Part shown: one piece after another, positions 1 to 64,000 of the stretch
Layout: every line of letters starts with the position of its first letter
Numbering within the stretch: position 1 is the first letter of the stretch
Source: Chitinophagaceae bacterium
GTDB lineage: Bacteria > Bacteroidota > Bacteroidia > Chitinophagales > Chitinophagaceae
Reading direction: 5' to 3'
Assembly (NCBI GenBank): GCA_026415715.1
Contig: JAOAGO010000006.1
Span: 28,789 to 92,788, forward strand
DNA: 64,000 bases
Made by a program: the position numbers and the translations under genes
The notes under the pieces: generated by a model
Told to the model about the DNA's origin: nothing
Database searches by the model: none
Seen by the model: only the letters and a program-made list of their open reading frames with translations

Positions 1-352
1 GCGATTCCAATTCGCTCATTTTTGCAGCCGCCTCCTTGAAGCGCTTATATTCCAGCAATTTATTCACCAACTCGTTTCGCGGATCCACTTCCTGCCCCTG
101 CGCATCAACTTCTTTTCGGGGAAGCAGCATTTTCGCTTTTATCCTCATTAATGTGGATACAAAAAGTATAAATTCACTGCTGAGCTCTATATTTAACTCC
201 TCCGACTGATGGATATAATCAAGAAAGTCATTTATAATTTTTGTAATGGGAATGTTATAGATATCCAACTCGTCCCTTTCAATAAAAAAGAGTAACAAGT
301 CAAACGGGCCTTCAAATTGAGGTAAAGATATCTTATATGAGGACTGGTGCAT
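1..352 (-). CDS. scpA: Segregation and condensation protein A, N-terminal part (runs off the window)
   Basis: This gene is absent from the ORF track because it is cut by the left edge. Reading the minus strand from the ATG at 352 gives about 117 residues beginning MHQSSYKISLPQFEGPFDLL, the hallmark start of the ScpA kleisin (FEGPxDLLLxLI). It continues with DELDIYNIPITKI and a MRIKAKMLLP segment, both typical of the family. An in-frame TAA lies just upstream and no other ATG lies between, so the start is well fixed. ScpA joins SMC and ScpB in the chromosome condensation complex. The C-terminal part that contacts the SMC head lies outside the window. Confidence 0.9.
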   Translation of the reverse strand, partial: MHQSSYKISLPQFEGPFDLLLFFIERDELDIYNIPITKIINDFLDYIHQSEELNIELSSEFILFVSTLMRIKAKMLLPRKEVDAQGQEVDPRNELVNKLLEYKRFKEAAAKMSELES

Positions 353-440
353 TTCCGATAAATTGTTCAGGATTACGGGCCTGATGGCGATTTAACAAAT
401 GTAACACAATTTCACAGCTTCAGGCGCACGAAGCGTTAAT

Positions 441-812
441 TTACTTCTTCAAGGTATCCCTGATTTCCCTGAGCAGACTGATCTCTTCCGGTGTGGCTGG
501 CGACTCTTCTTCAGATTTTTTTCTGTTTGCTGCATTGATGGCTTTAATAACCCAAAATAAGAAAAGCGCAATAGCTAAAAATTTTATTATAGCAGAAATC
601 GCCATGCCGAATTTTAATTCTGCTTCGCCCACTTTGACGGACAACGTTTCAAAATTGACACCCCCGATTAATATTCCGATAAGAGGCATAAAAATATAAT
701 CTACAACCGCACCAACAATTGCCCCGAAAGCAGCGCCAAGAATAACGCCAACGGCAAGGTCAATTACATTTCCTTTAAAAGTAAATTCTTTGAATTCTTT
801 CATCATGCCCAT
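441..812 (-). CDS. mscL: Large-conductance mechanosensitive channel MscL
   Basis: This 123-residue protein is the expected length for MscL, the homopentameric inner-membrane channel that opens under membrane tension to release solutes during hypo-osmotic shock. The N-terminal FKEFTFKGNVIDLAVGVILG is the family signature: an amphipathic S1 helix followed by TM1, which carries the glycine/alanine-rich constriction. A second hydrophobic segment lies at about residues 70-90, followed by a charged C-terminal helix (EISLLREIRDTLKK). The start could be the first Met or the Met two codons later. It stands alone between scpA and an aminotransferase gene. Confidence 0.96.
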   Translation of the reverse strand: MGMMKEFKEFTFKGNVIDLAVGVILGAAFGAIVGAVVDYIFMPLIGILIGGVNFETLSVKVGEAELKFGMAISAIIKFLAIALFLFWVIKAINAANRKKSEEESPATPEEISLLREIRDTLKK

Positions 813-963
813 AAAAAAATTTTTTATAAAAAATAAAATGACGCGTAAAAATAGAAAATATTAAAATTTCTTTTCAAAAGTTTTTCCACCCGCTTTCCGG
901 ATGAACAAGTTACTCTTGCAGTTATGAAATAATTACGTGAATGACAATTTATTAGAACAAGCC

Positions 964-2160
964 TCACATTTGCGAAGACAATGCTTCCTCCAACGATTTC
1001 AGAATCCTGTCACAGGCCATGCGTATCTGATCTTCTTCAATGATTAAGGGAGGAGAAATACGCATACATTCCGGCCTGAATAAAAACCAGTCAGTAATCA
1101 CTCCGTTCTGATAACAATAATGAATTATTTTCCTGCATTTTTCAGGCGAATCAAACTCTACGGCCATCCATAAACCGAAAGAATTGATTTTACGTATTTC
1201 GGGATGTTTCAAATACTGATGAAAGAGCTGTTCTTTTTGTTTTACCTGTTCCATGTAAGCATGATTCTTCAGCGCCAGAAATGCTGCCATGCCGGTTGCG
1301 CAGCATAAAGGATGCCCTCCGAAGGTGGTAATATGACCCAATACCGGATTTTCCGAAAGGCTGTTCATTATCTTTTTATCGCTTAGAAAAGCTCCTAAAG
1401 GTAGACCTCCACCCAGCGCTTTTCCTAATAACAGAATATCAGGAGTGATGTCAAAATGTTCAAAAGCCCAGAGCTTTCCGGTTCTTCCAAAGCCGCTCTG
1501 AATTTCATCAAGAATGAGCAGTGCACCCGTTTCATAACATTTTTTTCGTAGTTTTTTCAACCATTCTTTTTCGGGCGCTAAAATTCCGGATTCAGCCTGA
1601 ACGGTTTCGGCCACTACGCAGGCGGTATATTCATCCACTTCGTCCAGTGCGGTAATATCATTGTACTTCAGATGCCAGACATCGGGCAATAACGGACGAA
1701 AGGCATTTCTCCAGTATTCATCGCCCATGAGGCTCAGCGCACCGTGTGTGCTTCCGTGATAGGAACGTTCAAAACACAGAATGCGGCTTCTTCCCGTATA
1801 ACGCTTTGCTAATTTGAGTGCTCCTTCGGTGGCCTCGGCGCCGGAGTTTGTAAAATATACACAGTTCAGATGTTCGGGCAGATGCTCCGTGAGAAGCTTT
1901 GCATATTGCACCTGAGGACTCTCCACGAATTCGCCGTAAACCATAACATGAAGATAAGCTTCAGACTGCCGGCGTAGGGCTTCCAGCACTTCGGGATGAC
2001 CGTGCCCTACATTTGCCACACTGATTCCGCCTATCAGGTCAATATAATGACGACCGCTTTTATCATAAATGTAACATCCTGCGGCATGTGAAATTTCCAA
2101 TGCCGGCGGCGAGGGCGAAGTTTGCGCTATATGTCGGAAAAAAAGTTCACGTTCCGTCAT
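964..2160 (-). CDS. Class III PLP-dependent aminotransferase (acetylornithine/ornithine aminotransferase-like)
   Basis: This is a fold-type I aminotransferase of class III. The track ORF opens with a TTG; the ATG three codons later (2160) is the better start and gives 398 residues. Visible signatures are the glycine-rich NSGAEATEGALKLAK phosphate-binding region, the cofactor aspartate in DEIQSGFGRTGK (about residue 218) and the Schiff-base lysine in LLLGKALGGGLPLGAF (about residue 247). The family transfers amino groups from omega-amino acids such as N-acetylornithine, ornithine or GABA to 2-oxoglutarate. No arginine-pathway genes are adjacent, so the substrate cannot be assigned. Confidence 0.88.
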   Translation of the reverse strand: MTERELFFRHIAQTSPSPPALEISHAAGCYIYDKSGRHYIDLIGGISVANVGHGHPEVLEALRRQSEAYLHVMVYGEFVESPQVQYAKLLTEHLPEHLNCVYFTNSGAEATEGALKLAKRYTGRSRILCFERSYHGSTHGALSLMGDEYWRNAFRPLLPDVWHLKYNDITALDEVDEYTACVVAETVQAESGILAPEKEWLKKLRKKCYETGALLILDEIQSGFGRTGKLWAFEHFDITPDILLLGKALGGGLPLGAFLSDKKIMNSLSENPVLGHITTFGGHPLCCATGMAAFLALKNHAYMEQVKQKEQLFHQYLKHPEIRKINSFGLWMAVEFDSPEKCRKIIHYCYQNGVITDWFLFRPECMRISPPLIIEEDQIRMACDRILKSLEEALSSQM

Positions 2161-2330
2161 TACCGGCAAATTTCGGGAATCCGAAACAGAGTGATGAATT
2201 TTTTGTGCTTTGAAAATTTTTTGAGATACTTTTTATTATATTATTTATACCATCCGTAAAAAACAAGCAACCGGATATCAATAAAATTCGGGTAAAGAAG
2301 CCGGATGGTATTACTGTATAGGAATAAAAG

Positions 2331-3848
2331 TTATTTGTTTAACTGTACGCCCATTTTTATCCCGAAATCAAAGAGATGCTCGTTGATCGGGTATTTTTTT
2401 AAGAAACTGGAGAATAACTGATACCTGACCTGAGGACCTACCCGCCATCGGATTTTTCCTGTTTGCTGTTGGGTGAAAATTTCAACGCTTGAATTGACAT
2501 TCATTCTCCGGATAAGTGATGGCATTTCGGCATAATTTTTATAGTCGGAAGAGATCAGATATGCCCGGTTGTCTATAACAAAGGTAGGTTGTAATGAAGC
2601 GCCCATTCCGATAAAATTCTTTTTATTTTCTGAAAACTTCTTCTCTACGCCGATTGGAATTCCGGCACTGAAGTAAAAGTTACGTAACCAGTTTTCCTTT
2701 ATGCCATTTGTATTCCGGAAACGGCTGATTGTGGAAACGTTTCGGTCACGAAGCGTAATGGTAGCTACTTCGTCTGGATGCTGAAATGCTTTTATATCAT
2801 ATTTGCTCACGCTGAACTGAAGTCCACCGGTCAGATTCCATTTTTCGGAAAGGACATAGGCCGATTTAATACCGATTTGAAATCCCATGTCGGGGCGGTG
2901 GTACACCATACTGTTAACGTCTGAAGCATAGGGCATAATACCTGCTGCGTTCATGGAAGCGCTGGTTGTAACATAAGCGTTCACCGAATTTTCGGCCAAT
3001 GTTCGGTAACTTATAGTGGGGGTAAAATACAATTGCCAAATCCAGGCTCTTTTAACTGATTTCACCTGAATTGATTCCTGATGTCTGTCGGGTATAAAAG
3101 GTAATGATTCTTGTTCACTGATTTGTTGTTCATTATTTTCCTCAGTAAATGCTGTTCGTGGCGTTTCCGTAGGGGTTTTGCTGAGGTGTAATTCTTCCGG
3201 ATTCTGCATTTTTTCTTCAAGCAGATGAGCTGTCTGTGATTGCAGTTGATAATAATGGTTAGAAGCCGTCAGTCCCTCCGGTTGAGGAAATTGCTCCAAT
3301 GCCGGTAATTCCTTGAATTCTTCAAAAGTTGCGGAAGCTTCGGCTGTTTGCACACCGGTATCGGAAGTTGAAACTGAAGAAGAAATTTCGGTACTGCTTT
3401 CTTCAACCGGATTATTTACGGCATCAGAAAGATCAGAAATAATGGTCCGTGGCTTTGTTATATCAAATCGGGTAAAATCAGTATTAACAATCGTTGAATT
3501 TTGGATATTATCATCTGTTGAAACGGGTGTTTTTGTATTTACCGCATTAGTGGAATATCCGGGAGTCCGGTTTTCAGAAAAATGATTTAAGGAAATATGA
3601 TGAAGTTGTTGATCCGGTAAGCGGATTGCGAATTGGTGAGAAAAAGATTCCCGACGTGATACATTACGCCATATCAGAAGCGATGTAATAACGATGAGGA
3701 ATATCCAACCGTAGGTGTAATTTCGTTTACGCCGATGCAAAGACCTGTAAATACCTTCCCATACTTTTTCGGAAGGATGCATGCGGTACTGTTCCGCTTT
3801 TTCTTTCAGAAATTTCTCAAAGTCACCGTTTTTCTTCAAATACTCCAT
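2331..3848 (-). CDS. Predicted dual-membrane-spanning anti-sigma factor: cytoplasmic domain, TM, long linker, C-terminal outer-membrane beta-barrel
   Basis: This 505-residue protein has three visible parts. Residues 1-45 are a charged cytoplasmic segment (FEKFLKEKAEQYRMHPSEKVW), followed by one hydrophobic helix at about 47-60. Residues 62-265 form a Ser/Thr/Glu/Gln/Pro-rich linker with no obvious fold. From about 266 to the end, alternating aromatic/polar strands of the Bacteroidota outer-membrane barrel type (WQLYFTPTISYRTL, KIRWRVGPQVRYQLF) end in a short hydrophobic strand. The gene starts 47 bp after an ECF sigma gene on the same strand. The layout (inner-membrane helix, a linker long enough to cross the periplasm, an outer-membrane barrel) matches the dual-membrane anti-sigma class reported in Bacteroides. 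The architecture is visible; the anti-sigma role is inferred from it and from the sigma neighbour. Confidence 0.72.
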   Translation of the reverse strand: MEYLKKNGDFEKFLKEKAEQYRMHPSEKVWEGIYRSLHRRKRNYTYGWIFLIVITSLLIWRNVSRRESFSHQFAIRLPDQQLHHISLNHFSENRTPGYSTNAVNTKTPVSTDDNIQNSTIVNTDFTRFDITKPRTIISDLSDAVNNPVEESSTEISSSVSTSDTGVQTAEASATFEEFKELPALEQFPQPEGLTASNHYYQLQSQTAHLLEEKMQNPEELHLSKTPTETPRTAFTEENNEQQISEQESLPFIPDRHQESIQVKSVKRAWIWQLYFTPTISYRTLAENSVNAYVTTSASMNAAGIMPYASDVNSMVYHRPDMGFQIGIKSAYVLSEKWNLTGGLQFSVSKYDIKAFQHPDEVATITLRDRNVSTISRFRNTNGIKENWLRNFYFSAGIPIGVEKKFSENKKNFIGMGASLQPTFVIDNRAYLISSDYKNYAEMPSLIRRMNVNSSVEIFTQQQTGKIRWRVGPQVRYQLFSSFLKKYPINEHLFDFGIKMGVQLNK

Positions 3849-3895
3849 AGTTCTGTCATTTTATCCTGAAAGACAGGAAGGGTACGAAAAAATTT

Positions 3896-4474
3896 TTATC
3901 TGAACATTACATTCATCAGCCAGTTTTCTTTTTTGGGTTTTTGTATGATTTTTTTCCGTATCAAAATCTCTTCCAGCATAGCTCTGGCCCGGGTATATTG
4001 GCTCCGGCTGGTACTTTCCTCTATATCCAGCATTTCTGCAATTTCTTTATGACTGTATCCTTCAATGGCGTAAAGATTCAGCACCGTTCGATAACCGATT
4101 GGCAGGGCCCTGATACATTCCACAATCTGCTTGGCGTGAATAATGGCCGGAACTGCTTCTTCACGGGTGTGCACACCCGAAGCGAAAGCAATATCCAGGT
4201 TGTCATTAAATTTTTTGTTTCTCTTCAGGATATTGATACAGGTATGAACAATAATTTTACGAATCCAACCTTCGAAAGAGCCTCTTCCTTCGTAGGTATG
4301 AATCTGAGAAAATACCTTTATAAATCCTTCCTGCAACATATCCTCAGCATCCTCTTTGCTTTGGGCAAACCGGTAGCAAACGGCCAGCATTTTGGAACAA
4401 AACCGGTTATACAACTCCCTCTGGGCAGTTGCATCATTGATTATACAGCCTTTGATTATGGCTTCCTCGGTCAT
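3896..4474 (-). CDS. ECF-family RNA polymerase sigma factor
   Basis: This 192-residue sigma-70 family protein has region 2 (YNRFCSKMLAVCYRFAQSKEDAEDMLQEGFIKVF) and region 4 (IRALPIGYRTVLNLYAIEGYSHKEIAEML with the following helix-turn-helix). It has no region 1 or 3, as in extracytoplasmic-function sigma factors. It directs RNA polymerase to alternative promoters when released from an anti-sigma partner, here most likely the membrane protein encoded immediately downstream. The start is the ATG at 4474. The TonB receptor gene ends about 107 bp upstream on the same strand, so the sigma factor may have its own promoter. Confidence 0.92.
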   Translation of the reverse strand: MTEEAIIKGCIINDATAQRELYNRFCSKMLAVCYRFAQSKEDAEDMLQEGFIKVFSQIHTYEGRGSFEGWIRKIIVHTCINILKRNKKFNDNLDIAFASGVHTREEAVPAIIHAKQIVECIRALPIGYRTVLNLYAIEGYSHKEIAEMLDIEESTSRSQYTRARAMLEEILIRKKIIQKPKKENWLMNVMFR

Positions 4475-4580
4475 AAAATTCCTTTGGTTGCCCGTAAATT
4501 AGACAATTTTCCGGGAATAATGCTGCAAAAACTGCAAATTTTTTATAAAAATTGCCAAAAACTAACAGCCGGATGAATTA

Positions 4581-6806
4581 CTACCATTTCGTTCTGACGG
4601 CCAGAATAAAGTTTCTTCCCGGTGCCGAAAATCCTGATGCGAAATACCGATAGTTTCTGTCCAGTATATTTTCAACGGCTGCCTGAAGCTGAACGTACTT
4701 TCCGATGTTTACATGCCCTCTCCAGTTCAGGGTCATCCAGGAAGGCATTCCGTCCGGCGTGGCATATTGCAAATTATCTTCTCCAAACGGATTATAATCT
4801 TTAAGACGCTTCCAGCCGTTAAAAAGAACAAATAGTTCGGTTCCGAATTTTGCTTTTTCGTACATCAGGCTTGTTTTGCCGTACAATGGAGGGATATGAC
4901 TTTGCGGTATTTCTGTTCCGTCATAATTCGCAATTCTTCCCCGTGTATAAGTCACAGTGCTGGTAAAGGAAAGATAGCGGGAAAAATCCATTTTTGTGCT
5001 GGCATTAAATCCATAAGTGCGTCCTTTATTAAGATTCTGGTTTGCAAAAACGGCGCTTTTTACTCCGTTGTAAATTATAGAGTCTTGTCCGTTTAGCTTG
5101 AAGGGTGCAGGCACTATAGCATTCCGAAAGAGCGTATAAAATCCGGTTAGTTCAATCATGAATTTTCCGTCAAACGTTTTTTGTATGGTTACATCGGCAT
5201 TATAGGTATATTCGGGTTTGATGTCGGCATTCGGAACAAAGATTCTTCGGGCAACCGAAAAGTCAAAAATTTTCACGAGATCATCAATATTCGGTGAGCG
5301 AAATGCCGAGGATAAGCCGAAACGTAAGCTTGTGTTGCGGCCGGGATTGTAGATGATTCCGGCATTACCTGTTAACGCCAGATGATCCTGTTTGTATTGC
5401 GTTACCGGCAAATTAAAAAAGGAATTATCTATTACGTTGGACCGAAGGGTTACGCTTTGCAAACGCAAACCGTCGTTCAGTACCCATTTCCCGTCTGACG
5501 ATTTGTAGATATGCTGTGCAAACACGGCCATGTAGTTCATTTTATTTTTTCCGTCCGGATAGCGGGTATCCAGTTTTGTTACGGCGCCCGTATTCAGATT
5601 GGTCCGCGAGGCTCTGGATTTCACATCATTGAACTGTCCGTCAATTCCGGCAGTGAGTTCGTGTTGTTTCCATAATTTACGGCCGTCGATAACAAAACCC
5701 CAGACTTTAACCCGTTCTCTGCGGCTGTCAAACCGGTCGTAACGCCGATATTCTCTCTGTTGCCGGCTTTCTTCCAGATCCTGATAGTTTATGTTTACCT
5801 TGATTTCTTCCATGAACGACGAGGGTTTGTATCTGAATTCATAAGCGCTGAGTAATCTTTTTTGCGGGCCGTAATACCATTGTGCCCAGCGAAGGGTTGT
5901 GCCGATAGCACCTCCGAAATTGCGTTTATCCTGTAAACGGTCATATCGGGGTATATTCGTGCTGGTGGAATATTGAACATTGAGCAGATGCGATATACGC
6001 TCGGAGGGCTTGAATAACAGCTTTTGCATAACATCCCATTGCTTATAGCCGGAATATTTCTGTATCCGTGTGTCTTTATTGGCAATTACCGAATCCCGGA
6101 AACCGAAAAATGCTATCAATGAGTCGCGACGGCCGAACGTAGGATATCGGGAAGGATAGCGACTGCCCATCTTCATATCGCCGAAATCGCTGAAGGTAAA
6201 TGAGGAAAGCCAGGCGATTTTTTTTCCACCTATACTCAGGTCGCCGTGAATGGTTTTTTCATGATTGGCCGTACTGTACCGGCTGAATGCCGAACCGGTT
6301 ACCAACGTTTTTTCTGTTTTGGATAAAACGGGCGATTTGGTTTGAAGATGTACAATTCCGCCCAGCGCATCGCTGCCGTAAAGTGTGGAAGAGGGGCCAT
6401 ACAAAATTTCCACTCTTTCGAGCATATTCTGATCTATGGTAATTACATTTTGCAAATGCCCTGCACGAAATATTGCCGTATTGTGCCTAATCCCGTCAAT
6501 GACCAGTAAAACCCTGCTGGCTTCATAACCCCGAATATTAGGACTACTCCCCCCCTGCTGACTCTTCTGAACAAAAAGTTTTCCGCTCAGTATCAATAAG
6601 TCGCCCGTGTTTTGACCGTTAAAGCGGGCTATCTGACGAGCTGTAATCACATCAATTTTTTGTACAAGATTTTTTTGTTTTTCAGGATATTTCATGGAGT
6701 AAACAACCGCTTCTTCCAGTTCTTTTTCTGCCGAAACGGTATCTTTCTGAGCATCAGATCTGAAAATAAAATGAACAGCCACAAAAAGCAGCAAATATTT
6801 TTTCAT
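4581..6806 (-). CDS. TonB-dependent outer-membrane receptor (haem/iron-type)
   Basis: This 741-residue protein starts with a signal peptide (MKKYLLLFVAVHFIFRSDAQ). A short region ending EEAVVYSMKYPEKQKNLVQ leads into a plug domain with the classic NIRGYEASRVLLVIDGIRHN and LERVEILYGPSSTLYGSDAL segments, then a 22-strand barrel ending in an aromatic-rich AVRTKW. There is no N-terminal carboxypeptidase-like domain, unlike SusC proteins. The plug resembles haemoglobin/transferrin-type receptors, and a CxxCH haem-binding-domain protein is encoded nearby, so haem or iron import is plausible; vitamin uptake cannot be excluded. It probably shares a transcript with the 173-residue gene 67 bp upstream. 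Confidence 0.87.
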   Translation of the reverse strand: MKKYLLLFVAVHFIFRSDAQKDTVSAEKELEEAVVYSMKYPEKQKNLVQKIDVITARQIARFNGQNTGDLLILSGKLFVQKSQQGGSSPNIRGYEASRVLLVIDGIRHNTAIFRAGHLQNVITIDQNMLERVEILYGPSSTLYGSDALGGIVHLQTKSPVLSKTEKTLVTGSAFSRYSTANHEKTIHGDLSIGGKKIAWLSSFTFSDFGDMKMGSRYPSRYPTFGRRDSLIAFFGFRDSVIANKDTRIQKYSGYKQWDVMQKLLFKPSERISHLLNVQYSTSTNIPRYDRLQDKRNFGGAIGTTLRWAQWYYGPQKRLLSAYEFRYKPSSFMEEIKVNINYQDLEESRQQREYRRYDRFDSRRERVKVWGFVIDGRKLWKQHELTAGIDGQFNDVKSRASRTNLNTGAVTKLDTRYPDGKNKMNYMAVFAQHIYKSSDGKWVLNDGLRLQSVTLRSNVIDNSFFNLPVTQYKQDHLALTGNAGIIYNPGRNTSLRFGLSSAFRSPNIDDLVKIFDFSVARRIFVPNADIKPEYTYNADVTIQKTFDGKFMIELTGFYTLFRNAIVPAPFKLNGQDSIIYNGVKSAVFANQNLNKGRTYGFNASTKMDFSRYLSFTSTVTYTRGRIANYDGTEIPQSHIPPLYGKTSLMYEKAKFGTELFVLFNGWKRLKDYNPFGEDNLQYATPDGMPSWMTLNWRGHVNIGKYVQLQAAVENILDRNYRYFASGFSAPGRNFILAVRTKW

Positions 6807-6873
6807 AACTATTGCTTTTGGTTTTTAAATAATAAAATGATGAAAGGCATCTATTGACATACAGATGCATGCC

Positions 6874-7395
6874 TCAAAACAATGAGATAGATTCGGATGA
6901 GAAATTCCAGGGCGGCTGTTCCGTTACTCCTACAAAAGTGTTATGTAGAGGATAAGTATTTACCGGGAAAAAAATTTCTCTGGGTTGTTTAAAACATAAA
7001 ATTTCGTGGTGGATACTTTGATAAGCGCCCAAAAGATGAAGAATATGAATCAGAAATTTTACCGTTCGGGAATGGTCTTCGTTCTTCATGAGCTGTTTAT
7101 GCCATTCTGTTTCTTCGTCATCAAATAAGCCTTTGAGCCGGATGCTGTTGTTATCTGAATACACGATTTCTTTTACATCAAAAAAACGCCCTCCGATTAT
7201 GGCTTCTTTGTTTTTTTTTATCCAGATCAGATCGTTTTGGCTTACGGTAATCGTTTGGATATTTTCTTTTTCGAGTTTTTCTTCGATGGCCTTTTTCATC
7301 ATGTGTAAACGCAGATAAAACCAAAACGGACTCAAAAGACCGGCAGTTAAAATGAACAGAAATAAACATGCATATTGGTTTTGTCTGCGTTTCAT
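6874..7395 (-). CDS. Hypothetical membrane-anchored protein next to TonB receptor
   Basis: I do not recognise this 173-residue protein. It has a basic N-terminus and one hydrophobic segment at residues 8-30 (CLFLFILTAGLLSPFWFYL), then a charged helix and a periplasmic-looking domain (NDLIWIKKNKEAIIGGRFF; DDEETEWHKQLMKN). The last third is His- and aromatic-rich (FLIHILHLLGAYQSIHHEIL), followed by a Pro-rich tail. It sits between the haem-binding-domain gene (26 bp upstream) and the TonB receptor gene (67 bp downstream), all on one strand, so an accessory role in the same uptake system is possible but unproven. Confidence 0.68.
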   Translation of the reverse strand: MKRRQNQYACLFLFILTAGLLSPFWFYLRLHMMKKAIEEKLEKENIQTITVSQNDLIWIKKNKEAIIGGRFFDVKEIVYSDNNSIRLKGLFDDEETEWHKQLMKNEDHSRTVKFLIHILHLLGAYQSIHHEILCFKQPREIFFPVNTYPLHNTFVGVTEQPPWNFSSESISLF

Positions 7396-7421
7396 TCTGA
7401 AAGGAGTACTGCAAATTTATA

Positions 7422-7907
7422 TTAATTTGTTTTATGAAGGCTGTCGGCAGGGTAGCGGGCTTTCATTGTATCCATAACCGACTGAGCCCATTTGGTGAGC
7501 TGGATTCGCTGTTCGGTGCTAAGCCGCGCCTTTTTATGCATCCACAGATAAGAGGATAAAGGCATTTCTTCTTCTTTCACCACTTCAATAATTTCTTCCA
7601 TTTTGTGATATTGATAACGCATCGGAAGGCTGGTAAATTCATCAAAATTCAAATGCTCTTTTCCTTCCACGATGTGATGGTTCAGCCACCAATGTACAGG
7701 TTGAATGCGTGAATACCAGGGATATCGGGTATTGTTTGAGTGGCAATCCATACAAGATTCTTTCAATAAAGAATGAACGGTATCGGGAACCGGGAAAGCC
7801 TTACCGATGAAGGCCGGTTGAATACCGGAAGAAGAATTTTTACGGGGATGTATAAACTGGATGACCACAAAAACGGCCAGTAATACCCATAATATTTTTT
7901 TTACCAT
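7422..7907 (-). CDS. Haem-binding domain (Haem_bd) protein, membrane anchored
   Basis: This 161-residue protein has one N-terminal hydrophobic segment (VKKILWVLLAVFVVIQFI) and a single CMDCH motif (Cys52, Cys55, His56), the c-type haem attachment signature. The motif is followed by the family-typical NNTRYPWYSRIQPVHWWLNHH. These features match the Bacteroidota Haem_bd domain, found on periplasmic or membrane-anchored proteins. A role in electron transfer or haem handling is inferred. The gene starts 11 bp after gpmI and lies upstream of the hypothetical protein and the TonB receptor, so the four genes may be co-transcribed. Confidence 0.87.
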   Translation of the reverse strand: MVKKILWVLLAVFVVIQFIHPRKNSSSGIQPAFIGKAFPVPDTVHSLLKESCMDCHSNNTRYPWYSRIQPVHWWLNHHIVEGKEHLNFDEFTSLPMRYQYHKMEEIIEVVKEEEMPLSSYLWMHKKARLSTEQRIQLTKWAQSVMDTMKARYPADSLHKTN

Positions 7908-7918
7908 AAGAAAAAATT

Positions 7919-9454
7919 TTAATTCAAAGGATCAATCAGAATATTTCCGGTCATTTCGGCCGGAACGGGTAGTTTCATAAAGGTAAGGATGGTTGGGGCA
8001 ATATCACCCAGTTTCCCGGGTTTGATTGTTCCCCTCCATTCCTTGTCAATTATAAAAAAGGGCACGGGATTCAGCGTATGGGCGGTATTTGGCGTACCGT
8101 CTTCATTAATCATATAGTCGGCATTGCCATGATCGGCTGTGAGAAAAACCGTGTAATTTTTTTTCAATGCTGCGCTCACTATTTTTTCCACGCAACGATC
8201 CACGGTTTCAACAGCTTTTATGGCCGCTTCCCATACGCCGGTATGCCCAACCATATCGGGATTGGCATAATTCATACACAAAAAGTCAAAAGTTGAATTT
8301 TCGATTTCCGGTAAAACGGCATCGGTGAGTTCATAGGCGCTCATTTCGGGCTTCAGGTCGTAGGTAGCCACTTTGGGCGAGGGCACCAGGATGCGCCTTT
8401 CGCCCGGAAAAGGATTTTCCCGACCGCCGCTGAAAAAGAACGTTACATGAGGATATTTCTCCGTTTCGGCGGCCCTGAGCTGTTTCAGCGAATGTTGTGC
8501 CAGCACTTCGCCCAGCGTATTGTTGAGATTTTCATTTTCGAAGATAACATTTACGTTTTTGAAGGTTTTGTCATACTCTGTCATGGTGGTGTAATGCAGC
8601 GGCAGCCTGAACATGTTGTGTTCGGGAAAATCCTGCTGAGTCAGCGCCATGGTGATTTCACGGCATCTGTCCGTTCGGAAATTAAAACAGATAACCGCAT
8701 CCTGCGGCTGAATTGGTGCCACCGGAGTTCCTTTGGTATCAGTAAACACAACGGGGCGGATAAATTCGTCGGTAATATTTTGCCCGTAGGAATTCCGGAT
8801 AGCCTGAAGCGGGTCAGTTTCCATAATTCCAACACCTCTGACCATGGCATCATAGGCCAGTTTGATTCGCTCCCAGCGCTTATCTCTGTCCATGGCATAA
8901 TATCTGCCGCTGAGGGAGGCCACTTTACCCACCGTTTGCTTCATGTGTTGTAGCAGTTCTTCCATAAAACCCAGCCCGCTTTTCGGATCACAATCCCTGC
9001 CGTCGGTAAAAGCATGAACATATACTTCACGGAGGTTATGTTGAGCACATATATCAAGGATAGCTTTCAGATGGCGGATATGCGAATGCACTCCCCCGTC
9101 GCTCACCAGGCCTAATAAATGAAGTGGTTTGCCTTGTGTTTTGGCATATTGCAGGGCAGATAAAAGTACAGGGTTAGAAGCAAACGAGCCGGTACGGATA
9201 GCTACGTTAATGCGCTCCAGTTCCTGATACACAATCCGGCCGGCGCCCAGGTTGAGATGGCCCACTTCCGAATTTCCCATTTGTCCCTCAGGAAGACCAA
9301 CGGCTTCGCCGCATGTAATAAGTGTTGTATTCGGAAACTTTTTATATAATGAGTCGGTAAAAGGCACATGGGCATTTTTAATAGCATCGGCCGAAGCAAC
9401 TTTTCCCAACCCCCAGCCGTCCATAATAAGCAGAATTATTTTTTTATTGTTCAT
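7919..9454 (-). CDS. gpmI: 2,3-bisphosphoglycerate-independent phosphoglycerate mutase
   Basis: This 511-residue enzyme is full length for the alkaline-phosphatase-superfamily GpmI, which interconverts 3- and 2-phosphoglycerate in glycolysis using two Mn ions and a phosphoserine intermediate. It begins IILLIMDGWGLG, which carries the first metal aspartate. The catalytic Ser62 lies in QMGNSEVGHLNLGAGR, SDGGVHSH is present, and FLTADHGNAD carries late metal ligands. The start ATG at 9454 follows a gene-free stretch divergent from the DUF4783 gene. Downstream, the haem-binding-domain gene follows after 11 bp. Confidence 0.97.
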   Translation of the reverse strand: MNNKKIILLIMDGWGLGKVASADAIKNAHVPFTDSLYKKFPNTTLITCGEAVGLPEGQMGNSEVGHLNLGAGRIVYQELERINVAIRTGSFASNPVLLSALQYAKTQGKPLHLLGLVSDGGVHSHIRHLKAILDICAQHNLREVYVHAFTDGRDCDPKSGLGFMEELLQHMKQTVGKVASLSGRYYAMDRDKRWERIKLAYDAMVRGVGIMETDPLQAIRNSYGQNITDEFIRPVVFTDTKGTPVAPIQPQDAVICFNFRTDRCREITMALTQQDFPEHNMFRLPLHYTTMTEYDKTFKNVNVIFENENLNNTLGEVLAQHSLKQLRAAETEKYPHVTFFFSGGRENPFPGERRILVPSPKVATYDLKPEMSAYELTDAVLPEIENSTFDFLCMNYANPDMVGHTGVWEAAIKAVETVDRCVEKIVSAALKKNYTVFLTADHGNADYMINEDGTPNTAHTLNPVPFFIIDKEWRGTIKPGKLGDIAPTILTFMKLPVPAEMTGNILIDPLN

Positions 9455-9641
9455 AAGTTATACCGACCAGTTAAAATCAGCAACGGAATTATACACTTCG
9501 AAAAAAATTTAAGTAAAACTACGTATTTGTTGTGCAAAGAAATCCAATATTTTGAAATCAAAAAGTTTTATTAAATTTGAATAAACAGAGATAACTCCGA
9601 TAAGAGTGCCGGCACTATCGTAAAACCTTTAAAGCTGGTCT

Positions 9642-10034
9642 ATGAAAAAAATGTACATCATATTGCTGTCGTTATTTGCCGTAACGTTTTCCTCTTTTGC
9701 TTTGCAAAATGTGATAGACAGTGTTGTTACTGCCTTAAAAGCAGGAAATGCAACTGAACTGGGCCGCCATTTTGATGAATATGTAGAGCTGGTACTTCCC
9801 GACAGAAACGATCATTACAGTAAAGCACAGGCCGAACTGATTGTGAAAGATTTTTTTGAACAAAATAAGGTCAGAGGATTTACCTTAAAGCACAAAGGCG
9901 AATCGCCGGGAGGCGGACACTACTGCATCGGATTGCTGGAAACTCAGAACGGGAATTACAGAACTAATGTGTTTCTGAAATTAAGGTCTGCCAGAGAGGT
10001 GATTAAGGAAATCCGCTTTCAGGCTATAGAATAA
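9642..10034 (+). CDS. DUF4783 domain secreted protein
   Basis: This 130-residue protein has a signal peptide (MKKMYIILLSLFAVTFSSFA) and a compact alpha+beta domain. The segments VIDSVVTALKAGNATELGRH and YSKAQAELIVKDFFEQNK match the Bacteroidota DUF4783 family, which has a SnoaL/NTF2-like shape. The function is unknown; such proteins are periplasmic and widely conserved next to nadC-type genes in this phylum. Here it lies 76 bp upstream of nadC on the same strand. Confidence 0.82.
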   Translation: MKKMYIILLSLFAVTFSSFALQNVIDSVVTALKAGNATELGRHFDEYVELVLPDRNDHYSKAQAELIVKDFFEQNKVRGFTLKHKGESPGGGHYCIGLLETQNGNYRTNVFLKLRSAREVIKEIRFQAIE

Positions 10035-10097
10035 TTTTATTTAATTCCGCAATTCTTCTGCTTTAATATTTTCTCTCTCTTCTGCCCCTTATTATGC

Positions 10098-10110
10098 TAC
10101 ATTTGCAGAA
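10098..10110 (+). promoter_or_regulatory. Bacteroidota-type -7 promoter box for nadC
   Basis: TACATTTGC matches the TAnnTTTG -7 element of Bacteroidota sigma-70 promoters. The box ends only four bases before the nadC ATG at 10111, so transcription would start at or next to the start codon and give a leaderless or near-leaderless mRNA. No clear -33 TTG is visible at the expected spacing. Confidence 0.55.
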
Positions 10111-10968
10111 ATGAATGAAGAACTGTTTTTAAACCGGTTTATTGAAAATGCTCTGCAGGAAGATATCGGCGACGGGGATCATTCCACGCTGTGCTGTATC
10201 AGTCCGGATGCCAGAGGAAAAGCCGTTTTGTACTTAAAACAGGAAGGAGTTTTGGCCGGTATGCGTATTGCAGAAAAGATTTTCAGATACCGTGAGCCCG
10301 ATGCGTTGTTTACGGCTTTTAAGAAAGACGGCGATGCCATTCAAAAAGGGGAAAAAGCGTTTCAAGTAGAGGCCAGAATTTACACCATACTTTCCTGCGA
10401 ACGATTGGTGCTGAATTGCATGCAACGCATGAGCGGCATTGCCACCCTGACCCGTCAATATGCCAATAAACTGAAAGGCTACAAAACCCGCTTGCTGGAC
10501 ACACGCAAAACAACTCCGAATTTTCGCTTACTTGAGAAAGAAGCCGTGCAGATTGGCGGGGGGTATAATCATCGTTTTGGTCTTTATGACATGATTTTGT
10601 TAAAGGACAATCATATTGATTTTTGCGGAGGTATAGATAAAGCCATTGAAAAAGCCTGGGCTTATGTACAAACCGTAAAACCGGAACTGAAAATAGAAGT
10701 GGAAACCCGTAATCTGGAAGAGGTGACAAAAGTAATGGAAGCCGGGCGGGGCAAAGTGTTTCGCATCATGCTGGATAATTTTTCGCCTGCTCAATTAAAA
10801 GAAGCCGTAGAACTGATTGGCGAAGAGTTTGAAACCGAAGCCAGTGGCGGCATTCATTTAGACAATATTGAACTGTATGCGCAAACCGGGGTGGATTACA
10901 TCAGCGTAGGCGCTCTGATACATCAGGCAAAAAGTTTAGATATGAGCCTGAAGGCATTTTTTGATTAA
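10111..10968 (+). CDS. nadC: Nicotinate-nucleotide pyrophosphorylase (carboxylating)
   Basis: This 285-residue quinolinate phosphoribosyltransferase makes nicotinate mononucleotide, CO2 and PPi from quinolinate and PRPP in de novo NAD synthesis. It shows the N-terminal ALQEDIGDGDHST, the LVLNCMQRMSGIATLT helix, the active-site DTRKTTPNFRLLEKEAVQIG and the LYDMILLKDNHI strand. The C-terminal EASGGIHLDNIELYAQTGVD forms the phosphate-binding end of the barrel. The stop codon lies 10 bp before the ATG of the SUI1-family gene. nadA and nadB are not in the window. Confidence 0.97.
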   Translation: MNEELFLNRFIENALQEDIGDGDHSTLCCISPDARGKAVLYLKQEGVLAGMRIAEKIFRYREPDALFTAFKKDGDAIQKGEKAFQVEARIYTILSCERLVLNCMQRMSGIATLTRQYANKLKGYKTRLLDTRKTTPNFRLLEKEAVQIGGGYNHRFGLYDMILLKDNHIDFCGGIDKAIEKAWAYVQTVKPELKIEVETRNLEEVTKVMEAGRGKVFRIMLDNFSPAQLKEAVELIGEEFETEASGGIHLDNIELYAQTGVDYISVGALIHQAKSLDMSLKAFFD

Positions 10969-10978
10969 AGCATCATTT

Positions 10979-11320
10979 ATGGCCAAAAAGAAATCAGCGG
11001 ATAAATACGGGTTTGTGTACAGCACCGACCCTCAGTTTCGTTTTACTTACGAAACCGAAACACCGCAAACCTTATCCAAAGAGCAACAGCGATTAACGGT
11101 GCGTATTGACACCCGACACAGGGCCGGAAAGGCTGTTACGCTGGTTGAAGGATTTACCGGAACGAATGAAGACCTTGAGCGTTTGGGAAAAGAACTGAAA
11201 GCCTTTTGCGGCTGCGGCGGCTCGGTAAAAGAGGGTGTGATACTGATTCAGGGTGACCACCGGGAAAAAGTGTTTCAGTGGCTTTTAAAAAACGGATATT
11301 CTAAGGTTAAAAAAAACTGA
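10979..11320 (+). CDS. SUI1/eIF1-family translation initiation factor (YciH-like)
   Basis: This 113-residue protein starts at the ATG at 10979 (MAKKKSADKYGFVYSTDP). The upstream TTG used in the ORF track overlaps nadC and is less likely. The C-terminal two-thirds form a SUI1 domain: LTVRIDTRHRAGKAVTLVEG, the FCGCGGSVKEGVILIQGDHR core and the KVFQWLLKNGY helix. Bacterial members bind the small ribosomal subunit and may affect initiation fidelity or stress translation; the precise role here is not established. It follows nadC by 10 bp, suggesting co-transcription. Confidence 0.9.
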   Translation: MAKKKSADKYGFVYSTDPQFRFTYETETPQTLSKEQQRLTVRIDTRHRAGKAVTLVEGFTGTNEDLERLGKELKAFCGCGGSVKEGVILIQGDHREKVFQWLLKNGYSKVKKN

Positions 11321-11692
11321 ACAAAGAAATGTAATTGATGACGAGGCGGAAGCCGGTGATATTTTTTTGCAGGCATTTCCCACCATTAAATTTTTCACTG
11401 AAAAGAACTTTTGAAAAATTATTTTGCCGGGTCATCGTGATACAGTTGAAGGGCTGCCCCGCCTGAAGGGCCTGGCCACCGCCGCAGGCGGAGGGCGGAG
11501 CGACAGCGACCCCGTAAGGCGGGGGACCGCAGATGATTTATAGACAGACGCCGGGAGCCCCAAATCATCATTCACATTTCTGCAATAACCTTTCAGTTGC
11601 CCGTTTTAACTGGCTGAACTATCGGATGATATTCTTTGCTTTTTTTTCTGTTCTAAAGCAATACGGCGACGTGATGATGTGAATTCGAAAAA
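11321..11692. other. Gene-free 372-bp interval containing a GC-rich, hairpin-rich element
   Basis: There is no convincing ORF between the convergent SUI1-family and DUF6580-type genes. The flanks are AT-rich like other intergenic DNA. The centre (about 11450-11570) is abruptly GC-rich and holds several inverted repeats, described as a separate entry. The interval could hold a dispersed repeat, a small RNA or simply a terminator for both genes. Confidence 0.6.
11451..11569. repeat. GC-rich block with three nested/adjacent inverted repeats
   Basis: Visible pairs are CCGCCTG (11459-11465) with CAGGCGG (11485-11491), CCCCG (11510-11514) with CGGGG (11520-11524), and GATGATTT (11532-11539) with AAATCATC (11562-11569). 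A tighter CCGCC-GCA-GGCGG hairpin overlaps the first pair. The block is far richer in G+C than the surrounding DNA. It may be a REP-like dispersed element or a structured RNA; no copy of it is evident elsewhere in this window. Confidence 0.5.
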
Positions 11693-12271
11693 TTAGTCGG
11701 AAACCATTTTAGGCAAGAGCCTGTATTTCAGCAACGCGTTGTAAAGCAGAATGAGCGCAGGCACAAACAAAAGGGTGGCCAATAACGAATTGCGATAAAA
11801 AGGCAAACCGGCTTCGTAACAAAGCAACAGCCCGTTGAAATTTTTTGCATAAAAGGCCTCGTCAGCCGAGAGCCACACCATAAAATTGGAAACCAGAAAA
11901 AATAATGTGGGTGAAAGAATGCTGCCTACGGCTACTGCACCATAACTTTTACCCCTAAGCGCCCAACCTATAAAAGTAACCGCGAGAATGAGAAGATAAT
12001 TTTTCCACTGACCTGAATAAAATCCGGGATAGGGAAACTGCCCGTTTCGATAAAGCATATGAATCACCGCATCGCTGATGAACAAGGCGAGTAAAGGCCA
12101 GATAAAAGTTTGGTCTTTACGCGGAATGAAAAAACCGGCTATTAAGGCTATGGCTAATACCGGCGAAAAACCTGACCATCGGATGTCAGGTCCGAATTGA
12201 TATTTGCAAATAACGGAAAGTATAACCAATACCATTAAATAAATGATATGTGAACTTCTTTTGTTGTTCAT
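11693..12271 (-). CDS. DUF6580-type integral membrane protein
   Basis: The ATG at 12271 (MNNKRSSHIIYLMVLVIL) is preferred over the upstream TTG and gives 192 residues. Hydrophobic segments at about 10-25, 34-50, 60-75, 92-110, 115-135 and 160-180 predict five or six membrane helices. Phrases such as FGPDIRWSGFSPVLAIALIAGFF and FPYPGFYSGQWKNYLLIL match the Bacteroidota DUF6580 family, sometimes described as putative transporters of the ECF-S type. The substrate is unknown. In other genomes such proteins occur near cobalamin or vitamin genes; none is adjacent here. Confidence 0.78.
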   Translation of the reverse strand: MNNKRSSHIIYLMVLVILSVICKYQFGPDIRWSGFSPVLAIALIAGFFIPRKDQTFIWPLLALFISDAVIHMLYRNGQFPYPGFYSGQWKNYLLILAVTFIGWALRGKSYGAVAVGSILSPTLFFLVSNFMVWLSADEAFYAKNFNGLLLCYEAGLPFYRNSLLATLLFVPALILLYNALLKYRLLPKMVSD

Positions 12272-12345
12272 ACAGGATTTTTTTGGGCACAAGCTGAGTT
12301 ATAAAAGCAGAGCGCAAAGTTAAGGTTTATTAAATATATGATTTA

Positions 12346-13509
12346 TTATGGCGGGAAGTTTGCGGTAACAGTGAACATTTCAGTCAGTTCGGATTCGCCG
12401 GTTAACGAATAAACCGTATCGGGAAAAATTACCATGGCTGTATTTCCGGGTTGCAGCAAAATGTTGCCGGGCTCGCAACGAATAATGCCGCTGACCCGCA
12501 TAAGAATTTGAGTGGATTTTGAAGTGAGCTGCAAGGTTTCTTTGTAATGTAATCTTATTTTTGAAAGTGAAAAATCAGAAACGGGAACGTGATAAACCGA
12601 AACATACTGAGACTGAGGTTGAGGATAGATGACCTGCGGGGATACGGGATAATAATTCAGGGTTTTCAACAGTTCGGGTATGTCTATGTGTTTCGGCGTG
12701 AGCCCGCCCCGCAACACATTATCAGAACTGGCCATGACTTCCACGCCATAGCCCTTCAGATATGCATGAATCATGCCCGCCGGCTGAAACAGGCCTTCGC
12801 CCGGTTTGAGGTGCACAAGGTTCATGAAAAAAACAGAAAGTATTCCTTTGTCGGGATTGCCGGAATTCCAGTATTTTTTTAATGCCATAGCCGCATAATA
12901 CTCCTGCGAGTCGGCAGGAATTTTTCCCTGTTCAGCAAGGGGTAATAGTTTTTCTGCCAGCGGTACCAACATGCTGTTTACATCCTGCTGCGCCATTTCC
13001 ATTACATGGCGGTATAGCCCCTTATATCCCTGTTGGGAAAATACAGGGTACAATGGCTTTAATTCCGGTATTTCATTCAGGGTTTTTTCCAGCAGGTCGG
13101 GGGATTTGAAGCCCTGAAGGGCATAAAAATCACTCAGGGCTACGATGAGTTCCGGTTTATGATTGTCGTCTTTATAATTTCGGTGCGGTGCGGAAATCGG
13201 GATGCCGGCCTGATTTTCGCGGGCAAATCCTTCCTGGGCCTGTTTTTTATCGGGATGAACCTGTATGGAAAGCATTTCCCGAACATCAATAGCTTTCAGC
13301 AGAAAAGGCAGTTGCGAAACGAATGCCGTCAATTCTCTTTGCTGCTGCGGAATCTGTACCAAAGAAGGAGCCGAGGGATGTGTGCCGAGCCAATATTCGG
13401 CGTAAGGCGTTTTACTATCTGCTGTCAGGTTGAGCAAGGAAGGAATAAATGAAAATCCGCCCCATTCGTAGTGCATTATTTTGCCAATGAGAGGAAATAT
13501 TCCCTGCAT
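12346..13509 (-). CDS. manA: Mannose-6-phosphate isomerase, class I
   Basis: The track ORF is over-extended. The start MQGIFPLIGKIMHYEWGG at 13509 matches the family N-terminus and gives 387 residues, close to the usual ~390 of class I enzymes. Zinc-site motifs are present: SIQVHPDKKQAQ and the YKDDNHKPELIVAL signature. Another cupin segment, LFQPAGMIHAYLKGYGVEVMASSDNVLRGG, is also clear. The enzyme interconverts mannose 6-phosphate and fructose 6-phosphate, feeding GDP-mannose synthesis or mannose catabolism. It is transcribed divergently from yraN, with 35 bp between the start codons. Confidence 0.95.
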   Translation of the reverse strand: MQGIFPLIGKIMHYEWGGFSFIPSLLNLTADSKTPYAEYWLGTHPSAPSLVQIPQQQRELTAFVSQLPFLLKAIDVREMLSIQVHPDKKQAQEGFARENQAGIPISAPHRNYKDDNHKPELIVALSDFYALQGFKSPDLLEKTLNEIPELKPLYPVFSQQGYKGLYRHVMEMAQQDVNSMLVPLAEKLLPLAEQGKIPADSQEYYAAMALKKYWNSGNPDKGILSVFFMNLVHLKPGEGLFQPAGMIHAYLKGYGVEVMASSDNVLRGGLTPKHIDIPELLKTLNYYPVSPQVIYPQPQSQYVSVYHVPVSDFSLSKIRLHYKETLQLTSKSTQILMRVSGIIRCEPGNILLQPGNTAMVIFPDTVYSLTGESELTEMFTVTANFPP

Positions 13510-13544
13510 GTTGTAATTTACCGTTTGAACCGGTAAAGATACAG

Positions 13545-13901
13545 ATGGCAAAGCATAATGAATTAGGAAAAAAGGGGGAAGATATGGCCGCAGAGTGGCT
13601 GGTAAATCAAGGCTATCGCATTTTACACCGCAACTGGCGGCATTCATATCATGAAATTGACATTATAGCCGAGAAAGGGAAATTTCTTCATTTTATAGAA
13701 GTGAAGGCCCGCCATTATTCGCCTTACGGACATCCGGAAGAAAGCGTTACCAAACGCAAATTCAAACATCTCAAGCAGGCCGCAGACGAATATCTGCATC
13801 AACACCCGGGGCATATGTGGATACAGTATGATATTCTGGCAATTACTCTTTACAAAAACAAACCCCCTGAGTATTTTCTTCTGGAAGATGTATTTCTTTA
13901 G
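13545..13901 (+). CDS. yraN: YraN family (UPF0102) nuclease-fold protein
   Basis: This 118-residue protein begins with GKKGEDMAAEWLVNQGYRIL and carries HEIDIIAEKGKFLHFIEVKAR, the restriction-endonuclease-like D...ExK core of the UPF0102 family. Length and motif order match the family. The family is widespread; its cellular role is unclear, with some members linked to Holliday-junction or RNase HII contexts. Its TAG stop overlaps the stop of the convergent YkgJ-type gene by three bases (shared TTAG). Confidence 0.92.
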   Translation: MAKHNELGKKGEDMAAEWLVNQGYRILHRNWRHSYHEIDIIAEKGKFLHFIEVKARHYSPYGHPEESVTKRKFKHLKQAADEYLHQHPGHMWIQYDILAITLYKNKPPEYFLLEDVFL

Positions 13902-14434
13902 TTTTTCTTTTGCGACAAGGCATCTATGATTTTTTGCACTAACAAAAAAGTGGCGGGACAATATTCCAGATTTTGTTTTATGATGTGACCGTAATCTCTG
14001 AAATTTTTATGATGGTGCGGAAAATGCCTGCAGTCGTGCGGCCGTATTTCATAAATGGTACACTTGTTGGTGGCGAGGTTTAAAAACTGACACGGGGTTT
14101 TTTTATTAACCCAGTCACCCCCCGGTTTCCTTTCTTTTTTAAGCCATTTATGTTTAAATTCACTTACCGTCATACCGAGGTGTGAGGCGATACGCCGGAT
14201 GTCTGAAAGCTTGTAGGTGGGTGTCATGTTTTTACAGCAGTTGGCGCAGCTTAAACAGTTCATTTCGCTCCAAACGGCTGTATCGGCCCCTGAAATTATG
14301 TTTTTTAATCCCGGAGTTCTTTTTTTTTCCAACCCGGCGAGAAAAAGGCGAAACGATTTTTTATACTTCTTAACCCATTTGCGGAAACTGCTCAGACCCT
14401 TATAAACATATTTTTTTTGTAAGATAACCGCCAT
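13898..14434 (-). CDS. YkgJ-type cysteine-cluster protein (zinc/iron-chelating domain)
   Basis: This 178-residue protein has an N-terminal basic stretch of about 55 residues, then a cysteine cluster: MNCLSCANCCKNMTPTYKL, a later TPCQFLNLATNKCTIYEIRP, and PHDCRHFPHHH. This spacing is the CxxCxxCC...C...C...C pattern of the YkgJ/Flin family thought to bind Zn or Fe ions. The biochemical role is unknown. It converges on yraN with overlapping stop codons. Confidence 0.85.
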   Translation of the reverse strand: MAVILQKKYVYKGLSSFRKWVKKYKKSFRLFLAGLEKKRTPGLKNIISGADTAVWSEMNCLSCANCCKNMTPTYKLSDIRRIASHLGMTVSEFKHKWLKKERKPGGDWVNKKTPCQFLNLATNKCTIYEIRPHDCRHFPHHHKNFRDYGHIIKQNLEYCPATFLLVQKIIDALSQKKN

Positions 14435-14477
14435 GTAGCAAATTTGAAGAAAAATTAAAAACTATTAACCGGCCTGT

Positions 14478-14485
14478 TAATTTTG
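14478..14485 (+). promoter_or_regulatory. TAnnTTTG -7 box upstream of lipoprotein gene
   Basis: TAATTTTG fits the Bacteroidota -7 consensus and lies 19 bases before the ATG at 14505, giving a short predicted leader. It sits in the gap after the divergent YkgJ-type gene. No -33 TTG at the usual spacing is seen. Confidence 0.4.
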
Positions 14486-14504
14486 TAATTCCAAACTGCA
14501 TAAC

Positions 14505-15155
14505 ATGAAATTTTATTTTCTGATTTCGGGATTCGTAATTCTTCTCACCGGCCTGTGGCATTCGGGTTGCAAATCTTCAAAAGCTCCTCAGTTATTTTGC
14601 GACACAGTCTGTAATCAGGATACCCTACGTTTTATCGGCAATTTTCCGACCCGGCCTGCCATTATGATTACCTTTGAAAATTGTGAGCCGAAAAAAATTA
14701 CCCGCAGCTATCTGGGTATGGGTTCAACGCTTACCACCGATTTCGGATTTTCGGGGGTAAAGGTGAATAAGAATTATATCCGATGCCTTTTTAATGATAC
14801 CTCGGCTGTCTATATTCTTTTCAACGATTGTGTAACAGGTCGCGGATTTCAGATTAAGATGCCGTTTAATAAAAGCGGGGTCATCAGCAAACGAGCCAGC
14901 TCACTGAACAATTTTGACCCGAAGTTTAATATAGCTGAGGATATGGTAGCTTATATTGACAAAGGCAATGTTTTTGTGGAAGAAGTGACCACCGGAAAAA
15001 AAGCGATGATGACCTTTGGCAAAATGCTGGATATTGATTACAACAATATTCATGAAACCATAGACTCGGCCCATATTACAAACCGACGTATCTGGATGAA
15101 AATAAAAATTGACAATGCCTGGAAAGAGCTGGAGAAAAACATTACTCCGGAATAG
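14505..15155 (+). CDS. Hypothetical lipoprotein
   Basis: This 216-residue protein has a type II signal peptide ending in a plausible lipobox (FVILLTGLWHSGCKSS). The mature part contains two early cysteines (FCDTVCNQDTLRF), beta-rich segments and a late domain (EDMVAYIDKGNVFVEEVTTGKK). I do not recognise the family. It is probably a periplasm-facing or surface lipoprotein. It precedes xerD by 28 bp on the same strand and may share its transcript. Confidence 0.78.
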   Translation: MKFYFLISGFVILLTGLWHSGCKSSKAPQLFCDTVCNQDTLRFIGNFPTRPAIMITFENCEPKKITRSYLGMGSTLTTDFGFSGVKVNKNYIRCLFNDTSAVYILFNDCVTGRGFQIKMPFNKSGVISKRASSLNNFDPKFNIAEDMVAYIDKGNVFVEEVTTGKKAMMTFGKMLDIDYNNIHETIDSAHITNRRIWMKIKIDNAWKELEKNITPE

Positions 15156-15183
15156 TTTGCCTTAACGCCAATTGCCGGCAGCC

Positions 15184-16083
15184 ATGTGGGAGTCGTACAA
15201 AAAAGGATTCAAAAGCTATCTGGAGCTGGAAAAATCATTGTCCGTCCATTCGGTGTCGGCCTATTTGAGAGATGTAGCGCATTTGACGGATTTTCTTTCT
15301 GAAAAACAAATGCAACTTACTCCCTCGCAAATTACTTTTTCCGATTTGCAGGCTTTTGTTCAATGGATAGCTTCCCGAAACATCAGCGAGACTTCGCAGG
15401 CAAGGATTATTTCCGGAATCCGCGCTTTTTTTCATTACTGTCTTCTGGAAGATATTGTGACCAAAGACCCGACCACCCTGCTGGAATCGCCCAAACTCAA
15501 AAGAACATTACCCGACACGTTAAGCTTTGAAGAAATTGAAAAAATGATTCAAAGCATTGATTTGAGTACTCCGGAAGGCACCCGCAACAAAGCCATCCTG
15601 GAAACCATGTACAGCTGCGGATTGCGGGTAAGCGAAGTGGTTAATCTGAAAATATCAAATTATTATCCCGAAGCGGGATTTGTTCGCATTTTGGGCAAAG
15701 GAAGCAAAGAGCGGCTGGTGCCCGTTGGGCAAACGGCCATCCGATATATTGATTTGTATAAAAATGAGGTTCGCCGCCTGCTGCCCATAAAAAAAGGGCA
15801 TGAAGATTTTTTATTTCTGAATCACAGAGGATCCCGTCTTTCGCGGGTCATGATTTTTTACATCATCAAAGACCTGGCTGCCAAGGCCGGCATCAAAAAA
15901 AATATATCTCCGCACACCTTTCGTCATTCCTTTGCCACGCATCTGATTCAGGGAGGCGCCGATTTACGGGCCGTGCAGCAAATGCTGGGGCATGCCAGCA
16001 TTACCACTACGGAAATTTATACGCATCTTGACCGGGAATACCTTCGTCAGACGCTGGAAAAATTTCATCCCGCATTTCAGTAA
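15184..16083 (+). CDS. xerD: Tyrosine recombinase XerC/XerD type
   Basis: The start MWESYKKGFKSYLELEKSLS (ATG at 15184) is preferred over the TTG 12 bases upstream and gives 299 residues, the typical Xer length. The N-terminal SAM-like core-binding domain is followed by the catalytic domain with Arg in YSCGLRVSEV, Lys in GKGSKERLVPVG, HTFRHSFATHL (HxxR), LGHASITTTEIYTHL (His) and the Tyr nucleophile in that last motif. It resolves chromosome dimers at dif. With no integrase-type neighbours or att sites visible, this is more likely the housekeeping enzyme than a mobile-element integrase. Confidence 0.94.
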   Translation: MWESYKKGFKSYLELEKSLSVHSVSAYLRDVAHLTDFLSEKQMQLTPSQITFSDLQAFVQWIASRNISETSQARIISGIRAFFHYCLLEDIVTKDPTTLLESPKLKRTLPDTLSFEEIEKMIQSIDLSTPEGTRNKAILETMYSCGLRVSEVVNLKISNYYPEAGFVRILGKGSKERLVPVGQTAIRYIDLYKNEVRRLLPIKKGHEDFLFLNHRGSRLSRVMIFYIIKDLAAKAGIKKNISPHTFRHSFATHLIQGGADLRAVQQMLGHASITTTEIYTHLDREYLRQTLEKFHPAFQ

Positions 16084-16309
16084 TTTATACTTTTTATTTT
16101 ACCAACCTGAGCCGGTTTCATAATCCCGGGTGAAGTTAGTTTCCGGTAAAAGATTTTTTAACTTATAAATAATCAAAAGCATCAGGCTGTAGTCTGCTAA
16201 ATAAACATCATACTGACGCTTAGCCGCCAGAATTTTATTCCTTACTTTTAAAAAAACCGCCTTCTAATTTTAGATTTTGAATTTTTTCACCACATTGTTT
16301 TCAATGAAT

Positions 16310-16843
16310 TTATTTCTGCAGTTGTTTTTTTCTTCCGCTCTCTTTCGTTAATTTTTTTCGACGAAGATGTTGTTCATTCTGCAGGCTTTTTTTGTTTTTC
16401 AACTGCGTTGTTTTCTCTTTTTTATGTGGTGGAGATACAGGATGCACACCGGGTGCAACCATGCCTAATATAAAAGGGGGCATATCCTGCACCGTATCTT
16501 TATAACAAACATTTGGCTTTTCGGGATTTTGGGATTTGACAAAAGTTGATTTCAGCAATAAAAAGAAAGAGGAGAGCGCCAACGCAAATCCATATTTCAG
16601 TCTTCGAAGAAAGCTGCCGGCAACTGACGTTTGCGGCATCAGTTGCGACGAATGAAAACGGCCGCACAGGTTTTGTTTCTGTCGGGTTTTAAAATATTCT
16701 AACAGTTCGTGGTCAGTCATTCGGGTAAAATCAATCACTACACGCTGACAACGGTTGCAGAAACGCCCCTCGGGGACAGGCGACATTCCGTCCCAATTTT
16801 CATAGCATGGGTTTGGGACGGTAAGATGAATTTTAGCTTCCAT
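16310..16843 (-). CDS. Four-cysteine N-terminal domain protein with single TM helix
   Basis: This 177-residue protein starts with a motif recurrent in Bacteroidota membrane proteins: PNPCYENWDGMSPVPEGRFC, then NRCQRVVIDFTRMTDHELLEYF and NLCGRF. That gives four conserved cysteines suited to binding a metal. One hydrophobic helix follows at about 83-98 (YGFALALSSFFLLLK). The remainder is a Pro/Lys-rich tail (KKEKTTQLKNKKSLQ...) without a folded domain. In relatives the same N-domain is fused to TonB or carboxypeptidase-like domains; here it ends in a basic tail. It follows the alpha-toroid gene by 23 bp on the same strand. Confidence 0.7.
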   Translation of the reverse strand: MEAKIHLTVPNPCYENWDGMSPVPEGRFCNRCQRVVIDFTRMTDHELLEYFKTRQKQNLCGRFHSSQLMPQTSVAGSFLRRLKYGFALALSSFFLLLKSTFVKSQNPEKPNVCYKDTVQDMPPFILGMVAPGVHPVSPPHKKEKTTQLKNKKSLQNEQHLRRKKLTKESGRKKQLQK

Positions 16844-16866
16844 TTTTCTGTTATTTAAAAACAGGG

Positions 16867-18060
16867 TTATTCTTTTATTGACTTTATCAGTTGCCGGGTC
16901 ATTTGTATGTCTTTATGAATAGAAAGAACCAGAATGCAGGTAGCCGTACAAAACACTGGGCTGGTGATACAGTGGTGGCCATTCCAACTGCCGTTGTTGT
17001 TTTGAATCTGAATCAAACGCTTGCTCATCATGTCGTACCATTTTTTCCATTCATTTCCGCCTTTCATAAAAACACTTTCTCCTGTCATCAGATAGCTCAG
17101 GAATTCTTCTCCTCCATTGCTTCCGAATCCTATCATTACTTCTTCTTTTACCGATTCCTGTTCTGCGGCTTTGTTAACAGAATAGGCTGTTGCCAGTTGT
17201 TTTGATTCCAATACGTCAACACCGGCTTTTTGCAAATTTTCTATCGTGACATCCGGTGTGGTAATTTTTCCTTCTTTTTGTGCTTTTTGTATAATTTCTT
17301 TTGTTTTTCTGGCTTGTTTTGAATTTGCTCTAGCGGTGCTTGAAATACCGTAAAGCGCTACGCCTGCGGCATCTGAAGTTTTAACGGACAGGGTTTGTGC
17401 ATCAAAATGGCTGTTCTGATAGTCTCTGCTTTTATTCAGCGCATGCTGATCTACACTTCGACCTGCCTCCTGAGCGCTTTCCAGCGCATTATGAGCAAGG
17501 GCTGATTGTAAGACCGGCGCCCATCCCCCATCGCGCCAGCCGCCGTTTTCGTCCTGCTGCTTTTGAATTTTAGCCACACATTTATCCAGGGCCTTTTCAA
17601 TTCTTTTTTTGAATTCTTCATCCTTCAGGTCATAATGCAGGAGGTTGGAGAAATACTGTGCCGTTAAAATAACATCTATATTTCTACCCAGCTTGGTTTG
17701 CGGCTGCGTGTTCGTGAGTTTAGTAATATAAAGTTGATTTTCGGGACACGATTCTACGGCGTTCAGTAAATACAATGTAGCTTTGTGGATTGACGGAGCG
17801 CTGTTGCCATTATCCCATCCGCCTTCGTTGCGAAGCAGCGCCATGCATACCAGTGCGGTTGTGGCCGGATCGGTTTCCACGGCATGCGGGTCTAATACAT
17901 GCTGTTTGTAGTGACTTCCGGACCCCCAGCCCCCGTTTGCCGCCTGGGCTTTTTCAAGCCATGCGATTGCTTTTTGAATTGATTCTTCTACTTTTTCAGG
18001 AGTAACAAAAGCGGCAACATGATTCTCATCAGCCGTATCCAATCCGAAAATAGTTTTCAT
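16867..18060 (-). CDS. Prenyltransferase/squalene-oxidase repeat (alpha-toroid) protein
   Basis: This 397-residue protein has no signal peptide or membrane segment and should be cytoplasmic. It contains repeated QW-like units: AIAWLEKAQAANGGWGSG, VAKIQKQQDENGGWRDGG and LIQIQNNNGSWNGHH, each followed by a hydrophobic helix as in squalene cyclases and protein prenyltransferase beta subunits. The last repeat carries HHC...FCTATC, suggesting a possible metal or thiol site. The middle (about 215-290) is an atypical Lys/Ala-rich insertion (SKQARKTKEIIQKAQKEGK). The DxDD-type cyclase acid motif is not evident, so a classical cyclase reaction is not supported. It lies 9 bp after a small membrane-protein gene, in a cassette divergent from an ECF sigma/anti-sigma pair. 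Confidence 0.8.
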   Translation of the reverse strand: MKTIFGLDTADENHVAAFVTPEKVEESIQKAIAWLEKAQAANGGWGSGSHYKQHVLDPHAVETDPATTALVCMALLRNEGGWDNGNSAPSIHKATLYLLNAVESCPENQLYITKLTNTQPQTKLGRNIDVILTAQYFSNLLHYDLKDEEFKKRIEKALDKCVAKIQKQQDENGGWRDGGWAPVLQSALAHNALESAQEAGRSVDQHALNKSRDYQNSHFDAQTLSVKTSDAAGVALYGISSTARANSKQARKTKEIIQKAQKEGKITTPDVTIENLQKAGVDVLESKQLATAYSVNKAAEQESVKEEVMIGFGSNGGEEFLSYLMTGESVFMKGGNEWKKWYDMMSKRLIQIQNNNGSWNGHHCITSPVFCTATCILVLSIHKDIQMTRQLIKSIKE

Positions 18061-18069
18061 GACACAAAC

Positions 18070-18231
18070 CTAATGAGGGTGTTGATTAGCACAGCATCGT
18101 ACCGGCATTTTTTCTTCATTTTTCTTTTCAGAAAAATAAAATCCGGCCGATACCAGTAAAGCCACAGTAAAAACGAAACCAGGCAGAAAGCGCCCCGATA
18201 AAAGCCGAAAAGAAAAAGAGGTATCTTTCAT
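18070..18231 (-). CDS. Small single-pass membrane protein (53 aa)
   Basis: This gene is too short for the ORF track. From the ATG at 18231 it encodes MKDTSFSFRLLSGRFLPGFV, then a hydrophobic helix (FVFTVALLVSAGFYF), a charged stretch (SEKKNEEKMPVR) and a CCANQHPH tail. The stop lies 9 bp before the alpha-toroid gene. The Cys-Cys and His-rich tail could bind metal or form a thiol pair, which is speculation. Tight spacing with an in-frame start supports a real gene. Confidence 0.6.
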   Translation of the reverse strand: MKDTSFSFRLLSGRFLPGFVFTVALLVSAGFYFSEKKNEEKMPVRCCANQHPH

Positions 18232-18341
18232 ATCCTGAAATTTTTGAGGTTACGTTTAAAAAAAATGTCAGCCCCGGATTTCCTTTGTTGTTGTTTTGTT
18301 AATAAAATATCAAAATGCCGGATCTTCTGTTTTTCATTCAT
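18228..18341 (-). CDS. Possible tiny basic ORF (37 aa) overlapping the next start
   Basis: An ORF from the ATG at 18341 encodes MNEKQKIRHFDILLTKQQQR and ends in TGA, overlapping the ATG of the 53-residue membrane protein (ATGA). Such an overlap is typical of translationally coupled genes. The product is very basic and lacks a hydrophobic segment. It may be a real leader ORF or chance; no family is recognisable. Confidence 0.3.
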   Translation of the reverse strand: MNEKQKIRHFDILLTKQQQRKSGADIFFKRNLKNFRI

Positions 18342-18473
18342 AAGATGCTATTATTTTTTACCTTGCCTTTTATACAGGCTGACAATACCATGATGCAGGT
18401 ATTTTTGATTTTACATACATCAAAATGATTTTTTAATAAAACATTTTATCTGGAATCCGGAAAATACATAGGA

Positions 18474-19049
18474 TTGCATACGTTTACAGATGATGAGTTA
18501 ATCCGTCTTTTCAAAAAAGAAGGAAATACGGAAGCGGTCGGAATTTTATATGAACGCTATGTGGAACTGGTGTACGGTGTTTGTTTGAAATATTTAAATA
18601 ATCCGGAAAGCGCAAAAGACGCTGTCATGCAGATTTTTGAAGAGCTCCTGACCAAACTCCGCAAACACGAGATAGAGTATTTCAGAGGATGGTTATATCG
18701 CCTTTCCAAAAATTACTGCCTGATGCAGTTGCGCAAGCCGGCTTATAAGAAAAATACTGAATTTTTAACGCATCATGTGCAAAATGAAGAAATTTTGCAT
18801 CTGAATACTGTAATGGAGCAAGAAGAAAATCTGAAAATGATGGAATTTTGCCTGGAGCAGTTACCGCAAAAACAAAAAGAGGCCATTGTGCTGTTTTACC
18901 TGAAAGAAAAATGTTATCATGAAATTGCCGATCTGATGAACGAACCCTGGAACTCCGTAAGAAGCCTGATACAGAATGGCAGACGAAATCTGAAAATCTG
19001 TATGGAAAAAAGAGGTGTTACATATCCTCAAAAACAATCAAACACCTGA
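18474..19049 (+). CDS. ECF-family RNA polymerase sigma factor (TTG start)
   Basis: This 191-residue protein has sigma region 2 (ILYERYVELVYGVCLKYLNNPESAKDAVMQIFEELL, then FRGWLYRLSKNYCLMQLRK) and region 4 (LEQLPQKQKEAIVLFYLKEKCYHEIADLM). The only plausible start is TTG at 18474; no in-frame ATG exists between the upstream stop and the conserved N-terminus FTDDELIRLFKK. It is followed after 9 bp by a membrane protein with a typical Bacteroidota anti-sigma N-terminus, so the two form a regulatory pair. It is transcribed divergently from the alpha-toroid cassette. Confidence 0.9.
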   Translation: MHTFTDDELIRLFKKEGNTEAVGILYERYVELVYGVCLKYLNNPESAKDAVMQIFEELLTKLRKHEIEYFRGWLYRLSKNYCLMQLRKPAYKKNTEFLTHHVQNEEILHLNTVMEQEENLKMMEFCLEQLPQKQKEAIVLFYLKEKCYHEIADLMNEPWNSVRSLIQNGRRNLKICMEKRGVTYPQKQSNT

Positions 19050-19058
19050 GCAGAAAAC

Positions 19059-20111
19059 ATGAATGATAAAAAAAACATAAAATCCTTTACCGTATCTGAT
19101 ATTGAAAAATATCACAAAAACGAGTTGCCGCCTTCCCGCCGGCACGAGCTGGAAAAAGCCGCACTGGAAGATCCTTTTCTGGCCGATGCCCTTGAAGGAT
19201 ATGAGGCGCATGCGCAACGCATGGCAGATGACATTAACGAGTTAAAGAAAAATATTTTACAAAAAACGTTAAGCCCAACGGGGAAAAACAAAAAAAGCCT
19301 GATACGAAGAATACCTGTATGGGCAAAAGCAGCCGCAGCCCTGATATTATTAGGAGGAGCAGGTTTAATTACTTATAAAATATTTAAACCCGGAAAAGAA
19401 CACACACTTACAAAAACAGAAACCGAAAAAAATGAACGATGGCAAATACAACATGACACCGTAATTTCTTCCGTACAAAACCCGCCTCATGAAACATTCC
19501 CTCCTACGGCCACTTCAACAGAAAAAGAGTCAGCACAGAAAACTTTAGAAGTAAATAAAAACAAGGAATATGAATCGGTAACACTACCTCAAAAACAACA
19601 AGAAATAAAACCGTCCGTTACAACTTCACAACCGGCCCTTCAGAATTCCGATTCACTTCCGCCGCCAACCGTTCAGATTCATGAACCCGAAAAAATTCAG
19701 GAGGAAAGAATCCTGATATTAGACCGGCAAAAAAATCCTGAAGCCGTTAAAAAACAACCGGCCCCCGCAGGAAACTCTGCTAAAAGAGAAAACACGGAAG
19801 AAAATGCTGAAGGCCTGGTTGTGCATCTGAAAGAAAATAAACAAATACAAAGGCAGTCCGTAGAGCCAAAAATTCTTTATCCCATTAAAGGAGTTATAAC
19901 AGATTACCGGGGAAATGCACTTGAGGGAGTTATTATCACAAATTTAGAAACCAAAAACAGGGTGAAAAGCGATGAATCAGGAAATTTTATGTTTCTTTCG
20001 GCAGATACTGTGATAAAAGTAAAAATAGAATTGAGCGGATTCAGAACGGTTCGTACCACGCTGAAAAAAGATATTCAAAATATTATTTCTTTGAAAACAA
20101 AAGACAATTAA
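19059..20111 (+). CDS. Anti-sigma-type membrane protein with C-terminal carboxypeptidase-like regulatory domain
   Basis: This 350-residue protein starts with a cytoplasmic segment typical of Chitinophagaceae anti-sigma proteins: SDIEKYHKNELPPSRRHELE followed by ALEDPFLADALEGYEAH. One TM helix follows at about 87-103 (AKAAAALILLGGAGLITYKI). A 170-residue Lys/Glu/Pro/Thr/Gln-rich periplasmic linker leads to a C-terminal beta-sandwich (YPIKGVITDYRGNALEGVII; DESGNFMFL) of the CarboxypepD_reg-like family. Binding of the upstream ECF sigma by the N-terminal segment is inferred from position and motif. The periplasmic domain could sense an envelope ligand. Confidence 0.82.
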   Translation: MNDKKNIKSFTVSDIEKYHKNELPPSRRHELEKAALEDPFLADALEGYEAHAQRMADDINELKKNILQKTLSPTGKNKKSLIRRIPVWAKAAAALILLGGAGLITYKIFKPGKEHTLTKTETEKNERWQIQHDTVISSVQNPPHETFPPTATSTEKESAQKTLEVNKNKEYESVTLPQKQQEIKPSVTTSQPALQNSDSLPPPTVQIHEPEKIQEERILILDRQKNPEAVKKQPAPAGNSAKRENTEENAEGLVVHLKENKQIQRQSVEPKILYPIKGVITDYRGNALEGVIITNLETKNRVKSDESGNFMFLSADTVIKVKIELSGFRTVRTTLKKDIQNIISLKTKDN

Positions 20112-20294
20112 TTCCTGCAATACATTTCACTCGCCAAACGAATCAGCCCGGGCGTACAACTTTTCAAAAAAAGATAACTACAGCATTTCGCTCTTTCGAA
20201 TGAAAGGGGCCGGTATTATTTTCTGCTTCTTTTAATTTTCAAACAAAATTTGATAATCACTGTTTTATCTTAACTTTAGCACAAAATTACTTTT

Positions 20295-21128
20295 ATGAAA
20301 AAGTATTTAGTGATTGCTTTTGCTCTTTATTTACAACCTTCTTTTTCACAACAGCTGAATATCCCGCAACCCAGTCCGCTGCAAACGGTAAAGCAAAATT
20401 TCGGCCTTTCTTTTATTGAAATTTCCTACTCCAGGCCGGGGGTAAAAAACAGAAAAGTTTTCGGCGATCTGGTGCCATACAATCAGGTATGGAGAACCGG
20501 AGCCAATGCAGCTACCACTATTACCTTTGGTGATGAAGTAACTGTAAACGGAGTAAAAATTGCTCCGGGCAAATACGGGTTGCTGTCTATACCGGGCGAA
20601 AAAGAATGGACTATCATTATCAGTAAACAAACCGATGTAACCGGTCCGGAGGCGTACAAACAGGATCAGGATGTTGTTCGGGTGAATGTGAAACCCCTTT
20701 CGTTAAGCATGCCGGTGGAGACGTTTACTATCAGTATTGACGATATAAAAAACAACAGTTGCAAAATTGCCCTTATATGGGATAAGGTGTATGTGCCATT
20801 TGAGGTAACAACCGAAGTGGACAGTAAAGTAATGAAGCAGATTGAAAATGTAATGCTGAAAGACAATAAGCCTTATTATTCGGCAGCCAACTATTATTAT
20901 GAAAACAATAAAGACCTGAATCAGGCTTTAGAGTGGGTTAATAAAGCGGTAGAGATGAATCCCAACTCGCAACCCTGGGTGCACACGTTAAAAACCAAAA
21001 TTCTGGCCAAGCTGGGACGAAAAGAAGAAGCCCGCGCCGCCGCACAGAATGCAATCCGAATAGCTCAGTCAACCAAATTTCCTGAATTTGTGAAGCAAAA
21101 CGAAGAAATCTTAAAGACCCTGAAATAA
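20295..21128 (+). CDS. DUF2911 secreted protein with TPR-like C-terminus
   Basis: This 277-residue protein has a signal peptide (MKKYLVIAFALYLQPSFSQQ) and then the DUF2911 domain, recognisable from VKQNFGLSFIEISYSRPGVK, YNQVWRTGANAATTITFGDE and VNGVKIAPGKYGLLSIPGE. The C-terminal 80 residues (YYENNKDLNQALEWVNKAVEMNP; LAKLGRKEEARAAAQNAIRI) look like two TPR repeats. It is probably periplasmic; the function is unknown. A clear terminator hairpin follows. Confidence 0.88.
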   Translation: MKKYLVIAFALYLQPSFSQQLNIPQPSPLQTVKQNFGLSFIEISYSRPGVKNRKVFGDLVPYNQVWRTGANAATTITFGDEVTVNGVKIAPGKYGLLSIPGEKEWTIIISKQTDVTGPEAYKQDQDVVRVNVKPLSLSMPVETFTISIDDIKNNSCKIALIWDKVYVPFEVTTEVDSKVMKQIENVMLKDNKPYYSAANYYYENNKDLNQALEWVNKAVEMNPNSQPWVHTLKTKILAKLGRKEEARAAAQNAIRIAQSTKFPEFVKQNEEILKTLK

Positions 21129-21163
21129 GGATATTTTTTCAAGAAAAAAATTTTCCGGAAAAC

Positions 21164-21195
21164 AGCGGCAATTCATAACGGTTGCCGCTTTTTTT
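21164..21195 (+). terminator. Rho-independent terminator after the DUF2911 gene
   Basis: AGCGGCAA (21164-21171) pairs perfectly with TTGCCGCT (21182-21189) around a 10-base loop, followed by a run of T residues. It lies between the convergent DUF2911 and symporter genes and is oriented to stop plus-strand transcription. Confidence 0.82.
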
Positions 21196-21247
21196 ACCGT
21201 AAGATTTCATGAAAAATATTTTATAGTAAATTGTTTCCGGTTTCGCA

Positions 21248-22987
21248 TTATGCGACATATTGTCTGTTTGTTTTTTTAAAGGCCGCCTGAAACAATGAAG
21301 AAAACAATATTACCCCGGCCACGCCAATCGGATTCAGCCATAAAAAGCCAAGCTGAATTTTTTCCTGTCGGGAAAGAAAAAAGATGACCAGTACCAGAAG
21401 TTCGGCAACAAGCGCCCCCCAGAAAACGGCATGTCCGTTTTGAATTCTTCTAAAAAAAAGAGCCACTACAAAAACGCCGAGAATGACGCCGTAAAAAAGC
21501 GAGCCCAATACATTGACTGCTTCAATCAGGCTGTTGCCGGCATTGTAGGCAAACATGGCTACGATAATACAGAAAACACCCCACCCCAGTGTGTAAAGCC
21601 TGGATAACCTGAATTCCTTTTCGTCTGATTTTTTTTGTGAGGCATATCTTTTGTGAAAATCCACAACGGAAGAAGAGGCCAGCGAATTAATGGCGGCAGC
21701 GATGCTTCCCCAGGAGGCCAGAAAGATAACGGCAATTAACAATCCGACAAGGCCCTCGGGTAGATGATCCAGCACAAAGCGAAGAAATATATAATTCGTA
21801 TCGTTGTCGTCGCCGCGAATTTCGGAAGAACGAATCCAATCCTTTACTTTTTTTCTCAGGCTGTCTGATTGCAGTTGCAGATATTTCAACTTATCAATCG
21901 CTTCATTTTTTTTTGCATCTGCCTTCGTATGCAGCAAAGCAGAAATTCCGGCAGCTACTGCTTTTTTTTCATTTTGTATTGCCTGATAATGTTGCCGGGC
22001 TATTTGCAGCGAGTCGCGGTAAGAAGATTGTTGCAGTTTTTTCAGTTGTACCTGATTGAAAAAAATCGGAGCGTCGTAAAATATATAAAAGGTAAACAAC
22101 AGGGCGCCGATCAGTAAAATACCAAACTGCATGGGTACTTTGACGAAACCGTTCATCAGCAAACCCATCCGGCTTTGGGTTAGGGAGCGGGCGGTGAGAT
22201 AACGGCCTACCTGGCTTTGGTCGGTGCCAAAGTAAGAAAGCGCCAGAAAAAAACCGCCTATCAGCCCGCTGATGAGATTGTATTGATCTTTCCAGATGAA
22301 TTTTCCGTTTTCAAATCCGGTCGTGATAACATTGAGTTTTCCCAACTTTCCGCTGATGTATAATGCATCGGTGAAGCTCACCCGTCCCGGAAGTTTTTGT
22401 ACAACAATCACGGCCGCCACAAACATGGCCGAAAGAATAATGAACAACTGTAACTGCTGCGTATAGGCCACGGCTTTGGCGCCTCCGCTAAGTGTGTAAA
22501 TGATCAAAAGGCCGCCCATGAAAAGGTTGGTGTAATAGATATTCCATCCGAGCAGAGAAGATAATATGATGGATGGCGCAAATATGCTGACCCCCGTAGA
22601 TAACCCCCTTTGCAGAAGAAATAAAAAGGAAGTCAGCGCCCGGGTTTTGTTATCAAATCGCACTTCCAGAAATTCATAGGCAGTATAAACTTTCAGTTTT
22701 CTGAATACGGGAACAAAAAAAATGCAGATGACAATCATGGCCAGGGGCAAGCCGAAATAATATTGCACAAACCGCATACCGTCGGTATAAGCCTGGCCGG
22801 GAGCCGATAAAAAGGTGATGGCGCTGGCTTGTGTGCCCATGATACTTAAAAGTACCAGGCCCCAGGGCATACTTCGGTTGCTGAGAAAAAATCCTTCCAG
22901 ATTGTGAGTAATCCGGCTTTTATATACGCCATACGCAATAACCAAAGTCAATATTACGGCCAGCACCAACCAGTCTAATATGCTCAT
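21248..22987 (-). CDS. Sodium:solute symporter (SSS family) with hydrophilic insertion
   Basis: This 579-residue polytopic inner-membrane transporter of the SSS family has an N-terminal FLVLAVILT-type helix and NLEGFFLSNRSMPWGLVLLS, typical of the first re-entrant unit. It also has MGTQASAITFLSAPGQAY and AYTQQLQLFIILSAMFVAAV. Between later helices lies an 85-residue hydrophilic coiled-coil-like insertion (about 315-400; QLKKLQQSSYRDSLQIARQHY...), longer than in typical SSS members. The substrate is unknown. The start ATG overlaps the stop of a 41-aa membrane-protein gene (ATGA), and the PIG-L deacetylase is further upstream, so amino-sugar or peptidoglycan-fragment uptake is a reasonable guess. 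Confidence 0.88.
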   Translation of the reverse strand: MSILDWLVLAVILTLVIAYGVYKSRITHNLEGFFLSNRSMPWGLVLLSIMGTQASAITFLSAPGQAYTDGMRFVQYYFGLPLAMIVICIFFVPVFRKLKVYTAYEFLEVRFDNKTRALTSFLFLLQRGLSTGVSIFAPSIILSSLLGWNIYYTNLFMGGLLIIYTLSGGAKAVAYTQQLQLFIILSAMFVAAVIVVQKLPGRVSFTDALYISGKLGKLNVITTGFENGKFIWKDQYNLISGLIGGFFLALSYFGTDQSQVGRYLTARSLTQSRMGLLMNGFVKVPMQFGILLIGALLFTFYIFYDAPIFFNQVQLKKLQQSSYRDSLQIARQHYQAIQNEKKAVAAGISALLHTKADAKKNEAIDKLKYLQLQSDSLRKKVKDWIRSSEIRGDDNDTNYIFLRFVLDHLPEGLVGLLIAVIFLASWGSIAAAINSLASSSVVDFHKRYASQKKSDEKEFRLSRLYTLGWGVFCIIVAMFAYNAGNSLIEAVNVLGSLFYGVILGVFVVALFFRRIQNGHAVFWGALVAELLVLVIFFLSRQEKIQLGFLWLNPIGVAGVILFSSLFQAAFKKTNRQYVA

Positions 22988-23109
22988 GAAAATTTTTTAG
23001 TAAACAAATAAAACAAAACCATCAGCAACATAAGAAAGATAACGAGCAGCACATACCAGGCAGTCCAGCTTTTGAAAAGTGGCGGTTTTTCATTTTCGTT
23101 TCTGAGCAT
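22984..23109 (-). CDS. 41-aa single-pass membrane protein coupled to the symporter
   Basis: This gene is too short for the ORF track. The ATG at 23109 gives MLRNENEKPPLFKSWTAWYV followed by one long hydrophobic helix (LLVIFLMLLMVLFYLF) and a short basic tail. Its TGA overlaps the symporter ATG by four bases, a layout that favours translational coupling. Small membrane subunits beside SSS carriers are known elsewhere (for example DUF485-type proteins), so an accessory role is plausible. Confidence 0.7.
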   Translation of the reverse strand: MLRNENEKPPLFKSWTAWYVLLVIFLMLLMVLFYLFTKKFS

Positions 23110-23112
23110 AGT

Positions 23113-23289
23113 TTATTTTCTGAAAAAACGAAAAAAAGAGGACAGTCCGATTAATGCACAAAAAATCAATGCCAGAAAAATTCCGATTTTTACCCGCCTT
23201 ACGGCAATACCGATTACAAGCCCCGTCAGAATAGCAAATAAATAAGCCCATTCATTTCGTGTAAGACCGGCAAACTGCTTCCTGTCCAT
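23113..23289 (-). CDS. 58-aa two-helix membrane protein
   Basis: This gene is too short for the ORF track. It encodes MDRKQFAGLTRNEWAYLFAI with two hydrophobic stretches (WAYLFAILTGLVIGIAV and KIGIFLALIFCALIGLSSFF) separated by a short basic turn, and a basic C-terminus. It lies 11 bp after the PIG-L gene and 3 bp before the 41-aa gene on the same strand, so the four genes look like one operon. The function is unknown. Confidence 0.7.
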   Translation of the reverse strand: MDRKQFAGLTRNEWAYLFAILTGLVIGIAVRRVKIGIFLALIFCALIGLSSFFRFFRK

Positions 23290-23300
23290 TTTTTTCGGAA

Positions 23301-25787
23301 TTATTGTTTTTTATGTTGATTCAACGCAATCAGATTTGCCAGCAGACGATAAGCACCTGTTACTCCGGCAGGCAGTTGCCTGAAAAAAACCAATCCGGTA
23401 TAAGTAAACCATCCTTTTCCGTATCGGGTTATGAGCAGGCTTCCGTCATCGGAGGTTTCGCCCGCATCGGCCATGCGCAGTAATTTCTCATATTTTCCGG
23501 CGCTGTCAGATGCATGGTAAATGCTTCTTTCCTGCACCCAGCCCTTGAAATCTGCTGATGTGATTTTATTGGGAAAATGAAATACGGGATGTTCGGGTTT
23601 AAGTAAAGTGACCCCGGCCTGTTCATCCGTAACCCTGTTTCTTGTGATGTTGAAAGGATATGGACCGATTTTAGCCCGAAGCGGGCCAATGGAAGTACTG
23701 GTGTTGTATTGTACAATCAGATTTCCGCCCTGCTTTACATAATTCATCAATTTCTCATAATATTTATTCAGCCATTCATGGGTATTATATGCTCTTACGC
23801 CGGTAATGATGGCATCATAAGCGGAAAGATTAGCCCGCTCAAGTTCTTTTTCACCCAGCAGATCTACTTCAAATCCCATCTGTTCCAGGGCATCGGGCAC
23901 TTTATCGCCGGCGCCCGTTATGTATCCGATTTTTTTTCCTGCCGTTTTCAGGTCGGCCATTCTATGGATTACCGTTGCCCGGGTGAAATAACTGATATAG
24001 GGAATATGATCATATTTTATTTCACGAAGGCTCAGATTATATATTGTTTGAAAATTATTTTTTTCCTTCACAAAAAACATATATTCGTCATCGTCCGTAC
24101 TTTCTATCATGAACGGCACACGAATTCTGTTCGATGTTTTTTCTGTCGTCACTCTGTTCTGATGCAAACGAAATGAAAAGGGTTGGTTAAACCGGCTTTC
24201 AGCCATAACCGGCGAAACTTCCAAAGGATTTTTATAAAACTGAACCTCGACGCTCCCGGTAAATCTTTTTGTATTTCTCGAAACTTTAACCGGTTGAGGG
24301 GTATGCAGCATTACCGGAGGAATCACAACCAGAGGCTGATACAATTCTCCTTTCACGGGATCGGTAAATTTATATTTCACGGGAACTGTAAATTCAAGCA
24401 CCTGATCCAGAATTTTCAATGTAAAAGTGGCCTCAAAAGCAGGAGGAGATTCCGGCGATCCGGCTAAGTCTAAGCGGCTTATTGTAAAATGACCTTCTTC
24501 CATTTTTTCTTCAAGCCAATACGGCTGCGAAACAGGTTTTTGCATTGATACATAGAAAGTTTTCGTGAAAGAAACATTTTTATTCGTTGGCAGGAGAGCG
24601 GACATCACACTGTCATAACTGTCCACAGAGAGTCGCAGCCACTGCGAAGGAATGCCGTTCCTGTTGTTTACGGTAAATTGGATTTTCACTGAGTCTTTTT
24701 GTACGGCATAGGGCGAAGCGGCAGATGCTTCCAGATATATTCCTCCGCAGTGGCGGATTAATGACTTTATTTCAGAGAGTTTTCGTGTTTTCCAGATCCC
24801 GTCAGGCAGTTTCAAAACCGACTCATAAAGTTTAATGAGGTGCACTACTGCTTTTTGCGGCCGTAAAAAATCGTAAGAGGCCAGCATCGTATCAATCATT
24901 TGTTCTATTCTTTCTCCGCCCGGAATTCTTCGCCAGGAAATATCTATATCATCCATCAGATCCTGAACCGGCGGTTTTCCTTTTGTACAAACAAAATATT
25001 CAAAAATTTCACCTCTGGAAGAAGGCACTCCGAATCCCTGGCTTTTGTGCTGGCTTCGGCTTTCTGCGGCAATCTCTCCGTAGCTTTTCCCTAAAAGAGA
25101 ATTAAATCCCCCCACATCTATCTTAAACTGATCGCTCCGGGTAGTGTTCGTGCCGCCAAAGTTAAATGTATTCCAAAGCACCCTGGTGGCTTTCCATGGA
25201 TCTGCAAGTTTCAACTGTTCTGCGAATCTGGTAGCATCGCCGGAAATTTCATAGGCTTCATTGGCCAGGATAGCTGAAGCAGTATGATGACCGTGTCCTC
25301 CTTCACCGGTTACCGGAAAACGGGTAATGATGATATCCGGCTGAAATTTGCGAATGATCCAAACCACATCGCCGAGAATTTTTTCTTTATTCCATATGCT
25401 GAAGGTTTCTTCCGGAGTTTTGGAATAGCCGAAATCGTATGCCGAAGTAAAATATTGTTCTCCGCCGTCAATTTTCCGGGCCGCCAGTAATTCCCGGGTG
25501 CGAATGAGACCCAGTTCTACTCCCTGCTCTTCGCCGATAAGGTTTTGGCCTCCTTCTCCGCGAGTTACAGATAGATAGCCGGTGGTAAGAAGTTTTTCAT
25601 TGGATAGCCAGGCTATTAATCTTGTATTTTCATCATCGGGGTGCGCCGCCACATACAGCACCGAACCCAGCACTTTCAGCTTCCGCATGGCCAGATAAAT
25701 TTCTGATGATGTTAAATTTCTTTCAGCCTGCGAAAAAACCTGCCCTGCCGTATGAAACAAAACAAATAATAAAACAATTTTTTTCAT
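23301..25787 (-). CDS. PIG-L family deacetylase with large C-terminal region
   Basis: This 828-residue protein has a signal peptide (MKKIVLLFVLFHTAGQVFSQ). The N-terminal PIG-L/LmbE domain (about 40-270) has the metal motif AAHPDDENTRLIAWLS (AHPDDE at 48-53) and a second site in GEGGHGHHTASAILANE. Family enzymes remove N-acetyl groups from GlcNAc-type substrates. The C-terminal 500 residues include beta-sandwich-like segments and a late GATase-like portion (GYITGAGDKVPDALEQMGFE, YDAIITGVRAYN). This is the large Bacteroidota variant. Its operon with two tiny membrane proteins and a symporter suggests processing and uptake of an acetylated sugar; the substrate is not determined. Confidence 0.88.
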   Translation of the reverse strand: MKKIVLLFVLFHTAGQVFSQAERNLTSSEIYLAMRKLKVLGSVLYVAAHPDDENTRLIAWLSNEKLLTTGYLSVTRGEGGQNLIGEEQGVELGLIRTRELLAARKIDGGEQYFTSAYDFGYSKTPEETFSIWNKEKILGDVVWIIRKFQPDIIITRFPVTGEGGHGHHTASAILANEAYEISGDATRFAEQLKLADPWKATRVLWNTFNFGGTNTTRSDQFKIDVGGFNSLLGKSYGEIAAESRSQHKSQGFGVPSSRGEIFEYFVCTKGKPPVQDLMDDIDISWRRIPGGERIEQMIDTMLASYDFLRPQKAVVHLIKLYESVLKLPDGIWKTRKLSEIKSLIRHCGGIYLEASAASPYAVQKDSVKIQFTVNNRNGIPSQWLRLSVDSYDSVMSALLPTNKNVSFTKTFYVSMQKPVSQPYWLEEKMEEGHFTISRLDLAGSPESPPAFEATFTLKILDQVLEFTVPVKYKFTDPVKGELYQPLVVIPPVMLHTPQPVKVSRNTKRFTGSVEVQFYKNPLEVSPVMAESRFNQPFSFRLHQNRVTTEKTSNRIRVPFMIESTDDDEYMFFVKEKNNFQTIYNLSLREIKYDHIPYISYFTRATVIHRMADLKTAGKKIGYITGAGDKVPDALEQMGFEVDLLGEKELERANLSAYDAIITGVRAYNTHEWLNKYYEKLMNYVKQGGNLIVQYNTSTSIGPLRAKIGPYPFNITRNRVTDEQAGVTLLKPEHPVFHFPNKITSADFKGWVQERSIYHASDSAGKYEKLLRMADAGETSDDGSLLITRYGKGWFTYTGLVFFRQLPAGVTGAYRLLANLIALNQHKKQ

Positions 25788-25835
25788 CTTCGGAAATGTT
25801 GCCTTTTTTATTCAATAAGGTATTCCATATTTTGC

Positions 25836-28364
25836 TCAGCGTATGGCCGAAAAGAATACGGCATTACAAAGCATCAGCTTTCCGTTTTCCCAAAAACTTC
25901 TGAACATAATATCATCGGCGAATCCAATCACAGAACCGCTTCCCATGTTTACCACACCGAATATCAGCCCGTCTTTCATTGTTTCTTTCAGCCGGAAGCC
26001 CACAAAGCCCGAAACGGGATTTTCTTTTTTCAGCACACCTACATTCCAGCCTCCTTCTTTGATAAATTCATATAAACCGCCATCCTGACGCAAGGTATAA
26101 TAGTAATCGGGATAACCAAAAGCCAGGGGATGTGTATTATCTAAAGAGATGCGATAGATAGAGCCTGTTGTCATCTCAGTTAATTCTTCTCTTTCGCGGT
26201 TTTCAAATTTTTTTAAAAGAGAATAATCTTGTTTTGACTCATTGGATTTCTTATCTTCTTCCTTTTCATTTTTAACTTTGAATCCGATATCATTTTTGGC
26301 CAGTTGAGTCATGGCGCTGCCAAAAGCAATTACTCTTCCTCCGCGGCGAATCCATTGTTTGAATCCTTCCGTCAATTCTTTGTCGTTTAAAAACCGGTAA
26401 TTTCCTTCGGGCATAATCAATACATCAAACTTATTCCAGTTGATGCGTTGAATATCATTTGCCAGGATTTGTGTAACCGGGTAGTTTAATTCTTCATCAA
26501 AAAAATGCCATATTGAACCTGACGCCGTGGCACTAACGGCATCGCCGGTAATCAGGCCTACTCTGGGAGGTTTCAACGGATGAATTAAATCGCTTCCGAA
26601 ATCCGGCCCTTTCTCTGCCCAACCGCTTTTTACCGGATACAAAGCAACGTTGTTTTCATCTGCTGTTTTTCGTACAATCTCCCAAAGTCCTTTGCCGAAA
26701 GCTTTGTTGGAGCTTTGCAAAATAAGAATTGCTCCCCGTTCAAATTTTTTTCCTCCCGCCTCAAAAGGAACTTCCGATACCCGAAGCAAAATTCCCTTTT
26801 TCAACAGCTCACTGACGGTTCGTGCGGAAGCCATGCCTTTCCATGGCAGCACATATCCGTATTCGGTATTCGGGTTGTTTATCTTTTTCGCAGATGGTTT
26901 TCCGCTGATCGGAATTCTTTCTCCGGAAGCATACGCTTTAACCCCGTAAACATAGGGCAGCGACCAGGCCGTAATATCATAAGTTACGGAATCATTCAGT
27001 TTTGATTTGGGTTCAAACAACACTTTTACCATGGCCGACCGGGGTTGCAGTGCACTGATGACAATATCGCGGGCACTGAGCGTAAAATTCTCTTCATTTC
27101 CGGTGAAATAGTTAATTCCGCGGAAGGTCCCGTTTCCGTATCCGTATTCAATTCCGTTTTTATCCAACAGTTCCAGCAGTCGGCCTATTCGTTCTTCATT
27201 CTGTTCGCTGTGCTGAATGACATAGGATTTGAATTCGCCTATCCCGTTTTGCACAGCCTGCTGAAAATATTTTTTGAATTCACGGATGAGTTGCGAAGCA
27301 TGCTGAGAAGATATTTCTACGGTACTGAGCGTTGTAATAAAATGGTGCTGCACTCTTTCTTCTAATGTTAAGGTATCGCCTTCTTCGGTAATGACGCCCA
27401 AACCGCCACTGATGCCGCCTTGTTCATAGGTCATTCCTATGGCGCCGTTGAAAGTGGGATAGGTATCTCCGTATGAAGGATAAAACAAATCAAAGCGTTG
27501 TTTGGTGAAGTATAACCAGTGATGGGCGTCGAAATACCGTGCATTATTTTTCCCGATAATTTCCTGAAATTCTTTTTGCCACCCGGTGATGACTTCGTGA
27601 TAGGGCTGAGCGGCAGGGGCAAAATAATACGGTTCATTAAATCCCTGCTCGTGAAAGTCAACATGAACCTGTGGCATCCACTGCAGATATTTTTTTATCC
27701 GGTATTGGCTCTCTTTCTGCGTTTGCCAGGCCCAGTCACGATTCAAATCAAACTGGTAATGGTTGGTTCGTCCCTGTGGCCAATGCTCCCGGTGTTCGCG
27801 GGAAAGCGGATCGGGATCAAACTTTTTTCCTACCGCCGTATGAAACCAGTTTACATAACGGTCTCTCCCGTCAGGATTCAGGCATGGGTCGATGATGATG
27901 ACCGTATTTTTCAGCCACGACCTGATTTTCTCATCCGGACGAACAAAAGCATATAATGCCAGCATTGCCGTTTCGGATGAGGCAGGCTCATTTCCGTGTA
28001 CATTATAGCTTAGCCACACAATAGCGGGAGCGGCCGATTCATCCGTTGGTTTCCCGTCTTTAATGAGTTGAGCCATCCGAAGATTATTCAGACGTACTGA
28101 TTCCAGATTTTTTATGTGTTCGGCCGATGAAATATAGGCAAGCAGCAGAGGACGTCCTTCATAGGTTTCTCCATATTGTTCCAGTTTCATGACATCCGAT
28201 GCATATTGTGCCACATGCTGAAAATAGCTCACCATTTTCCAATACGGGGTAAAACGTGTTCCGATTTTGTAACCCAGAAATTCTTCCGGAGTTTTAATCT
28301 GCGCCTGAGTAACCAGCCCTAAAACACCTGCCAAAAAAATCAACCCAAATTTTCTGATTTGCAT
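25836..28364 (-). CDS. M14-family zinc carboxypeptidase, secreted
   Basis: This 842-residue protein has a signal peptide (MQIRKFGLIFLAGVLGLVTQ). The M14 domain shows the zinc site HGNEPASSE (His123, Glu126), substrate-binding DPCLNPDGRDRYVNWF and DLNRDWAWQTQKES, and the third ligand region MPQVHVDFHEQGFNEPYYF. The family cleaves C-terminal or side-chain-linked amino acids from peptides. The C-terminal third resembles a GATase-like fold (VGLITGDAVSATASGSIWHF; GYPDYYYTLRQDGGLY) as in other Bacteroidota members. It lies 48 bp upstream of the PIG-L gene on the same strand. Confidence 0.9.
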   Translation of the reverse strand: MQIRKFGLIFLAGVLGLVTQAQIKTPEEFLGYKIGTRFTPYWKMVSYFQHVAQYASDVMKLEQYGETYEGRPLLLAYISSAEHIKNLESVRLNNLRMAQLIKDGKPTDESAAPAIVWLSYNVHGNEPASSETAMLALYAFVRPDEKIRSWLKNTVIIIDPCLNPDGRDRYVNWFHTAVGKKFDPDPLSREHREHWPQGRTNHYQFDLNRDWAWQTQKESQYRIKKYLQWMPQVHVDFHEQGFNEPYYFAPAAQPYHEVITGWQKEFQEIIGKNNARYFDAHHWLYFTKQRFDLFYPSYGDTYPTFNGAIGMTYEQGGISGGLGVITEEGDTLTLEERVQHHFITTLSTVEISSQHASQLIREFKKYFQQAVQNGIGEFKSYVIQHSEQNEERIGRLLELLDKNGIEYGYGNGTFRGINYFTGNEENFTLSARDIVISALQPRSAMVKVLFEPKSKLNDSVTYDITAWSLPYVYGVKAYASGERIPISGKPSAKKINNPNTEYGYVLPWKGMASARTVSELLKKGILLRVSEVPFEAGGKKFERGAILILQSSNKAFGKGLWEIVRKTADENNVALYPVKSGWAEKGPDFGSDLIHPLKPPRVGLITGDAVSATASGSIWHFFDEELNYPVTQILANDIQRINWNKFDVLIMPEGNYRFLNDKELTEGFKQWIRRGGRVIAFGSAMTQLAKNDIGFKVKNEKEEDKKSNESKQDYSLLKKFENREREELTEMTTGSIYRISLDNTHPLAFGYPDYYYTLRQDGGLYEFIKEGGWNVGVLKKENPVSGFVGFRLKETMKDGLIFGVVNMGSGSVIGFADDIMFRSFWENGKLMLCNAVFFSAIR

Positions 28365-28474
28365 ATTTTTATATTTTGCAGCGTAAGTTAAAAAACGTTA
28401 AGTTAATGCTGACTTATTAGTTCAACAATCAAGTAAAACTATAAAGAAAAACATTCTTTGATAAAAAACGAACC

Positions 28475-30208
28475 ATGAAAAAAAATATGATAAATATTCA
28501 GCCGGCTATACTTTATGCTGCATTATTATTTACAGCTTGTAAAACTTCCCGTCATTCTTCTTTGTCTTCTTCCGTTAATCCGTATCAATACTCCATACAA
28601 AAAAAAGTAGTTGCTGAAAACGGCGCTGTGGTTTCAGCCCATCCTCTTGCCAGCCAGGTGGGTGTTGAAATTCTGAAAAAAGGAGGAAATGCCATTGATG
28701 CCGCTATTGCCACTCAATTGGCCTTAGCGGTTGTATATCCGAATGCCGGAAACATCGGCGGAGGGGGGTTTATGGTAGCCCGGCTGGCCAATGGCGAATT
28801 GCTGGCATTAGATTATCGTGAAAAAGCCCCCGGGGCGGCACATCGCGATATGTATCTTGACCCGGACGGCACACCCCGAACCGATAAAAGCCGCGACGGA
28901 CATCTTTCGGCCGGTGTTCCGGGCACGGTAGCCGGCCTGTTTGCGGCACATCGTTACGGCAAACTGCCGTTTCGGGAACTCATTGAACCCGCCATTCAAC
29001 TGGCCGAGAAAGGATTTGCCATTACAGAAAATGAAGCCGGCGCATTAAACCGCCTTCAGGATGATTTAAGAAAGTTTAATACAATTCCACCGGTTTTTAT
29101 AAAATCTCAATGGAAACCTGGCGACACTTTGATTCAGAAAGACCTTGCCAGAACCCTGATGAGAATAAGAGATAACGGTTTAGCCGGATTTTATGAAGGT
29201 GAAACGGCGCGACTTATCGTAGAGGAAATGCAAAGGGGTGGAGGTATTATTACGTACGAAGACCTTAAAAACTATAAGGCCGTGTACCGTAAGCCTCATG
29301 TCTTTACATACAAGGGTTATGACATTGTAAGCATGCCTATGCCCAGCAGCGGCGGTGTGCTGCTGAATCAGATGATGAAAATGATTGAAGATAAAAATAT
29401 TGCGGCCATGGGATTTCAAACGACACAAAGCGTTCAGCTCATGATTGAAGTAAAACGCAGGGCCTTTGCCGACAGAGCAAAATATATGGGCGACCCTGAT
29501 TTTTACAAAGTGCCGGTTGAACAATTGTGCAGCCCATCATATCTGAAGGAAAGGATGCGAGATTATTCACCCGATAAAGCCACACCCAGCAGCGAAGTCA
29601 AAGCCGGGATCATTGCGGGTTATGAGAGTGAAGAAACAACCCACCTCAGTGTAATTGATAAATACGGAAATGCGGTAGCAGTAACCACTACGCTGAACAA
29701 TTCGTACGGAAGCAGAACGGTAGTAGGCCATGCCGGATTTTTCTTGAATGATGAGATGGATGATTTCAGTATTAAGCCCGGTGTACCTAACATGTTCGGT
29801 GCGGTTGGCGGTGAAGCCAATGCCATACAACCCGGCAAACGCATGTTAAGTTCAATGACGCCTACGATTGTGTTAAAAGACAAAAAGCCTTTTTTGGTTT
29901 TAGGCACCCCGGGTGGCACTACAATTCCGACTCAGATTTTCCAAACCCTTGTAAATATTCTGGAATTTAATATGAGTACGGAGGATGCCGTATATAAACC
30001 TAAGTTTCATCATCAGTGGCTTCCCGATGAAGTGTATCTGGAAAGAGGATTTCCCGAAGAAGTGAAAAAAAACCTGGAAAAGATGGGATATCGGTTTGGC
30101 AGGGAACGTTTCGGTATTGGCCGTACGGAAATAATTAAAGTGTTGGCGGACGGAAAATTTGAAGCGGTGGCCGATATCCGCGGCGATGATGATGCCCGCG
30201 GCTATTAA
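28475..30208 (+). CDS. ggt: Gamma-glutamyltransferase, predicted lipoprotein
   Basis: This 577-residue member of the Ntn-hydrolase GGT family begins with a likely lipoprotein signal (LYAALLFTACKTS). The precursor shows HPLASQVGVEILKKGGNAID, and IGGGGFMVARL. The predicted autocleavage site lies before catalytic Thr389 in ETTHLSVIDKYGNAVA, followed by NNSYGS and MLSSMTPTIVLKD. It transfers or hydrolyses gamma-glutamyl groups of glutathione and related peptides in the periplasm or at the surface. It is transcribed divergently from the M14 peptidase gene and lies 0.8 kb from the GCS2/ATP-grasp genes. Confidence 0.95.
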   Translation: MKKNMINIQPAILYAALLFTACKTSRHSSLSSSVNPYQYSIQKKVVAENGAVVSAHPLASQVGVEILKKGGNAIDAAIATQLALAVVYPNAGNIGGGGFMVARLANGELLALDYREKAPGAAHRDMYLDPDGTPRTDKSRDGHLSAGVPGTVAGLFAAHRYGKLPFRELIEPAIQLAEKGFAITENEAGALNRLQDDLRKFNTIPPVFIKSQWKPGDTLIQKDLARTLMRIRDNGLAGFYEGETARLIVEEMQRGGGIITYEDLKNYKAVYRKPHVFTYKGYDIVSMPMPSSGGVLLNQMMKMIEDKNIAAMGFQTTQSVQLMIEVKRRAFADRAKYMGDPDFYKVPVEQLCSPSYLKERMRDYSPDKATPSSEVKAGIIAGYESEETTHLSVIDKYGNAVAVTTTLNNSYGSRTVVGHAGFFLNDEMDDFSIKPGVPNMFGAVGGEANAIQPGKRMLSSMTPTIVLKDKKPFLVLGTPGGTTIPTQIFQTLVNILEFNMSTEDAVYKPKFHHQWLPDEVYLERGFPEEVKKNLEKMGYRFGRERFGIGRTEIIKVLADGKFEAVADIRGDDDARGY

Positions 30209-30360
30209 ATTACAATCGAAAACTTGATAAAGTGCACCATTTCAATGACTTTGTTTTTATAAAAATGACCTTGCTCAGCGAATCTTTTAATCAATTTTTA
30301 TCAAAATTTTTTAAGAAATAAAAACAATATTCCTAAGTTCGCCTTTTTTAAAATTTTAAA

Positions 30361-31059
30361 ATGAAAAAAACATATACAATTATCGCGGCGTTGATAAGTC
30401 TGAATTTGGTTCATGCACAGGAAAAGCTGGCTTTTATTGCCGGCCCACAGATAACCAATGCATATTATTATATACCTCAGCCCAATCTGGGAAAAGCAAA
30501 GCAGGAAACATCCATGAAATATGGATTTCAGGCCGGGATGAACGGCAAATTTTCCTTGGAAGGAAGATTTTATTTCGTACCGGCTGCTTTTTACAGTTTG
30601 AAAGGATTCAAGGTTACTTTAACTAAACCATCTTATCCGCCGGATTCTGCTGCGATAGATAATGATGTCATGGTTCATACGTTTGAACTGGCACCGATGT
30701 TTCAGTTGAATTTCAGCAATAAGCCTGCACATTTTTTTTTCCGCATAGGTCCATCCATTGATGTTCAGATTACAGGAAGAGAACGCTTTCATCTGTCAGG
30801 GGGCGGAAGCGTGAGCCGAAAAATGAAGTTCAGTTTTGCGGACTACGGGTATGCGGGCGCCAATATTCTGTTGCATCTGGGTTATAAAACAAAAAGCGGA
30901 TTTATTGTCTACGCGCATTATACGCATGGTGTGGGCAGTATTGTAAACACCGATGGCGGGCCAAAAATATTTCACAGAGCCGCTGGCATTTCATTAGGTA
31001 AATTTTTTACTTCCCGAAAAGAAGAGGATGTTATACGCCGGATAAGAACTGGCTATTGA
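30361..31059 (+). CDS. Outer-membrane beta-barrel (porin-family) protein
   Basis: This 232-residue protein has a signal peptide (MKKTYTIIAALISLNLVHAQ) and a series of amphipathic beta strands typical of the small PorT/OMP_b-brl class (GRFYFVPAAFYSLKGFKVTL; AHFFFRIGPSIDVQI; FIVYAHYTHGVGSI). An eight-stranded outer-membrane barrel is predicted. Its 3' end overlaps the convergent GCS2-type gene by 29 bp, which is tight but compatible with both being genuine. Confidence 0.82.
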   Translation: MKKTYTIIAALISLNLVHAQEKLAFIAGPQITNAYYYIPQPNLGKAKQETSMKYGFQAGMNGKFSLEGRFYFVPAAFYSLKGFKVTLTKPSYPPDSAAIDNDVMVHTFELAPMFQLNFSNKPAHFFFRIGPSIDVQITGRERFHLSGGGSVSRKMKFSFADYGYAGANILLHLGYKTKSGFIVYAHYTHGVGSIVNTDGGPKIFHRAAGISLGKFFTSRKEEDVIRRIRTGY

Positions 31060-32140
31060 TATATTTTGCCACTTCTTTCAAATCATTTGTTTGCTCATAT
31101 ACTTTCAGCTGCCTGTCAGCCCCCGTGCCTTCCTCCAGGATTTTATGTACATAAGCAATCCGATGCCGGCTACCAAGATGATCAAGCACAGGGTCAACAA
31201 AATCCAGCAGTTCGTAAATTAAAGCACGGGTGTTTACTTCTTCTTCTTTGCCGAAATCAATCAGATAACCGTCTATTCCATATCGGCTGGCCCTCCATTT
31301 GTTTTCATTAATTAACGCTCTGGAATACTGAATGAAGTTCAGGTTTTTTGAACGTAACATGTAAATACGAGCGCAGATGGCCTGAAACAAAGCGGCCATG
31401 GCAATGGTTTCGTTCACGGTTAACGGAATATCGCAAATTCTGAACTCTACCGTATTAAAAAAAGGATGCACCCTGAGATCCCACCATATTTTTTTGGCAT
31501 TATCAATACAATTGGTTTTAATCAGAAGTTTTACATAATTATCGTAGGCTTCGATACTGTCGAAGGAATCGGGGATGCCGGTGCGGGGAAATTTGTCGAA
31601 TACTTTTGTACGAAAAGATTTATATCCGGTCATCCGTCCTTCCCAAAAAGGAGAATTCGTACTTAATGCAAAGATGTGCGGAAGAAAATAGCGGGTGCTG
31701 TTGGCAATATGATTAGCCATTATCCGGCTTTCCATGCCCACATGCACATGCAAACCGAAAATAAGATTACTCCGCGCAGCCTCCTGCAATTCATTTACAA
31801 TTTCATTATAGCGGGCATGATCGGTAATAAGCTGGCTTTGCCAATGGCTGAAGGGATGTGTTCCGGAAGCTCCCATTTTAAAACCCAGTTCATCAGCAAT
31901 ACCTGAAATAATTTTTCGCAGTGTGGCAACATCCTGCCATGCCTGATCAATATCGTTGCAAATATCGGTGCCGACCTCTACCACCGCCTGATGCATTTCG
32001 GCTTTCACCTTGTCTTTAATTACTTTCTGGCCTTCCTGAACGATCCTTTGCTGATGACTTTTCAGCTCATAGGTTTGCGGATCCATTACCATATACTCTT
32101 CTTCTACCCCAAGCGTAAAGGTTTTATAGTTCAGATGCAT
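31031..32140 (-). CDS. GCS2-type carboxylate-amine ligase (YbdK-like)
   Basis: The start MHLNYKTFTLGVEEEYMVMD at 32140 is chosen because the upstream part of the ORF would overlap the ATP-grasp gene. The product has 369 residues. It carries GVEEEY, the HxHVGxExRI region (FGLHVHVGMESRIMANHIAN), and a WWDLRVHPFFNTVEFRICD strand, all typical of glutamate-cysteine-ligase family 2. Members join a carboxylate to an amine using ATP, but most YbdK-like proteins have only weak or unknown activity. The gene starts 11 bp after the ATP-grasp stop, so the two ligases are co-transcribed. Its 3' end overlaps the convergent porin gene. Confidence 0.9.
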   Translation of the reverse strand: MHLNYKTFTLGVEEEYMVMDPQTYELKSHQQRIVQEGQKVIKDKVKAEMHQAVVEVGTDICNDIDQAWQDVATLRKIISGIADELGFKMGASGTHPFSHWQSQLITDHARYNEIVNELQEAARSNLIFGLHVHVGMESRIMANHIANSTRYFLPHIFALSTNSPFWEGRMTGYKSFRTKVFDKFPRTGIPDSFDSIEAYDNYVKLLIKTNCIDNAKKIWWDLRVHPFFNTVEFRICDIPLTVNETIAMAALFQAICARIYMLRSKNLNFIQYSRALINENKWRASRYGIDGYLIDFGKEEEVNTRALIYELLDFVDPVLDHLGSRHRIAYVHKILEEGTGADRQLKVYEQTNDLKEVAKYINSQFLSGV

Positions 32141-32151
32141 AAAGATGAATT

Positions 32152-33105
32152 TTATGATAATGGAATTTTTTCGCAACTTCTTTTTACGTACTCTCCCCAT
32201 GTCAGATTATCTTCTCCGTCTTTATGCTCCAAGGCTCTTACAATGGCATATTGTGCAGCGGTTTCAACTACCCATTCAAAATTTTCCTGTCCTACGCTGT
32301 GTATATCGGCATCGGGAGCGGGATTGCAGAAGTCTATAGCGTACGGAACACCATCCCGCACGGCTAATTCTACCGTATTAAAATCATATCCGAGATATTG
32401 ATTGATGCGAAGAACAATATCCGTCATTTGTTGCAACCGTTCCGGGGTGGGCCGAAAATCGGAAACATAGCGAAGATGATGAGGATTTCGGGGTTCATAG
32501 GGCATGATGCGCACATATTTCCGGCCAATGCAATAACAACGGTAATATTCGCTGAACACGATTTCTTCCTGTAAAAGCATTACCAGTTTACCGGTTTCGG
32601 AGTGCCGTTGAAAAAACTCCTCTGCATTTTTTAACTTATAAACATGTTTCCATCCGCCGCCGGCAAAGGGTTTCATATAGGCAGGAAATCCTACATAGTT
32701 AAAAATACCTTCCCAATCCAACGGATAAGCCAGATTTGTAAACGACTCGGCCGAAGTGTCATCCGGATGCTCCCGCGAAGGCAAAATAACCGTTCGGGGC
32801 ACAGGCACTCCGATTTTTGTCATCAAACAGTTATTAAAGTATTTATCATCGGCGCTCCACCAGAACGGATTATTGATGACTGCTGTTCCGGTCAAGGCCG
32901 CATTTTTGCGCCATGTTCTGTAAAAAGGCACATCCTGCGAAATACGGTCTATTATTACAGCATAGCCTGAAGCATCTCCCTGCACCGCTTTGTCTATCCG
33001 AACAGGTTCAGCTGTAATACCGGGTATTTGACGGCTGTTTATTCGTTCAATCAGCGCAAGCGGAAATGAACGTTCTTTTCCAAATAATATTCCTATCTTT
33101 TTCAT
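32152..33105 (-). CDS. ATP-grasp ligase, RimK/glutathione-synthase-like
   Basis: This 317-residue cytoplasmic protein has the ATP-grasp order: GVPVPRTVILPS before the ATP lid, Lys145 in GFPAYMKPFAGGGWKHVYKL, the LLQEEIVFSEYYRCYCIG strand, and Mg ligands Glu246, Asp258 and Asn261 in VELAVRDGVPYAIDFCNPAP. Such enzymes activate a carboxylate as an acyl phosphate and couple it to an amine or thiol. Substrates cannot be read from sequence. Together with the downstream GCS2-type ligase it forms a two-ligase unit, divergent from an esterase gene. Confidence 0.9.
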   Translation of the reverse strand: MKKIGILFGKERSFPLALIERINSRQIPGITAEPVRIDKAVQGDASGYAVIIDRISQDVPFYRTWRKNAALTGTAVINNPFWWSADDKYFNNCLMTKIGVPVPRTVILPSREHPDDTSAESFTNLAYPLDWEGIFNYVGFPAYMKPFAGGGWKHVYKLKNAEEFFQRHSETGKLVMLLQEEIVFSEYYRCYCIGRKYVRIMPYEPRNPHHLRYVSDFRPTPERLQQMTDIVLRINQYLGYDFNTVELAVRDGVPYAIDFCNPAPDADIHSVGQENFEWVVETAAQYAIVRALEHKDGEDNLTWGEYVKRSCEKIPLS

Positions 33106-33228
33106 ATAAAAAATTTAAGGAATAACGGAAGTCGATTCCGTTTCACCAAATATATTTTTTCAGATTCATATAAACAAAAAACTTTTCCATTCTATCGGGT
33201 ATAATATGCTGAAATCCGGAGTAACCTT

Positions 33229-33240
33229 TATTTTTGAAAA
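33229..33240 (+). promoter_or_regulatory. TAnnTTTG box directly before the esterase ATG
   Basis: TATTTTTG (33229-33236) fits the Bacteroidota -7 element and is followed by four A residues and the ATG at 33241. Transcription would start at or beside the start codon, giving a leaderless message. The divergent ATP-grasp gene starts 135 bp away. Confidence 0.45.
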
Positions 33241-34077
33241 ATGAGTAAAACGAATACAGGAAATATCCGCACTGAATATATTAAAATCTATTCCTCATTC
33301 CTGAAACGAATTGTGAAACTTGATTTTTACCTGCCGGCAGTTATGACGGATCATATTCCGAACAGCGTATTATTGATAAATGACGGACAGGATCTTGTTA
33401 AAATGCCTTTTGAAAAGATACTGAATTCTCTATACGAAGAAGATGTCATTAAACCGCTGTTGTGCTGCGGAATTCATGCCGGCCCGGAACGCAAGCAGGA
33501 ATATGGCACCAGCAGCACACCTGATTACAAAGGAAGGGGTGCCAAAGCACCTCTTTATACACGGTTTATTATTGATGAATTACTGCCTAAGATTAAATCC
33601 CGTTATGGCCATTACTATCTTTCAGATCATGGTTTCGCCGGTTTTTCACTGGGCGGTCTCAGCGCATTAGACATTGCATGGAATCATCCGGAAATTTTTT
33701 CCAAAGTGGGCGTTTTTTCCGGTTCTCTGTGGTGGAGGTCGGTGAACCAGCATGATCCGGCATACCGCGATGAACAACACCGAATCATGCACCAGATTAT
33801 CCGAAATTCAGAAAAAAAACCAAATCTTAAATTCTTTTTTCAATGCGGACAATTAGACGAAACAGAAGACCGAAACGGAAATGGCATAATTGATTCCATT
33901 GATGATACACTGGATTTGATTCGGGAACTTGAAGCCAAAGGCTATCTCCGAAATAAAGACATTCATTATTTAGAGCTGGAAAACGGACGGCATGATGTGG
34001 AAACCTGGGCTCTGGCTTTTCCTTATTTTTTAAAATGGGGGTGGAAGAAAGAGAAAGAAAAAAAAGCTGTGTCCTGA
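33241..34077 (+). CDS. Esterase D/enterochelin-esterase-like alpha/beta hydrolase
   Basis: This 278-residue protein has no signal peptide. It contains the nucleophile elbow GFAGFSLGGLSALD (Ser136), a preceding LYTRFIIDELLPKIKSRYG helix and a late ENGRHDVETWALAFPYFLKW with the probable catalytic His. These match the putative-esterase family PF00756. It is transcribed divergently from the ATP-grasp/GCS2 pair, from a 135-bp shared control region. Hydrolysis of an ester or thioester product of the amidoligases is inferred from this arrangement. Conversely, it could simply be an independent esterase. Confidence 0.88.
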   Translation: MSKTNTGNIRTEYIKIYSSFLKRIVKLDFYLPAVMTDHIPNSVLLINDGQDLVKMPFEKILNSLYEEDVIKPLLCCGIHAGPERKQEYGTSSTPDYKGRGAKAPLYTRFIIDELLPKIKSRYGHYYLSDHGFAGFSLGGLSALDIAWNHPEIFSKVGVFSGSLWWRSVNQHDPAYRDEQHRIMHQIIRNSEKKPNLKFFFQCGQLDETEDRNGNGIIDSIDDTLDLIRELEAKGYLRNKDIHYLELENGRHDVETWALAFPYFLKWGWKKEKEKKAVS

Positions 34078-34078
34078 A

Positions 34079-34112
34079 ACAACAAATCCCGTTTTGCAAC
34101 GGGATTTGTTGT
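34079..34112. terminator. Perfect 15-bp hairpin between convergent genes
   Basis: ACAACAAATCCCGTT (34079-34093) is exactly complementary to AACGGGATTTGTTGT (34098-34112), leaving a TTGC loop. It lies just after the esterase stop and 25 bp from the stop of the convergent Oar-like receptor. There is no long T-run on either side, so it is a strong hairpin but not a textbook intrinsic terminator. Confidence 0.6.
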
Positions 34113-34136
34113 AAGAAAGGTGATGTTGTTTCTGAA

Positions 34137-37100
34137 TCAGTTATTAAATATATAGCGTAATCCTAACTGGATGGCATACGTAGATGCCGTGCTCACCACA
34201 TCGCGGAATGTAGTAGTTATAATCTGACCTCTGTCTGTAGCCAATCGGAACTGAGGCACTACCGTTCCGCCCGGAACCAGCGCATTTTGGTTTGTAGGTA
34301 TCAGAATGGAGGAGGCATTAACGGCTTTCACTTTACCCCAGGAAGGATTAATTAAATTCCCTACATTAAAAATATCTACCGAAAACTGGAGTGTATTGCG
34401 GTATTTACCGGTTTTTACAAATAAATCCTGAAGGATTTTCACATCCATCTGATTTCTCCAGGGACCCAGCGCACCGTTCCGCTCGGCATATTGCCCACGG
34501 CGGGAACGCAGGTATTTATCCTGTTGAATATATTGCTCAAACAGAGCCCGCTGGGCAGCCTGGTCATAAGTAACCCCATTTACGGTTTGCGTTGCAAACT
34601 GCATTTGCTGCACCTGAGCGGCTGTGGGAATGTAAATCAGATCGTTACCATTAATTCCGTCTCTGTTGAAATCAGCTCCATACACATAAGAAAACCGGAA
34701 ATCCTGCCCGCCCTGATAGAATATGGAAATGGTGGTAGCAAACCGTTTCAGGTATTCTTTACGGTAAGATAATGTGGCCACATATCTGTCGGGAATAACA
34801 TAAGAAGCATGCGACAATGCCGGCACATTCAATGAAAACACTTGCGGAGTATTCTGATAAGTACCCAGGGGTTGATCACCACTTCCGTCGTGCAAATTGG
34901 CAGCTATGGATTTGGTATAAGCAACAGATCCGGCAAATCCTTTCGTCAGAGGTTTTTCAAATTTAATCATTAAAGAAGCATAAAAACCCCGTGAACGGTC
35001 GAGATTATCCAGAATAACCGGAGTAAACGGCGCTGTTCCACCCGGCGTAGGCACCCCTGCCGTATTCAGCGTATTGATAAACCGGGTGGGAACGGTTGTG
35101 CCAAACATGGGACGATTATCGGGATATCCTGCTACGTTGAGCGGTGTAGGTTTTTGATAATTCGGACTTCTGAAAAATACCGTTTTCAGGTCTTTGTTAA
35201 AGATGCCCTCCAACGTACCGATTATTCCGCCGGGCAACCGGGTATCTATTGCCAGTGTGGATTTCCAGGTTTGCGGATTTTTGAAATCTTCATCCAGCGC
35301 AGTAACTGAAGAAGGAACAATGGTACCGGCCTGCGGAACAGTGGAAGGCCTGTATGCGGTAGGGTTTGGATTGAATGGACCCGGCGTATTTGCCTGCCCG
35401 TTGAATGCCTGCGTAATCTGTATCATTCCATTGTCGCCCGACTGACTGACAATCCATACAAACGGAACGCGACCGGTAAAAATTCCGGTTCCGCCACGAA
35501 TCTGAAGGGTTCTGTTTCCATATAAATCCCAGTTAAACCCAAGTCGTGGCGACCACATAATTTGTACTTTCGGTAGATTTCCGGTATTAATTTTTTCCCC
35601 GTCTTCAAATGTCATGGCAGCCACCAAAGGATGGGTGATGATCTGAGGCACATCAGGATAAGTAGGTAAGTCTAAACGTAATCCCAGCGTCAATCTGAAA
35701 TTTCTTGTTATGGCAATTTCATCCTGTCCATATAGAGAATATTGTACAAATTTGAAACCCGAAAGCGCCGGGGCAAAGTTTTTTTGTAATGAATAGGTAA
35801 TGGCAAAGTGTTCAGGTTTAGCTCTTAATGCGGGATTCGGATTTAAGGCGCTGGCAAAATCAGCCCATGAATTGAAGACATAATAACTGGTGGCAAAACG
35901 CTGAAATCCGTTAACTGTTTCGCTTAATTCATATTGTCCGCCAACAGTCCAGTTATGTTTATTTTTTGTCCAGGTAAAATTGTTCACTACAGAATAAAGT
36001 TTTACTTTCCGGATGTTTCCGAAAGTAAAGGGTTCATATCCGAAAGTTGTATAAGGAACCGGTTGAGGATATCCTGTGGAACTTAAAATATCTACCAGCG
36101 GAAACACCTGACTTTCGGATGACCGGGAGTCATTCTGGAATGTGTAGGTAGCGCGGAAAACATTTGCCACCTTACCCCAGTTGGAATTCAGCTCGGCTGC
36201 GAAAGAATAGAAATTTGCTCCCTGAAAATAGTTAGAGTTTTTAAACCATAAAGCATTAATGTTCGTCCGGCCTGTTCCGGTAGGATAATTGAAGCCGGCC
36301 CCGCCGGTTGAAGAACTCAGCGGAAAAGGTTCCTGACCTTCTACCTGGCTGTATCGTAACACCAGATGATGGTGATTATTAATGTTCCAGTCTAATCGTC
36401 CCAAAATGCGTTTTCTTTCAATATTGGGAATATAACCCTGAAAAGGACCAGTTACATAACCATAATTCTGCAACAGATAGTTGCTGATAAAGGTCAGGGA
36501 ATCAGCAGTGGGCCGGGCAACATTTGGTGCGCTTCCGAAAGGGGCTGACGGGGTGGCAGCCACGTTGGGTTGAATATTTTTGGGCTGTTGTTCAGATTCG
36601 TAGTTGACGAAGAAGAAAAGCTTATTCCGGATAATGGGGCCTCCGATACGCACTCCCCACTGTTCAAATTCTTCTTTAGGCCTTTCAAATTTGGTTTCTT
36701 CTACTTTATCACCCCTGAATTTTTCGTTACGGAAATAGCGATATACCGAACCCGAAAAGTCGTTTGTACCCGAGCGGGTAACCGCATTAATAGCGCTGCC
36801 GATAAATCCCGACTGTCGTACATCATAGGGTGAGATGTTAACTGAAATTTCCGCCACGGCGTCTAATGAAATCGGCGTACCTCCGGCTGGAAGATTAGGC
36901 CCTATACCAAAGCTGTTATTAAAATCTGCTCCGTCTATTGTAAAATTATTTTGTCTGAAGTTTCCCCCGCCGATGGAAGGCCCGTTAGCCTGAGGGGTTA
37001 AACGGGTGATTTCATTGAGGCTTCGGGCGATGGTTGGCAACTGGGTAATCTGACGCAATCCCACATTTGTAACGGAGCCGGTACGGTTTCGGTTAATAAT

Positions 37101-37481
37101 CTGATTGCGCCCTGCTGCCGTAACCACAACGGTTTCCAGCGTAGTTTCTGATTTTTTCAGGTTTGAATTTAATATGAAAGTTTCGGCAAGCGGAAGGTAA
37201 ATGTCTTCCAGACGGTCTTTTTCATATCCTATAAAAGTAACTTCAATAACATAAGGTCCGCCGGCCCTTAGATTTTCCATTCGGATGGCTCCTCCGGCCT
37301 GCGATACGGTGGTGTATTTTGTACCGGTAGGAATGTGCGTTGCAACAACAGTAGCGCCTACCAAAGGTTCGTCGTTCGTACTTTTTATGAATCCCACAAT
37401 GGTTGCGGTAGTAATCTGAGCATTTACCAAACCATTGACCAACAAGGTCAAACAAAGCAACAAGTAAATTCTCTTAAGCAT
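34137..37481 (-). CDS. TonB-dependent receptor, Oar-like, with carboxypeptidase-like N-domain
   Basis: This 1114-residue outer-membrane protein has a signal peptide (MLKRIYLLLCLTLLVNGLVN). A CarboxypepD_reg-like domain (about 23-110; ATIVGFIKSTNDEPLVGATV) is followed by a plug (RTGSVTNVGLRQITQLPTIA; IDGADFNNSFGIG) and a large barrel. This is the Oar-type branch, with ISPYDVRQSGFIGSAINAVT. Oar proteins in Myxococcus and Bacteroidota have been linked to protein export or substrate uptake. No SusD partner is adjacent, which separates it from the SusC at 49.8 kb. Confidence 0.92.
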   Translation of the reverse strand: MLKRIYLLLCLTLLVNGLVNAQITTATIVGFIKSTNDEPLVGATVVATHIPTGTKYTTVSQAGGAIRMENLRAGGPYVIEVTFIGYEKDRLEDIYLPLAETFILNSNLKKSETTLETVVVTAAGRNQIINRNRTGSVTNVGLRQITQLPTIARSLNEITRLTPQANGPSIGGGNFRQNNFTIDGADFNNSFGIGPNLPAGGTPISLDAVAEISVNISPYDVRQSGFIGSAINAVTRSGTNDFSGSVYRYFRNEKFRGDKVEETKFERPKEEFEQWGVRIGGPIIRNKLFFFVNYESEQQPKNIQPNVAATPSAPFGSAPNVARPTADSLTFISNYLLQNYGYVTGPFQGYIPNIERKRILGRLDWNINNHHHLVLRYSQVEGQEPFPLSSSTGGAGFNYPTGTGRTNINALWFKNSNYFQGANFYSFAAELNSNWGKVANVFRATYTFQNDSRSSESQVFPLVDILSSTGYPQPVPYTTFGYEPFTFGNIRKVKLYSVVNNFTWTKNKHNWTVGGQYELSETVNGFQRFATSYYVFNSWADFASALNPNPALRAKPEHFAITYSLQKNFAPALSGFKFVQYSLYGQDEIAITRNFRLTLGLRLDLPTYPDVPQIITHPLVAAMTFEDGEKINTGNLPKVQIMWSPRLGFNWDLYGNRTLQIRGGTGIFTGRVPFVWIVSQSGDNGMIQITQAFNGQANTPGPFNPNPTAYRPSTVPQAGTIVPSSVTALDEDFKNPQTWKSTLAIDTRLPGGIIGTLEGIFNKDLKTVFFRSPNYQKPTPLNVAGYPDNRPMFGTTVPTRFINTLNTAGVPTPGGTAPFTPVILDNLDRSRGFYASLMIKFEKPLTKGFAGSVAYTKSIAANLHDGSGDQPLGTYQNTPQVFSLNVPALSHASYVIPDRYVATLSYRKEYLKRFATTISIFYQGGQDFRFSYVYGADFNRDGINGNDLIYIPTAAQVQQMQFATQTVNGVTYDQAAQRALFEQYIQQDKYLRSRRGQYAERNGALGPWRNQMDVKILQDLFVKTGKYRNTLQFSVDIFNVGNLINPSWGKVKAVNASSILIPTNQNALVPGGTVVPQFRLATDRGQIITTTFRDVVSTASTYAIQLGLRYIFNN

Positions 37482-37637
37482 AATTTTGGGTTTTCGGTTG
37501 CAAAGAAAAGAATTATTTAATAAATAAAAGTAGCTAAAATATTAACAAATCGATTTAAAAAATCATTTTTTTATAATATTACTGACAAATTTACCTGTTT
37601 GATTGTTGCTAATGATAGTCCGTATTCTCGTATATAT

Positions 37638-37646
37638 TAATTTTGC
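37638..37646 (+). promoter_or_regulatory. TAnnTTTG -7 box upstream of ribBA
   Basis: TAATTTTGC fits the Bacteroidota -7 consensus and lies 15 bases before the ribBA ATG at 37662. This predicts a leader of roughly ten bases, too short for an FMN riboswitch. No riboswitch-like structure was seen between ribBA and the divergent receptor gene. Confidence 0.5.
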
Positions 37647-37661
37647 ACATAATAAAATTAT

Positions 37662-38882
37662 ATGCCCGATAGCGTAAAAGAAGCCATTGAAGACATTAAG
37701 GCGGGAAAATTGGTAATTGTTGTAGATGATGAAGACCGTGAAAATGAAGGTGACTTTGTAACTGCAGCCCGTAATGCCAGTCCTGAAGTGGTAAATTTCA
37801 TGAGCAAGCATGGCCGTGGTTTGATTTGTGTTGCCTTGCCGGAAGAACGTTGCGACGAACTGGGCCTGGAGCTCATGGTAAACAACAACACCGCACTTCA
37901 TGAAACGGCTTTTACCGTTTCGGTAGATCTGCTGGGGCACGGATGTACAACCGGCATTTCTGCACATGATCGTTCCAAAACCATTCTGGCGCTGATTCAC
38001 CCGCAAACCAAACCTTCAGACCTTGGTAGACCGGGACACATATTTCCCCTCAGAGCCAAAAAAGGAGGTGTGCTCAGAAGAGCCGGCCATACGGAAGCCG
38101 CTGTTGACCTGGCTAAACTGGCCGGGTTTGAACCTGCCGGCGTATTGGTAGAAATCATGAATGATGACGGTACGATGGCGCGGCTACCCGACCTGGAACA
38201 AATTGCCCGGAAATTTGACTTCAAAATCATCACCATTAAAGACCTGATTGAATACAGGCTGAAAACCGATTCGCTGATTGAAGAAGTTGTTCGGGTGAAT
38301 ATGCCCACACAATACGGAGATTTTATTCTGGTAGCTTTTAAAGAAAAACATACCACTAACGAACATCTGGCCTTAATTAAAGGCAAATGGGAAAAAGATG
38401 AACCTGTACTTACCCGTGTGCATTCCTCCTGCTTTACCGGTGATATTCTGGGTTCGCTTCGCTGCGATTGCGGAGAGCAACTGCATCAGGCCATGAGAAT
38501 GGTGCAAAACGAAGGAAAAGGCGTCATACTGTACATGAATCAGGAAGGCAGGGGTATCGGACTGCTTAATAAACTGAAAGCTTACCGCTTGCAGGAACAA
38601 GGACTGGACACCGTTGATGCAAACCTTCATCTCGGTTTTCCCATGGACCAGCGAGACTATGGCATCGGTGCGCAAATTCTTCGCTATCTGAATGTTACCA
38701 AAATCCGGCTGATGACAAACAACCCTAAAAAAAGAGTAGGCCTTTTAGGTTACGGCCTGGAAATCGTTGATAACGTCCCGATTGAAATTCCGCCAAACCC
38801 GTACAACGAAAAATATCTTGCCACCAAAAGAGATAAAATGGGGCATGAAATACTGAATGAAAAGAAAACAAACACCCCTTAA
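37662..38882 (+). CDS. ribBA: Bifunctional 3,4-dihydroxy-2-butanone-4-phosphate synthase / GTP cyclohydrolase II
   Basis: This 406-residue fusion carries both first-step activities of riboflavin synthesis. The N-terminal RibB half contains [17 protein letters not shown] and the metal-binding [14 protein letters not shown]. The C-terminal RibA half has the zinc cysteines in [20 protein letters not shown] (Cys, CxC), [14 protein letters not shown] and [12 protein letters not shown]. The inputs are ribulose 5-phosphate and GTP. It stands alone; no other rib genes are in the window. Confidence 0.97.
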
Positions 38883-38967
38883 TTTGTATTTACAGATTTA
38901 ACATCAGAACAAACCGCTTTTCTACTTTACATTCTCGGTAACAAAACCAAGATATACATATCAACAA

Positions 38968-41900
38968 CTAATTATTTTTTTTATACGCCTTTCCGGAACG
39001 AAATAAGTCCTTCAGCTTTTCAAACTCTTTGGTATAAGAAATATTTCCCCCTATCCTGCGGGCTTTGTTCGGCGTACCGAATGTTGCCGTGGCTAAATAA
39101 TCAGCATTTTCGCGGTAAAAAAATGAAGCCCTTATCGTTCCGCTTTTGTTAATTATCCACTCCATGGTAACATCGGGTAAAATGCGCAACGCTTCCTGAA
39201 CAGCCGGACCGCCGTCGAGCGCCAGATCGAATGTACTACCCACCCTTACCTGAAACCGGCCCTCAAAAAAAGAAATCGGAATGTTTACATCCAACTGACC
39301 CTGATTAGGACTGAAATTTAATCCGCTTTGCAAAAGATTCCGGTTGTATAATGATCCGCTGATATTCACCGCAATATTGTCTGTATTGAAAATCTTGGAA
39401 AATAATGAATTGATCACTTTGCTTATTTCGGTAAATAAAACGCTGGAAATGGAACTGTACACAAATTCATTCAGTGTGCTGCTGGTACTGGAAGCGCTGG
39501 AAGCCACCGGAGCAAAACTGTTAAACACAATCAGGTAGGTTACCTGCCTGTTCATTTCATTGGGATTACGTTGTATTTGCTGCAGCACCAATGCCAGTTC
39601 CGGATCATTTACGGCTACACTGGAAGATGGAAAATCCAATGAAAAGCGGATCGAGGGCCGAAACAACTTGTCAGACAGCGATGTAACTACAAATACATCG
39701 CCCCGGGCCAGGTAAGCAGTATTACTGATACGCAATAACTCAGCCAGTGGGGCAAAATTTACTCTTTCGGCCCTGTATATGGCTTCAAAACGGATGTTGG
39801 CATCGTACGGATCGCCATTCCATTCTATATAACTGCCGCTACCCTTCCTTAATTCAAACGGTTTTTTGAAAAAAGACTGGAAAGTAAACAGATAATTTCC
39901 TTCTTCTATATCAAACCGGCCCCGCAGCGTCAACGGCTCTGCCGTACCGGAACGAATGTTTAAAGATCCGTAACCCTTGGCTTTGATTTCATCACCGGTC
40001 AGTTCATCCAGAATTACCCTGACCGTAACCATAGGGATGGCGGTTTTATTTACCGTAACATCTACATCATATATAATATTGGACTGACCCGATTTTACAT
40101 CTTTTGCCGTCATTTCCCTTCCGTATTTTCTTTCTACCAGAAAATCCGCCATTCCGGTTTCTCTGGCCACTGATGGCGGTAGCGTAATAAAGCTGCTGTC
40201 GGTTTCGGAAGCAATCAGGTCTACTTTCATAAACATGTTGCTTTGAGGCCCCAGCAAGGATAAAGAGCCTGTACCTTTTACCTGTCCGTAGAATTGCTGA
40301 TTATCCAGGTAGGTTGTATTTAACAACTGTACGGGTCTGTTGTTACCGGCATCACGAGTGCCCGGTTTTCGCGTAGAAATATGAATGTTATAAAACATGT
40401 TCTTAAAAGAACTATGTTCTATACCTCCGGAAACGTAAACCGGATTGCCGGTAACGGTATCAATCAGCACCAGGCCATCTAAACGAATCTCATCCGATGT
40501 AAGCTCAATATCTTTATCTTGTATTTTGTAAAAACATTGCGTAAAGTTGATTCTGAGGCCCGCATCGGTTAATTTCCCTTTACCGGTAACCGTAAGGTTC
40601 TGAAACGGCCCGCTAATATGAATATCGCCGGTCAGATAGCCCTGAATTCCAGAGAATAAATTTCCCAGAAACCGCTCCAGAAATTTTATTTCAAAACGCC
40701 GGGTATTCAATACAATCCGGTTGTTTTTTTCCTTTTCTTTATCGTCAATATAAATCCCGGCATTAAAATCAAGATAATTTTGCTGATTGAGTGTGTTTCC
40801 GGTAATGGTTAATTTCCGGTCTTTGTGTTCATATTGCGCCCTGGCAACAACCTCGCCCAGTGAATCATTGTCCAGCCGAAGCATTTTTATTTGCAGATTT
40901 TCCGAGATTATTTTTAGTTCACCAGTAGGATCTTCGATGAGAAGCGTACCGGTTAGCAAACCTTCCAGACGATTACGGGGGGCAATATAAGGAACTATAT
41001 CGGCCAGATTCAGGTTCTCTAGGTCGAGTATAATGTCGTTCCAGTTGCCGATTGAGGAAGGTTGTGTTTTAATTTTAATCTTTTGCTGACCATCTGTAAG
41101 AAATAAATCTCCTGTTGCGGGTGTATTACGTCGTAATACAATTTCACCAAATTCATCAATGGCCCATAATTTTCCATTTATAGTAAAAGCAGAGGGATTA
41201 AACTCAATCTTAATCCCGTCTGTATAATTTATGACCAACACATCCAAATCAGCCCGCTCTATTCCCGTGTTGGTTTCTGCCAGAAACTTAATGTATGAAG
41301 AATCATTTTTTGCCAGAACGCTGAAATCTGATTTCGGGATATATAAACTGTCATTGATTTGAATATAACCCGACGTGCCGTTAAGCGTCAGTTTACCTCC
41401 TTCTCCTTTCGCCCGCAACGAAAGATCAGTAATGTAATATTGAAAAAGCTGAAATCGGGGAATTTCAACTGAAAAAAACAATTTATCCGATGCCGGATTC
41501 AGAAATCCTGAAATTCTGGAATGGTTCAGATTGGCCAGCAGGGGATGTAAAATGCCCAACCATTCCGATGTTTCAAATATTTCAAATTCAAACTGAACAT
41601 TTTTGTTCTTGTTTACAAAACGGGGTCGGCGAAATACCGATGGAAAATACTGATGGAGAAAGTAGGAAAATAAGGAAGGAATTTCCTGAAAGACATAGTT
41701 TCCTGAAATTTCTCCCTGTATCTGAGAAGAGGCCAATTTTAAATATTTCGTGCCTTTTTCGGTATAAGATTGCAGGTAAAGTGAATCAAGGGGCAACAAC
41801 GTGTTTTTATGTTTTATTTCCGCATTGTTCAGTCGTAAAACGCCGGCAAGGTTTTCAAACCCCTCAGCCGCTGCTTCAATAAATCCCTTGCCTTTTATTT

Positions 41901-43794
41901 CAATGGTGTCTTTAAAAAGGCGCAACTTATGGAGGCGTGCAAAACCAATATCGGCATTTGCCTTTAACAGCGTCTTGCCTTTCAGGAATTCAACTTTAGC
42001 GTTTGTTGTCAAATCAGCGTTTGGATCTCTCAGCGAAACAGAGCCTTCCAGCAGGTGTTTACGTACAGATCCAACTGCCGATATATTTTGATATCGGTAA
42101 TTATTGAAATCAATATATTGAAGCTGAGCATCCAGGTCTATGTTTCTGTTTGAGGGAAAAAAACCGGCCCCGCTGAATGTGATTTTACCCGCTATATTTC
42201 CCGCTTTTTTATCATTTAAAAAACGGCCAAGGTTAAAGTTGTCCGTATTTACAGTTCCTGAATAAACAGGAATATTTTCATTTGAAAATTTAAGGTTCAA
42301 ATCGCAACCGATCCGGCCTAATGCTGTTGCGAGCTGACCCCGGGTAACGAAATCTTTTATAAAGCCTGTAAATTTTCCGCGAAACTGAATGTATTGCAGC
42401 GCCAAAACCTCAGGAGTTTTGATTTTATTCAATGCGGGAAAGACTTTCCCGGCTTCAGCCAGTGTGGTCCGAAACTGCTCTGCCTCAAGATTGATAAATG
42501 TTTTTTCAATATCCGGAAGTCCGGTTAAGGAAATTTTTCCCTGAAATAAACTGCCTCCTTCGGTTTCGGCCCGAAGTCCGTTAGCTACGAGATCATTGAC
42601 AGTTCCCCTCACCACCCCATTTAATGTAAAGGTTTTTTTCCATGATGCCAACTTGGGCGCAAAAAAGGCGATATCGTCTGTATGCACGAGACTGTTCTTA
42701 AAAATTACACCCAACTGTACTTTTTCAAGAAACCGGTTAAAATCCCGAAACCGGTCGTAACTTAATGTAATGTTATCACGGATGATGCTCCGGTTGGTTT
42801 TTATTTCTGCCTGTTCAAGAAAAACGGCGCGGGGTGTAACTTTTACCAGGGCATTCATACTTTTTAATGCAAAGCCGCTTCGTTCTTTGGCCGAACATTT
42901 CATCAGGGCAAAAACGGTATCTCCGATGATCCGGGCATTTTTCCATTCGCCTTCTATGTTTGAAACATAAATATGTTTTCCGTCAAAATAAGGGCGGGCT
43001 TCTTTACCTTCATGATCCAGGCTGAATATACCTCCTTCTGTTTTCAGATATGATATACGAAATGTTGTTTTTTGAGAATTCAGTGCAGCAGACTCGCTGA
43101 CTGTATTTCCTGATTTTTTTGTAACAAAATGTAACGGCTGTTTGCCTCTGTATTTTCGGATTCTGACCTCCGGACGCTGAAGAATGAGCAATTCAATATC
43201 AAAAGTATTGCTGCCGAATTGAAGTGCGTTGGCATCCAGCGAAAGACCCGAAACGGCTAATTTCAGGTCTTTGCCCAACCAGGCGTCTTTTTTCTCAAAA
43301 CGGACATCTTTTAGCGCCAGTTTCTTCAGATTGAATACGATGCCTTGTTTTTTGGTTCCGCTGCCTGAACCGTTTTTTGAAAAATAGTCCAGCAAAAACT
43401 GATGATTCCAAACCGAATCGGTACGTTGAATTTTAATTAAAGCATGCTCAAGGCCGATACGTTTCAACTCGGCTTTCTTTTTTAAAAAAAACCAATCGGT
43501 TATTCTCACCTGTATTTGGCGGGCATAAAATAACGTATCCGCTCTGCGGTCTTCTATCAGTAAGCCTTCAAGATTTAATTTATTAAAAAAAGAAATGCGG
43601 GTATTTTCAATCTGCACCCGGGTGTTCAGTTCGCGGGAAAGTCGTTTGGTAATGCGTTTTACCAGCCAGTTTTGTCCGAATGGCGTTTGAAAAAACAAAT
43701 AAATTCCACCCAGCAGAATCAGTAAAATCAGAAAAAAACGGAGTATTATTTTTCCGGCCCGTTTCAGAAATATTTTATTTGTAAAAGTAGTCAT
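38968..43794 (-). CDS. TamB-domain translocation/assembly protein (AsmA-like, very large)
   Basis: This 1608-residue protein has one N-terminal TM anchor (GKIILRFFLILLILLGGIYLFF) and an AsmA-like start (TPFGQNWLVKRITKRLSREL). Long repetitive beta-strand regions typical of bridge-like lipid-transfer proteins follow, ending in a C-terminal TamB domain (DVTVNKTAIPMVTVRVILDE; LRGRFDIEEGNYLFTFQ; KKPFELRKGSGSYIEWNGDP). Members span the periplasm to move phospholipids or support outer-membrane protein assembly. It is monocistronic by spacing and divergent from the isoaspartyl peptidase gene. Confidence 0.93.
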   Translation of the reverse strand: MTTFTNKIFLKRAGKIILRFFLILLILLGGIYLFFQTPFGQNWLVKRITKRLSRELNTRVQIENTRISFFNKLNLEGLLIEDRRADTLFYARQIQVRITDWFFLKKKAELKRIGLEHALIKIQRTDSVWNHQFLLDYFSKNGSGSGTKKQGIVFNLKKLALKDVRFEKKDAWLGKDLKLAVSGLSLDANALQFGSNTFDIELLILQRPEVRIRKYRGKQPLHFVTKKSGNTVSESAALNSQKTTFRISYLKTEGGIFSLDHEGKEARPYFDGKHIYVSNIEGEWKNARIIGDTVFALMKCSAKERSGFALKSMNALVKVTPRAVFLEQAEIKTNRSIIRDNITLSYDRFRDFNRFLEKVQLGVIFKNSLVHTDDIAFFAPKLASWKKTFTLNGVVRGTVNDLVANGLRAETEGGSLFQGKISLTGLPDIEKTFINLEAEQFRTTLAEAGKVFPALNKIKTPEVLALQYIQFRGKFTGFIKDFVTRGQLATALGRIGCDLNLKFSNENIPVYSGTVNTDNFNLGRFLNDKKAGNIAGKITFSGAGFFPSNRNIDLDAQLQYIDFNNYRYQNISAVGSVRKHLLEGSVSLRDPNADLTTNAKVEFLKGKTLLKANADIGFARLHKLRLFKDTIEIKGKGFIEAAAEGFENLAGVLRLNNAEIKHKNTLLPLDSLYLQSYTEKGTKYLKLASSQIQGEISGNYVFQEIPSLFSYFLHQYFPSVFRRPRFVNKNKNVQFEFEIFETSEWLGILHPLLANLNHSRISGFLNPASDKLFFSVEIPRFQLFQYYITDLSLRAKGEGGKLTLNGTSGYIQINDSLYIPKSDFSVLAKNDSSYIKFLAETNTGIERADLDVLVINYTDGIKIEFNPSAFTINGKLWAIDEFGEIVLRRNTPATGDLFLTDGQQKIKIKTQPSSIGNWNDIILDLENLNLADIVPYIAPRNRLEGLLTGTLLIEDPTGELKIISENLQIKMLRLDNDSLGEVVARAQYEHKDRKLTITGNTLNQQNYLDFNAGIYIDDKEKEKNNRIVLNTRRFEIKFLERFLGNLFSGIQGYLTGDIHISGPFQNLTVTGKGKLTDAGLRINFTQCFYKIQDKDIELTSDEIRLDGLVLIDTVTGNPVYVSGGIEHSSFKNMFYNIHISTRKPGTRDAGNNRPVQLLNTTYLDNQQFYGQVKGTGSLSLLGPQSNMFMKVDLIASETDSSFITLPPSVARETGMADFLVERKYGREMTAKDVKSGQSNIIYDVDVTVNKTAIPMVTVRVILDELTGDEIKAKGYGSLNIRSGTAEPLTLRGRFDIEEGNYLFTFQSFFKKPFELRKGSGSYIEWNGDPYDANIRFEAIYRAERVNFAPLAELLRISNTAYLARGDVFVVTSLSDKLFRPSIRFSLDFPSSSVAVNDPELALVLQQIQRNPNEMNRQVTYLIVFNSFAPVASSASSTSSTLNEFVYSSISSVLFTEISKVINSLFSKIFNTDNIAVNISGSLYNRNLLQSGLNFSPNQGQLDVNIPISFFEGRFQVRVGSTFDLALDGGPAVQEALRILPDVTMEWIINKSGTIRASFFYRENADYLATATFGTPNKARRIGGNISYTKEFEKLKDLFRSGKAYKKNN

Positions 43795-43887
43795 TTAAAA
43801 CCTATATGCAAAGGGTATGCCTTAATCCTGATGAAAGTTTTTTGGTAATGAAGTAAAAAGTAAATTGCAAAAAAACAAACATAACGC

Positions 43888-44937
43888 ATGAAAAGAATTT
43901 TTCTCTTTACGTTACTGATTCATTTTAACAAAACCTTTTGTCAGTCGTTGCAAACCCCGAAACTGCAGGAGAAATTTGTTTTGGTTGTGCATGGCGGTGC
44001 AGGCACCTTGCTCAAATCGCAGATGACGCCGGAAAAAGAAAAAGCATATACCGACGCACTGGATGAAGCGCTGATGGCAGGTTATGAAATTCTGAAAGCC
44101 GGAGGAACGGCGCTAGATGCCGTAGAAGCCTGTGTGAAAATTCTGGAAGACAATCCGCTGTTTAATGCCGGAAAAGGCGCCGTGTTCACCAACGACGGCA
44201 GAAATGAACTGGATGCTTCCATTATGGACGGCAAAAGCCGGAAGGCCGGTTCAGTAGCCGGTGTATCCCGCATCAAAAATCCTGTTACGGCAGCCCGTGC
44301 CGTGATGGAAAAAAGCCGACATGTTATGCTCATTGGCGGGGGCGCAGAATCTTTTGCCCGCCTGCAGGGACTGGAAATGGTTGACCCCTCTTATTTTTAC
44401 ACCGAAAGCCGGTGGAAGAGCCTTCAGAAAATTAAGGCGCAGGACTCAGCCGCTCTTCAACTGGATCACAGCGATACTTCCGGTAAATCATCTGTTCAAG
44501 TATCAAATATTGAAAATGAAAAACACGGAACCGTGGGCGCAGTCGCATTAGACCGGCATGGAAATCTGGCCGCGGCCACAAGTACGGGCGGCATGACAAA
44601 TAAACGATTCGGAAGAGTTGGCGATTCGCCAGTTATCGGCGCCGGTACTTATGCCGACAACAATACCGCTGCAATCAGTTGCACGGGCTGGGGCGAATAC
44701 TTTATTCGACTTGTGTTGGCCAAAACCGTGTGCGACATGATGGAATATGGCAAAATGAGCCTGAAAAAAGCGGCCGACATCATGATTAAGCAAAAACTTC
44801 CGGCGCTGGGAGGCGACGGCGGATTGATTGCCGTGGACAAACACGGTAATATCGCCATGCCTTTTTGTACCGAAGGCATGTACCGCGGGTACATTTTACA
44901 TACCGGAAAAAAAGTAATTAAAATCTATAAAGACTGA
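43888..44937 (+). CDS. Isoaspartyl peptidase / plant-type L-asparaginase, predicted secreted
   Basis: This 349-residue Ntn-hydrolase has a short signal-like N-terminus (MKRIFLFTLLIHFNKTFCQ). It shows VVHGGAGT at the start of the domain, NPLFNAGKGAVFTNDGRNEL, an autocleavage site before catalytic Thr215 in KHGTVGAVALDRHGNLAAAT, and SPVIGAGTYADN with GWGEYFIRLV. It cleaves isoaspartyl dipeptides and asparagine after self-processing into alpha and beta subunits. It is placed near gamma-glutamyltransferase and ligase genes but is not in their operon. Confidence 0.94.
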   Translation: MKRIFLFTLLIHFNKTFCQSLQTPKLQEKFVLVVHGGAGTLLKSQMTPEKEKAYTDALDEALMAGYEILKAGGTALDAVEACVKILEDNPLFNAGKGAVFTNDGRNELDASIMDGKSRKAGSVAGVSRIKNPVTAARAVMEKSRHVMLIGGGAESFARLQGLEMVDPSYFYTESRWKSLQKIKAQDSAALQLDHSDTSGKSSVQVSNIENEKHGTVGAVALDRHGNLAAATSTGGMTNKRFGRVGDSPVIGAGTYADNNTAAISCTGWGEYFIRLVLAKTVCDMMEYGKMSLKKAADIMIKQKLPALGGDGGLIAVDKHGNIAMPFCTEGMYRGYILHTGKKVIKIYKD

Positions 44938-44974
44938 ACTTTTTTCCGGAATCAGATGCGAAAAGCTTTTACTT

Positions 44975-45337
44975 TTATTTCTTTTTTACAAGATAAAGCA
45001 CCTGACCGATACCGTCTTTCATGGTTACTACCATGGTATCGCCTTTAAAGCGGTAGTTATAAATAAATTTCAATGTAGAGTCCGTTCCATCCGCATGAAA
45101 CGAAAAAGTGCTGTCGGTGATTTCGGTAGTACCCGGATTTTTCAGCAGGGCGTTTGACAAGGTTAATCTTCCTTTTTCCGAAAAATCATACACCGTACCA
45201 ATATTCATACTTTCCATCCCCCCTTCTGCCCGCACCACTTCCCATGCTCCGGATATCTTTTGGTTTGAGGTGGCTTTTTGTTTTTGCGACTGGCAAGCTA
45301 AGGCCAGACTACAGAAAAGCAATAGAATGTATTTCAT
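44975..45337 (-). CDS. Small hypothetical lipoprotein
   Basis: The ORF in the track is over-extended. The ATG at 45337 begins a lipoprotein signal (MKYILLLFCSLALACQSQKQ), giving 120 residues. The mature part is a small beta-rich domain (KISGAWEVVRAEGGMESMN; TLSNALLKNPGTTEITDSTF; YNYRFKGDTMVVTMKDG) resembling lipocalin-like family members of this phylum. The function is unknown. It is convergent with the isoaspartyl peptidase gene. Confidence 0.72.
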   Translation of the reverse strand: MKYILLLFCSLALACQSQKQKATSNQKISGAWEVVRAEGGMESMNIGTVYDFSEKGRLTLSNALLKNPGTTEITDSTFSFHADGTDSTLKFIYNYRFKGDTMVVTMKDGIGQVLYLVKKK

Positions 45338-45690
45338 AAAATCAGTTTTGACTAAGGTAAATATTTTCATTAAGTGCAAAAAACATTCCGCACAGATTGA
45401 ATAATTTCTTTTCTGTTTAAAAATGATAAAACTCATTTTATGAAAAAAAATGAAATTACATTTTCAGCAGATTAAAGAAATTTCAGATAAAAAATAATCC
45501 GGTCAGTTCCTGAATCCCTTCTAATTTATGATTTTGTATCAAGATTCGTTCAATTATTTCCGCTTTATTAAATTCTGAGATTCAAATAAATAAAATTAAA
45601 TATAATTCATGTCTTAACTAATGAACACAAAACCGCATTTTACAGTGCATATTGCTTTAAAAAATACTTTTGCAATAATACCATTCCGCT

Positions 45691-47370
45691 ATGTTTTTGC
45701 TAAAAATTCTCTCAACTCCCTGTTTCCGGAATTTAATTATCATCATTTCCGGCTTATTGCTATGCTTTTCATGCAGGCTAAAAAACAGAAAAAAAACAGC
45801 CGACCTGCTGGTGTATAACGCCACAATATATACTATGGATACGGCATTTTCCACCTGCAATGCCATGTTGATTGATGAGGGAAAGATTCTGGCAACAGGA
45901 AATGCCGACTCGTTGCTGAAAGAATACGACTGTAAAGAGAAACTGGATGCCGGCGGCCGGTTCATCTATCCGGGTTTTATTGATGCCCATGCGCATTTTG
46001 TAGGCTATGCAAACAGTTTACTTACCGTAAACCTTACCGGAACGCAAAGCTGGGAAGAGGTGTTGCAACGTACGCAGGACTATGCCCGGCAGCATCCAAA
46101 CGGATGGATTACCGGCCGCGGATGGGATCAGAATGATTGGCGCACCAAACAATTTCCCGATAACAAAAAGCTGAACGAATTATTTCCCGACAGGCCCGTG
46201 CTGCTGACCCGGGTTGACGGACATGCGGCCATCGCCAATCGTAAGGCATTGGAACTGGCCGGATTGAAGCCCGGCGATAAAACGGAAGGCGGAGAAATTG
46301 AAACATCCGGCGGACAACTGACCGGCATTCTGATTGATAACGCAATAAGTCTTGTCCGTTCCAAAATTCCCCCGCCCGATGAGTCAACCCTGCTGGAAGC
46401 ATTGCGCAGAGCAGAGCAAAACTGTTTTGCCGAAGGGCTGACTACCATAGATGATTGCGGACTGCATTATACTCAAGTGGAACGATTGAAAAACTGGCAG
46501 GATAACGGAAAGCTGAAAATCAGACTCTATGTTATGCTCAGCGATGATTCGTCAAATTTTGCCTATGCCCAAAAAAAAGGAATCATGAAAACGGAAAGAA
46601 TGCATGTACGCAGCTTTAAAATATATAGTGACGGAGCACTGGGTTCACGCGGCGCCTGCCTGCTGCAACCTTATCATGACAAACCGGGCCATTACGGGTT
46701 TTTGCTGAGCCCTGCTTCTCATTTTGACTCTGTAGCACGGATACTTTATGAAAAAGGTTGGCAAATGTGCACACATGCCATCGGCGACAGCGGTAACCGG
46801 ACTATTCTGAATATTTACGGCAAATATCTTCGGGAAAAAAATGACCGGCGCTGGCGCATTGAACATGCACAGGTAGTGCATCCGGACGATTTTCATTTAT
46901 TTGGACGATTCTCCATTATTCCATCCGTTCAGCCCACCCATGCCACTTCGGATATGTACTGGGCCGGTCAGCGTCTGGGAAAAAAAAGAGAAAAATTTGC
47001 GTATGCTTATCACGATTTACTGAAACAAAACGGTTGGTTGCCCTTAGGAACTGATTTTCCCGTAGAAGATATTTCACCTTTAAAAACATTTTATTCTGCC
47101 GTATTTCGTATGGACGCAAAAGGATATCCTGCCGGCGGATATCAAACAGAAAATGCACTTAGCCGAAAAGAAGCGTTGTACGGTATGACGCTTTGGGCAG
47201 CCCGCGCCAATTTTGAAGAATTGGAAAAAGGCAGCCTGGAAAAAGGGAAATGGGCCGATTTTGTTATTCTTGACAAAGACCTCATGCATGCTCCGCAAAA
47301 CGAAATATGGCAGACAAAAGTTTGGATGACCTTTCTGGGAGGTGAAAAAGTGTATTCCGCGAAACAATAA
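45691..47370 (+). CDS. Amidohydrolase-3 family (YtcJ-like) lipoprotein
   Basis: This 559-residue protein has a lipobox (IIIISGLLLCFSCRLKN). It shows the composite beta sandwich start LLVYNATIYTMDTAFSTCNA, then GRFIYPGFIDAHAHFVGY (metal HxH), WITGRGWDQNDW, the KIYSDGALGSRGACLLQPY segment, CTHAIGDSGNRTILN and a late LPLGTDFPVEDISP. This is the YtcJ-type amidohydrolase 3 branch, whose substrates are mostly unknown amides. Its stop is only three bases from that of the convergent GH130-like gene. Confidence 0.9.
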   Translation: MFLLKILSTPCFRNLIIIISGLLLCFSCRLKNRKKTADLLVYNATIYTMDTAFSTCNAMLIDEGKILATGNADSLLKEYDCKEKLDAGGRFIYPGFIDAHAHFVGYANSLLTVNLTGTQSWEEVLQRTQDYARQHPNGWITGRGWDQNDWRTKQFPDNKKLNELFPDRPVLLTRVDGHAAIANRKALELAGLKPGDKTEGGEIETSGGQLTGILIDNAISLVRSKIPPPDESTLLEALRRAEQNCFAEGLTTIDDCGLHYTQVERLKNWQDNGKLKIRLYVMLSDDSSNFAYAQKKGIMKTERMHVRSFKIYSDGALGSRGACLLQPYHDKPGHYGFLLSPASHFDSVARILYEKGWQMCTHAIGDSGNRTILNIYGKYLREKNDRRWRIEHAQVVHPDDFHLFGRFSIIPSVQPTHATSDMYWAGQRLGKKREKFAYAYHDLLKQNGWLPLGTDFPVEDISPLKTFYSAVFRMDAKGYPAGGYQTENALSRKEALYGMTLWAARANFEELEKGSLEKGKWADFVILDKDLMHAPQNEIWQTKVWMTFLGGEKVYSAKQ

Positions 47371-47373
47371 CTC

Positions 47374-48561
47374 TTACCAGATAATTCTGGCCATGGCCAC
47401 CCTGCTGTCGGCAGTGCCGTAATAAATGAACCATTGGTTTCTGAAAAAAGACATGCCCTCCACAAAACAAACATTGTTTACCTCCCCTTTCAGTTCATAG
47501 GGCTTTTCCGGTTTGATGAAATATTCATCTTTCCGGCGTTTGAGTTTGTAAGGTGCATCGCTGTAAAATAATGCCTGACCGGCAGCATAGGTGTAATAAG
47601 GTAATGTTGAATCGTTGGCATTTTTGGCGTTGCTGGCATTATATAAAAGAAAAATTCCCTGTGATGTGTTTAAAGCAAACGGGCCCGGCTCTACCAGCCG
47701 GCTGTCAAAATATCCCGGCCGGGGCCATAACACTTCTACCAAAGCGCCATTCTCCTCATTCTCCGAAGGAGTCCAATGAATCAGATCATCGGAATAAGCC
47801 ATAAAAATTTTGGTGTCGCCGAAATACATCCAGTATTTACCGGCCACCTTCGTTGCTTTAATCCGGTTGTCGGAAAATTCGCACACAATAGCCCCGGATT
47901 TTGACCAGTAATTTTTATACTTCGGCTCACGAAGCACCAGTCCTTTTTTTTCCCATTCATATAAATTCCGGGAAGTGGCAAGACTTAATCGGGCTGTTTT
48001 ACCGTCGTAGGCTGTATAGGTCATAACAAACAAACCGTCATCACGCTTCACTATCCGGGGATCTTCCACTCCGTCAAAAAGACAAAACTGGCAATTGGTA
48101 TTTTGGGGAATTGAAAATTTTTTCTGATTCCATTCATAAACCTGCATCGAATCCTTATCAGGATAAAAAACAGGACTTTTGTGAACAGAAAAATGAATTC
48201 CATCTACGCTGTAAGCGAGCCCGATGCGTGAGGTGCCGCTGCTGTCTTGCGCACGAAACAGCAAAAACAATGTATCGTTGTGTACCACAGAAGCCGGATT
48301 TAACACGTTTCTGGACATCCATCGAATGGGTTTGCCGGTTATTTTATCTCTCCATATTAAGGAACTGTCAGGAACAAGAATAGGATTTACACTGTCGGCT
48401 TTTTCAATGGCCGAAATATGCCATTGATGTTCGGGAAAAGACGGCCCTTTTGTTTTATCTGAATTACAGGATATCAGCAACAAGGAAAAGATTATGATTG
48501 AACTTGAAAAAATAAAAAATGCGCTACACCTCATAGTAATTTTTTTTGAAATCAGACTCAT
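47374..48561 (-). CDS. GH130-like glycosidase/phosphorylase, predicted lipoprotein
   Basis: This protein has 395 residues (or 386 from the internal ATG at 48534). A type II signal (SIIIFSLLLISCNSDKTK) precedes a five-bladed beta-propeller. Family marks include SRNVLNPASVVHNDTLFLLF, FDGVEDPRIVKRDDGLFVMT and a final FIYYGTADSRVAMARI, as in GH130 beta-mannoside phosphorylases and mannosidases. Substrate specificity cannot be told. It lies about 1.2 kb from the SusC/SusD operon but on the opposite strand, so a shared polysaccharide role is only a possibility. Confidence 0.82.
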   Translation of the reverse strand: MSLISKKITMRCSAFFIFSSSIIIFSLLLISCNSDKTKGPSFPEHQWHISAIEKADSVNPILVPDSSLIWRDKITGKPIRWMSRNVLNPASVVHNDTLFLLFRAQDSSGTSRIGLAYSVDGIHFSVHKSPVFYPDKDSMQVYEWNQKKFSIPQNTNCQFCLFDGVEDPRIVKRDDGLFVMTYTAYDGKTARLSLATSRNLYEWEKKGLVLREPKYKNYWSKSGAIVCEFSDNRIKATKVAGKYWMYFGDTKIFMAYSDDLIHWTPSENEENGALVEVLWPRPGYFDSRLVEPGPFALNTSQGIFLLYNASNAKNANDSTLPYYTYAAGQALFYSDAPYKLKRRKDEYFIKPEKPYELKGEVNNVCFVEGMSFFRNQWFIYYGTADSRVAMARIIW

Positions 48562-48682
48562 GTTAGGTTTACGATAGAAACTTTTTGGCTAGAGTGAATG
48601 TTATTCTTTTGATAAAAAAACAAAAATTTTAATTTATTTCCAATCTGTGAATTTTTTTAAAATGACGAAACATAAAAACATT

Positions 48683-48694
48683 TATGTTTGCCCC
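48683..48694 (+). promoter_or_regulatory. TAnnTTTG box three bases before the amidotransferase ATG
   Basis: TATGTTTGC (48683-48691) matches the Bacteroidota -7 consensus, with only three bases before the ATG at 48695. Transcription would begin at the start codon, which argues for MNGFESRK as the true N-terminus rather than the upstream in-frame codons used in the track. Confidence 0.55.
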
Positions 48695-49537
48695 ATGAAT
48701 GGTTTTGAAAGTCGCAAATTGCGGATAGCTGTTTTAGATCTCTACCAGGGCGAACCGAATGAAGGCATGCGGGGTATTCGCACATTGCTGCATGACTGGT
48801 CGTCTCAAAAGGGAATTGAACTGTATGCCGAAGAATTTGATGTTCGCTTAAAAAACGAATTACCGGATCTATCATTCGATATCTATATCTCCAGTGGCGG
48901 GCCGGGCAGCCCGCTGAGTACACGTTATGACGACTGGGACATAGCCTGGTGCCGGTGGTTGAATGAAGTGGAGCGCTGGAACGCCAACCCTTCAAATTAT
49001 CAGAAAAAACATGTGTTTTTCATTTGCCATTCATTTCAATTGGCTTGCCGATATTTTGATGCCGGTATAGTATGCAAACGCAAATCCACTGCTTTCGGCA
49101 TCTTTCCCGTTCATATGCTGGAAGATGCTTTTGATGACCCTGTTCTTGCCGGTTTGTCTGATCCCTTTTATGCTGTGGACAGCCGTGACTTTCAGGTTAT
49201 TCAACCTAACCATGCACGTCTTCGTCAAATGGGTGGCAAAGTTTTATGCATTGAAAAAATCCGGCCGCATGTGCCCCTGGAAAGAGCCGTTATGGCCATC
49301 CGTTTTAACGACTACATGATTGGAACACAATTTCATCCGGAAGCCGATGTGGAAGGTATGCGAAGGTATCTCGTTACCGAAGAAAAAAGAAAAACCGTAA
49401 TAGAAAATCACGGCATCGAAAAACTGCAAAACATGCTTGACCATCTGGAAGACCCTGACAAAATCATGTGGACCTATTCGCATGTCATTCCAAACTTTCT
49501 CAACTCTGCCATACAGATAGAGGAAATGGTATCTTAA
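48695..49537 (+). CDS. Class I (type 1) glutamine amidotransferase-like protein
   Basis: With the start at 48695 the protein has 280 residues. It shows ISSGGPGSPLSTRYDDW, the nucleophile Cys111 in VFFICHSFQLACRYF, and the His-Glu pair in GTQFHPEAD (His214, Glu216), which are the catalytic triad elements of class I GATases. The C-terminal helices (VIENHGIEKLQNMLDHLEDP) are less typical. It is not next to a classical synthase partner (CarB, GuaA, TrpE), so it may supply ammonia to, or hydrolyse, a gamma-glutamyl compound. In my recollection, similar proteins occur beside GCS2/ATP-grasp ligases in this phylum; here they are 15 kb apart. Confidence 0.84.
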   Translation: MNGFESRKLRIAVLDLYQGEPNEGMRGIRTLLHDWSSQKGIELYAEEFDVRLKNELPDLSFDIYISSGGPGSPLSTRYDDWDIAWCRWLNEVERWNANPSNYQKKHVFFICHSFQLACRYFDAGIVCKRKSTAFGIFPVHMLEDAFDDPVLAGLSDPFYAVDSRDFQVIQPNHARLRQMGGKVLCIEKIRPHVPLERAVMAIRFNDYMIGTQFHPEADVEGMRRYLVTEEKRKTVIENHGIEKLQNMLDHLEDPDKIMWTYSHVIPNFLNSAIQIEEMVS

Positions 49538-49768
49538 TGCGTTGCGTGTTTTTGAGGAGATTCTCATTTTAAAAAAATTTACCTCCTTGTCTGTCCGCAA
49601 AAAAACGCAAATACTGATTTTCCCAATCTAAAAAACTCTTATTTCGTTTCAATTTATAAAAAACAGGAAAATTTTTCTTCTCAGATATTTTCCGGATAAT
49701 TTAACTTAGCAAAATATGCTATTTTCCGGTAGCATTTTAATTAATCAACTCAAAACCGACTTTGGCTT

Positions 49769-52700
49769 ATGGGAGTTTCAAGATTTTCTTTGATGCTGCT
49801 ATTTTTTTGTTCAGCAGCATTCAATGTACTATTCGGGCAATCCCGAATCATATCCGGCACGGTAACAAACTCCAGAAATGAACCGGTTCCCTTTGCCACC
49901 GTATTACAGAAAGGAACAAAAAACTTCACCTCCACCAACGAAAGCGGACAATTTACGTTGCGCATTACGGGCGGTGATGTTGTTTTGACGATATCGTCAT
50001 CCGGCTATGAAACGGCAGAAATATCCGTTAGTGCTGCTTCGCAGTATGACGTGCAATTGAAAGATGCCGGTAGCCTGAAAGAAGTAGTGGTTACCACGGC
50101 TTTCGGATTAAAACAAAAGAAAAAATCGTTAGGCTATGCTGTACAGGAGATTTCTGCCGCAGAACTGGACAAAGGAAAAGAAAATAATTTCCTGAACGCT
50201 TTACAGGGTAAAATCAGCGGAGTAAACGTAACCCCCACAGGCGGTGCGCCGGGAGCCGGAACGGATATTCTGCTAAGGGGCATATCATCACTCAATCCGG
50301 CGGCAAACAATCAGCCTTTAATTATTATTGACGGACTTCCGGTAAATAACAGCACCATTCCGGCAAATGTAATCCCCAGTTCGGGAAGTAATAATTTTCA
50401 GGCCAGAAGCAACGACCAGTTTGCCTTTGCCAACAGAGGGCTCGACATTAATCCCGATGATATAGAATCTGTGTCTGTACTGAAAGGCGCCGGTGCAACC
50501 GCTTTATACGGGTTGCAGGCTGCCAACGGGGTCATCATTATTACCACCAAAAAAGGAAATGCCGGCAAAATGACCATCACCGTGAACAGTTCGATGAGCA
50601 GCGATTTTGTGACAAAATTTCCCGAAATACAAACCATATATCGCGAAGGCGCCAACGGAAGAGTTCCCGTGAATGCCGACGGAACCTTCGGATTAAAATT
50701 TCAAACATTCGGTCCTCCGCGTACCCCCAACGACCCGGTGTTCAACAATTTTAAAAACGTGTTTACAACCGGACATCGGTACAACAACTCCATCATGCTG
50801 CAGGGCGGAAATCAAAAAGCTACCTATTACAGTTCCTTCTCTTCACTGAATCAGGACGGTATATTAAAATATACCGGATTTGACCGTTATACCTTTAAAA
50901 TGTCCGGAACATACCACGCCACGCCGAAATTGCTCGTAAGTGCTTCCGGTACACTCACATCGTCAAAAACGGTTGCCCCCTCAGCCGGCGATAAAGGCGT
51001 AATGACTGCGTTATCTTATCATACCACGACGGTTGATGTAAGAGATTATATGTATCCCGACGGAAGCATGAAAGTGTATTCGCCTACCATCATAGATAAT
51101 CCTTTGTATGTTGCCCGTTTCAGCCAGCTAGTCAGCCGGCTTTCCCGTTTTCTGGGAAATATGGGTTTTAATTACACTATCATTCCTCGTTTAAAATTTG
51201 ATTTTAAAATCGGCGGCGATTTTTATTCAGACAATCGTACACGCATCGTTCCGGGGCCGCGATATCCCGGGGACCCGACTACTTTGGATATGGCGATTGC
51301 CAACGGCGGCTTTATCGTGGAAGATCGCGTAACGTTTAGAAATGTTATGAACAACTCTATACTCACCTGGCAGGATAAAATGAATGACGACTGGGATTAT
51401 TCCTTAACCGCCGGCAGTAATATTGAAGTAACTTACACAGACAATGTAAACGTTAGGGGCGAACGTTTTGCCTTACCCGGATTTTACGACTTAAGCAATA
51501 CCAGTACTTTGTTCTCTTTCCGAAGCACCAGTCAGCGCCGTTATGCCGGTATTTTTGCCAACGGAAAAATCGGTTTCCGCAATGCGCTGTTTCTGGAACT
51601 GACGGGAAGAAATGACTGGAGCTCTACTTTGCCGGTTGAGAACAATTCATTCTTCTATCCTTCAGCCAGTCTGAGTTATATTTTTACCGATTTGCATAAC
51701 TTGAAAAATAATGTGCTCAGCTACGGTAAACTTCGCTTTTCATACGCCGAAGTTGGAAAAGACGCGCCGATTTACAGCGTGGGAACATATTTTAATTCCG
51801 TAGCCGGATTTCCGTTTCTGAGTAATGCCGGAACCAATATTCCCGGCTTTGTGCTCAGCAGCAACTTCGGCGATCCGCAACTGAAACCCGAAAAACAAAA
51901 ATCCATGGAAATTGGCGCCGAGTTGCGTTTCTGGAAAAATAAAATCGGATTGGATGTTACCTATTATCAAAGTAAGAATGTGGACCAGATCATTCCCGTT
52001 CCTGTATCCTATACCAGCGGATTCAACCGCTTCATTACCAATGCCGGCTCTATTGAAAACCGCGGACTGGAAATGGAGTTGAATGCCACCCCGGTTCAAT
52101 CAAAAAATTTTAAATGGAATTTTATCATTAACTGGTTCCGCAACCGAAGCAAAGTGCTTTCCATTAAAGAAGGAATTTCCGAAATCTTATTTTATGATGA
52201 AGGCCGGATTGTTAACAAACTGGTGGTGGGCGGTTCCGCAGCCGATTTGTACGGCACGGCTTACAGACGTAATGAAAAGGGAGAGCTCTTAATCCGTGCC
52301 GACGGATTTCCCGATTTTACTCCCACGTTTGTAAAAGCCGGTAATGCCTTGCCGGACTGGGTAGGTTCCATAAACAATACGGTGTCATGGAAAGGACTTT
52401 CTTTATCATTTCTGTTGGAATACAAAAGCGGTGGCGACATGTTTGACGTAACCATACGAAACTCCATACGCAACGGTGTTTTGAAAATAACAGAAAACCG
52501 CTACCAACAGATTATTTTCAAAGGGGTGAAAATTTCAGACGGAAAACCGAATGACATTCCGGTCATTCTGGATCACAACTTTTACAGAAATCCCAACTTT
52601 TTCAACAATATTACGGATGTCATTCTTCAGGACGCCAGCTGGCTTCGCCTGCGTAACGTAGTGCTGGATTATGAATTGCCGAAAAAGCTGATTCAAAAAA

Positions 52701-52882
52701 CAAAGGTTATCAAAGGCGCCAATGTTAATGTTACAGCAAGCAATTTTCTGCTGTGGACGCCCTACTCGGGCTATGATCCCGGCAGTACCGCATATTCAGC
52801 CGGCTATAACGTGTACGGATTTACAGGAAGTAATATTCCGAATTTCAGTTCCGTGATTTTTGGTTTGAATTTAACCTTTTAA
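49769..52882 (+). CDS. SusC/RagA-family TonB-linked outer-membrane protein
   Basis: This 1037-residue protein has a signal peptide (SRFSLMLLFFCSAAFNVLFG) and a carboxypeptidase-like domain (ISGTVTNSRNEPVPFATVLQ). The SusC hallmark LKEVVVTTAFGLKQKKKSLG leads into a plug with LLRGISSLNPAANNQPLIII and SVLKGAGATALYGLQAANGV, then the barrel ending in VIFGLNLTF. Together with the SusD-like protein 11 bp downstream it forms an outer-membrane importer for glycans or peptides. It is on the short side for SusC, in line with the SusD-like_2 branch partner. Confidence 0.96.
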   Translation: MGVSRFSLMLLFFCSAAFNVLFGQSRIISGTVTNSRNEPVPFATVLQKGTKNFTSTNESGQFTLRITGGDVVLTISSSGYETAEISVSAASQYDVQLKDAGSLKEVVVTTAFGLKQKKKSLGYAVQEISAAELDKGKENNFLNALQGKISGVNVTPTGGAPGAGTDILLRGISSLNPAANNQPLIIIDGLPVNNSTIPANVIPSSGSNNFQARSNDQFAFANRGLDINPDDIESVSVLKGAGATALYGLQAANGVIIITTKKGNAGKMTITVNSSMSSDFVTKFPEIQTIYREGANGRVPVNADGTFGLKFQTFGPPRTPNDPVFNNFKNVFTTGHRYNNSIMLQGGNQKATYYSSFSSLNQDGILKYTGFDRYTFKMSGTYHATPKLLVSASGTLTSSKTVAPSAGDKGVMTALSYHTTTVDVRDYMYPDGSMKVYSPTIIDNPLYVARFSQLVSRLSRFLGNMGFNYTIIPRLKFDFKIGGDFYSDNRTRIVPGPRYPGDPTTLDMAIANGGFIVEDRVTFRNVMNNSILTWQDKMNDDWDYSLTAGSNIEVTYTDNVNVRGERFALPGFYDLSNTSTLFSFRSTSQRRYAGIFANGKIGFRNALFLELTGRNDWSSTLPVENNSFFYPSASLSYIFTDLHNLKNNVLSYGKLRFSYAEVGKDAPIYSVGTYFNSVAGFPFLSNAGTNIPGFVLSSNFGDPQLKPEKQKSMEIGAELRFWKNKIGLDVTYYQSKNVDQIIPVPVSYTSGFNRFITNAGSIENRGLEMELNATPVQSKNFKWNFIINWFRNRSKVLSIKEGISEILFYDEGRIVNKLVVGGSAADLYGTAYRRNEKGELLIRADGFPDFTPTFVKAGNALPDWVGSINNTVSWKGLSLSFLLEYKSGGDMFDVTIRNSIRNGVLKITENRYQQIIFKGVKISDGKPNDIPVILDHNFYRNPNFFNNITDVILQDASWLRLRNVVLDYELPKKLIQKTKVIKGANVNVTASNFLLWTPYSGYDPGSTAYSAGYNVYGFTGSNIPNFSSVIFGLNLTF

Positions 52883-52893
52883 AGATATTGAAT

Positions 52894-54348
52894 ATGAAAA
52901 ATTATTTTATCGTAACCGTTCTGAGCGTGGTGTTACTTGGCTCATGTAAAAAATTTGTAGAGCGGGGGAATGTAAATATCAATCCAAATCAACCCTCTAC
53001 CGTAACGCTGAATACCCTGTTGCCTTCCGTGGCTTATTTTACGGGTTTTGCCCAAACAGAGGTGGCTTATATTACTTCCATGTTTTGTCAGCAAATGGCT
53101 GCCTACAGCAGCGGTCCTTTTGCCGAAGATCAGCACCGTGAAGTAAGAATACCGCTGGCCATGTCCACCATTTATCAAAATGCGTTAACCAATGCGAGAA
53201 TACTGATTGACTCGGCCATTTCCAAAGGCGCTCCGCATTATGCAGCCATCGGACGAATTCTTTTTGTTACCAACCTGCAATTAGCCACCGACACCTACGG
53301 AGATGTGCCGCTTACCGAAGCATTCAAAGCGCCGGCCGTTTTACAACCGAAATATGATAAACAGGAAGATATCTACAACTTTATGCTGGCCGAGTTAGAT
53401 AAAGCGATAGCCGAAATCGCTCAGTCCAATCCGGCTACGCTCCGTCCCGGTGTAGATGATTTGGTATATGGCGGAAACATGACCCGTTGGCGGGAAGCCG
53501 CTCATTTTATGAAAGCGAGGTTATATATGCACCTCACCAAAAAAGGCATTGCCTCCGCCACAACCAATGCGCTGGCTGCAATGGCAAACGGCTTCACCTC
53601 AAATGCCGGCGACTATCAGATTGTGTACAGCGATAAAAATCCCAACCCCTGGTTTGTAAAAGTTTCGGGCAGAATTTCAGGAAGCGCCGTATTTACCATA
53701 GCGCCGTCTCAACGATTCCTGAATGCCCTGACCGGCATCACCTACCCGGGATTATTTGATCCGAGGGTAAACAGAATTTTGGCCAAGACAGGAACCAATC
53801 CGCAATATCTCGGACTGCAAAACGGAGGCGGCAACGTAACCGGCAGCAATGTTGACCTTCGCGATACCACTTTTTATGCACGACGTATCTCACCGTTAGT
53901 GATCGGTTCTTATGCCGAACAAAAACTGATGGAGGCAGAAGCCCGCTTCCTGGCCAACGGGGGAACTCCGTCATCCGTGGGTACGACTGCAGCCGCCTAC
54001 AGTGCTTATAAAGCAGGCATAGAAGCGCACTTAACCAAACTGGGACTGCCGCTAACATACAGCACCCTGCCGCAGGTAGATGTCGGGGCGGCCAATCTTA
54101 CTTTAGAACATATTATGAGGGAAAAACACGTGGTGTTATTTCTGAATCCTGAAGCATGGACCGATGTTCGCCGTTACGATTATAACCCAAACCTCTTCAG
54201 GGGAATATCTCTACCCATTAATCAAAATGCGGAAATGAACGGACAGCAAATACGTAGAGCCATGTATCCCCTGGATGAAATTAACCGAAATCCGAATGCT
54301 CAGGCAGCGGCAAAACCCATGACTGAAAAAGTATGGTGGGATCAGTAA
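52894..54348 (+). CDS. SusD/RagB-family lipoprotein (SusD-like_2 branch)
   Basis: The ATG at 52894 gives a 484-residue lipoprotein (MKNYFIVTVLSVVLLGSCKK). It has the N-terminal NINPNQPSTVTLNTLLPSVA, TPR-like helices (LATDTYGDVPLTEAFK; YDKQEDIYNFMLAELDKAIA) and the C-terminal EAWTDVRRYDYNPNLF, all typical of the SusD-like_2 group. It is surface exposed and caps the SusC barrel, delivering ligand. It is placed 11 bp after susC. Confidence 0.95.
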   Translation: MKNYFIVTVLSVVLLGSCKKFVERGNVNINPNQPSTVTLNTLLPSVAYFTGFAQTEVAYITSMFCQQMAAYSSGPFAEDQHREVRIPLAMSTIYQNALTNARILIDSAISKGAPHYAAIGRILFVTNLQLATDTYGDVPLTEAFKAPAVLQPKYDKQEDIYNFMLAELDKAIAEIAQSNPATLRPGVDDLVYGGNMTRWREAAHFMKARLYMHLTKKGIASATTNALAAMANGFTSNAGDYQIVYSDKNPNPWFVKVSGRISGSAVFTIAPSQRFLNALTGITYPGLFDPRVNRILAKTGTNPQYLGLQNGGGNVTGSNVDLRDTTFYARRISPLVIGSYAEQKLMEAEARFLANGGTPSSVGTTAAAYSAYKAGIEAHLTKLGLPLTYSTLPQVDVGAANLTLEHIMREKHVVLFLNPEAWTDVRRYDYNPNLFRGISLPINQNAEMNGQQIRRAMYPLDEINRNPNAQAAAKPMTEKVWWDQ

Positions 54349-54377
54349 ATAAATTCTAAAAAATAAATCAGCCAAAT

Positions 54378-54860
54378 ATGAAAAAACTAATTTCCGGTTT
54401 TCTTTTGATTTATTCTTTCAGCATGATTCTATTTTCCTGCAAAAAAAGTCAGGATTTTATTCGCGATAATACAACGCCTACCGGTGTAGGCTATGCGCCC
54501 GTTTCCAATAATCCGATTCTGGATTATGCTTTTAATCCTCCCCGATCCATCGGAACCACTTCGGGCGGCGCCACCTCATATCCCGCCGGTTCAACCATAC
54601 TGGCTGAGCTTACGTTCTTTTCACAAAGCCCTATTAAAGAAACACAGTTTTACACAACGGCCGGAACCGGCCCCAGAACGCTTACAGCCACCATTCCTTA
54701 CTCACCGGCATTTTCTGAACGAAAAGGTTTGGATACGCTGATTGTTCCTTATACCGTTCCGGCCACCGTTCCGGTAAATACCGTAATTCGTATGGAATAT
54801 GAAATTATTAACCAGAACGGACTGAAAGTGGTAAGAACGGTTTTCATCAGAAGAACCTGA
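54378..54860 (+). CDS. Third lipoprotein of the susCD operon
   Basis: This 160-residue lipoprotein has a signal ending FSMILFSCKKSQ. The mature part is a single beta-sandwich-like domain (AGSTILAELTFFSQSPIKET; VNTVIRMEYEIINQNGLKVV). It follows susD by 29 bp and is followed by a strong terminator. Position suggests a surface glycan-binding or accessory role like SusE/SusF, but I do not recognise the family. Confidence 0.75.
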   Translation: MKKLISGFLLIYSFSMILFSCKKSQDFIRDNTTPTGVGYAPVSNNPILDYAFNPPRSIGTTSGGATSYPAGSTILAELTFFSQSPIKETQFYTTAGTGPRTLTATIPYSPAFSERKGLDTLIVPYTVPATVPVNTVIRMEYEIINQNGLKVVRTVFIRRT

Positions 54861-54880
54861 AACCAACTGTTATTCACTAC

Positions 54881-54905
54881 AAAGCCGGCTTAAGCCGGTT
54901 TTTTT
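54881..54905 (+). terminator. Rho-independent terminator of the susCD operon
   Basis: AAAGCCGGC pairs with GCCGGTTTT around a TTAA loop (54881-54902, one G-T pair), followed by more T residues up to 54905. The T-tract overlaps the stop codon of the convergent ppk1 gene. Confidence 0.85.
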
Positions 54906-56997
54906 ATTTTTCGGAAAGTGATTTTACAAAACGGTAAGTGGATTCCTGCGCTTTCAAAGGTTCTTCACCTAAGGAAAGCTTTCTGATATTTTTTACGGTT
55001 TTGCCGGATAAATCAGCTTGTAAAAGAACTGCCTTTTTGTTGTCGTTCAGCTGAAAGCGGATAATCTGCTGCAACTGTTGGTATAATCCCGCGTCATATA
55101 CGGGAAAACAAACTTCTATCCGGCTGTAAAGGTTTCGGCTCATCCAGTCGGCGCTTCCCATATAATACTCAGGTTTACCGTTGTTGTGAAATATAAAAAT
55201 CCGTGCATGTTCAAGATAGCGGTCCACGATGCGGGTAACCGAAATGTTTTCACTTTGTCCCGGAACTCCGGGAGCCAATACACAAATGCTGCGCACCAGC
55301 AAATGCACTTTTACACCAGCCCTTGCCGCTTCGTACAACTTTTCAATCATTCCTTTTTCCTGCAGATTATTCACTTTAATGATAACGGCAGCTTCGTTTC
55401 CGGATTTTGCATTTTCAATTTCCCGATGGATTAACTTGTTGAACCGCTTCACCATATTAAACTGAGATACCAGTAAATGCCGGAACGGTATTTTTCCGTA
55501 CTCCTCCGGCTGCTGACGTGACTGCAGATAGGCAAACAGCCATTCCAGCTCTTCGCCAATGCCCTGATGAGTGGTAAATAGTACATGGTCTGTATAAAAC
55601 CGTCCGGTCAGCTCATTGAAATTTCCCGTAGCCATCAGCGAATAATTTTTCAACGACTGGCCTTCCTGTTTTCTGACCAATGCCACTTTTGCATGTACTT
55701 TCAGGCGGGGAATGCTGTTGATAATTTTTACGCCGGCGGCTTTCATTTTCTTTGACCACTTCAGATTGTTGGCCTCATCAAAACGGGCTTTAAGCTCTAC
55801 GAATACGGTTACTTTTTTTCCGTTTTTTGCCGCGCTGATCAGCGCATTCCCGATCAGCGAATTGGCAGCCACCCGGTAAAGCGTCACATAAATTTCCTTT
55901 ACTTCGGGATCCATTGCGGCTTCATTAAAAAAACGAAGAATCGGATTATAGGAATGATAGGGTAAATGCAGCAACAAGTCTTTTTCCCGCATACTTTCAA
56001 ATACGGAGCGACGGATGTCGAAGCCGGCATGTGCCTGCGAAGGCCAGGGCTCGTACGAAAGTGAATCCTTGTCGGGCAAAGGCAAAAAGCTCAGGTCTTT
56101 CAGATTATGATACCTTCCGCCTTCAATCATTTCTTCTCTGCGCAACGAAAAATAAAATTTTATGAATTGCCGGGTCTCGGCCGGCATTTCCTCATCAAAC
56201 AACAGACGAGTGGCGGGCCCTTTATCCCTACGCTCCAGATGTTTTTCAATTTTTTCGGCAAGATCGCCCGAAAACTCATCTTCCAGATTCAGTTCCGCAT
56301 CGCGGGTAAGCTTTACGCTGTAAGCGCCTGAAATTTCATAGCCGGGAAAGATTTCCTGAAGATTTTGCCTGATAATATCGTCCAGAAAAATCACATGATG
56401 CTTTCCTTCCGCATCGGAAAATTTCACAAACCGGGGCAACGCATCGGAAGGAATATTTAAAAGAGCATACCTCATCGCACCTGAAGCTTTCTCTTTTTTG
56501 AGGGCTACAATATAATATAGCGCATTATTTTCCAGAAACACAAGGCCCGGATGCGTCTCCGATAAAAAAACCGGCTGAAGAAAAGACAGTATGTTGGCCA
56601 GAAAATACTCCCGCAACGCCGCATAATAGTTTTCGGGAAGCGGCGCTTCGTAATACAACAAGATGTTGTGACGGCGTAAGGCCGGAAGAACAGATTCCCG
56701 CAAAATTCGCCCGAACTCTTCCTGATGCTGCACTACCGTTTCCTGAACTTTTTTCACCAGATCTTCCGGATATTCATCCCGTAACGACGTTTTTCTGGAA
56801 TGAATCTGCGTAAAAGCAAAAATGGAAGGCATGCGGACCCTGAAAAATTCATCAAGGTTGGATGAGAAGATAGAAAGAAACTGAATCCGGTTATACAAAG
56901 GCACCGATTCGTCGGCCGATTCCATCAGTACACGATAATTAAAGCTGAGCCAGGTAAGATCCCTGTTCACAAAAACAGATTTTTTTTCATCCGGCAT
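54904..56997 (-). CDS. ppk1: Polyphosphate kinase 1
   Basis: This 697-residue PPK1 is full length. It starts with NRDLTWLSFNYRVLMESADE, and the FSSNLDEFFRVRM segment follows. The catalytic core includes LKVHAKVALVRK with the autophosphorylated His near residue 430, MATGNFNELTGRFYTDHVLF, and a second His in DRYLEHARIFIFHN. The enzyme reversibly transfers ATP gamma-phosphate to polyphosphate at the membrane. It is separated from rimO by about 110 bp, and no ppx gene is adjacent. Confidence 0.97.
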   Translation of the reverse strand: MPDEKKSVFVNRDLTWLSFNYRVLMESADESVPLYNRIQFLSIFSSNLDEFFRVRMPSIFAFTQIHSRKTSLRDEYPEDLVKKVQETVVQHQEEFGRILRESVLPALRRHNILLYYEAPLPENYYAALREYFLANILSFLQPVFLSETHPGLVFLENNALYYIVALKKEKASGAMRYALLNIPSDALPRFVKFSDAEGKHHVIFLDDIIRQNLQEIFPGYEISGAYSVKLTRDAELNLEDEFSGDLAEKIEKHLERRDKGPATRLLFDEEMPAETRQFIKFYFSLRREEMIEGGRYHNLKDLSFLPLPDKDSLSYEPWPSQAHAGFDIRRSVFESMREKDLLLHLPYHSYNPILRFFNEAAMDPEVKEIYVTLYRVAANSLIGNALISAAKNGKKVTVFVELKARFDEANNLKWSKKMKAAGVKIINSIPRLKVHAKVALVRKQEGQSLKNYSLMATGNFNELTGRFYTDHVLFTTHQGIGEELEWLFAYLQSRQQPEEYGKIPFRHLLVSQFNMVKRFNKLIHREIENAKSGNEAAVIIKVNNLQEKGMIEKLYEAARAGVKVHLLVRSICVLAPGVPGQSENISVTRIVDRYLEHARIFIFHNNGKPEYYMGSADWMSRNLYSRIEVCFPVYDAGLYQQLQQIIRFQLNDNKKAVLLQADLSGKTVKNIRKLSLGEEPLKAQESTYRFVKSLSEK

Positions 56998-57109
56998 TTT
57001 TTCTGCTTTAAATGATTTTAAAAACGGAAATTATCGGGAAAAATAAGAAAGAAAAAAATGAATCGCAAACAAAATATGAAAGCCGCAATCAGCATAACGG
57101 CAGTCTGAT

Positions 57110-58417
57110 TCAGAGCGCCGTACCTTCCAGATCGTAGTCGTATGCTTTGGTAATCTTTACCTGAACAAAATCGCCCGGCCGCAACGGTTTGTCTGAATGA
57201 ATAATCACTTCATTGTCCACTTCAGGCGAATCCCATTCCGTTCGGCCAATATATTTGCCGGCCACCGCCGAATCCACCATCACGTTCAGGGTTTCACCAA
57301 TGCGTTGCTGATTGATATCATAAGAAATATCCTGTTGCAATTTCATGATTTCATCTGCCCTGCGTTGTTTTTCGGAAAAAGGAATCACATCCTGCAAGGC
57401 AAAAGCGGTTGTTCCTTCCTCATGCGAATAGGTAAACACCCCTACCCGTTCAAAACGATGCCGTGTTATAAATTCTTTTAATTCTTCAAAATCTTCCTCC
57501 GTTTCTCCGGGAAACCCTGTAATCAATGTGGTACGAAGACAAATACCGGGCACTTTTTCCCGAATGGCGAAAATCAGTTCTTCGGTTTCTTTACGGGTAA
57601 TCTGCCGCCTCATGGCTTTCAACATGCGGTCTGATGCGTGCTGCAACGGCATATCCAGATAGCGGCATATTTTTTTCTGCTCACGCATAACGTCCAGCAC
57701 GTCCGTCGGAAAGCGGGCCGGATAGGCGTAATGCAATCTAATCCATTCCAGTCCTTCTGTTTCACACAACCGGTTCAGAAGTTCGGCCAGAGTTCTTTTC
57801 TTATACAAATCCAGACCATAATACGTCAGTTCCTGTGCAATGAGCATAATTTCTTTTACCCCCTTTTGTACCAGGTGTTTTGCTTCATGCAGAATTTCTT
57901 CCGTGGGTTTGCTCACATGTTTTCCCCGCATGAGGGGAATTGCACAGAAAGAACAGGTACGGTTGCACCCTTCCGAAATTTTCAGGTAAGCATAGTGTGA
58001 GGGAGTATATAAAAGCCTTTCCCCTATCAGTTCTTTTTTAAAATCCAGTTGAAACTGTTTGAGCAGCAAGGGCAGTTCCAGCGTTCCGAAAAAAGCATCC
58101 ACCTCGGGTATTTCCTGCTGCAGTTCTTTCCGGTATCGTTCGCTGAGGCAACCGGTAACAAATACTTTTTTTATGTTTCCTCTTTTCTTTTGTTCTACCT
58201 GCTCCAGAATGGTTTGTATGCTTTCTTCTTTGGCTTTTTCTATAAATCCGCAGGTGTTTACAATCACTACATCGTGGCGTTTTTGATGGCTTTCATGACG
58301 AACCTCATAGCGGCCTGCCGTGAGTTGTGCGGCCATCACTTCGCTGTCCACCTGATTTTTACTGCAACCCAGCGTGATGATATTTATACGGCCTTTGTAT
58401 GACGTGCGGGTATTCAC
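57110..58417 (-). CDS. rimO: Ribosomal protein S12 methylthiotransferase RimO
   Basis: This 435-residue radical-SAM enzyme has an N-terminal UPF0004 domain (INIITLGCSKNQVDSEVMAA; VIVNTCGFIEKAKEESIQTI), the SAM cluster motif GCNRTCSFCAIPLMRGKHVS and a C-terminal TRAM domain ending in the family-typical DYDLEGTAL. It adds a methylthio group to the conserved Asp of ribosomal protein S12. The start is a GTG that shares one base with the ftsY stop (TAGTG), implying translational coupling. Confidence 0.96.
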   Translation of the reverse strand: MNTRTSYKGRINIITLGCSKNQVDSEVMAAQLTAGRYEVRHESHQKRHDVVIVNTCGFIEKAKEESIQTILEQVEQKKRGNIKKVFVTGCLSERYRKELQQEIPEVDAFFGTLELPLLLKQFQLDFKKELIGERLLYTPSHYAYLKISEGCNRTCSFCAIPLMRGKHVSKPTEEILHEAKHLVQKGVKEIMLIAQELTYYGLDLYKKRTLAELLNRLCETEGLEWIRLHYAYPARFPTDVLDVMREQKKICRYLDMPLQHASDRMLKAMRRQITRKETEELIFAIREKVPGICLRTTLITGFPGETEEDFEELKEFITRHRFERVGVFTYSHEEGTTAFALQDVIPFSEKQRRADEIMKLQQDISYDINQQRIGETLNVMVDSAVAGKYIGRTEWDSPEVDNEVIIHSDKPLRPGDFVQVKITKAYDYDLEGTAL

Positions 58418-59385
58418 TATTTTAAAGTTTCCTTTCCCAATAAGCTTTCCACAAATTCTTCTTTATGAAAAGGCAAAAGGTCTTCCGTTTTTTCACCCAC
58501 GCCGATAAATTTTACGGGTATCCGCAATTCCCGGGAAACGGCAATGACAATTCCGCCTTTGGCCGTGCCGTCGAGTTTTGTAATGACCATGCCGGTAACA
58601 TCGGTGGCGCCGGTGAACTGCCTGGCCTGTTCCAGGGCATTCTGGCCCGTACTGCCGTCAAGCACCAGTAACACTTCATGAGGGGCACCCGGCAGACTTT
58701 TACCTATCACTTTTTTGATTTTGCTGAGTTCCTGCATCAGATGGGTTTTGTTATGCAATCGTCCGGCCGTGTCAATAAGAACCACATCCGCGTTTCGGGC
58801 TATAGCGCTTTGCACGGTATCATAAGCCACTGCCGCCGGATCGCTTCCCGTAGTTTGTTTCACAATCGGTACGCCTGCTCTTTCGCTCCATATCGTTAAC
58901 TGCTCTACTGCAGCCGCCCGAAACGTATCGGCCGCACCAAGCACCACTTGTTTACCCGCCTGCCTGAAATGATAAGCTAATTTGCCGATGGTGGTTGTCT
59001 TTCCCACCCCGTTTACACCAACTACCAAAATCACAAAAGGCTTTGCCGGTAATTCCGACGCAAAATCATAATACCGGTTCGGGTCTGGCGTAACCAGCGC
59101 CGCAGCAATCTCTTGTTTAAGGAGTGCATACAATTCATCCGTGTTAAAATACTTTTCTTTAGCTACCCGCTTTTCTATTTGCTCAATAATTTTCATGGTG
59201 GTTTCAATGCCCACATCTGCCCCGATCAGTTCTTCCTCCAGGCGGTTCAACACTTCTTCATCTATACGGCTTTTGCCGGCAATGGCTCGGGAAATTTTTT
59301 CAAAAAAATTCTGCCGTGTTTTTTTTAACCCCTCGTCCAGGCTTTCTTTTTCTTTTTTCCCGAAAAGTTTACTGAAAAAACCCAT
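58417..59385 (-). CDS. ftsY: Signal recognition particle receptor FtsY
   Basis: This 322-residue SRP-family GTPase lacks a long acidic N-terminal region. It has the four-helix N domain and the G domain with GVNGVGKTTTIGKLAYHF, GAADTFRAAAVEQL, VLIDTAGRLHNK, VITKLDGTAKGG and FIGVGEKTEDLLPF. It docks the SRP-ribosome complex at the inner membrane. Its TAG overlaps the rimO GTG. A terminator separates it from the ribosomal genes upstream. Confidence 0.97.
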   Translation of the reverse strand: MGFFSKLFGKKEKESLDEGLKKTRQNFFEKISRAIAGKSRIDEEVLNRLEEELIGADVGIETTMKIIEQIEKRVAKEKYFNTDELYALLKQEIAAALVTPDPNRYYDFASELPAKPFVILVVGVNGVGKTTTIGKLAYHFRQAGKQVVLGAADTFRAAAVEQLTIWSERAGVPIVKQTTGSDPAAVAYDTVQSAIARNADVVLIDTAGRLHNKTHLMQELSKIKKVIGKSLPGAPHEVLLVLDGSTGQNALEQARQFTGATDVTGMVITKLDGTAKGGIVIAVSRELRIPVKFIGVGEKTEDLLPFHKEEFVESLLGKETLK

Positions 59386-59440
59386 GGTTTAAATTAGGGT
59401 AAATTAAATTTTTTGAACAGTTTTAGATAATAATACTAAT

Positions 59441-59474
59441 AAAAAAAAAGCCATTCGTAAATACGAATAGCCTT
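59441..59474 (-). terminator. Rho-independent terminator after rpmB-rpmG-DUF4295
   Basis: Read on the minus strand, AAGGCTATTCGTA pairs with TACGAATGGCTTT (two G-T pairs) and is followed directly by nine T residues. It lies 25 bp after the DUF4295 stop and ends the ribosomal trio before ftsY. Confidence 0.88.
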
Positions 59475-59498
59475 ATTATTCTGCTTAAACACAATTTA

Positions 59499-59669
59499 TT
59501 ATTTCTGTGCCAGGAAATCTTTTAAATGATCTTTATGCACCATTTGCTCTTTAAATGTATAAGCCCCCGTTTTTTCATCCCTTACAGCCCGGATTACTTT
59601 CGTGTAATTTTTCGCTTCGGCTACCTGCTTGGGGTCTTTTTTAATTGCCGTTTTTGCCGCTTTTGCCAT
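59499..59669 (-). CDS. DUF4295 small basic protein (candidate Bacteroidota-specific ribosomal protein)
   Basis: This gene is too short for the ORF track. The ATG at 59669 encodes a 56-residue protein beginning MAKAAKTAIKKDPKQVAEAK and ending MVHKDHLKDFLAQK. It is very basic at the start, and both ends match the small DUF4295 family that follows rpmG across Bacteroidota. It is 45 bp after rpmG and before a strong terminator. Its placement and composition point to a ribosomal component; a Bacteroidota-specific large-subunit protein bL38 has been described, and this gene is a candidate for it. Confidence 0.88.
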   Translation of the reverse strand: MAKAAKTAIKKDPKQVAEAKNYTKVIRAVRDEKTGAYTFKEQMVHKDHLKDFLAQK

Positions 59670-59714
59670 AACAAAAGTATTTTATGTTGATTTAAAAAAT
59701 CTTCTTGCAAACTT

Positions 59715-59897
59715 TTATTTAATTTCCTTGTGTAGAGTAACCCGTTTCAGAACGGGATTATACTTTCTTAATTCAAGTCGTTCCGGATTGTTTTTTTTGT
59801 TTTTAGTCGTAATGTACCGGCTGGTACCCGGCAAACCGCTGTTTTTATGTTCGGTACATTCCAGAATCACCTGAACCCTGTTTCCTTTTTTTGCCAT
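59715..59897 (-). CDS. rpmG: 50S ribosomal protein L33
   Basis: This 60-residue protein starts at the ATG at 59897 ([20 protein letters not shown]); the longer track ORF overlaps rpmB and is wrong. It carries [20 protein letters not shown], the L33 signature. Only one Cys is present, so it is the C-minus type lacking the zinc knuckle. It sits 47 bp after rpmB. Confidence 0.96.
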
Positions 59898-59944
59898 AGC
59901 GCTTAGTGTTTTTAGGTTAATGAAACATCCATTATGCCGGAAAA

Positions 59945-60181
59945 TCAGATTTCGTGGCCCTGGGCACGTAATTCCTTCACCACCTGATAGAGTCCTTTTT
60001 TGTTTATGGTACGAAGCCCCTGAGCACTGAGTCTTAACGTAATCCAACGATTCTCTTCGGCCAGATAAAAACGCTTGGTTTGAAGATTCGGCAAAAATCT
60101 TCGTTTCGTTTTCACATTAGAATGTGAAACATGATGGCCCGTAAGAGGGGTTTTTCCGGTTACCTGACATACTCTGGACAT
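59945..60181 (-). CDS. rpmB: 50S ribosomal protein L28
   Basis: This 78-residue protein starts at the ATG at 60181 ([20 protein letters not shown]). It shows [37 protein letters not shown] and a short C-terminal helix, all standard for L28. It is the first gene of the rpmB-rpmG-DUF4295 unit, whose promoter should lie in the 372-bp gap shared with lpdA. Confidence 0.96.
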
Positions 60182-60553
60182 AATATTTCTTTTACTGAAG
60201 GGCTGCAAAGGTAATAAAAAAAAAGATGCCGCCGAATAATTCATAAAACAAAATTTCAGCCTTATTTAATCATTGATTTTCAGCGAAAGAGATTTATAAC
60301 CGTATCAGGCGCCCTCAATGAAATATGCCTTTTTTCTTTAACCTGTTTTTCACCGAATCGGGGTTTGCCAGATTTTCAACAAATACCGTAATTTTCAAAT
60401 GACGATACCGCTGATATTATTTTTCATTTTGTAAAAAAATATCTTTTTCTTAAGCAGCGATGGCGCTGCTACTTTTTGCGGTATGCGGCTTTTCAATTAG
60501 CTTCGCAACTTCATTTTCAGGCAATCATTCTAACATACTTTTAATTCTTGGTC
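60182..60553. other. Gene-free 372-bp interval between divergent rpmB and lpdA
   Basis: There is no credible ORF. The stretch is AT-rich and must hold both promoters. One distinct feature is a perfect hairpin near 60453-60470, listed separately. I see no riboswitch or tRNA. Confidence 0.6.
60453..60470. other. Perfect 7-bp hairpin in lpdA upstream region
   Basis: AGCAGCG-ATGG-CGCTGCT forms an uninterrupted seven-pair stem, followed on the plus strand by ACTTTTTG. It could be a protein-binding palindrome, an attenuator or the terminator of a short transcript. It lies about 83 bp before the lpdA ATG. Confidence 0.4.
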
Positions 60554-61957
60554 ATGGCATACGATATCGTAGTTTTAGGCAGCGGCCCCGGCGGATATGT
60601 TGCCGCCATCAGAGCATCTCAACTGGGTTATAAAACAGCCGTCGTTGAAAAGGAAAGCCTTGGAGGGATTTGTCTTAACTGGGGCTGTATCCCCACTAAA
60701 GCATTGCTGAAAAGCGCTCAGGTTTATGAGTACATAAAACATGCTAAAGATTTCGGGCTGGAAGCTACCGGCAAGCCCGACTTCAGCGCCGTCATCAAAA
60801 GAAGCCGGGGGGTGGCGGATAAAATGAGTAAGGGTGTTCAATACCTGATGAAGAAAAACAAGATTGATGTTATTTACGGATTTGGAAAGATTGCCGGCAA
60901 AGGAAAACTGGAGGTGGTCTCGGCCGACGGAAAAACACAAACCGTGGAAGCCCGGCATATTATCATTGCCACCGGCGGCAGAAGCCGTGAATTGCCGCAT
61001 TTAAAAATTGACGGAAAAAAAATTATCGGTTACCGCGAAGCCATGACGCTGCCGGCACAGCCGAAAAGCATGATTATCGTAGGCAGCGGCGCCATAGGTG
61101 TGGAATTTGCCTACTTCTACAACAGCATGGGCACCAAAGTTACTATCGTGGAATTTATGCCCCGCATCGTGCCGGTTGAAGACGAAGACATTTCTAAAGA
61201 ACTGGAAAAGCAATACCGTAAGTATGGCATAGAGATTCTCACCTCAAGCGAAGTAACGGCCGCCGATATTTCCGGACCCGGGGTGAAAGCCACCGTAAAA
61301 ACGCCCACAGGCGAAATAACCCTTGAAGCCGATATATTGCTCAGCGCAGTGGGAATAACGGCCAATATTGAGGGCATCGGATTGGAAAATCTCGGCATAA
61401 AAACCGATAAAGGAAAAATTGTTACGGATAAATACGGACAAACCAATGTAGCCGGCATTTATGCCATAGGAGATTGTACGCCCGGACAGGCCCTGGCCCA
61501 TGTGGCCAGCCGCGAGGGCATTGTATGCGTAGAAGCCATTGCTTATGCCGAGCATAAATATCACCATCAGCCACAGCCTATTGACTATAATAATATTCCG
61601 GCTTGTACCTATTGTATTCCCGAAATTGCTTCGGTGGGCTATACCGAACAGCAAGCCAAAGAAGCCGGCTTTGAAGTGAAAGTAGGTAAGTTTCCGCTCA
61701 GCGCCAGCGGAAAAGCCAGCGCCGCAGGCCATCCGGAGGGCTTTATTAAAGTCATCTTCGATGCCAAATACGGCGAATGGCTTGGCACCCACATGATCGG
61801 TTACAACGTAACCGAAATGATTGCCCAATCGGTTACTGCCCGAAAACTGGAAACCACGTATCAGGAAGTGCTAAACTCCATCCACCCGCACCCCACCATC
61901 AGCGAAAGCATCAAAGATGCCATTGAGGTGGCGTACGGCGAAGCCATTCATCTGTAA
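60554..61957 (+). CDS. lpdA: Dihydrolipoyl dehydrogenase
   Basis: The start is MAYDIVVLGSGPGGYVAAIR (ATG at 60554); the TTG two codons earlier is unlikely. The product has 467 residues. It has the FAD fold, the redox pair Cys40/Cys45 in GGICLNWGCIPTKALL, the NAD fold IIVGSGAIGVEFAYF, YAIGDCTPGQALAHVASREG and the active-site His in HPHPTISESIKDAI. It reoxidises dihydrolipoamide in 2-oxoacid dehydrogenase or glycine cleavage complexes. The partner subunits are not in this window. Confidence 0.97.
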   Translation: MAYDIVVLGSGPGGYVAAIRASQLGYKTAVVEKESLGGICLNWGCIPTKALLKSAQVYEYIKHAKDFGLEATGKPDFSAVIKRSRGVADKMSKGVQYLMKKNKIDVIYGFGKIAGKGKLEVVSADGKTQTVEARHIIIATGGRSRELPHLKIDGKKIIGYREAMTLPAQPKSMIIVGSGAIGVEFAYFYNSMGTKVTIVEFMPRIVPVEDEDISKELEKQYRKYGIEILTSSEVTAADISGPGVKATVKTPTGEITLEADILLSAVGITANIEGIGLENLGIKTDKGKIVTDKYGQTNVAGIYAIGDCTPGQALAHVASREGIVCVEAIAYAEHKYHHQPQPIDYNNIPACTYCIPEIASVGYTEQQAKEAGFEVKVGKFPLSASGKASAAGHPEGFIKVIFDAKYGEWLGTHMIGYNVTEMIAQSVTARKLETTYQEVLNSIHPHPTISESIKDAIEVAYGEAIHL

Positions 61958-62092
61958 GGAGTAAAACATTTGATTTTACAAAGGATTGGGACAGGTTTTT
62001 ATGCCGGCGTGAAACCCCGGGTAAATAACCGTTTAAAAATTTATAATTTGACAAATTGAAAATCTTCTTATTTTTACCCCAAATAACTGTTT

Positions 62093-62605
62093 ATGAAGTT
62101 GATGAAAGCGACTTTATTTTCCTTTCTTTTCATGGGAATTACACTGGCCTTTCTTTCCTGCGAACCCGATGCCGAACAAGACCGGGTGACGGATTTTGAG
62201 AAAAAAGATATTATTCTCAGCGGTGCACAACACGCTCCGGCCACCACATCTACGGCTACCGGAAAAATGAGTGTGTTTTACTCCAGAAATACAAAAATTC
62301 TGAACTATACCATTTCATGGACCGGACTGGCCGACTCGGTGCAATTTATGCATATCCATGGCCCTGCCCCTGTAGGCTATAACGCCGGAATCATTCAAAA
62401 CATAGTAGCTCCTTCCGGGGGAATTTTTCCGCAAAGAACGTCCGGACGATTCACCTTTGCCCGTACCGGTTCGCTTTCAGGCACCTTGCTGGCCGATGAA
62501 GTGGTAGTGCGGGAAAGAGATATCCTGAACGGTATGCTTTACGTGAACATCCGGACTTCCGCTTTTCCTGCCGGTGAAATCAGAGGACAAATCGTATTTC
62601 AATAA
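62093..62605 (+). CDS. CHRD-domain lipoprotein
   Basis: This 170-residue lipoprotein has a signal ending GITLAFLSCEPDAEQ. The CHRD domain is recognisable from ILSGAQHAPATTSTATGKMS, LNYTISWTGLADSVQFMHIHG and the final SAFPAGEIRGQIVF. CHRD domains occur in secreted proteins of unclear function. It is monocistronic, followed by a strong terminator. Confidence 0.9.
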   Translation: MKLMKATLFSFLFMGITLAFLSCEPDAEQDRVTDFEKKDIILSGAQHAPATTSTATGKMSVFYSRNTKILNYTISWTGLADSVQFMHIHGPAPVGYNAGIIQNIVAPSGGIFPQRTSGRFTFARTGSLSGTLLADEVVVRERDILNGMLYVNIRTSAFPAGEIRGQIVFQ

Positions 62606-62628
62606 AAATAATCAGCAGAATCATTATA

Positions 62629-62662
62629 AAAACGCTCCGCTTGCCGGGGCGTTTTCGTTTTT
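62629..62662 (+). terminator. Rho-independent terminator after the CHRD gene
   Basis: AAAACGCTCCG pairs with CGGGGCGTTTT around a CTTGC loop (11 pairs, one G-T), followed by CG and six T residues. Confidence 0.88.
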
Positions 62663-63102
62663 AAAAAATATTTTCTGCAAGTTGATTTGATTTGAAAAAT
62701 TCCTGTCTAAACTTAGGGTAACGTTATGGCTTTTCTGATATAGCGCTTTCTTTTTGATATAAATATTCTTTTAAAAAATTCATCTAAATCTCAACTTCAG
62801 CTTGAAGTTACCTTTCAACATAAATTGTTCAAAAAACTTCCCGAATCGCTTTTTTTACGACCAGATTATACACAATAATACTCATCTGCCGGCCGGCGGA
62901 CAAGTATCCGCTTTTTTTCCGTTGAAACTTTTACGGTTTTTACCGAAAAGTAATTTCGTTATTGCCCTGAGTCTCATACCGCGGCGGGAGACTTTGGCGG
63001 GAGCGGGTACGGGTGGGGAGGAGTCCCTGAAAGGAAAAAAGCCAAAAGAGCTTTTGCTTTTAAAGCAACAAAACCCGGCGATTACCAGGCTTCTTTGTAT
63101 AT
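62663..63102. other. Gene-free stretch with a compositionally odd block
   Basis: Two overlapping ORFs (62802-63164 plus, 62882-63106 minus) look spurious: neither has a family-like sequence, and the plus one starts with TTG. The block at about 62978-63080 is unusual: a G-rich plus strand (GCGGCGGGAGACTTTGGCGG, GGGTGGGGAGGAG), then CAAAAG-AG-CTTTTG pairing. It may be a dispersed repeat or an RNA element. No copy is evident elsewhere in the window. Confidence 0.45.
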
Positions 63103-63442
63103 TCAACTGTTTATTACTTCTTCATCTAATCGCTTTAACAAAACTCCCTTTTCTAAATCTCTAATTGTTAACTCACTCTCTTTGGGGTCTTTTCTCCCTG
63201 TAAAAAATCTTATAATTGCAGGTAAGATTGTGTCCCCTTCTGCTGTAAAGTATCTTTTAAGATTTAAATTAGAAATATCAACATTAAATTTTTGACTATA
63301 CTCCAAGAGAAGTTCTACAGCATCATCGCCAGTTATGCCCAAAATCTCTCTCAAGGCATGTCTCTCTTACAATTGGCTTATTGTACCTACCCATTTTTGC
63401 CTCAATCAATACAATTATATCTTTTATCAAATTGTCTTCCAT
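63103..63442 (-). pseudogene. DUF1493-like gene with an apparent single-base frameshift
   Basis: Reading from the ATG at 63442 gives MEDNLIKDIIVLIEAKMGRY and, after about 33 codons, frame is lost at TTTT (63341-63344, plus-strand AAAA). Dropping one base restores GITGDDAVELLLEYSQKFNV and the rest, ending KRLDEEVINS. The joined product of about 112 residues resembles the DUF1493 family (acyl-carrier-like; GDDAxExLxxFxxxFNVDIS). It starts 15 bp after the RHS stop on the same strand, the position expected for an immunity gene. The break may be a genuine mutation or a homopolymer sequencing error. Confidence 0.62.
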
Positions 63443-63457
63443 ACTATCTTTTATATC

Positions 63458-64000
63458 TTAGAACGCAAGGCCATAGGCTGTTAATATTGCCTCTTTTTCA
63501 CTTGTAGATAATCCTTTCATATTGAATTCCGTTACTGATTTAATTATATCGTAATTTGCACCGCTTGTTTTTCCTGTAGTTACTTTCTCGTGAACCAATA
63601 CACCCACATCATACAGCACAAAAGCAACATCTACTACAGCATCTAACCAAGGACAGAAAGGACATTTTCCGTCTGGGTCTTCATACATTATTAGATTATT
63701 CCAAAACGCATTGTATGGCGTCTTATCTACCTGATTAGGATAGTCAGCTAACGAGTCAACACTCCACCACCTTCCCTACCTGCCCATCATACATCCTCGC
63801 CCCGTAATCCAACCATTCCAATCCGCTGCCGTCACTAAACGCTTTGCGTTTCTCCTCCTTGCCGTTATATTTATACTTATTCTCCGCCCCGCCAAAGGCC
63901 AACGCCTTACTGCTTATCCCCGCCATTACCAACCCACCCGCATAATAATGCGTTTCCTCCAACAATGGCCCGCGGATATGGGTAACCCCGAAATACATTC
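63458..64000 (-). pseudogene. RHS-repeat protein, C-terminal part (truncated by window; frameshifted)
   Basis: The reading frame entering from the right edge has the RHS-associated core: [20 protein letters not shown], then [16 protein letters not shown]. It then goes out of frame near 63770-63776 (plus CCTTCCC). Shifting by one base restores [20 protein letters not shown], then YNAFWNNLIMYEDPDGKCP, the conserved end of the core. A variable C-terminus of about 75 residues follows (FCPWLDAVVDVAFVLYDVGV...EKEAILTAYGLAF), in the place where RHS proteins carry toxins. The N-terminal bulk is outside the window. The frameshift may be real or an assembly error. Confidence 0.75.

Follow-up and report, generated by a model that had tools for sequence, protein, structure and literature searches.

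The window, a 64,000-nucleotide stretch of DNA from an uncultured Chitinophagaceae-type bacterium, encodes an ECF sigma factor followed by a 505-aa candidate anti-sigma factor, and the two are best explained as a self-activating switch tethered to the outer membrane. From the gene pair, the topology features of the 505-aa protein, its barrel, the invariant pairing across genomes, and the conservation and scarcity of the promoter, we infer sigma binding, insertion of one chain in both membranes, release by outer-membrane disturbance and self-activation; the explanation as a whole is very probably correct. The process would run as follows. Residues 1–43 would keep the ECF sigma factor bound to the inner membrane, which the chain would cross once before continuing as an unstructured periplasmic tether and ending as a barrel in the outer membrane. 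A disturbance of the outer membrane (failed barrel insertion, a ligand, mechanical pull or proteolysis) would free the sigma factor, whereupon it would transcribe from the element TGCAGCA-N16-GTCTAA ahead of its own gene. The transcription unit would extend into a lipoprotein gene in most relatives, while in this genome it would comprise the sigma and anti-sigma genes only.

Both open reading frames were found exactly where the earlier note had placed them. In transcription order, the sigma gene (positions 3896–4474, reverse strand) precedes the gene of the 505-aa protein (2331–3848, reverse strand). The sigma factor is 192 aa long and is covered by the region 2 and region 4 families (PF04542, 5e-16; PF08281, 9e-16). 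Its class was recognized by the generic ECF model (TIGR02937, 1e-25), in agreement with the earlier reading of the pair, and its identity to orthologues is 64–79%.

The architecture of the 505-aa protein was derived from an alignment of orthologues, an AlphaFold2 model (a single chain, 45 aligned sequences) and Foldseek comparisons. A basic cytoplasmic segment leads into a single TM helix, after which a disordered linker of approximately 200 residues connects to the C-terminal outer-membrane barrel; the conserved alignment columns are confined to residues 1–60 and the barrel. The predicted cytoplasmic sigma-binding segment (residues 1–43; 3720–3848, reverse strand) is marked by a conserved motif, a profile and repeats in a sister anti-sigma candidate. 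The predicted inner-membrane helix (residues 45–63; 3660–3716, reverse strand) was placed by hydropathy, charge asymmetry and the model, in which helices span residues 8–20 and 27–64, the second running continuously through the predicted membrane segment; confidence in this helical part is modest (block pLDDT 57–77). The membrane segment is moderately to weakly hydrophobic in the window protein, with a Kyte-Doolittle mean of 1.42 against an orthologue range of 1.34–2.94. The mean net charge over 45 sequences is +3.4 on the N-terminal side and +0.5 after the TM segment, a distribution that favours an N-in topology. The disordered periplasmic tether (residues 66–262; 3063–3653, reverse strand) has nearly continuous pLDDT values below 50 at residues 67–259. 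Its sequence is unconserved and its length is 120–206 residues in 45 sequences, never less than 120; judged by contour length, such a linker would be long enough to span the periplasm if extended.

The outer-membrane beta-barrel (residues 269–504; 2337–3044, reverse strand) was modelled with block pLDDT values mostly of 76–97, and 56–57 in one loop region. In a Foldseek search against the PDB, the barrel matched the outer-membrane barrels OpcA, OmpA, NspA and OmpW, the best target being NspA with a target TM of 0.63. PF13568 (OMP_b-brl_2) was matched by 18 of the 19 orthologues, while the window protein itself had no match in Pfam, PF13568 included, or in NCBIfam. A PDB sequence search with the 505-aa protein gave nothing meaningful, and a search of a viral structure library returned generic barrels only. 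Thus the cytoplasmic segment, single TM helix, disordered linker and C-terminal barrel claimed from the sequence alone were all borne out by the model, the charge asymmetry and the orthologues. The eight strands expected for the barrel became eight or ten, since the DSSP assignment is compatible with either.

By its architecture, the sigma/505-aa pair is of the Dma/Reo type. The Dma system of Bacteroides thetaiotaomicron was reportedly first described in a PNAS 2024 paper. Dma1 and Dma2 of this species have an anti-sigma N-terminus, one TM segment, a long disordered tether and a C-terminal barrel (PMC13088901), and the resemblance to Dma1-Das1 and Dma2-Das2 extends to the adjacent cognate ECF gene. 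Deletion of dma2 raises das2 (log2FC 4.54) and bt_1557 (6.00), das2 is required for hypervesiculation, and vesiculation is one reported output of both Dma1 and Dma2 (PMC13088901). In EcfO-Reo of Bacteroides fragilis and Phocaeicola vulgatus, the anti-sigma factor likewise reaches from the cytoplasm to an outer-membrane C-terminal barrel, with the sigma gene upstream; the system is induced by envelope stress, its regulon contains lipoproteins (NigD) (PMC9308784, PMC13114119), and loss of the anti-sigma factor in P. vulgatus activates its regulon (PMC9308784). The Bacteroides precedent named in the earlier note is therefore real, but vesiculation is no more than a possible output of the Chitinophagaceae protein, the layout being tied to envelope stress in P. 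vulgatus. Unlike Dma1 and Dma2, the present pair belongs to a Chitinophagaceae host, has an unnamed lipoprotein family as its third gene and has a predicted regulon near its own operon; the regulon of EcfO-Reo is wider and includes three nigD genes. The NigD_N domain (PF12667) was found neither in this genome nor in any of 198 genomes, but only in the control Bacteroides ihuae; by this marker, no Bacteroides genome turned up in the sample. The kind of system is thus already known; what is new here is the Chitinophagaceae branch, a near-unique conserved promoter, a lipoprotein partner and a repeat form of the N-terminal unit.

The extent of the regulon was approached through the promoter. An ECF-type element, TGCAGCA-N16-GTCTAA, lies upstream of the sigma gene (4499–4527, reverse strand) and, followed by a conserved start region, is common to the relatives at this place; at 54 of 60 loci its spacer has a length of exactly 16. 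An exact match was found in 11 genomes of the genus (this genome and ten congeners), with a single copy in each, and that copy is invariably the one ahead of the sigma gene. When up to two mismatches were allowed, this genome contained 41 sites, as compared to 65 for a reversed control pattern, so that the scan for regulon members revealed no excess over the control. The single exact copy per genome and the lack of an excess of mismatched sites make self-activation of the sigma gene likely and a large regulon unlikely; use of this promoter by this sigma factor is deduced from its position and conservation. The circuit is likely to be self-regulating with few targets, mainly its own operon. A broad regulon, such as the vesiculation or polysaccharide loci of Bacteroides, could be served by degenerate promoters missed by an exact-match scan, and the regulons of Dma1, Dma2 and EcfO do include unlinked genes (PMC13088901, PMC9308784). 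However, given one exact copy per genome and fewer near-matches than in the control, such a regulon is rather doubtful. Promoter sequences differ in a distant Bacteroidota family (f40, loci L166–L180), whose sigma genes are preceded by GGCAACC, approximately 17 bases and a GTATnGTTA-like box, which suggests divergence of promoter specificity.

The predicted operon points to a candidate output. At 53 of the 58 loci that could be scored, the sigma-barrel pair is followed by a gene for a lipoprotein of approximately 190 aa and then by UvrC. In this genome, an aminotransferase gene occupies the usual place of the lipoprotein, while the lipoprotein and UvrC genes stand together on another contig, with no promoter copy upstream of the displaced lipoprotein. 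Members of the lipoprotein family include L070:5601–6182 and its homologues, and C10:38948–39481 in this genome. The lipoprotein was modelled with a pLDDT of 89; its fold had no confident match in the PDB, the best being lipocalin-like (E 0.013), and the members tested had no significant Pfam match. Its place in the operon makes the lipoprotein the likely effector of the self-activating switch. A stricter form of this reading is a self-contained surveillance of the outer membrane. Since the promoter occurs essentially once per genome, the switch would drive only its own operon; the lipoprotein would be its sole effector in most relatives and would have escaped in this genome, leaving a sigma/anti-sigma loop with no linked effector. 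We hold this form only tentatively.

Upstream of the pair stands a TonB-dependent haem-type receptor (4581–6806, reverse strand), which the earlier note had named as a possible target. The receptor has plug and barrel domains only (PF07715 and PF00593), with no STN domain, and its matches to TIGR01786 and TIGR01785 were below cut-off. If the barrel protein and the receptor formed a haem-responsive, FecI/FecR-like circuit for haem uptake, then this gene order, the Haem_bd gene (PF14376) also present upstream in the window, and the presence of a receptor homologue in 39 of 53 scorable loci would be accounted for. The pair does resemble FecI-FecR-FecA in having an ECF sigma factor, a single-pass anti-sigma factor and a nearby TonB receptor. 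However, the barrel is here part of the anti-sigma factor itself and the receptor is dispensable: it is absent from the remaining 14 scorable loci and is thus a variable neighbour. Unrelated housekeeping neighbours (such as GPM and UvrC) are retained too, so that the receptor reads as inherited synteny. Moreover, the conserved promoter stands downstream of the receptor, and the genome contains no second copy of it. No FecR domain was found in the window protein, which has no Pfam match, or among the matches of the 19 orthologues, and together with the missing STN domain this excludes membership in FecI/FecR cell-surface signalling. A haem circuit is consequently improbable; the receptor as target of the sigma factor is not supported by synteny or by the place of the promoter, and the receptor probably lies outside the system. 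Beside it, the window encodes a 173-aa small membrane protein (6874–7395, reverse strand) of unassigned family, which many relatives retain at only 25–39% identity.

The pairing of the sigma and barrel genes was followed across genomes. The sigma gene is immediately upstream in the window, in 18 of its nearest relatives and at one locus that is more distant. Among 62 Chitinophagaceae loci, it is directly upstream of the barrel gene in all 61 that have upstream sequence, the remaining locus stopping at a contig edge. One carrier of the pair is a cultivable relative, Terrimonas ginsenosidimutans (locus L100). Two congeneric genomes, G019 and G022 (99% and 98% complete), lack the barrel gene, and the orthologous sigma factor is absent from both: none was found in G022, and the best score in G019 was 181 bits, as compared to at least 364 bits in carriers. 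Judged by gene order, the pairing is far beyond chance, and the expectation that the two genes would be co-conserved was upheld.

The N-terminal segment recurs beside sigma genes in its own right. Residues 1–43 carry the motif F-E ... P-S-x-x-V-W-x-x-I, in which F10, E11 and V29 are invariant and W30 is present in at least 90% of 45 sequences; the order of the signature is a short helix, P-S-x-x-V-W-x-x-I-x-x-x-L, basic residues and a membrane helix. A profile of residues 1–80 matched in 131 of 393 Bacteroidota genomes. At every inspected locus with a strong match, the matching gene was directly preceded by an ECF sigma gene on the same strand. Among the more remote matches, several proteins carry a Pfam barrel domain at the C-terminus; some matches were short (approximately 250 aa). 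By these matches, the segment is one of a motif family found behind ECF sigma genes. That the 505-aa protein is an outer-membrane protein whose long N-terminus simply stays uncleaved, placed beside a sigma gene that it does not regulate, is highly improbable: the support for sigma binding is indirect and the model covers one chain, but the adjacency is unbroken, sigma and barrel genes are absent together, the N-terminal motif is common to sigma-adjacent genes with differing C-termini, and the same layout has a published function.

In the same genome and its relatives, a sister ECF sigma factor is followed by a protein of 230–340 aa with the N-terminal signature. These barrel-less sister anti-sigma candidates carry one to four copies of the signature ahead of a hydrophobic segment of their own, mostly 32 residues apart, in repeats covered by no Pfam family. 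The profile scores of four such proteins were 16.3–48.8 bits, while the maximum in 1000 shuffles was 8.1 bits. The simplest reading is that the N-terminal segment is a sigma-binding unit, single in the tethered proteins and serial in the sister proteins. The sister sigma gene of this genome (C15:1760–2266, L259) stands behind a Ham1/RdgB-like gene, as do those of L253, L254, L256 and L258; the candidate of L253 has four motif copies exactly 32 residues apart.

That one chain can link RNA polymerase to the outer membrane has been found only recently, in gut Bacteroidales. The same layout is now seen in Chitinophagaceae; across Bacteroidota, related sequences beside sigma genes are widespread. 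For an environmental version, the promoter that it probably uses is now given, the lipoprotein is flagged as a likely effector, and the haem receptor is dropped as the favoured target. With so small a predicted regulon, these species would make it easier to find out what the barrel senses.

The window holds a second ECF sigma gene paired with the gene of a 350-aa partner (18474–20111, forward strand). In the partner, an N-terminal segment is followed by a single TM helix and a disordered linker; the C-terminal domain is CarboxypepD_reg-like (PF13620/PF13715, below cut-off), of a kind that SusC-type receptors often carry. By its layout, this protein is possibly another envelope-linked anti-sigma factor.

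Follow-up and report, generated by a model that had tools for sequence, protein, structure and literature searches.

The window, that is the whole stretch of 64,000 nucleotides which was analysed, comes from a bacterium of the Chitinophagaceae and carries a GCS2-type ligase gene, an ATP-grasp ligase gene and, divergent from these two, an esterase gene. The original prediction postulated an amidoligase unit in which two unrelated ligases encoded 11 bp apart share a control region with an esterase. This description holds: one ligase is a GCS2 protein, the other an ATP-grasp protein as judged from its predicted fold, the esterase belongs to PF00756, and all three genes lie where they were placed and have intact catalytic residues. 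The features, with the protein families designated c0 to c5, are:

31031..32140, minus strand: c1, GCS2/YbdK-family carboxylate-amine ligase, 369 aa from the ATG at 32140 (reading frame open to an ATG at 32200); from Pfam, NCBIfam, PDB 1r8g and motifs
32152..33105, minus strand: c0, ATP-grasp ligase of an unnamed family with a RimK/LysX/ArgX fold, 317 aa; from the predicted fold and conserved residues
33106..33240, no strand: divergent control region, 135 bp, with candidate TAnnTTTG sites at 33229-33236 (plus) and 33154-33147 (minus)
33241..34077, plus strand: c5, alpha/beta-hydrolase esterase of 278 aa, transcribed away from the ligases; PF00756, 85.5 bits
45691..47370, plus strand: amidohydrolase (PF07969, 291.9 bits), cassette membership uncertain
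48647..49537, plus strand: c3, class-I glutamine-amidotransferase-like protein, 296 aa, a dispersed member of the cassette; family profile E=1.3e-123

The distance of 11 bp between the two ligase reading frames is obtained when c1 is counted from the ATG at 32140; the in-frame ATG at 32200 would run into the upstream ATP-grasp gene. In 68 related intergenic regions the count of TAnnTTTG, which we take to be a -7-like promoter-type motif of Bacteroidota, is 21 in the c0 direction and 33 in the c5 direction, compared to 5.0 and 8.4 after shuffling which preserves base composition only.

The two ligases and the esterase

The c1 protein belongs to the GCS2/YbdK family, since it passes the cut-offs of Pfam GCS2 (PF04107, 199.5 bits, cut-off 21), of the YbdK family model TIGR02050 (288.6, cut-off 176.4) and of one equivalog, the NCBIfam carboxylate-amine ligase model NF010039 (PRK13515; 515.7 bits, cut-off 371). 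It matches the YbdK structure (PDB 1r8g) with E=1.3e-50, its motifs LGVEEEY, HVHVG and EFRICD are invariant in 18 relatives, and it is the sole GCS2 protein in the genome. The esterase c5 has a Ser136-Asp206-His251 triad, which is invariant in 18 relatives, and no obvious signal peptide.

The c0 protein is less easily placed. Pfam holds no model for its family and gave no match. There are weak matches to RimK/LysX; the RimK-family match recurs below threshold in 26 of 28 relatives, and against TIGR00768 (RimK family alpha-L-glutamate ligase) c0 scores 26.8 bits, short of the 143.4 needed for membership. A sequence search of solved structures found nothing and a profile search nothing beyond weak biotin-carboxylase and Ddl matches, so that only the comparison of folds was informative. 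The AlphaFold (AF2) model of c0 has a pLDDT of 92, and Foldseek matches it to ArgX (9.6e-14), RimK and LysX. The template for ATP-grasp enzymes consists of a linker Lys, a Lys in strand 2, an acidic residue in strand 4, an ExN motif and, in the peptide-ligase assemblage, an Arg (PMC4431377). When c0 is compared with this template K88, K145, E246 and R189 are present, but ExN reads DxxN (D258 and N261; 27 of 28 relatives); each of these six residues is conserved in 26-28 of the 28. The predicted fold supports membership of the ATP-grasp superfamily. The R2K clade, in which the linker Lys is absent and a second Lys/Arg is found in the RAGNYA loop instead, was considered for c0 and rejected, because the linker Lys K88 is kept in 26 of 28 relatives and matches to PF18299 stay below the cut-off (15.9 versus 26.2).

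A cassette of up to six genes in Bacteroidota

Conservation was analysed in 198 Bacteroidota genomes and 80 related Chitinophagaceae loci, all within the phylum. Where the 80 loci can be scored, the esterase is divergent in 71 of 74 and the GCS2 gene lies downstream in 74 of 75, and of 18 close homologues of the esterase across the phylum sample, 15 adjoin c0 on the opposite strand. The layout of the trio is kept far beyond chance, and the co-occurrence in relatives on which the original prediction was made to depend is found. Carriers include Niabella aurantiaca, Sediminibacterium ginsengisoli and Flavihumibacter petaseus, and in the last of these the amidotransferase and a third ligase are contiguous with the trio. 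No copy was found on plasmids.

The two-ligase unit is nevertheless an incomplete description. The two ligases are indeed unrelated, but the trio belongs to a larger group, of up to six genes, which many Bacteroidota carry together and whose further members phylum-wide are a third ligase (c2), the class-I glutamine-amidotransferase-like protein (c3) and a second alpha/beta hydrolase (c4); catalytic residues are conserved in c1, c2, c3 and c4. Across the 198 genomes c0 and c1 co-occur and cluster with c2, c3 and c4 (genus-level Fisher p down to 2e-21). For c0 and c2 the figures are 57 of 59 genomes (p=6e-33) and 46 of 46 genera (p=4.5e-20), and for c1 and c2 43 of 46 genera; related genomes are not independent in these tests, and at the family level the association is weaker (p from 4e-7 to 0.19). 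PF02955, a ligase family taken as control, shows no such co-occurrence (p=0.66). When close to each other c0, c1, c2 and c3 are always on the same strand, and c1 is downstream of c0 in 38 of 38 cases from 13 families. Since c2 is present in 16 of the 20 genomes in which c0 and c1 are unlinked, the association is not just hitch-hiking. Whole clades retain c0-c1-c2 and lack c3 and c5, which are therefore not essential to the core. The core ligases are found in about one third of the sampled genomes, and despite this two of their families, c0 and c2, pass no Pfam cut-off.

The predicted fold of c2 matches eukaryotic glutathione synthetase, GspS and YgiC (E from 9e-15 to 1e-11), and the best match is the yeast glutathione synthase in complex with gamma-glutamylcysteine. 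In Pfam no c2 protein matches the eukaryotic glutathione synthase model, and PF03738 (GSP_synth) appears weakly in 3 of 20 (best E 5e-5). The c2 gene was not found in the 96-contig assembly of this organism; a tblastn trace in the window (10228-10497, E=4e-5) lies antisense within nadC and was dismissed. Comparisons with hhalign support neither homology of c2 to a circularly permuted ATP-grasp protein which replaces it (3.8% probability) nor homology of c0 to c2.

The c3 gene is found in relatives inside the operon, between c1 and c2, and has moved to 48647-49537 in this window. The protein has the nucleophile Cys and the His-x-Glu of class-I glutamine amidotransferases (C131, H234 and E236, unchanged throughout 18 relatives; ICHSFQ and QFHPEAD in the window copy) and scores 24.8 bits against PF00117 (cut-off 22.8). 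The amidohydrolase accompanies c3 in part of the Chitinophagaceae, with a homologue in 7 of the 80 loci; in relatives, e.g. loci L092 and L117, the genes are arranged c1-amidohydrolase-c3-c2.

Two neighbours were not taken into the cassette. A gamma-glutamyltranspeptidase gene (28475-30208) lies two genes away, 0.8 kb from the GCS2 gene, and was overlooked when the original prediction described the surroundings as free of glutathione genes; it was dropped as a partner because it adjoins in just one of the 80 related loci. The TonB-dependent receptor beside the esterase has a homologue in 44 of the 80 and was excluded as being of a very common kind.

A proposed pathway and its alternatives

On balance we consider it probable that the three genes are what is left locally of a cassette distributed across the Bacteroidota, and that this cassette assembles a small amide-linked molecule in the cytosol by a non-ribosomal route at the expense of ATP. 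The basis is gene content, linkage, co-occurrence, folds and intact catalytic residues, from which we infer a single shared pathway making amide bonds. Linked ligases of differing folds typically carry out successive ligations (PMC4431377). The c1 enzyme would activate a carboxylate in the gamma position or on a side chain, glutamate being the likeliest substrate, and join it to an amine. To the carboxyl end c2 would then add an amino acid or amine, and c0 would make a further amide bond. The c3 protein might supply ammonia or hydrolyse a glutaminyl or gamma-glutamyl bond, and c4 and c5 might either recycle the product or cleave off an ester or amide carried by an intermediate. Substrates, step order and the roles of c3 to c5 are guesses, as is hydrolysis of the finished product by the esterase, which could equally act on an intermediate. 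A gamma-glutamyl-like product is plausible from the GCS2 and glutathione-synthetase-like folds, the latter being predicted, and the local set, which lacks c2 as far as the assembly shows, may be in decay or yield a shorter product.

Several other explanations deserve attention. That the three genes are unrelated neighbours is very improbable; divergent transcription and the location of the esterase elsewhere in some genomes (e.g. G178, G037 and G190) speak for it, but the co-occurrence data, the syntenic loci and the position of the close esterase homologues already contradict it. Tagging of a protein or peptide, in which the ligases would attach amino acids in the way RimK modifies ribosomal protein S6 and the hydrolases would take them off again, is unlikely. 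The best c0 fold matches, RimK and ArgX/LysX, do work on protein- or carrier-bound carboxylates, the pairing of ligase and hydrolase genes suits a reversible tag, and such systems were predicted by Iyer et al. 2009, as that work is cited in PMC4431377. Clustering of the genes at the loci, however, gave enzymes only and no carrier or substrate protein conserved beside the cassette. The GCS2 and glutathione-synthetase-like enzymes use small molecules in every characterised case that we know of.

Standard glutathione synthesis is not supported, in agreement with the original view of the ligases: c1 stays below all glutamate-cysteine ligase equivalog cut-offs (NF010043, 332 versus 409; TIGR02048, 67 versus 249; TIGR03444, 13 versus 371), and neither this genome (G000) nor any sampled Chitinophagaceae genome has a GshB-like (PF02955) protein. 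A non-canonical route to glutathione or a similar thiol, with c1 as glutamate-cysteine ligase and c2 as eukaryotic-type glutathione synthetase, would fit the family of c1, in which YbdK is a weak glutamate-cysteine ligase, as well as the best fold match of c2 and the co-occurrence of the two. We find it improbable in view of the c1 scores and the c2 Pfam results, and neither c2 nor GshB was found in this genome. Furthermore, the bacillithiol enzyme BshC is present in 196 of the 198 genomes, this one included, so a low-molecular-weight thiol is available regardless, and c0, c3, c4 and c5 would be left unaccounted for. Quite unlikely, finally, is a compatible-solute or storage dipeptide in which c3 gives the terminal amide. 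The osmolyte N-acetylglutaminylglutamine amide follows this logic of a glutamine amidotransferase plus an ATP-grasp ligase, and the phylum-wide, patchy cassette resembles those for stress solutes; the cassette has no conserved acetyltransferase, however, c3 is not a class-II amidotransferase, and no link to osmotic stress was seen.

A more specific proposal can be made, which we regard as possible but hold only tentatively: a phylum-wide pathway, so far unrecognised, in which three ligases, each of a different fold class (the GCS2 ligase, the RimK-like DxxN ATP-grasp ligase and the glutathione-synthetase-like ATP-grasp ligase), build a gamma-glutamyl-type metabolite or cofactor, and in which another clade has swapped the GCS2/glutathione-synthetase pair for a circularly permuted ATP-grasp protein. 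A three-ligase set which is conserved and vertically kept suggests a metabolite of general role.

Comparison with known systems

In line with the original prediction, neither a characterised cassette member nor a published product was found in the literature. The c0 protein resembles the RimK, LysX and ArgX ligases in predicted fold and in catalytic Lys, Arg and acidic residues; it differs in DxxN for ExN, in its low TIGR00768 score and in having no LysW or S6-type partner. E. coli YbdK (PDB 1r8g) is of the same GCS2 family as c1, which falls below the YbdK-type equivalog NF010040 (249.5 versus 425), yet passes NF010039, and in this cassette always has ATP-grasp ligases as partners. The c2 protein, which was not detected in this genome, shares its predicted fold with eukaryotic glutathione synthetase, GspS and YgiC/YjfC at 12-17% identity; YgiC/YjfC act as peptidyl-polyamine synthetases and Cp1B as a pseudodipeptide ligase (PMC12568646). 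Fes/IroE-type enterochelin esterases have the PF00756 fold and Ser-Asp-His triad of c5, but c5 reaches 38.7 bits against a PRK10439 cut-off of 222, and the cassette is without siderophore genes.

A close parallel is found in the amidoligase gene neighbourhoods which Iyer, Abhiman, Burroughs and Aravind predicted in 2009. As far as the papers citing that work describe them (PMC4431377, PMC8939145), hydrolases there adjoin ligases whose folds are unrelated, namely ATP-grasp and COOH-NH2 (GCS2-type) enzymes, and successive amide ligations were inferred; the difference on this comparison is that c0 and c2 pass the cut-off of no Pfam model. Amidoligase neighbourhoods are as a kind already known, and this cassette would be a variant of them.

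The esterase-ligase trio and its control region

The three genes of the original prediction were confirmed as described:

31031-32140 (-): c1, GCS2 ligase, YbdK family (NF010039)
32152-33105 (-): c0, ATP-grasp ligase, recognized by sub-threshold RimK/LysX matches and predicted fold
33241-34077 (+): c5, divergent esterase (PF00756)

The c1 protein is the only GCS2 protein of the genome; it scores above the NF010039 cut-off and matches YbdK in the PDB (E=1.3e-50). The Ser-Asp-His triad of c5 is intact. The predicted c1-c0 gap of 11 bp stands with a GCS2 start codon (ATG) at 32140, but not with a second in-frame ATG at 32200, from which GCS2 would overlap the upstream gene.

The proposed co-occurrence of the trio in relatives holds. 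A scan for the nearest relatives gave Chitinophagaceae, which places the window in this family. Among 80 Chitinophagaceae loci the divergent neighbour of c0 is the esterase in 71 of the 74 scorable ones and GCS2 lies downstream of c0 in 74/75, with median gaps of 131 bp (c0-esterase) and 46.5 bp (c0-GCS2). The Bacteroidota -7-like motif TAnnTTTG is enriched on both strands of the shared intergenic region (21/68 and 33/68 versus 5.0 and 8.4 in shuffles), and the window has one per strand; since the shuffles keep base composition only, this enrichment is suggestive. A large outer-membrane TonB-type protein is encoded at 34137-37481 (-), and a homologue adjoins the esterase in 44/80 loci, which could be coincidence or reflect uptake or export of the product.

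A larger cassette in Bacteroidota

The two-ligase unit was not borne out as complete. When genes were clustered in 40 neighbourhoods from various parts of the phylum, one order recurred, in which c5 is divergent and c4, c0, c1, c3 and c2 follow on one strand; c4 is a second PF00756-type hydrolase, c3 is class-I GATase-like, and c2 (about 396 aa) is a third ligase which falls in no curated family. Wherever c0, c1, c2 and c3 lie close together they share a strand without exception, and c5 is invariably on the other. Invariant catalytic candidates are D95, E112, K299 and R351 in c2, C131, H234 and E236 in c3, and S118, D189 and H219 in c4.

In 198 Bacteroidota genomes c0 is present in 72, c1 in 62, c2 in 59 and c3 in 50, and the pairs c0-c1, c0-c2, c1-c2 and c0-c3 in 58, 57, 55 and 49. 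Because the genomes are related, per-genome p-values overstate independence, and the collapses to 102 genera and 39 families are the fairer figures. At the genus level the counts are 46/46 for c0-c2 (p=4.5e-20), 43/46 for c1-c2 (p=1.7e-21) and 44/46 for c0-c1 (p=6.9e-16). The ligase pairs remain associated among families (p 5e-4 to 4e-7), where a c1-c3 association is absent (p=0.19); the control family PF02955 shows no association with c0 (odds ratio 1.15, p=0.66). Where c0 and c1 are unlinked (20 genomes), c2 is retained in 16.

Slot changes were described for loci without c1 or c2. In two loci (L080:8643-10058, L081:5629-7053) c0 and c3 are separated by a circularly permuted ATP-grasp protein with an adjoining esterase, apparently a non-orthologous replacement of the ligases in the same cassette of another clade; L080 also encodes an ATP-grasp_4 protein. 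In two lineages an M29-type aminopeptidase lies between c1 and c2 (L064:9296-10324, L079:5348-6367). Ligases plus hydrolases are the recurrent theme of these variants.

The copy in this genome and the glutathione question

In the window c3 is found at 48647-49537 next to an amidohydrolase which in same-genus relatives lies between c1 and c3, so a rearrangement has split the operon. A secreted-looking Asparaginase_2/isoaspartyl-peptidase-type protein (PF01112, 403.6 bits) is encoded at 43888-44937 (+), between a TamB-like gene and the amidohydrolase. The c4-like match in this genome is a distant paralogue elsewhere (G000:C22:16867-17589). No c2 was detected in the assembly, although in the search of relatives it is present in 12/12 other same-genus genomes with c0; its absence may reflect loss or an assembly gap.

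Glutathione genes had been thought absent nearby; a gamma-glutamyltranspeptidase with a lipoprotein-like start is encoded at 28475-30208 (+), two genes from GCS2, a linkage seen in 1/80 loci and thus not conserved. As predicted, the ligases do not look like standard glutathione-pathway enzymes: that route is not supported by the gene content, because c1 scores below every glutamate-cysteine ligase cut-off, this genome and the sampled family members have no PF02955 protein, and BshC (bacillithiol synthesis) is found in 196/198 genomes, this one included. Elsewhere in the phylum c1 and c2 might possibly make a glutathione-like compound. For c2, the structure predicted by AlphaFold (pLDDT 88) matches those of eukaryotic glutathione synthetase and homoglutathione synthetase, and also GspS, YgiC/YjfC and the E-64 ligase Cp1B; 3/20 c2 members weakly match the GSP_synth model.

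Comparison with known ligases

No Pfam match was found for c0. Its AlphaFold model (28 relatives, pLDDT 92) matches ArgX, LysX, RimK and Ddl structures (E about 1e-13), and judged by this fold it would work like a RimK-type ligase; it scores below the RimK cut-off, however, and so should not be assigned to that family. Against the ATP-grasp superfamily template (PMC4431377) the linker Lys is K88, the strand-2 Lys K145 and the acidic strand-4 residue E246, and R189 is the Arg typical of peptide/amide ligases. The linker Lys excludes R2K membership. The ExN motif of the template is DxxN in c0 (D258 and N261 in 27/28); such a shift of the asparagine position, seen as ExGD in R2K.3, is called unusual in the same paper. 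Lysine/alanine-rich, probably disordered C-terminal tails are found on c0 of L053, L057, L058 and L071, and the window's c0 has none.

No characterised member of the cassette was found in the literature searched; amidoligase neighbourhoods as a kind of system are already known by prediction. We lean towards a cytosolic pathway assembling a short amide-linked, possibly gamma-glutamyl, molecule, for which the sequence of steps, the substrates and what c3, c4 and c5 contribute are inferred. It is favoured because genetic linkage of ligases with different folds generally means that they carry out consecutive ligation steps (PMC4431377), and because YgiC/YjfC are described as peptidyl-polyamine synthetases and Cp1B as a pseudodipeptide ligase (PMC12568646).
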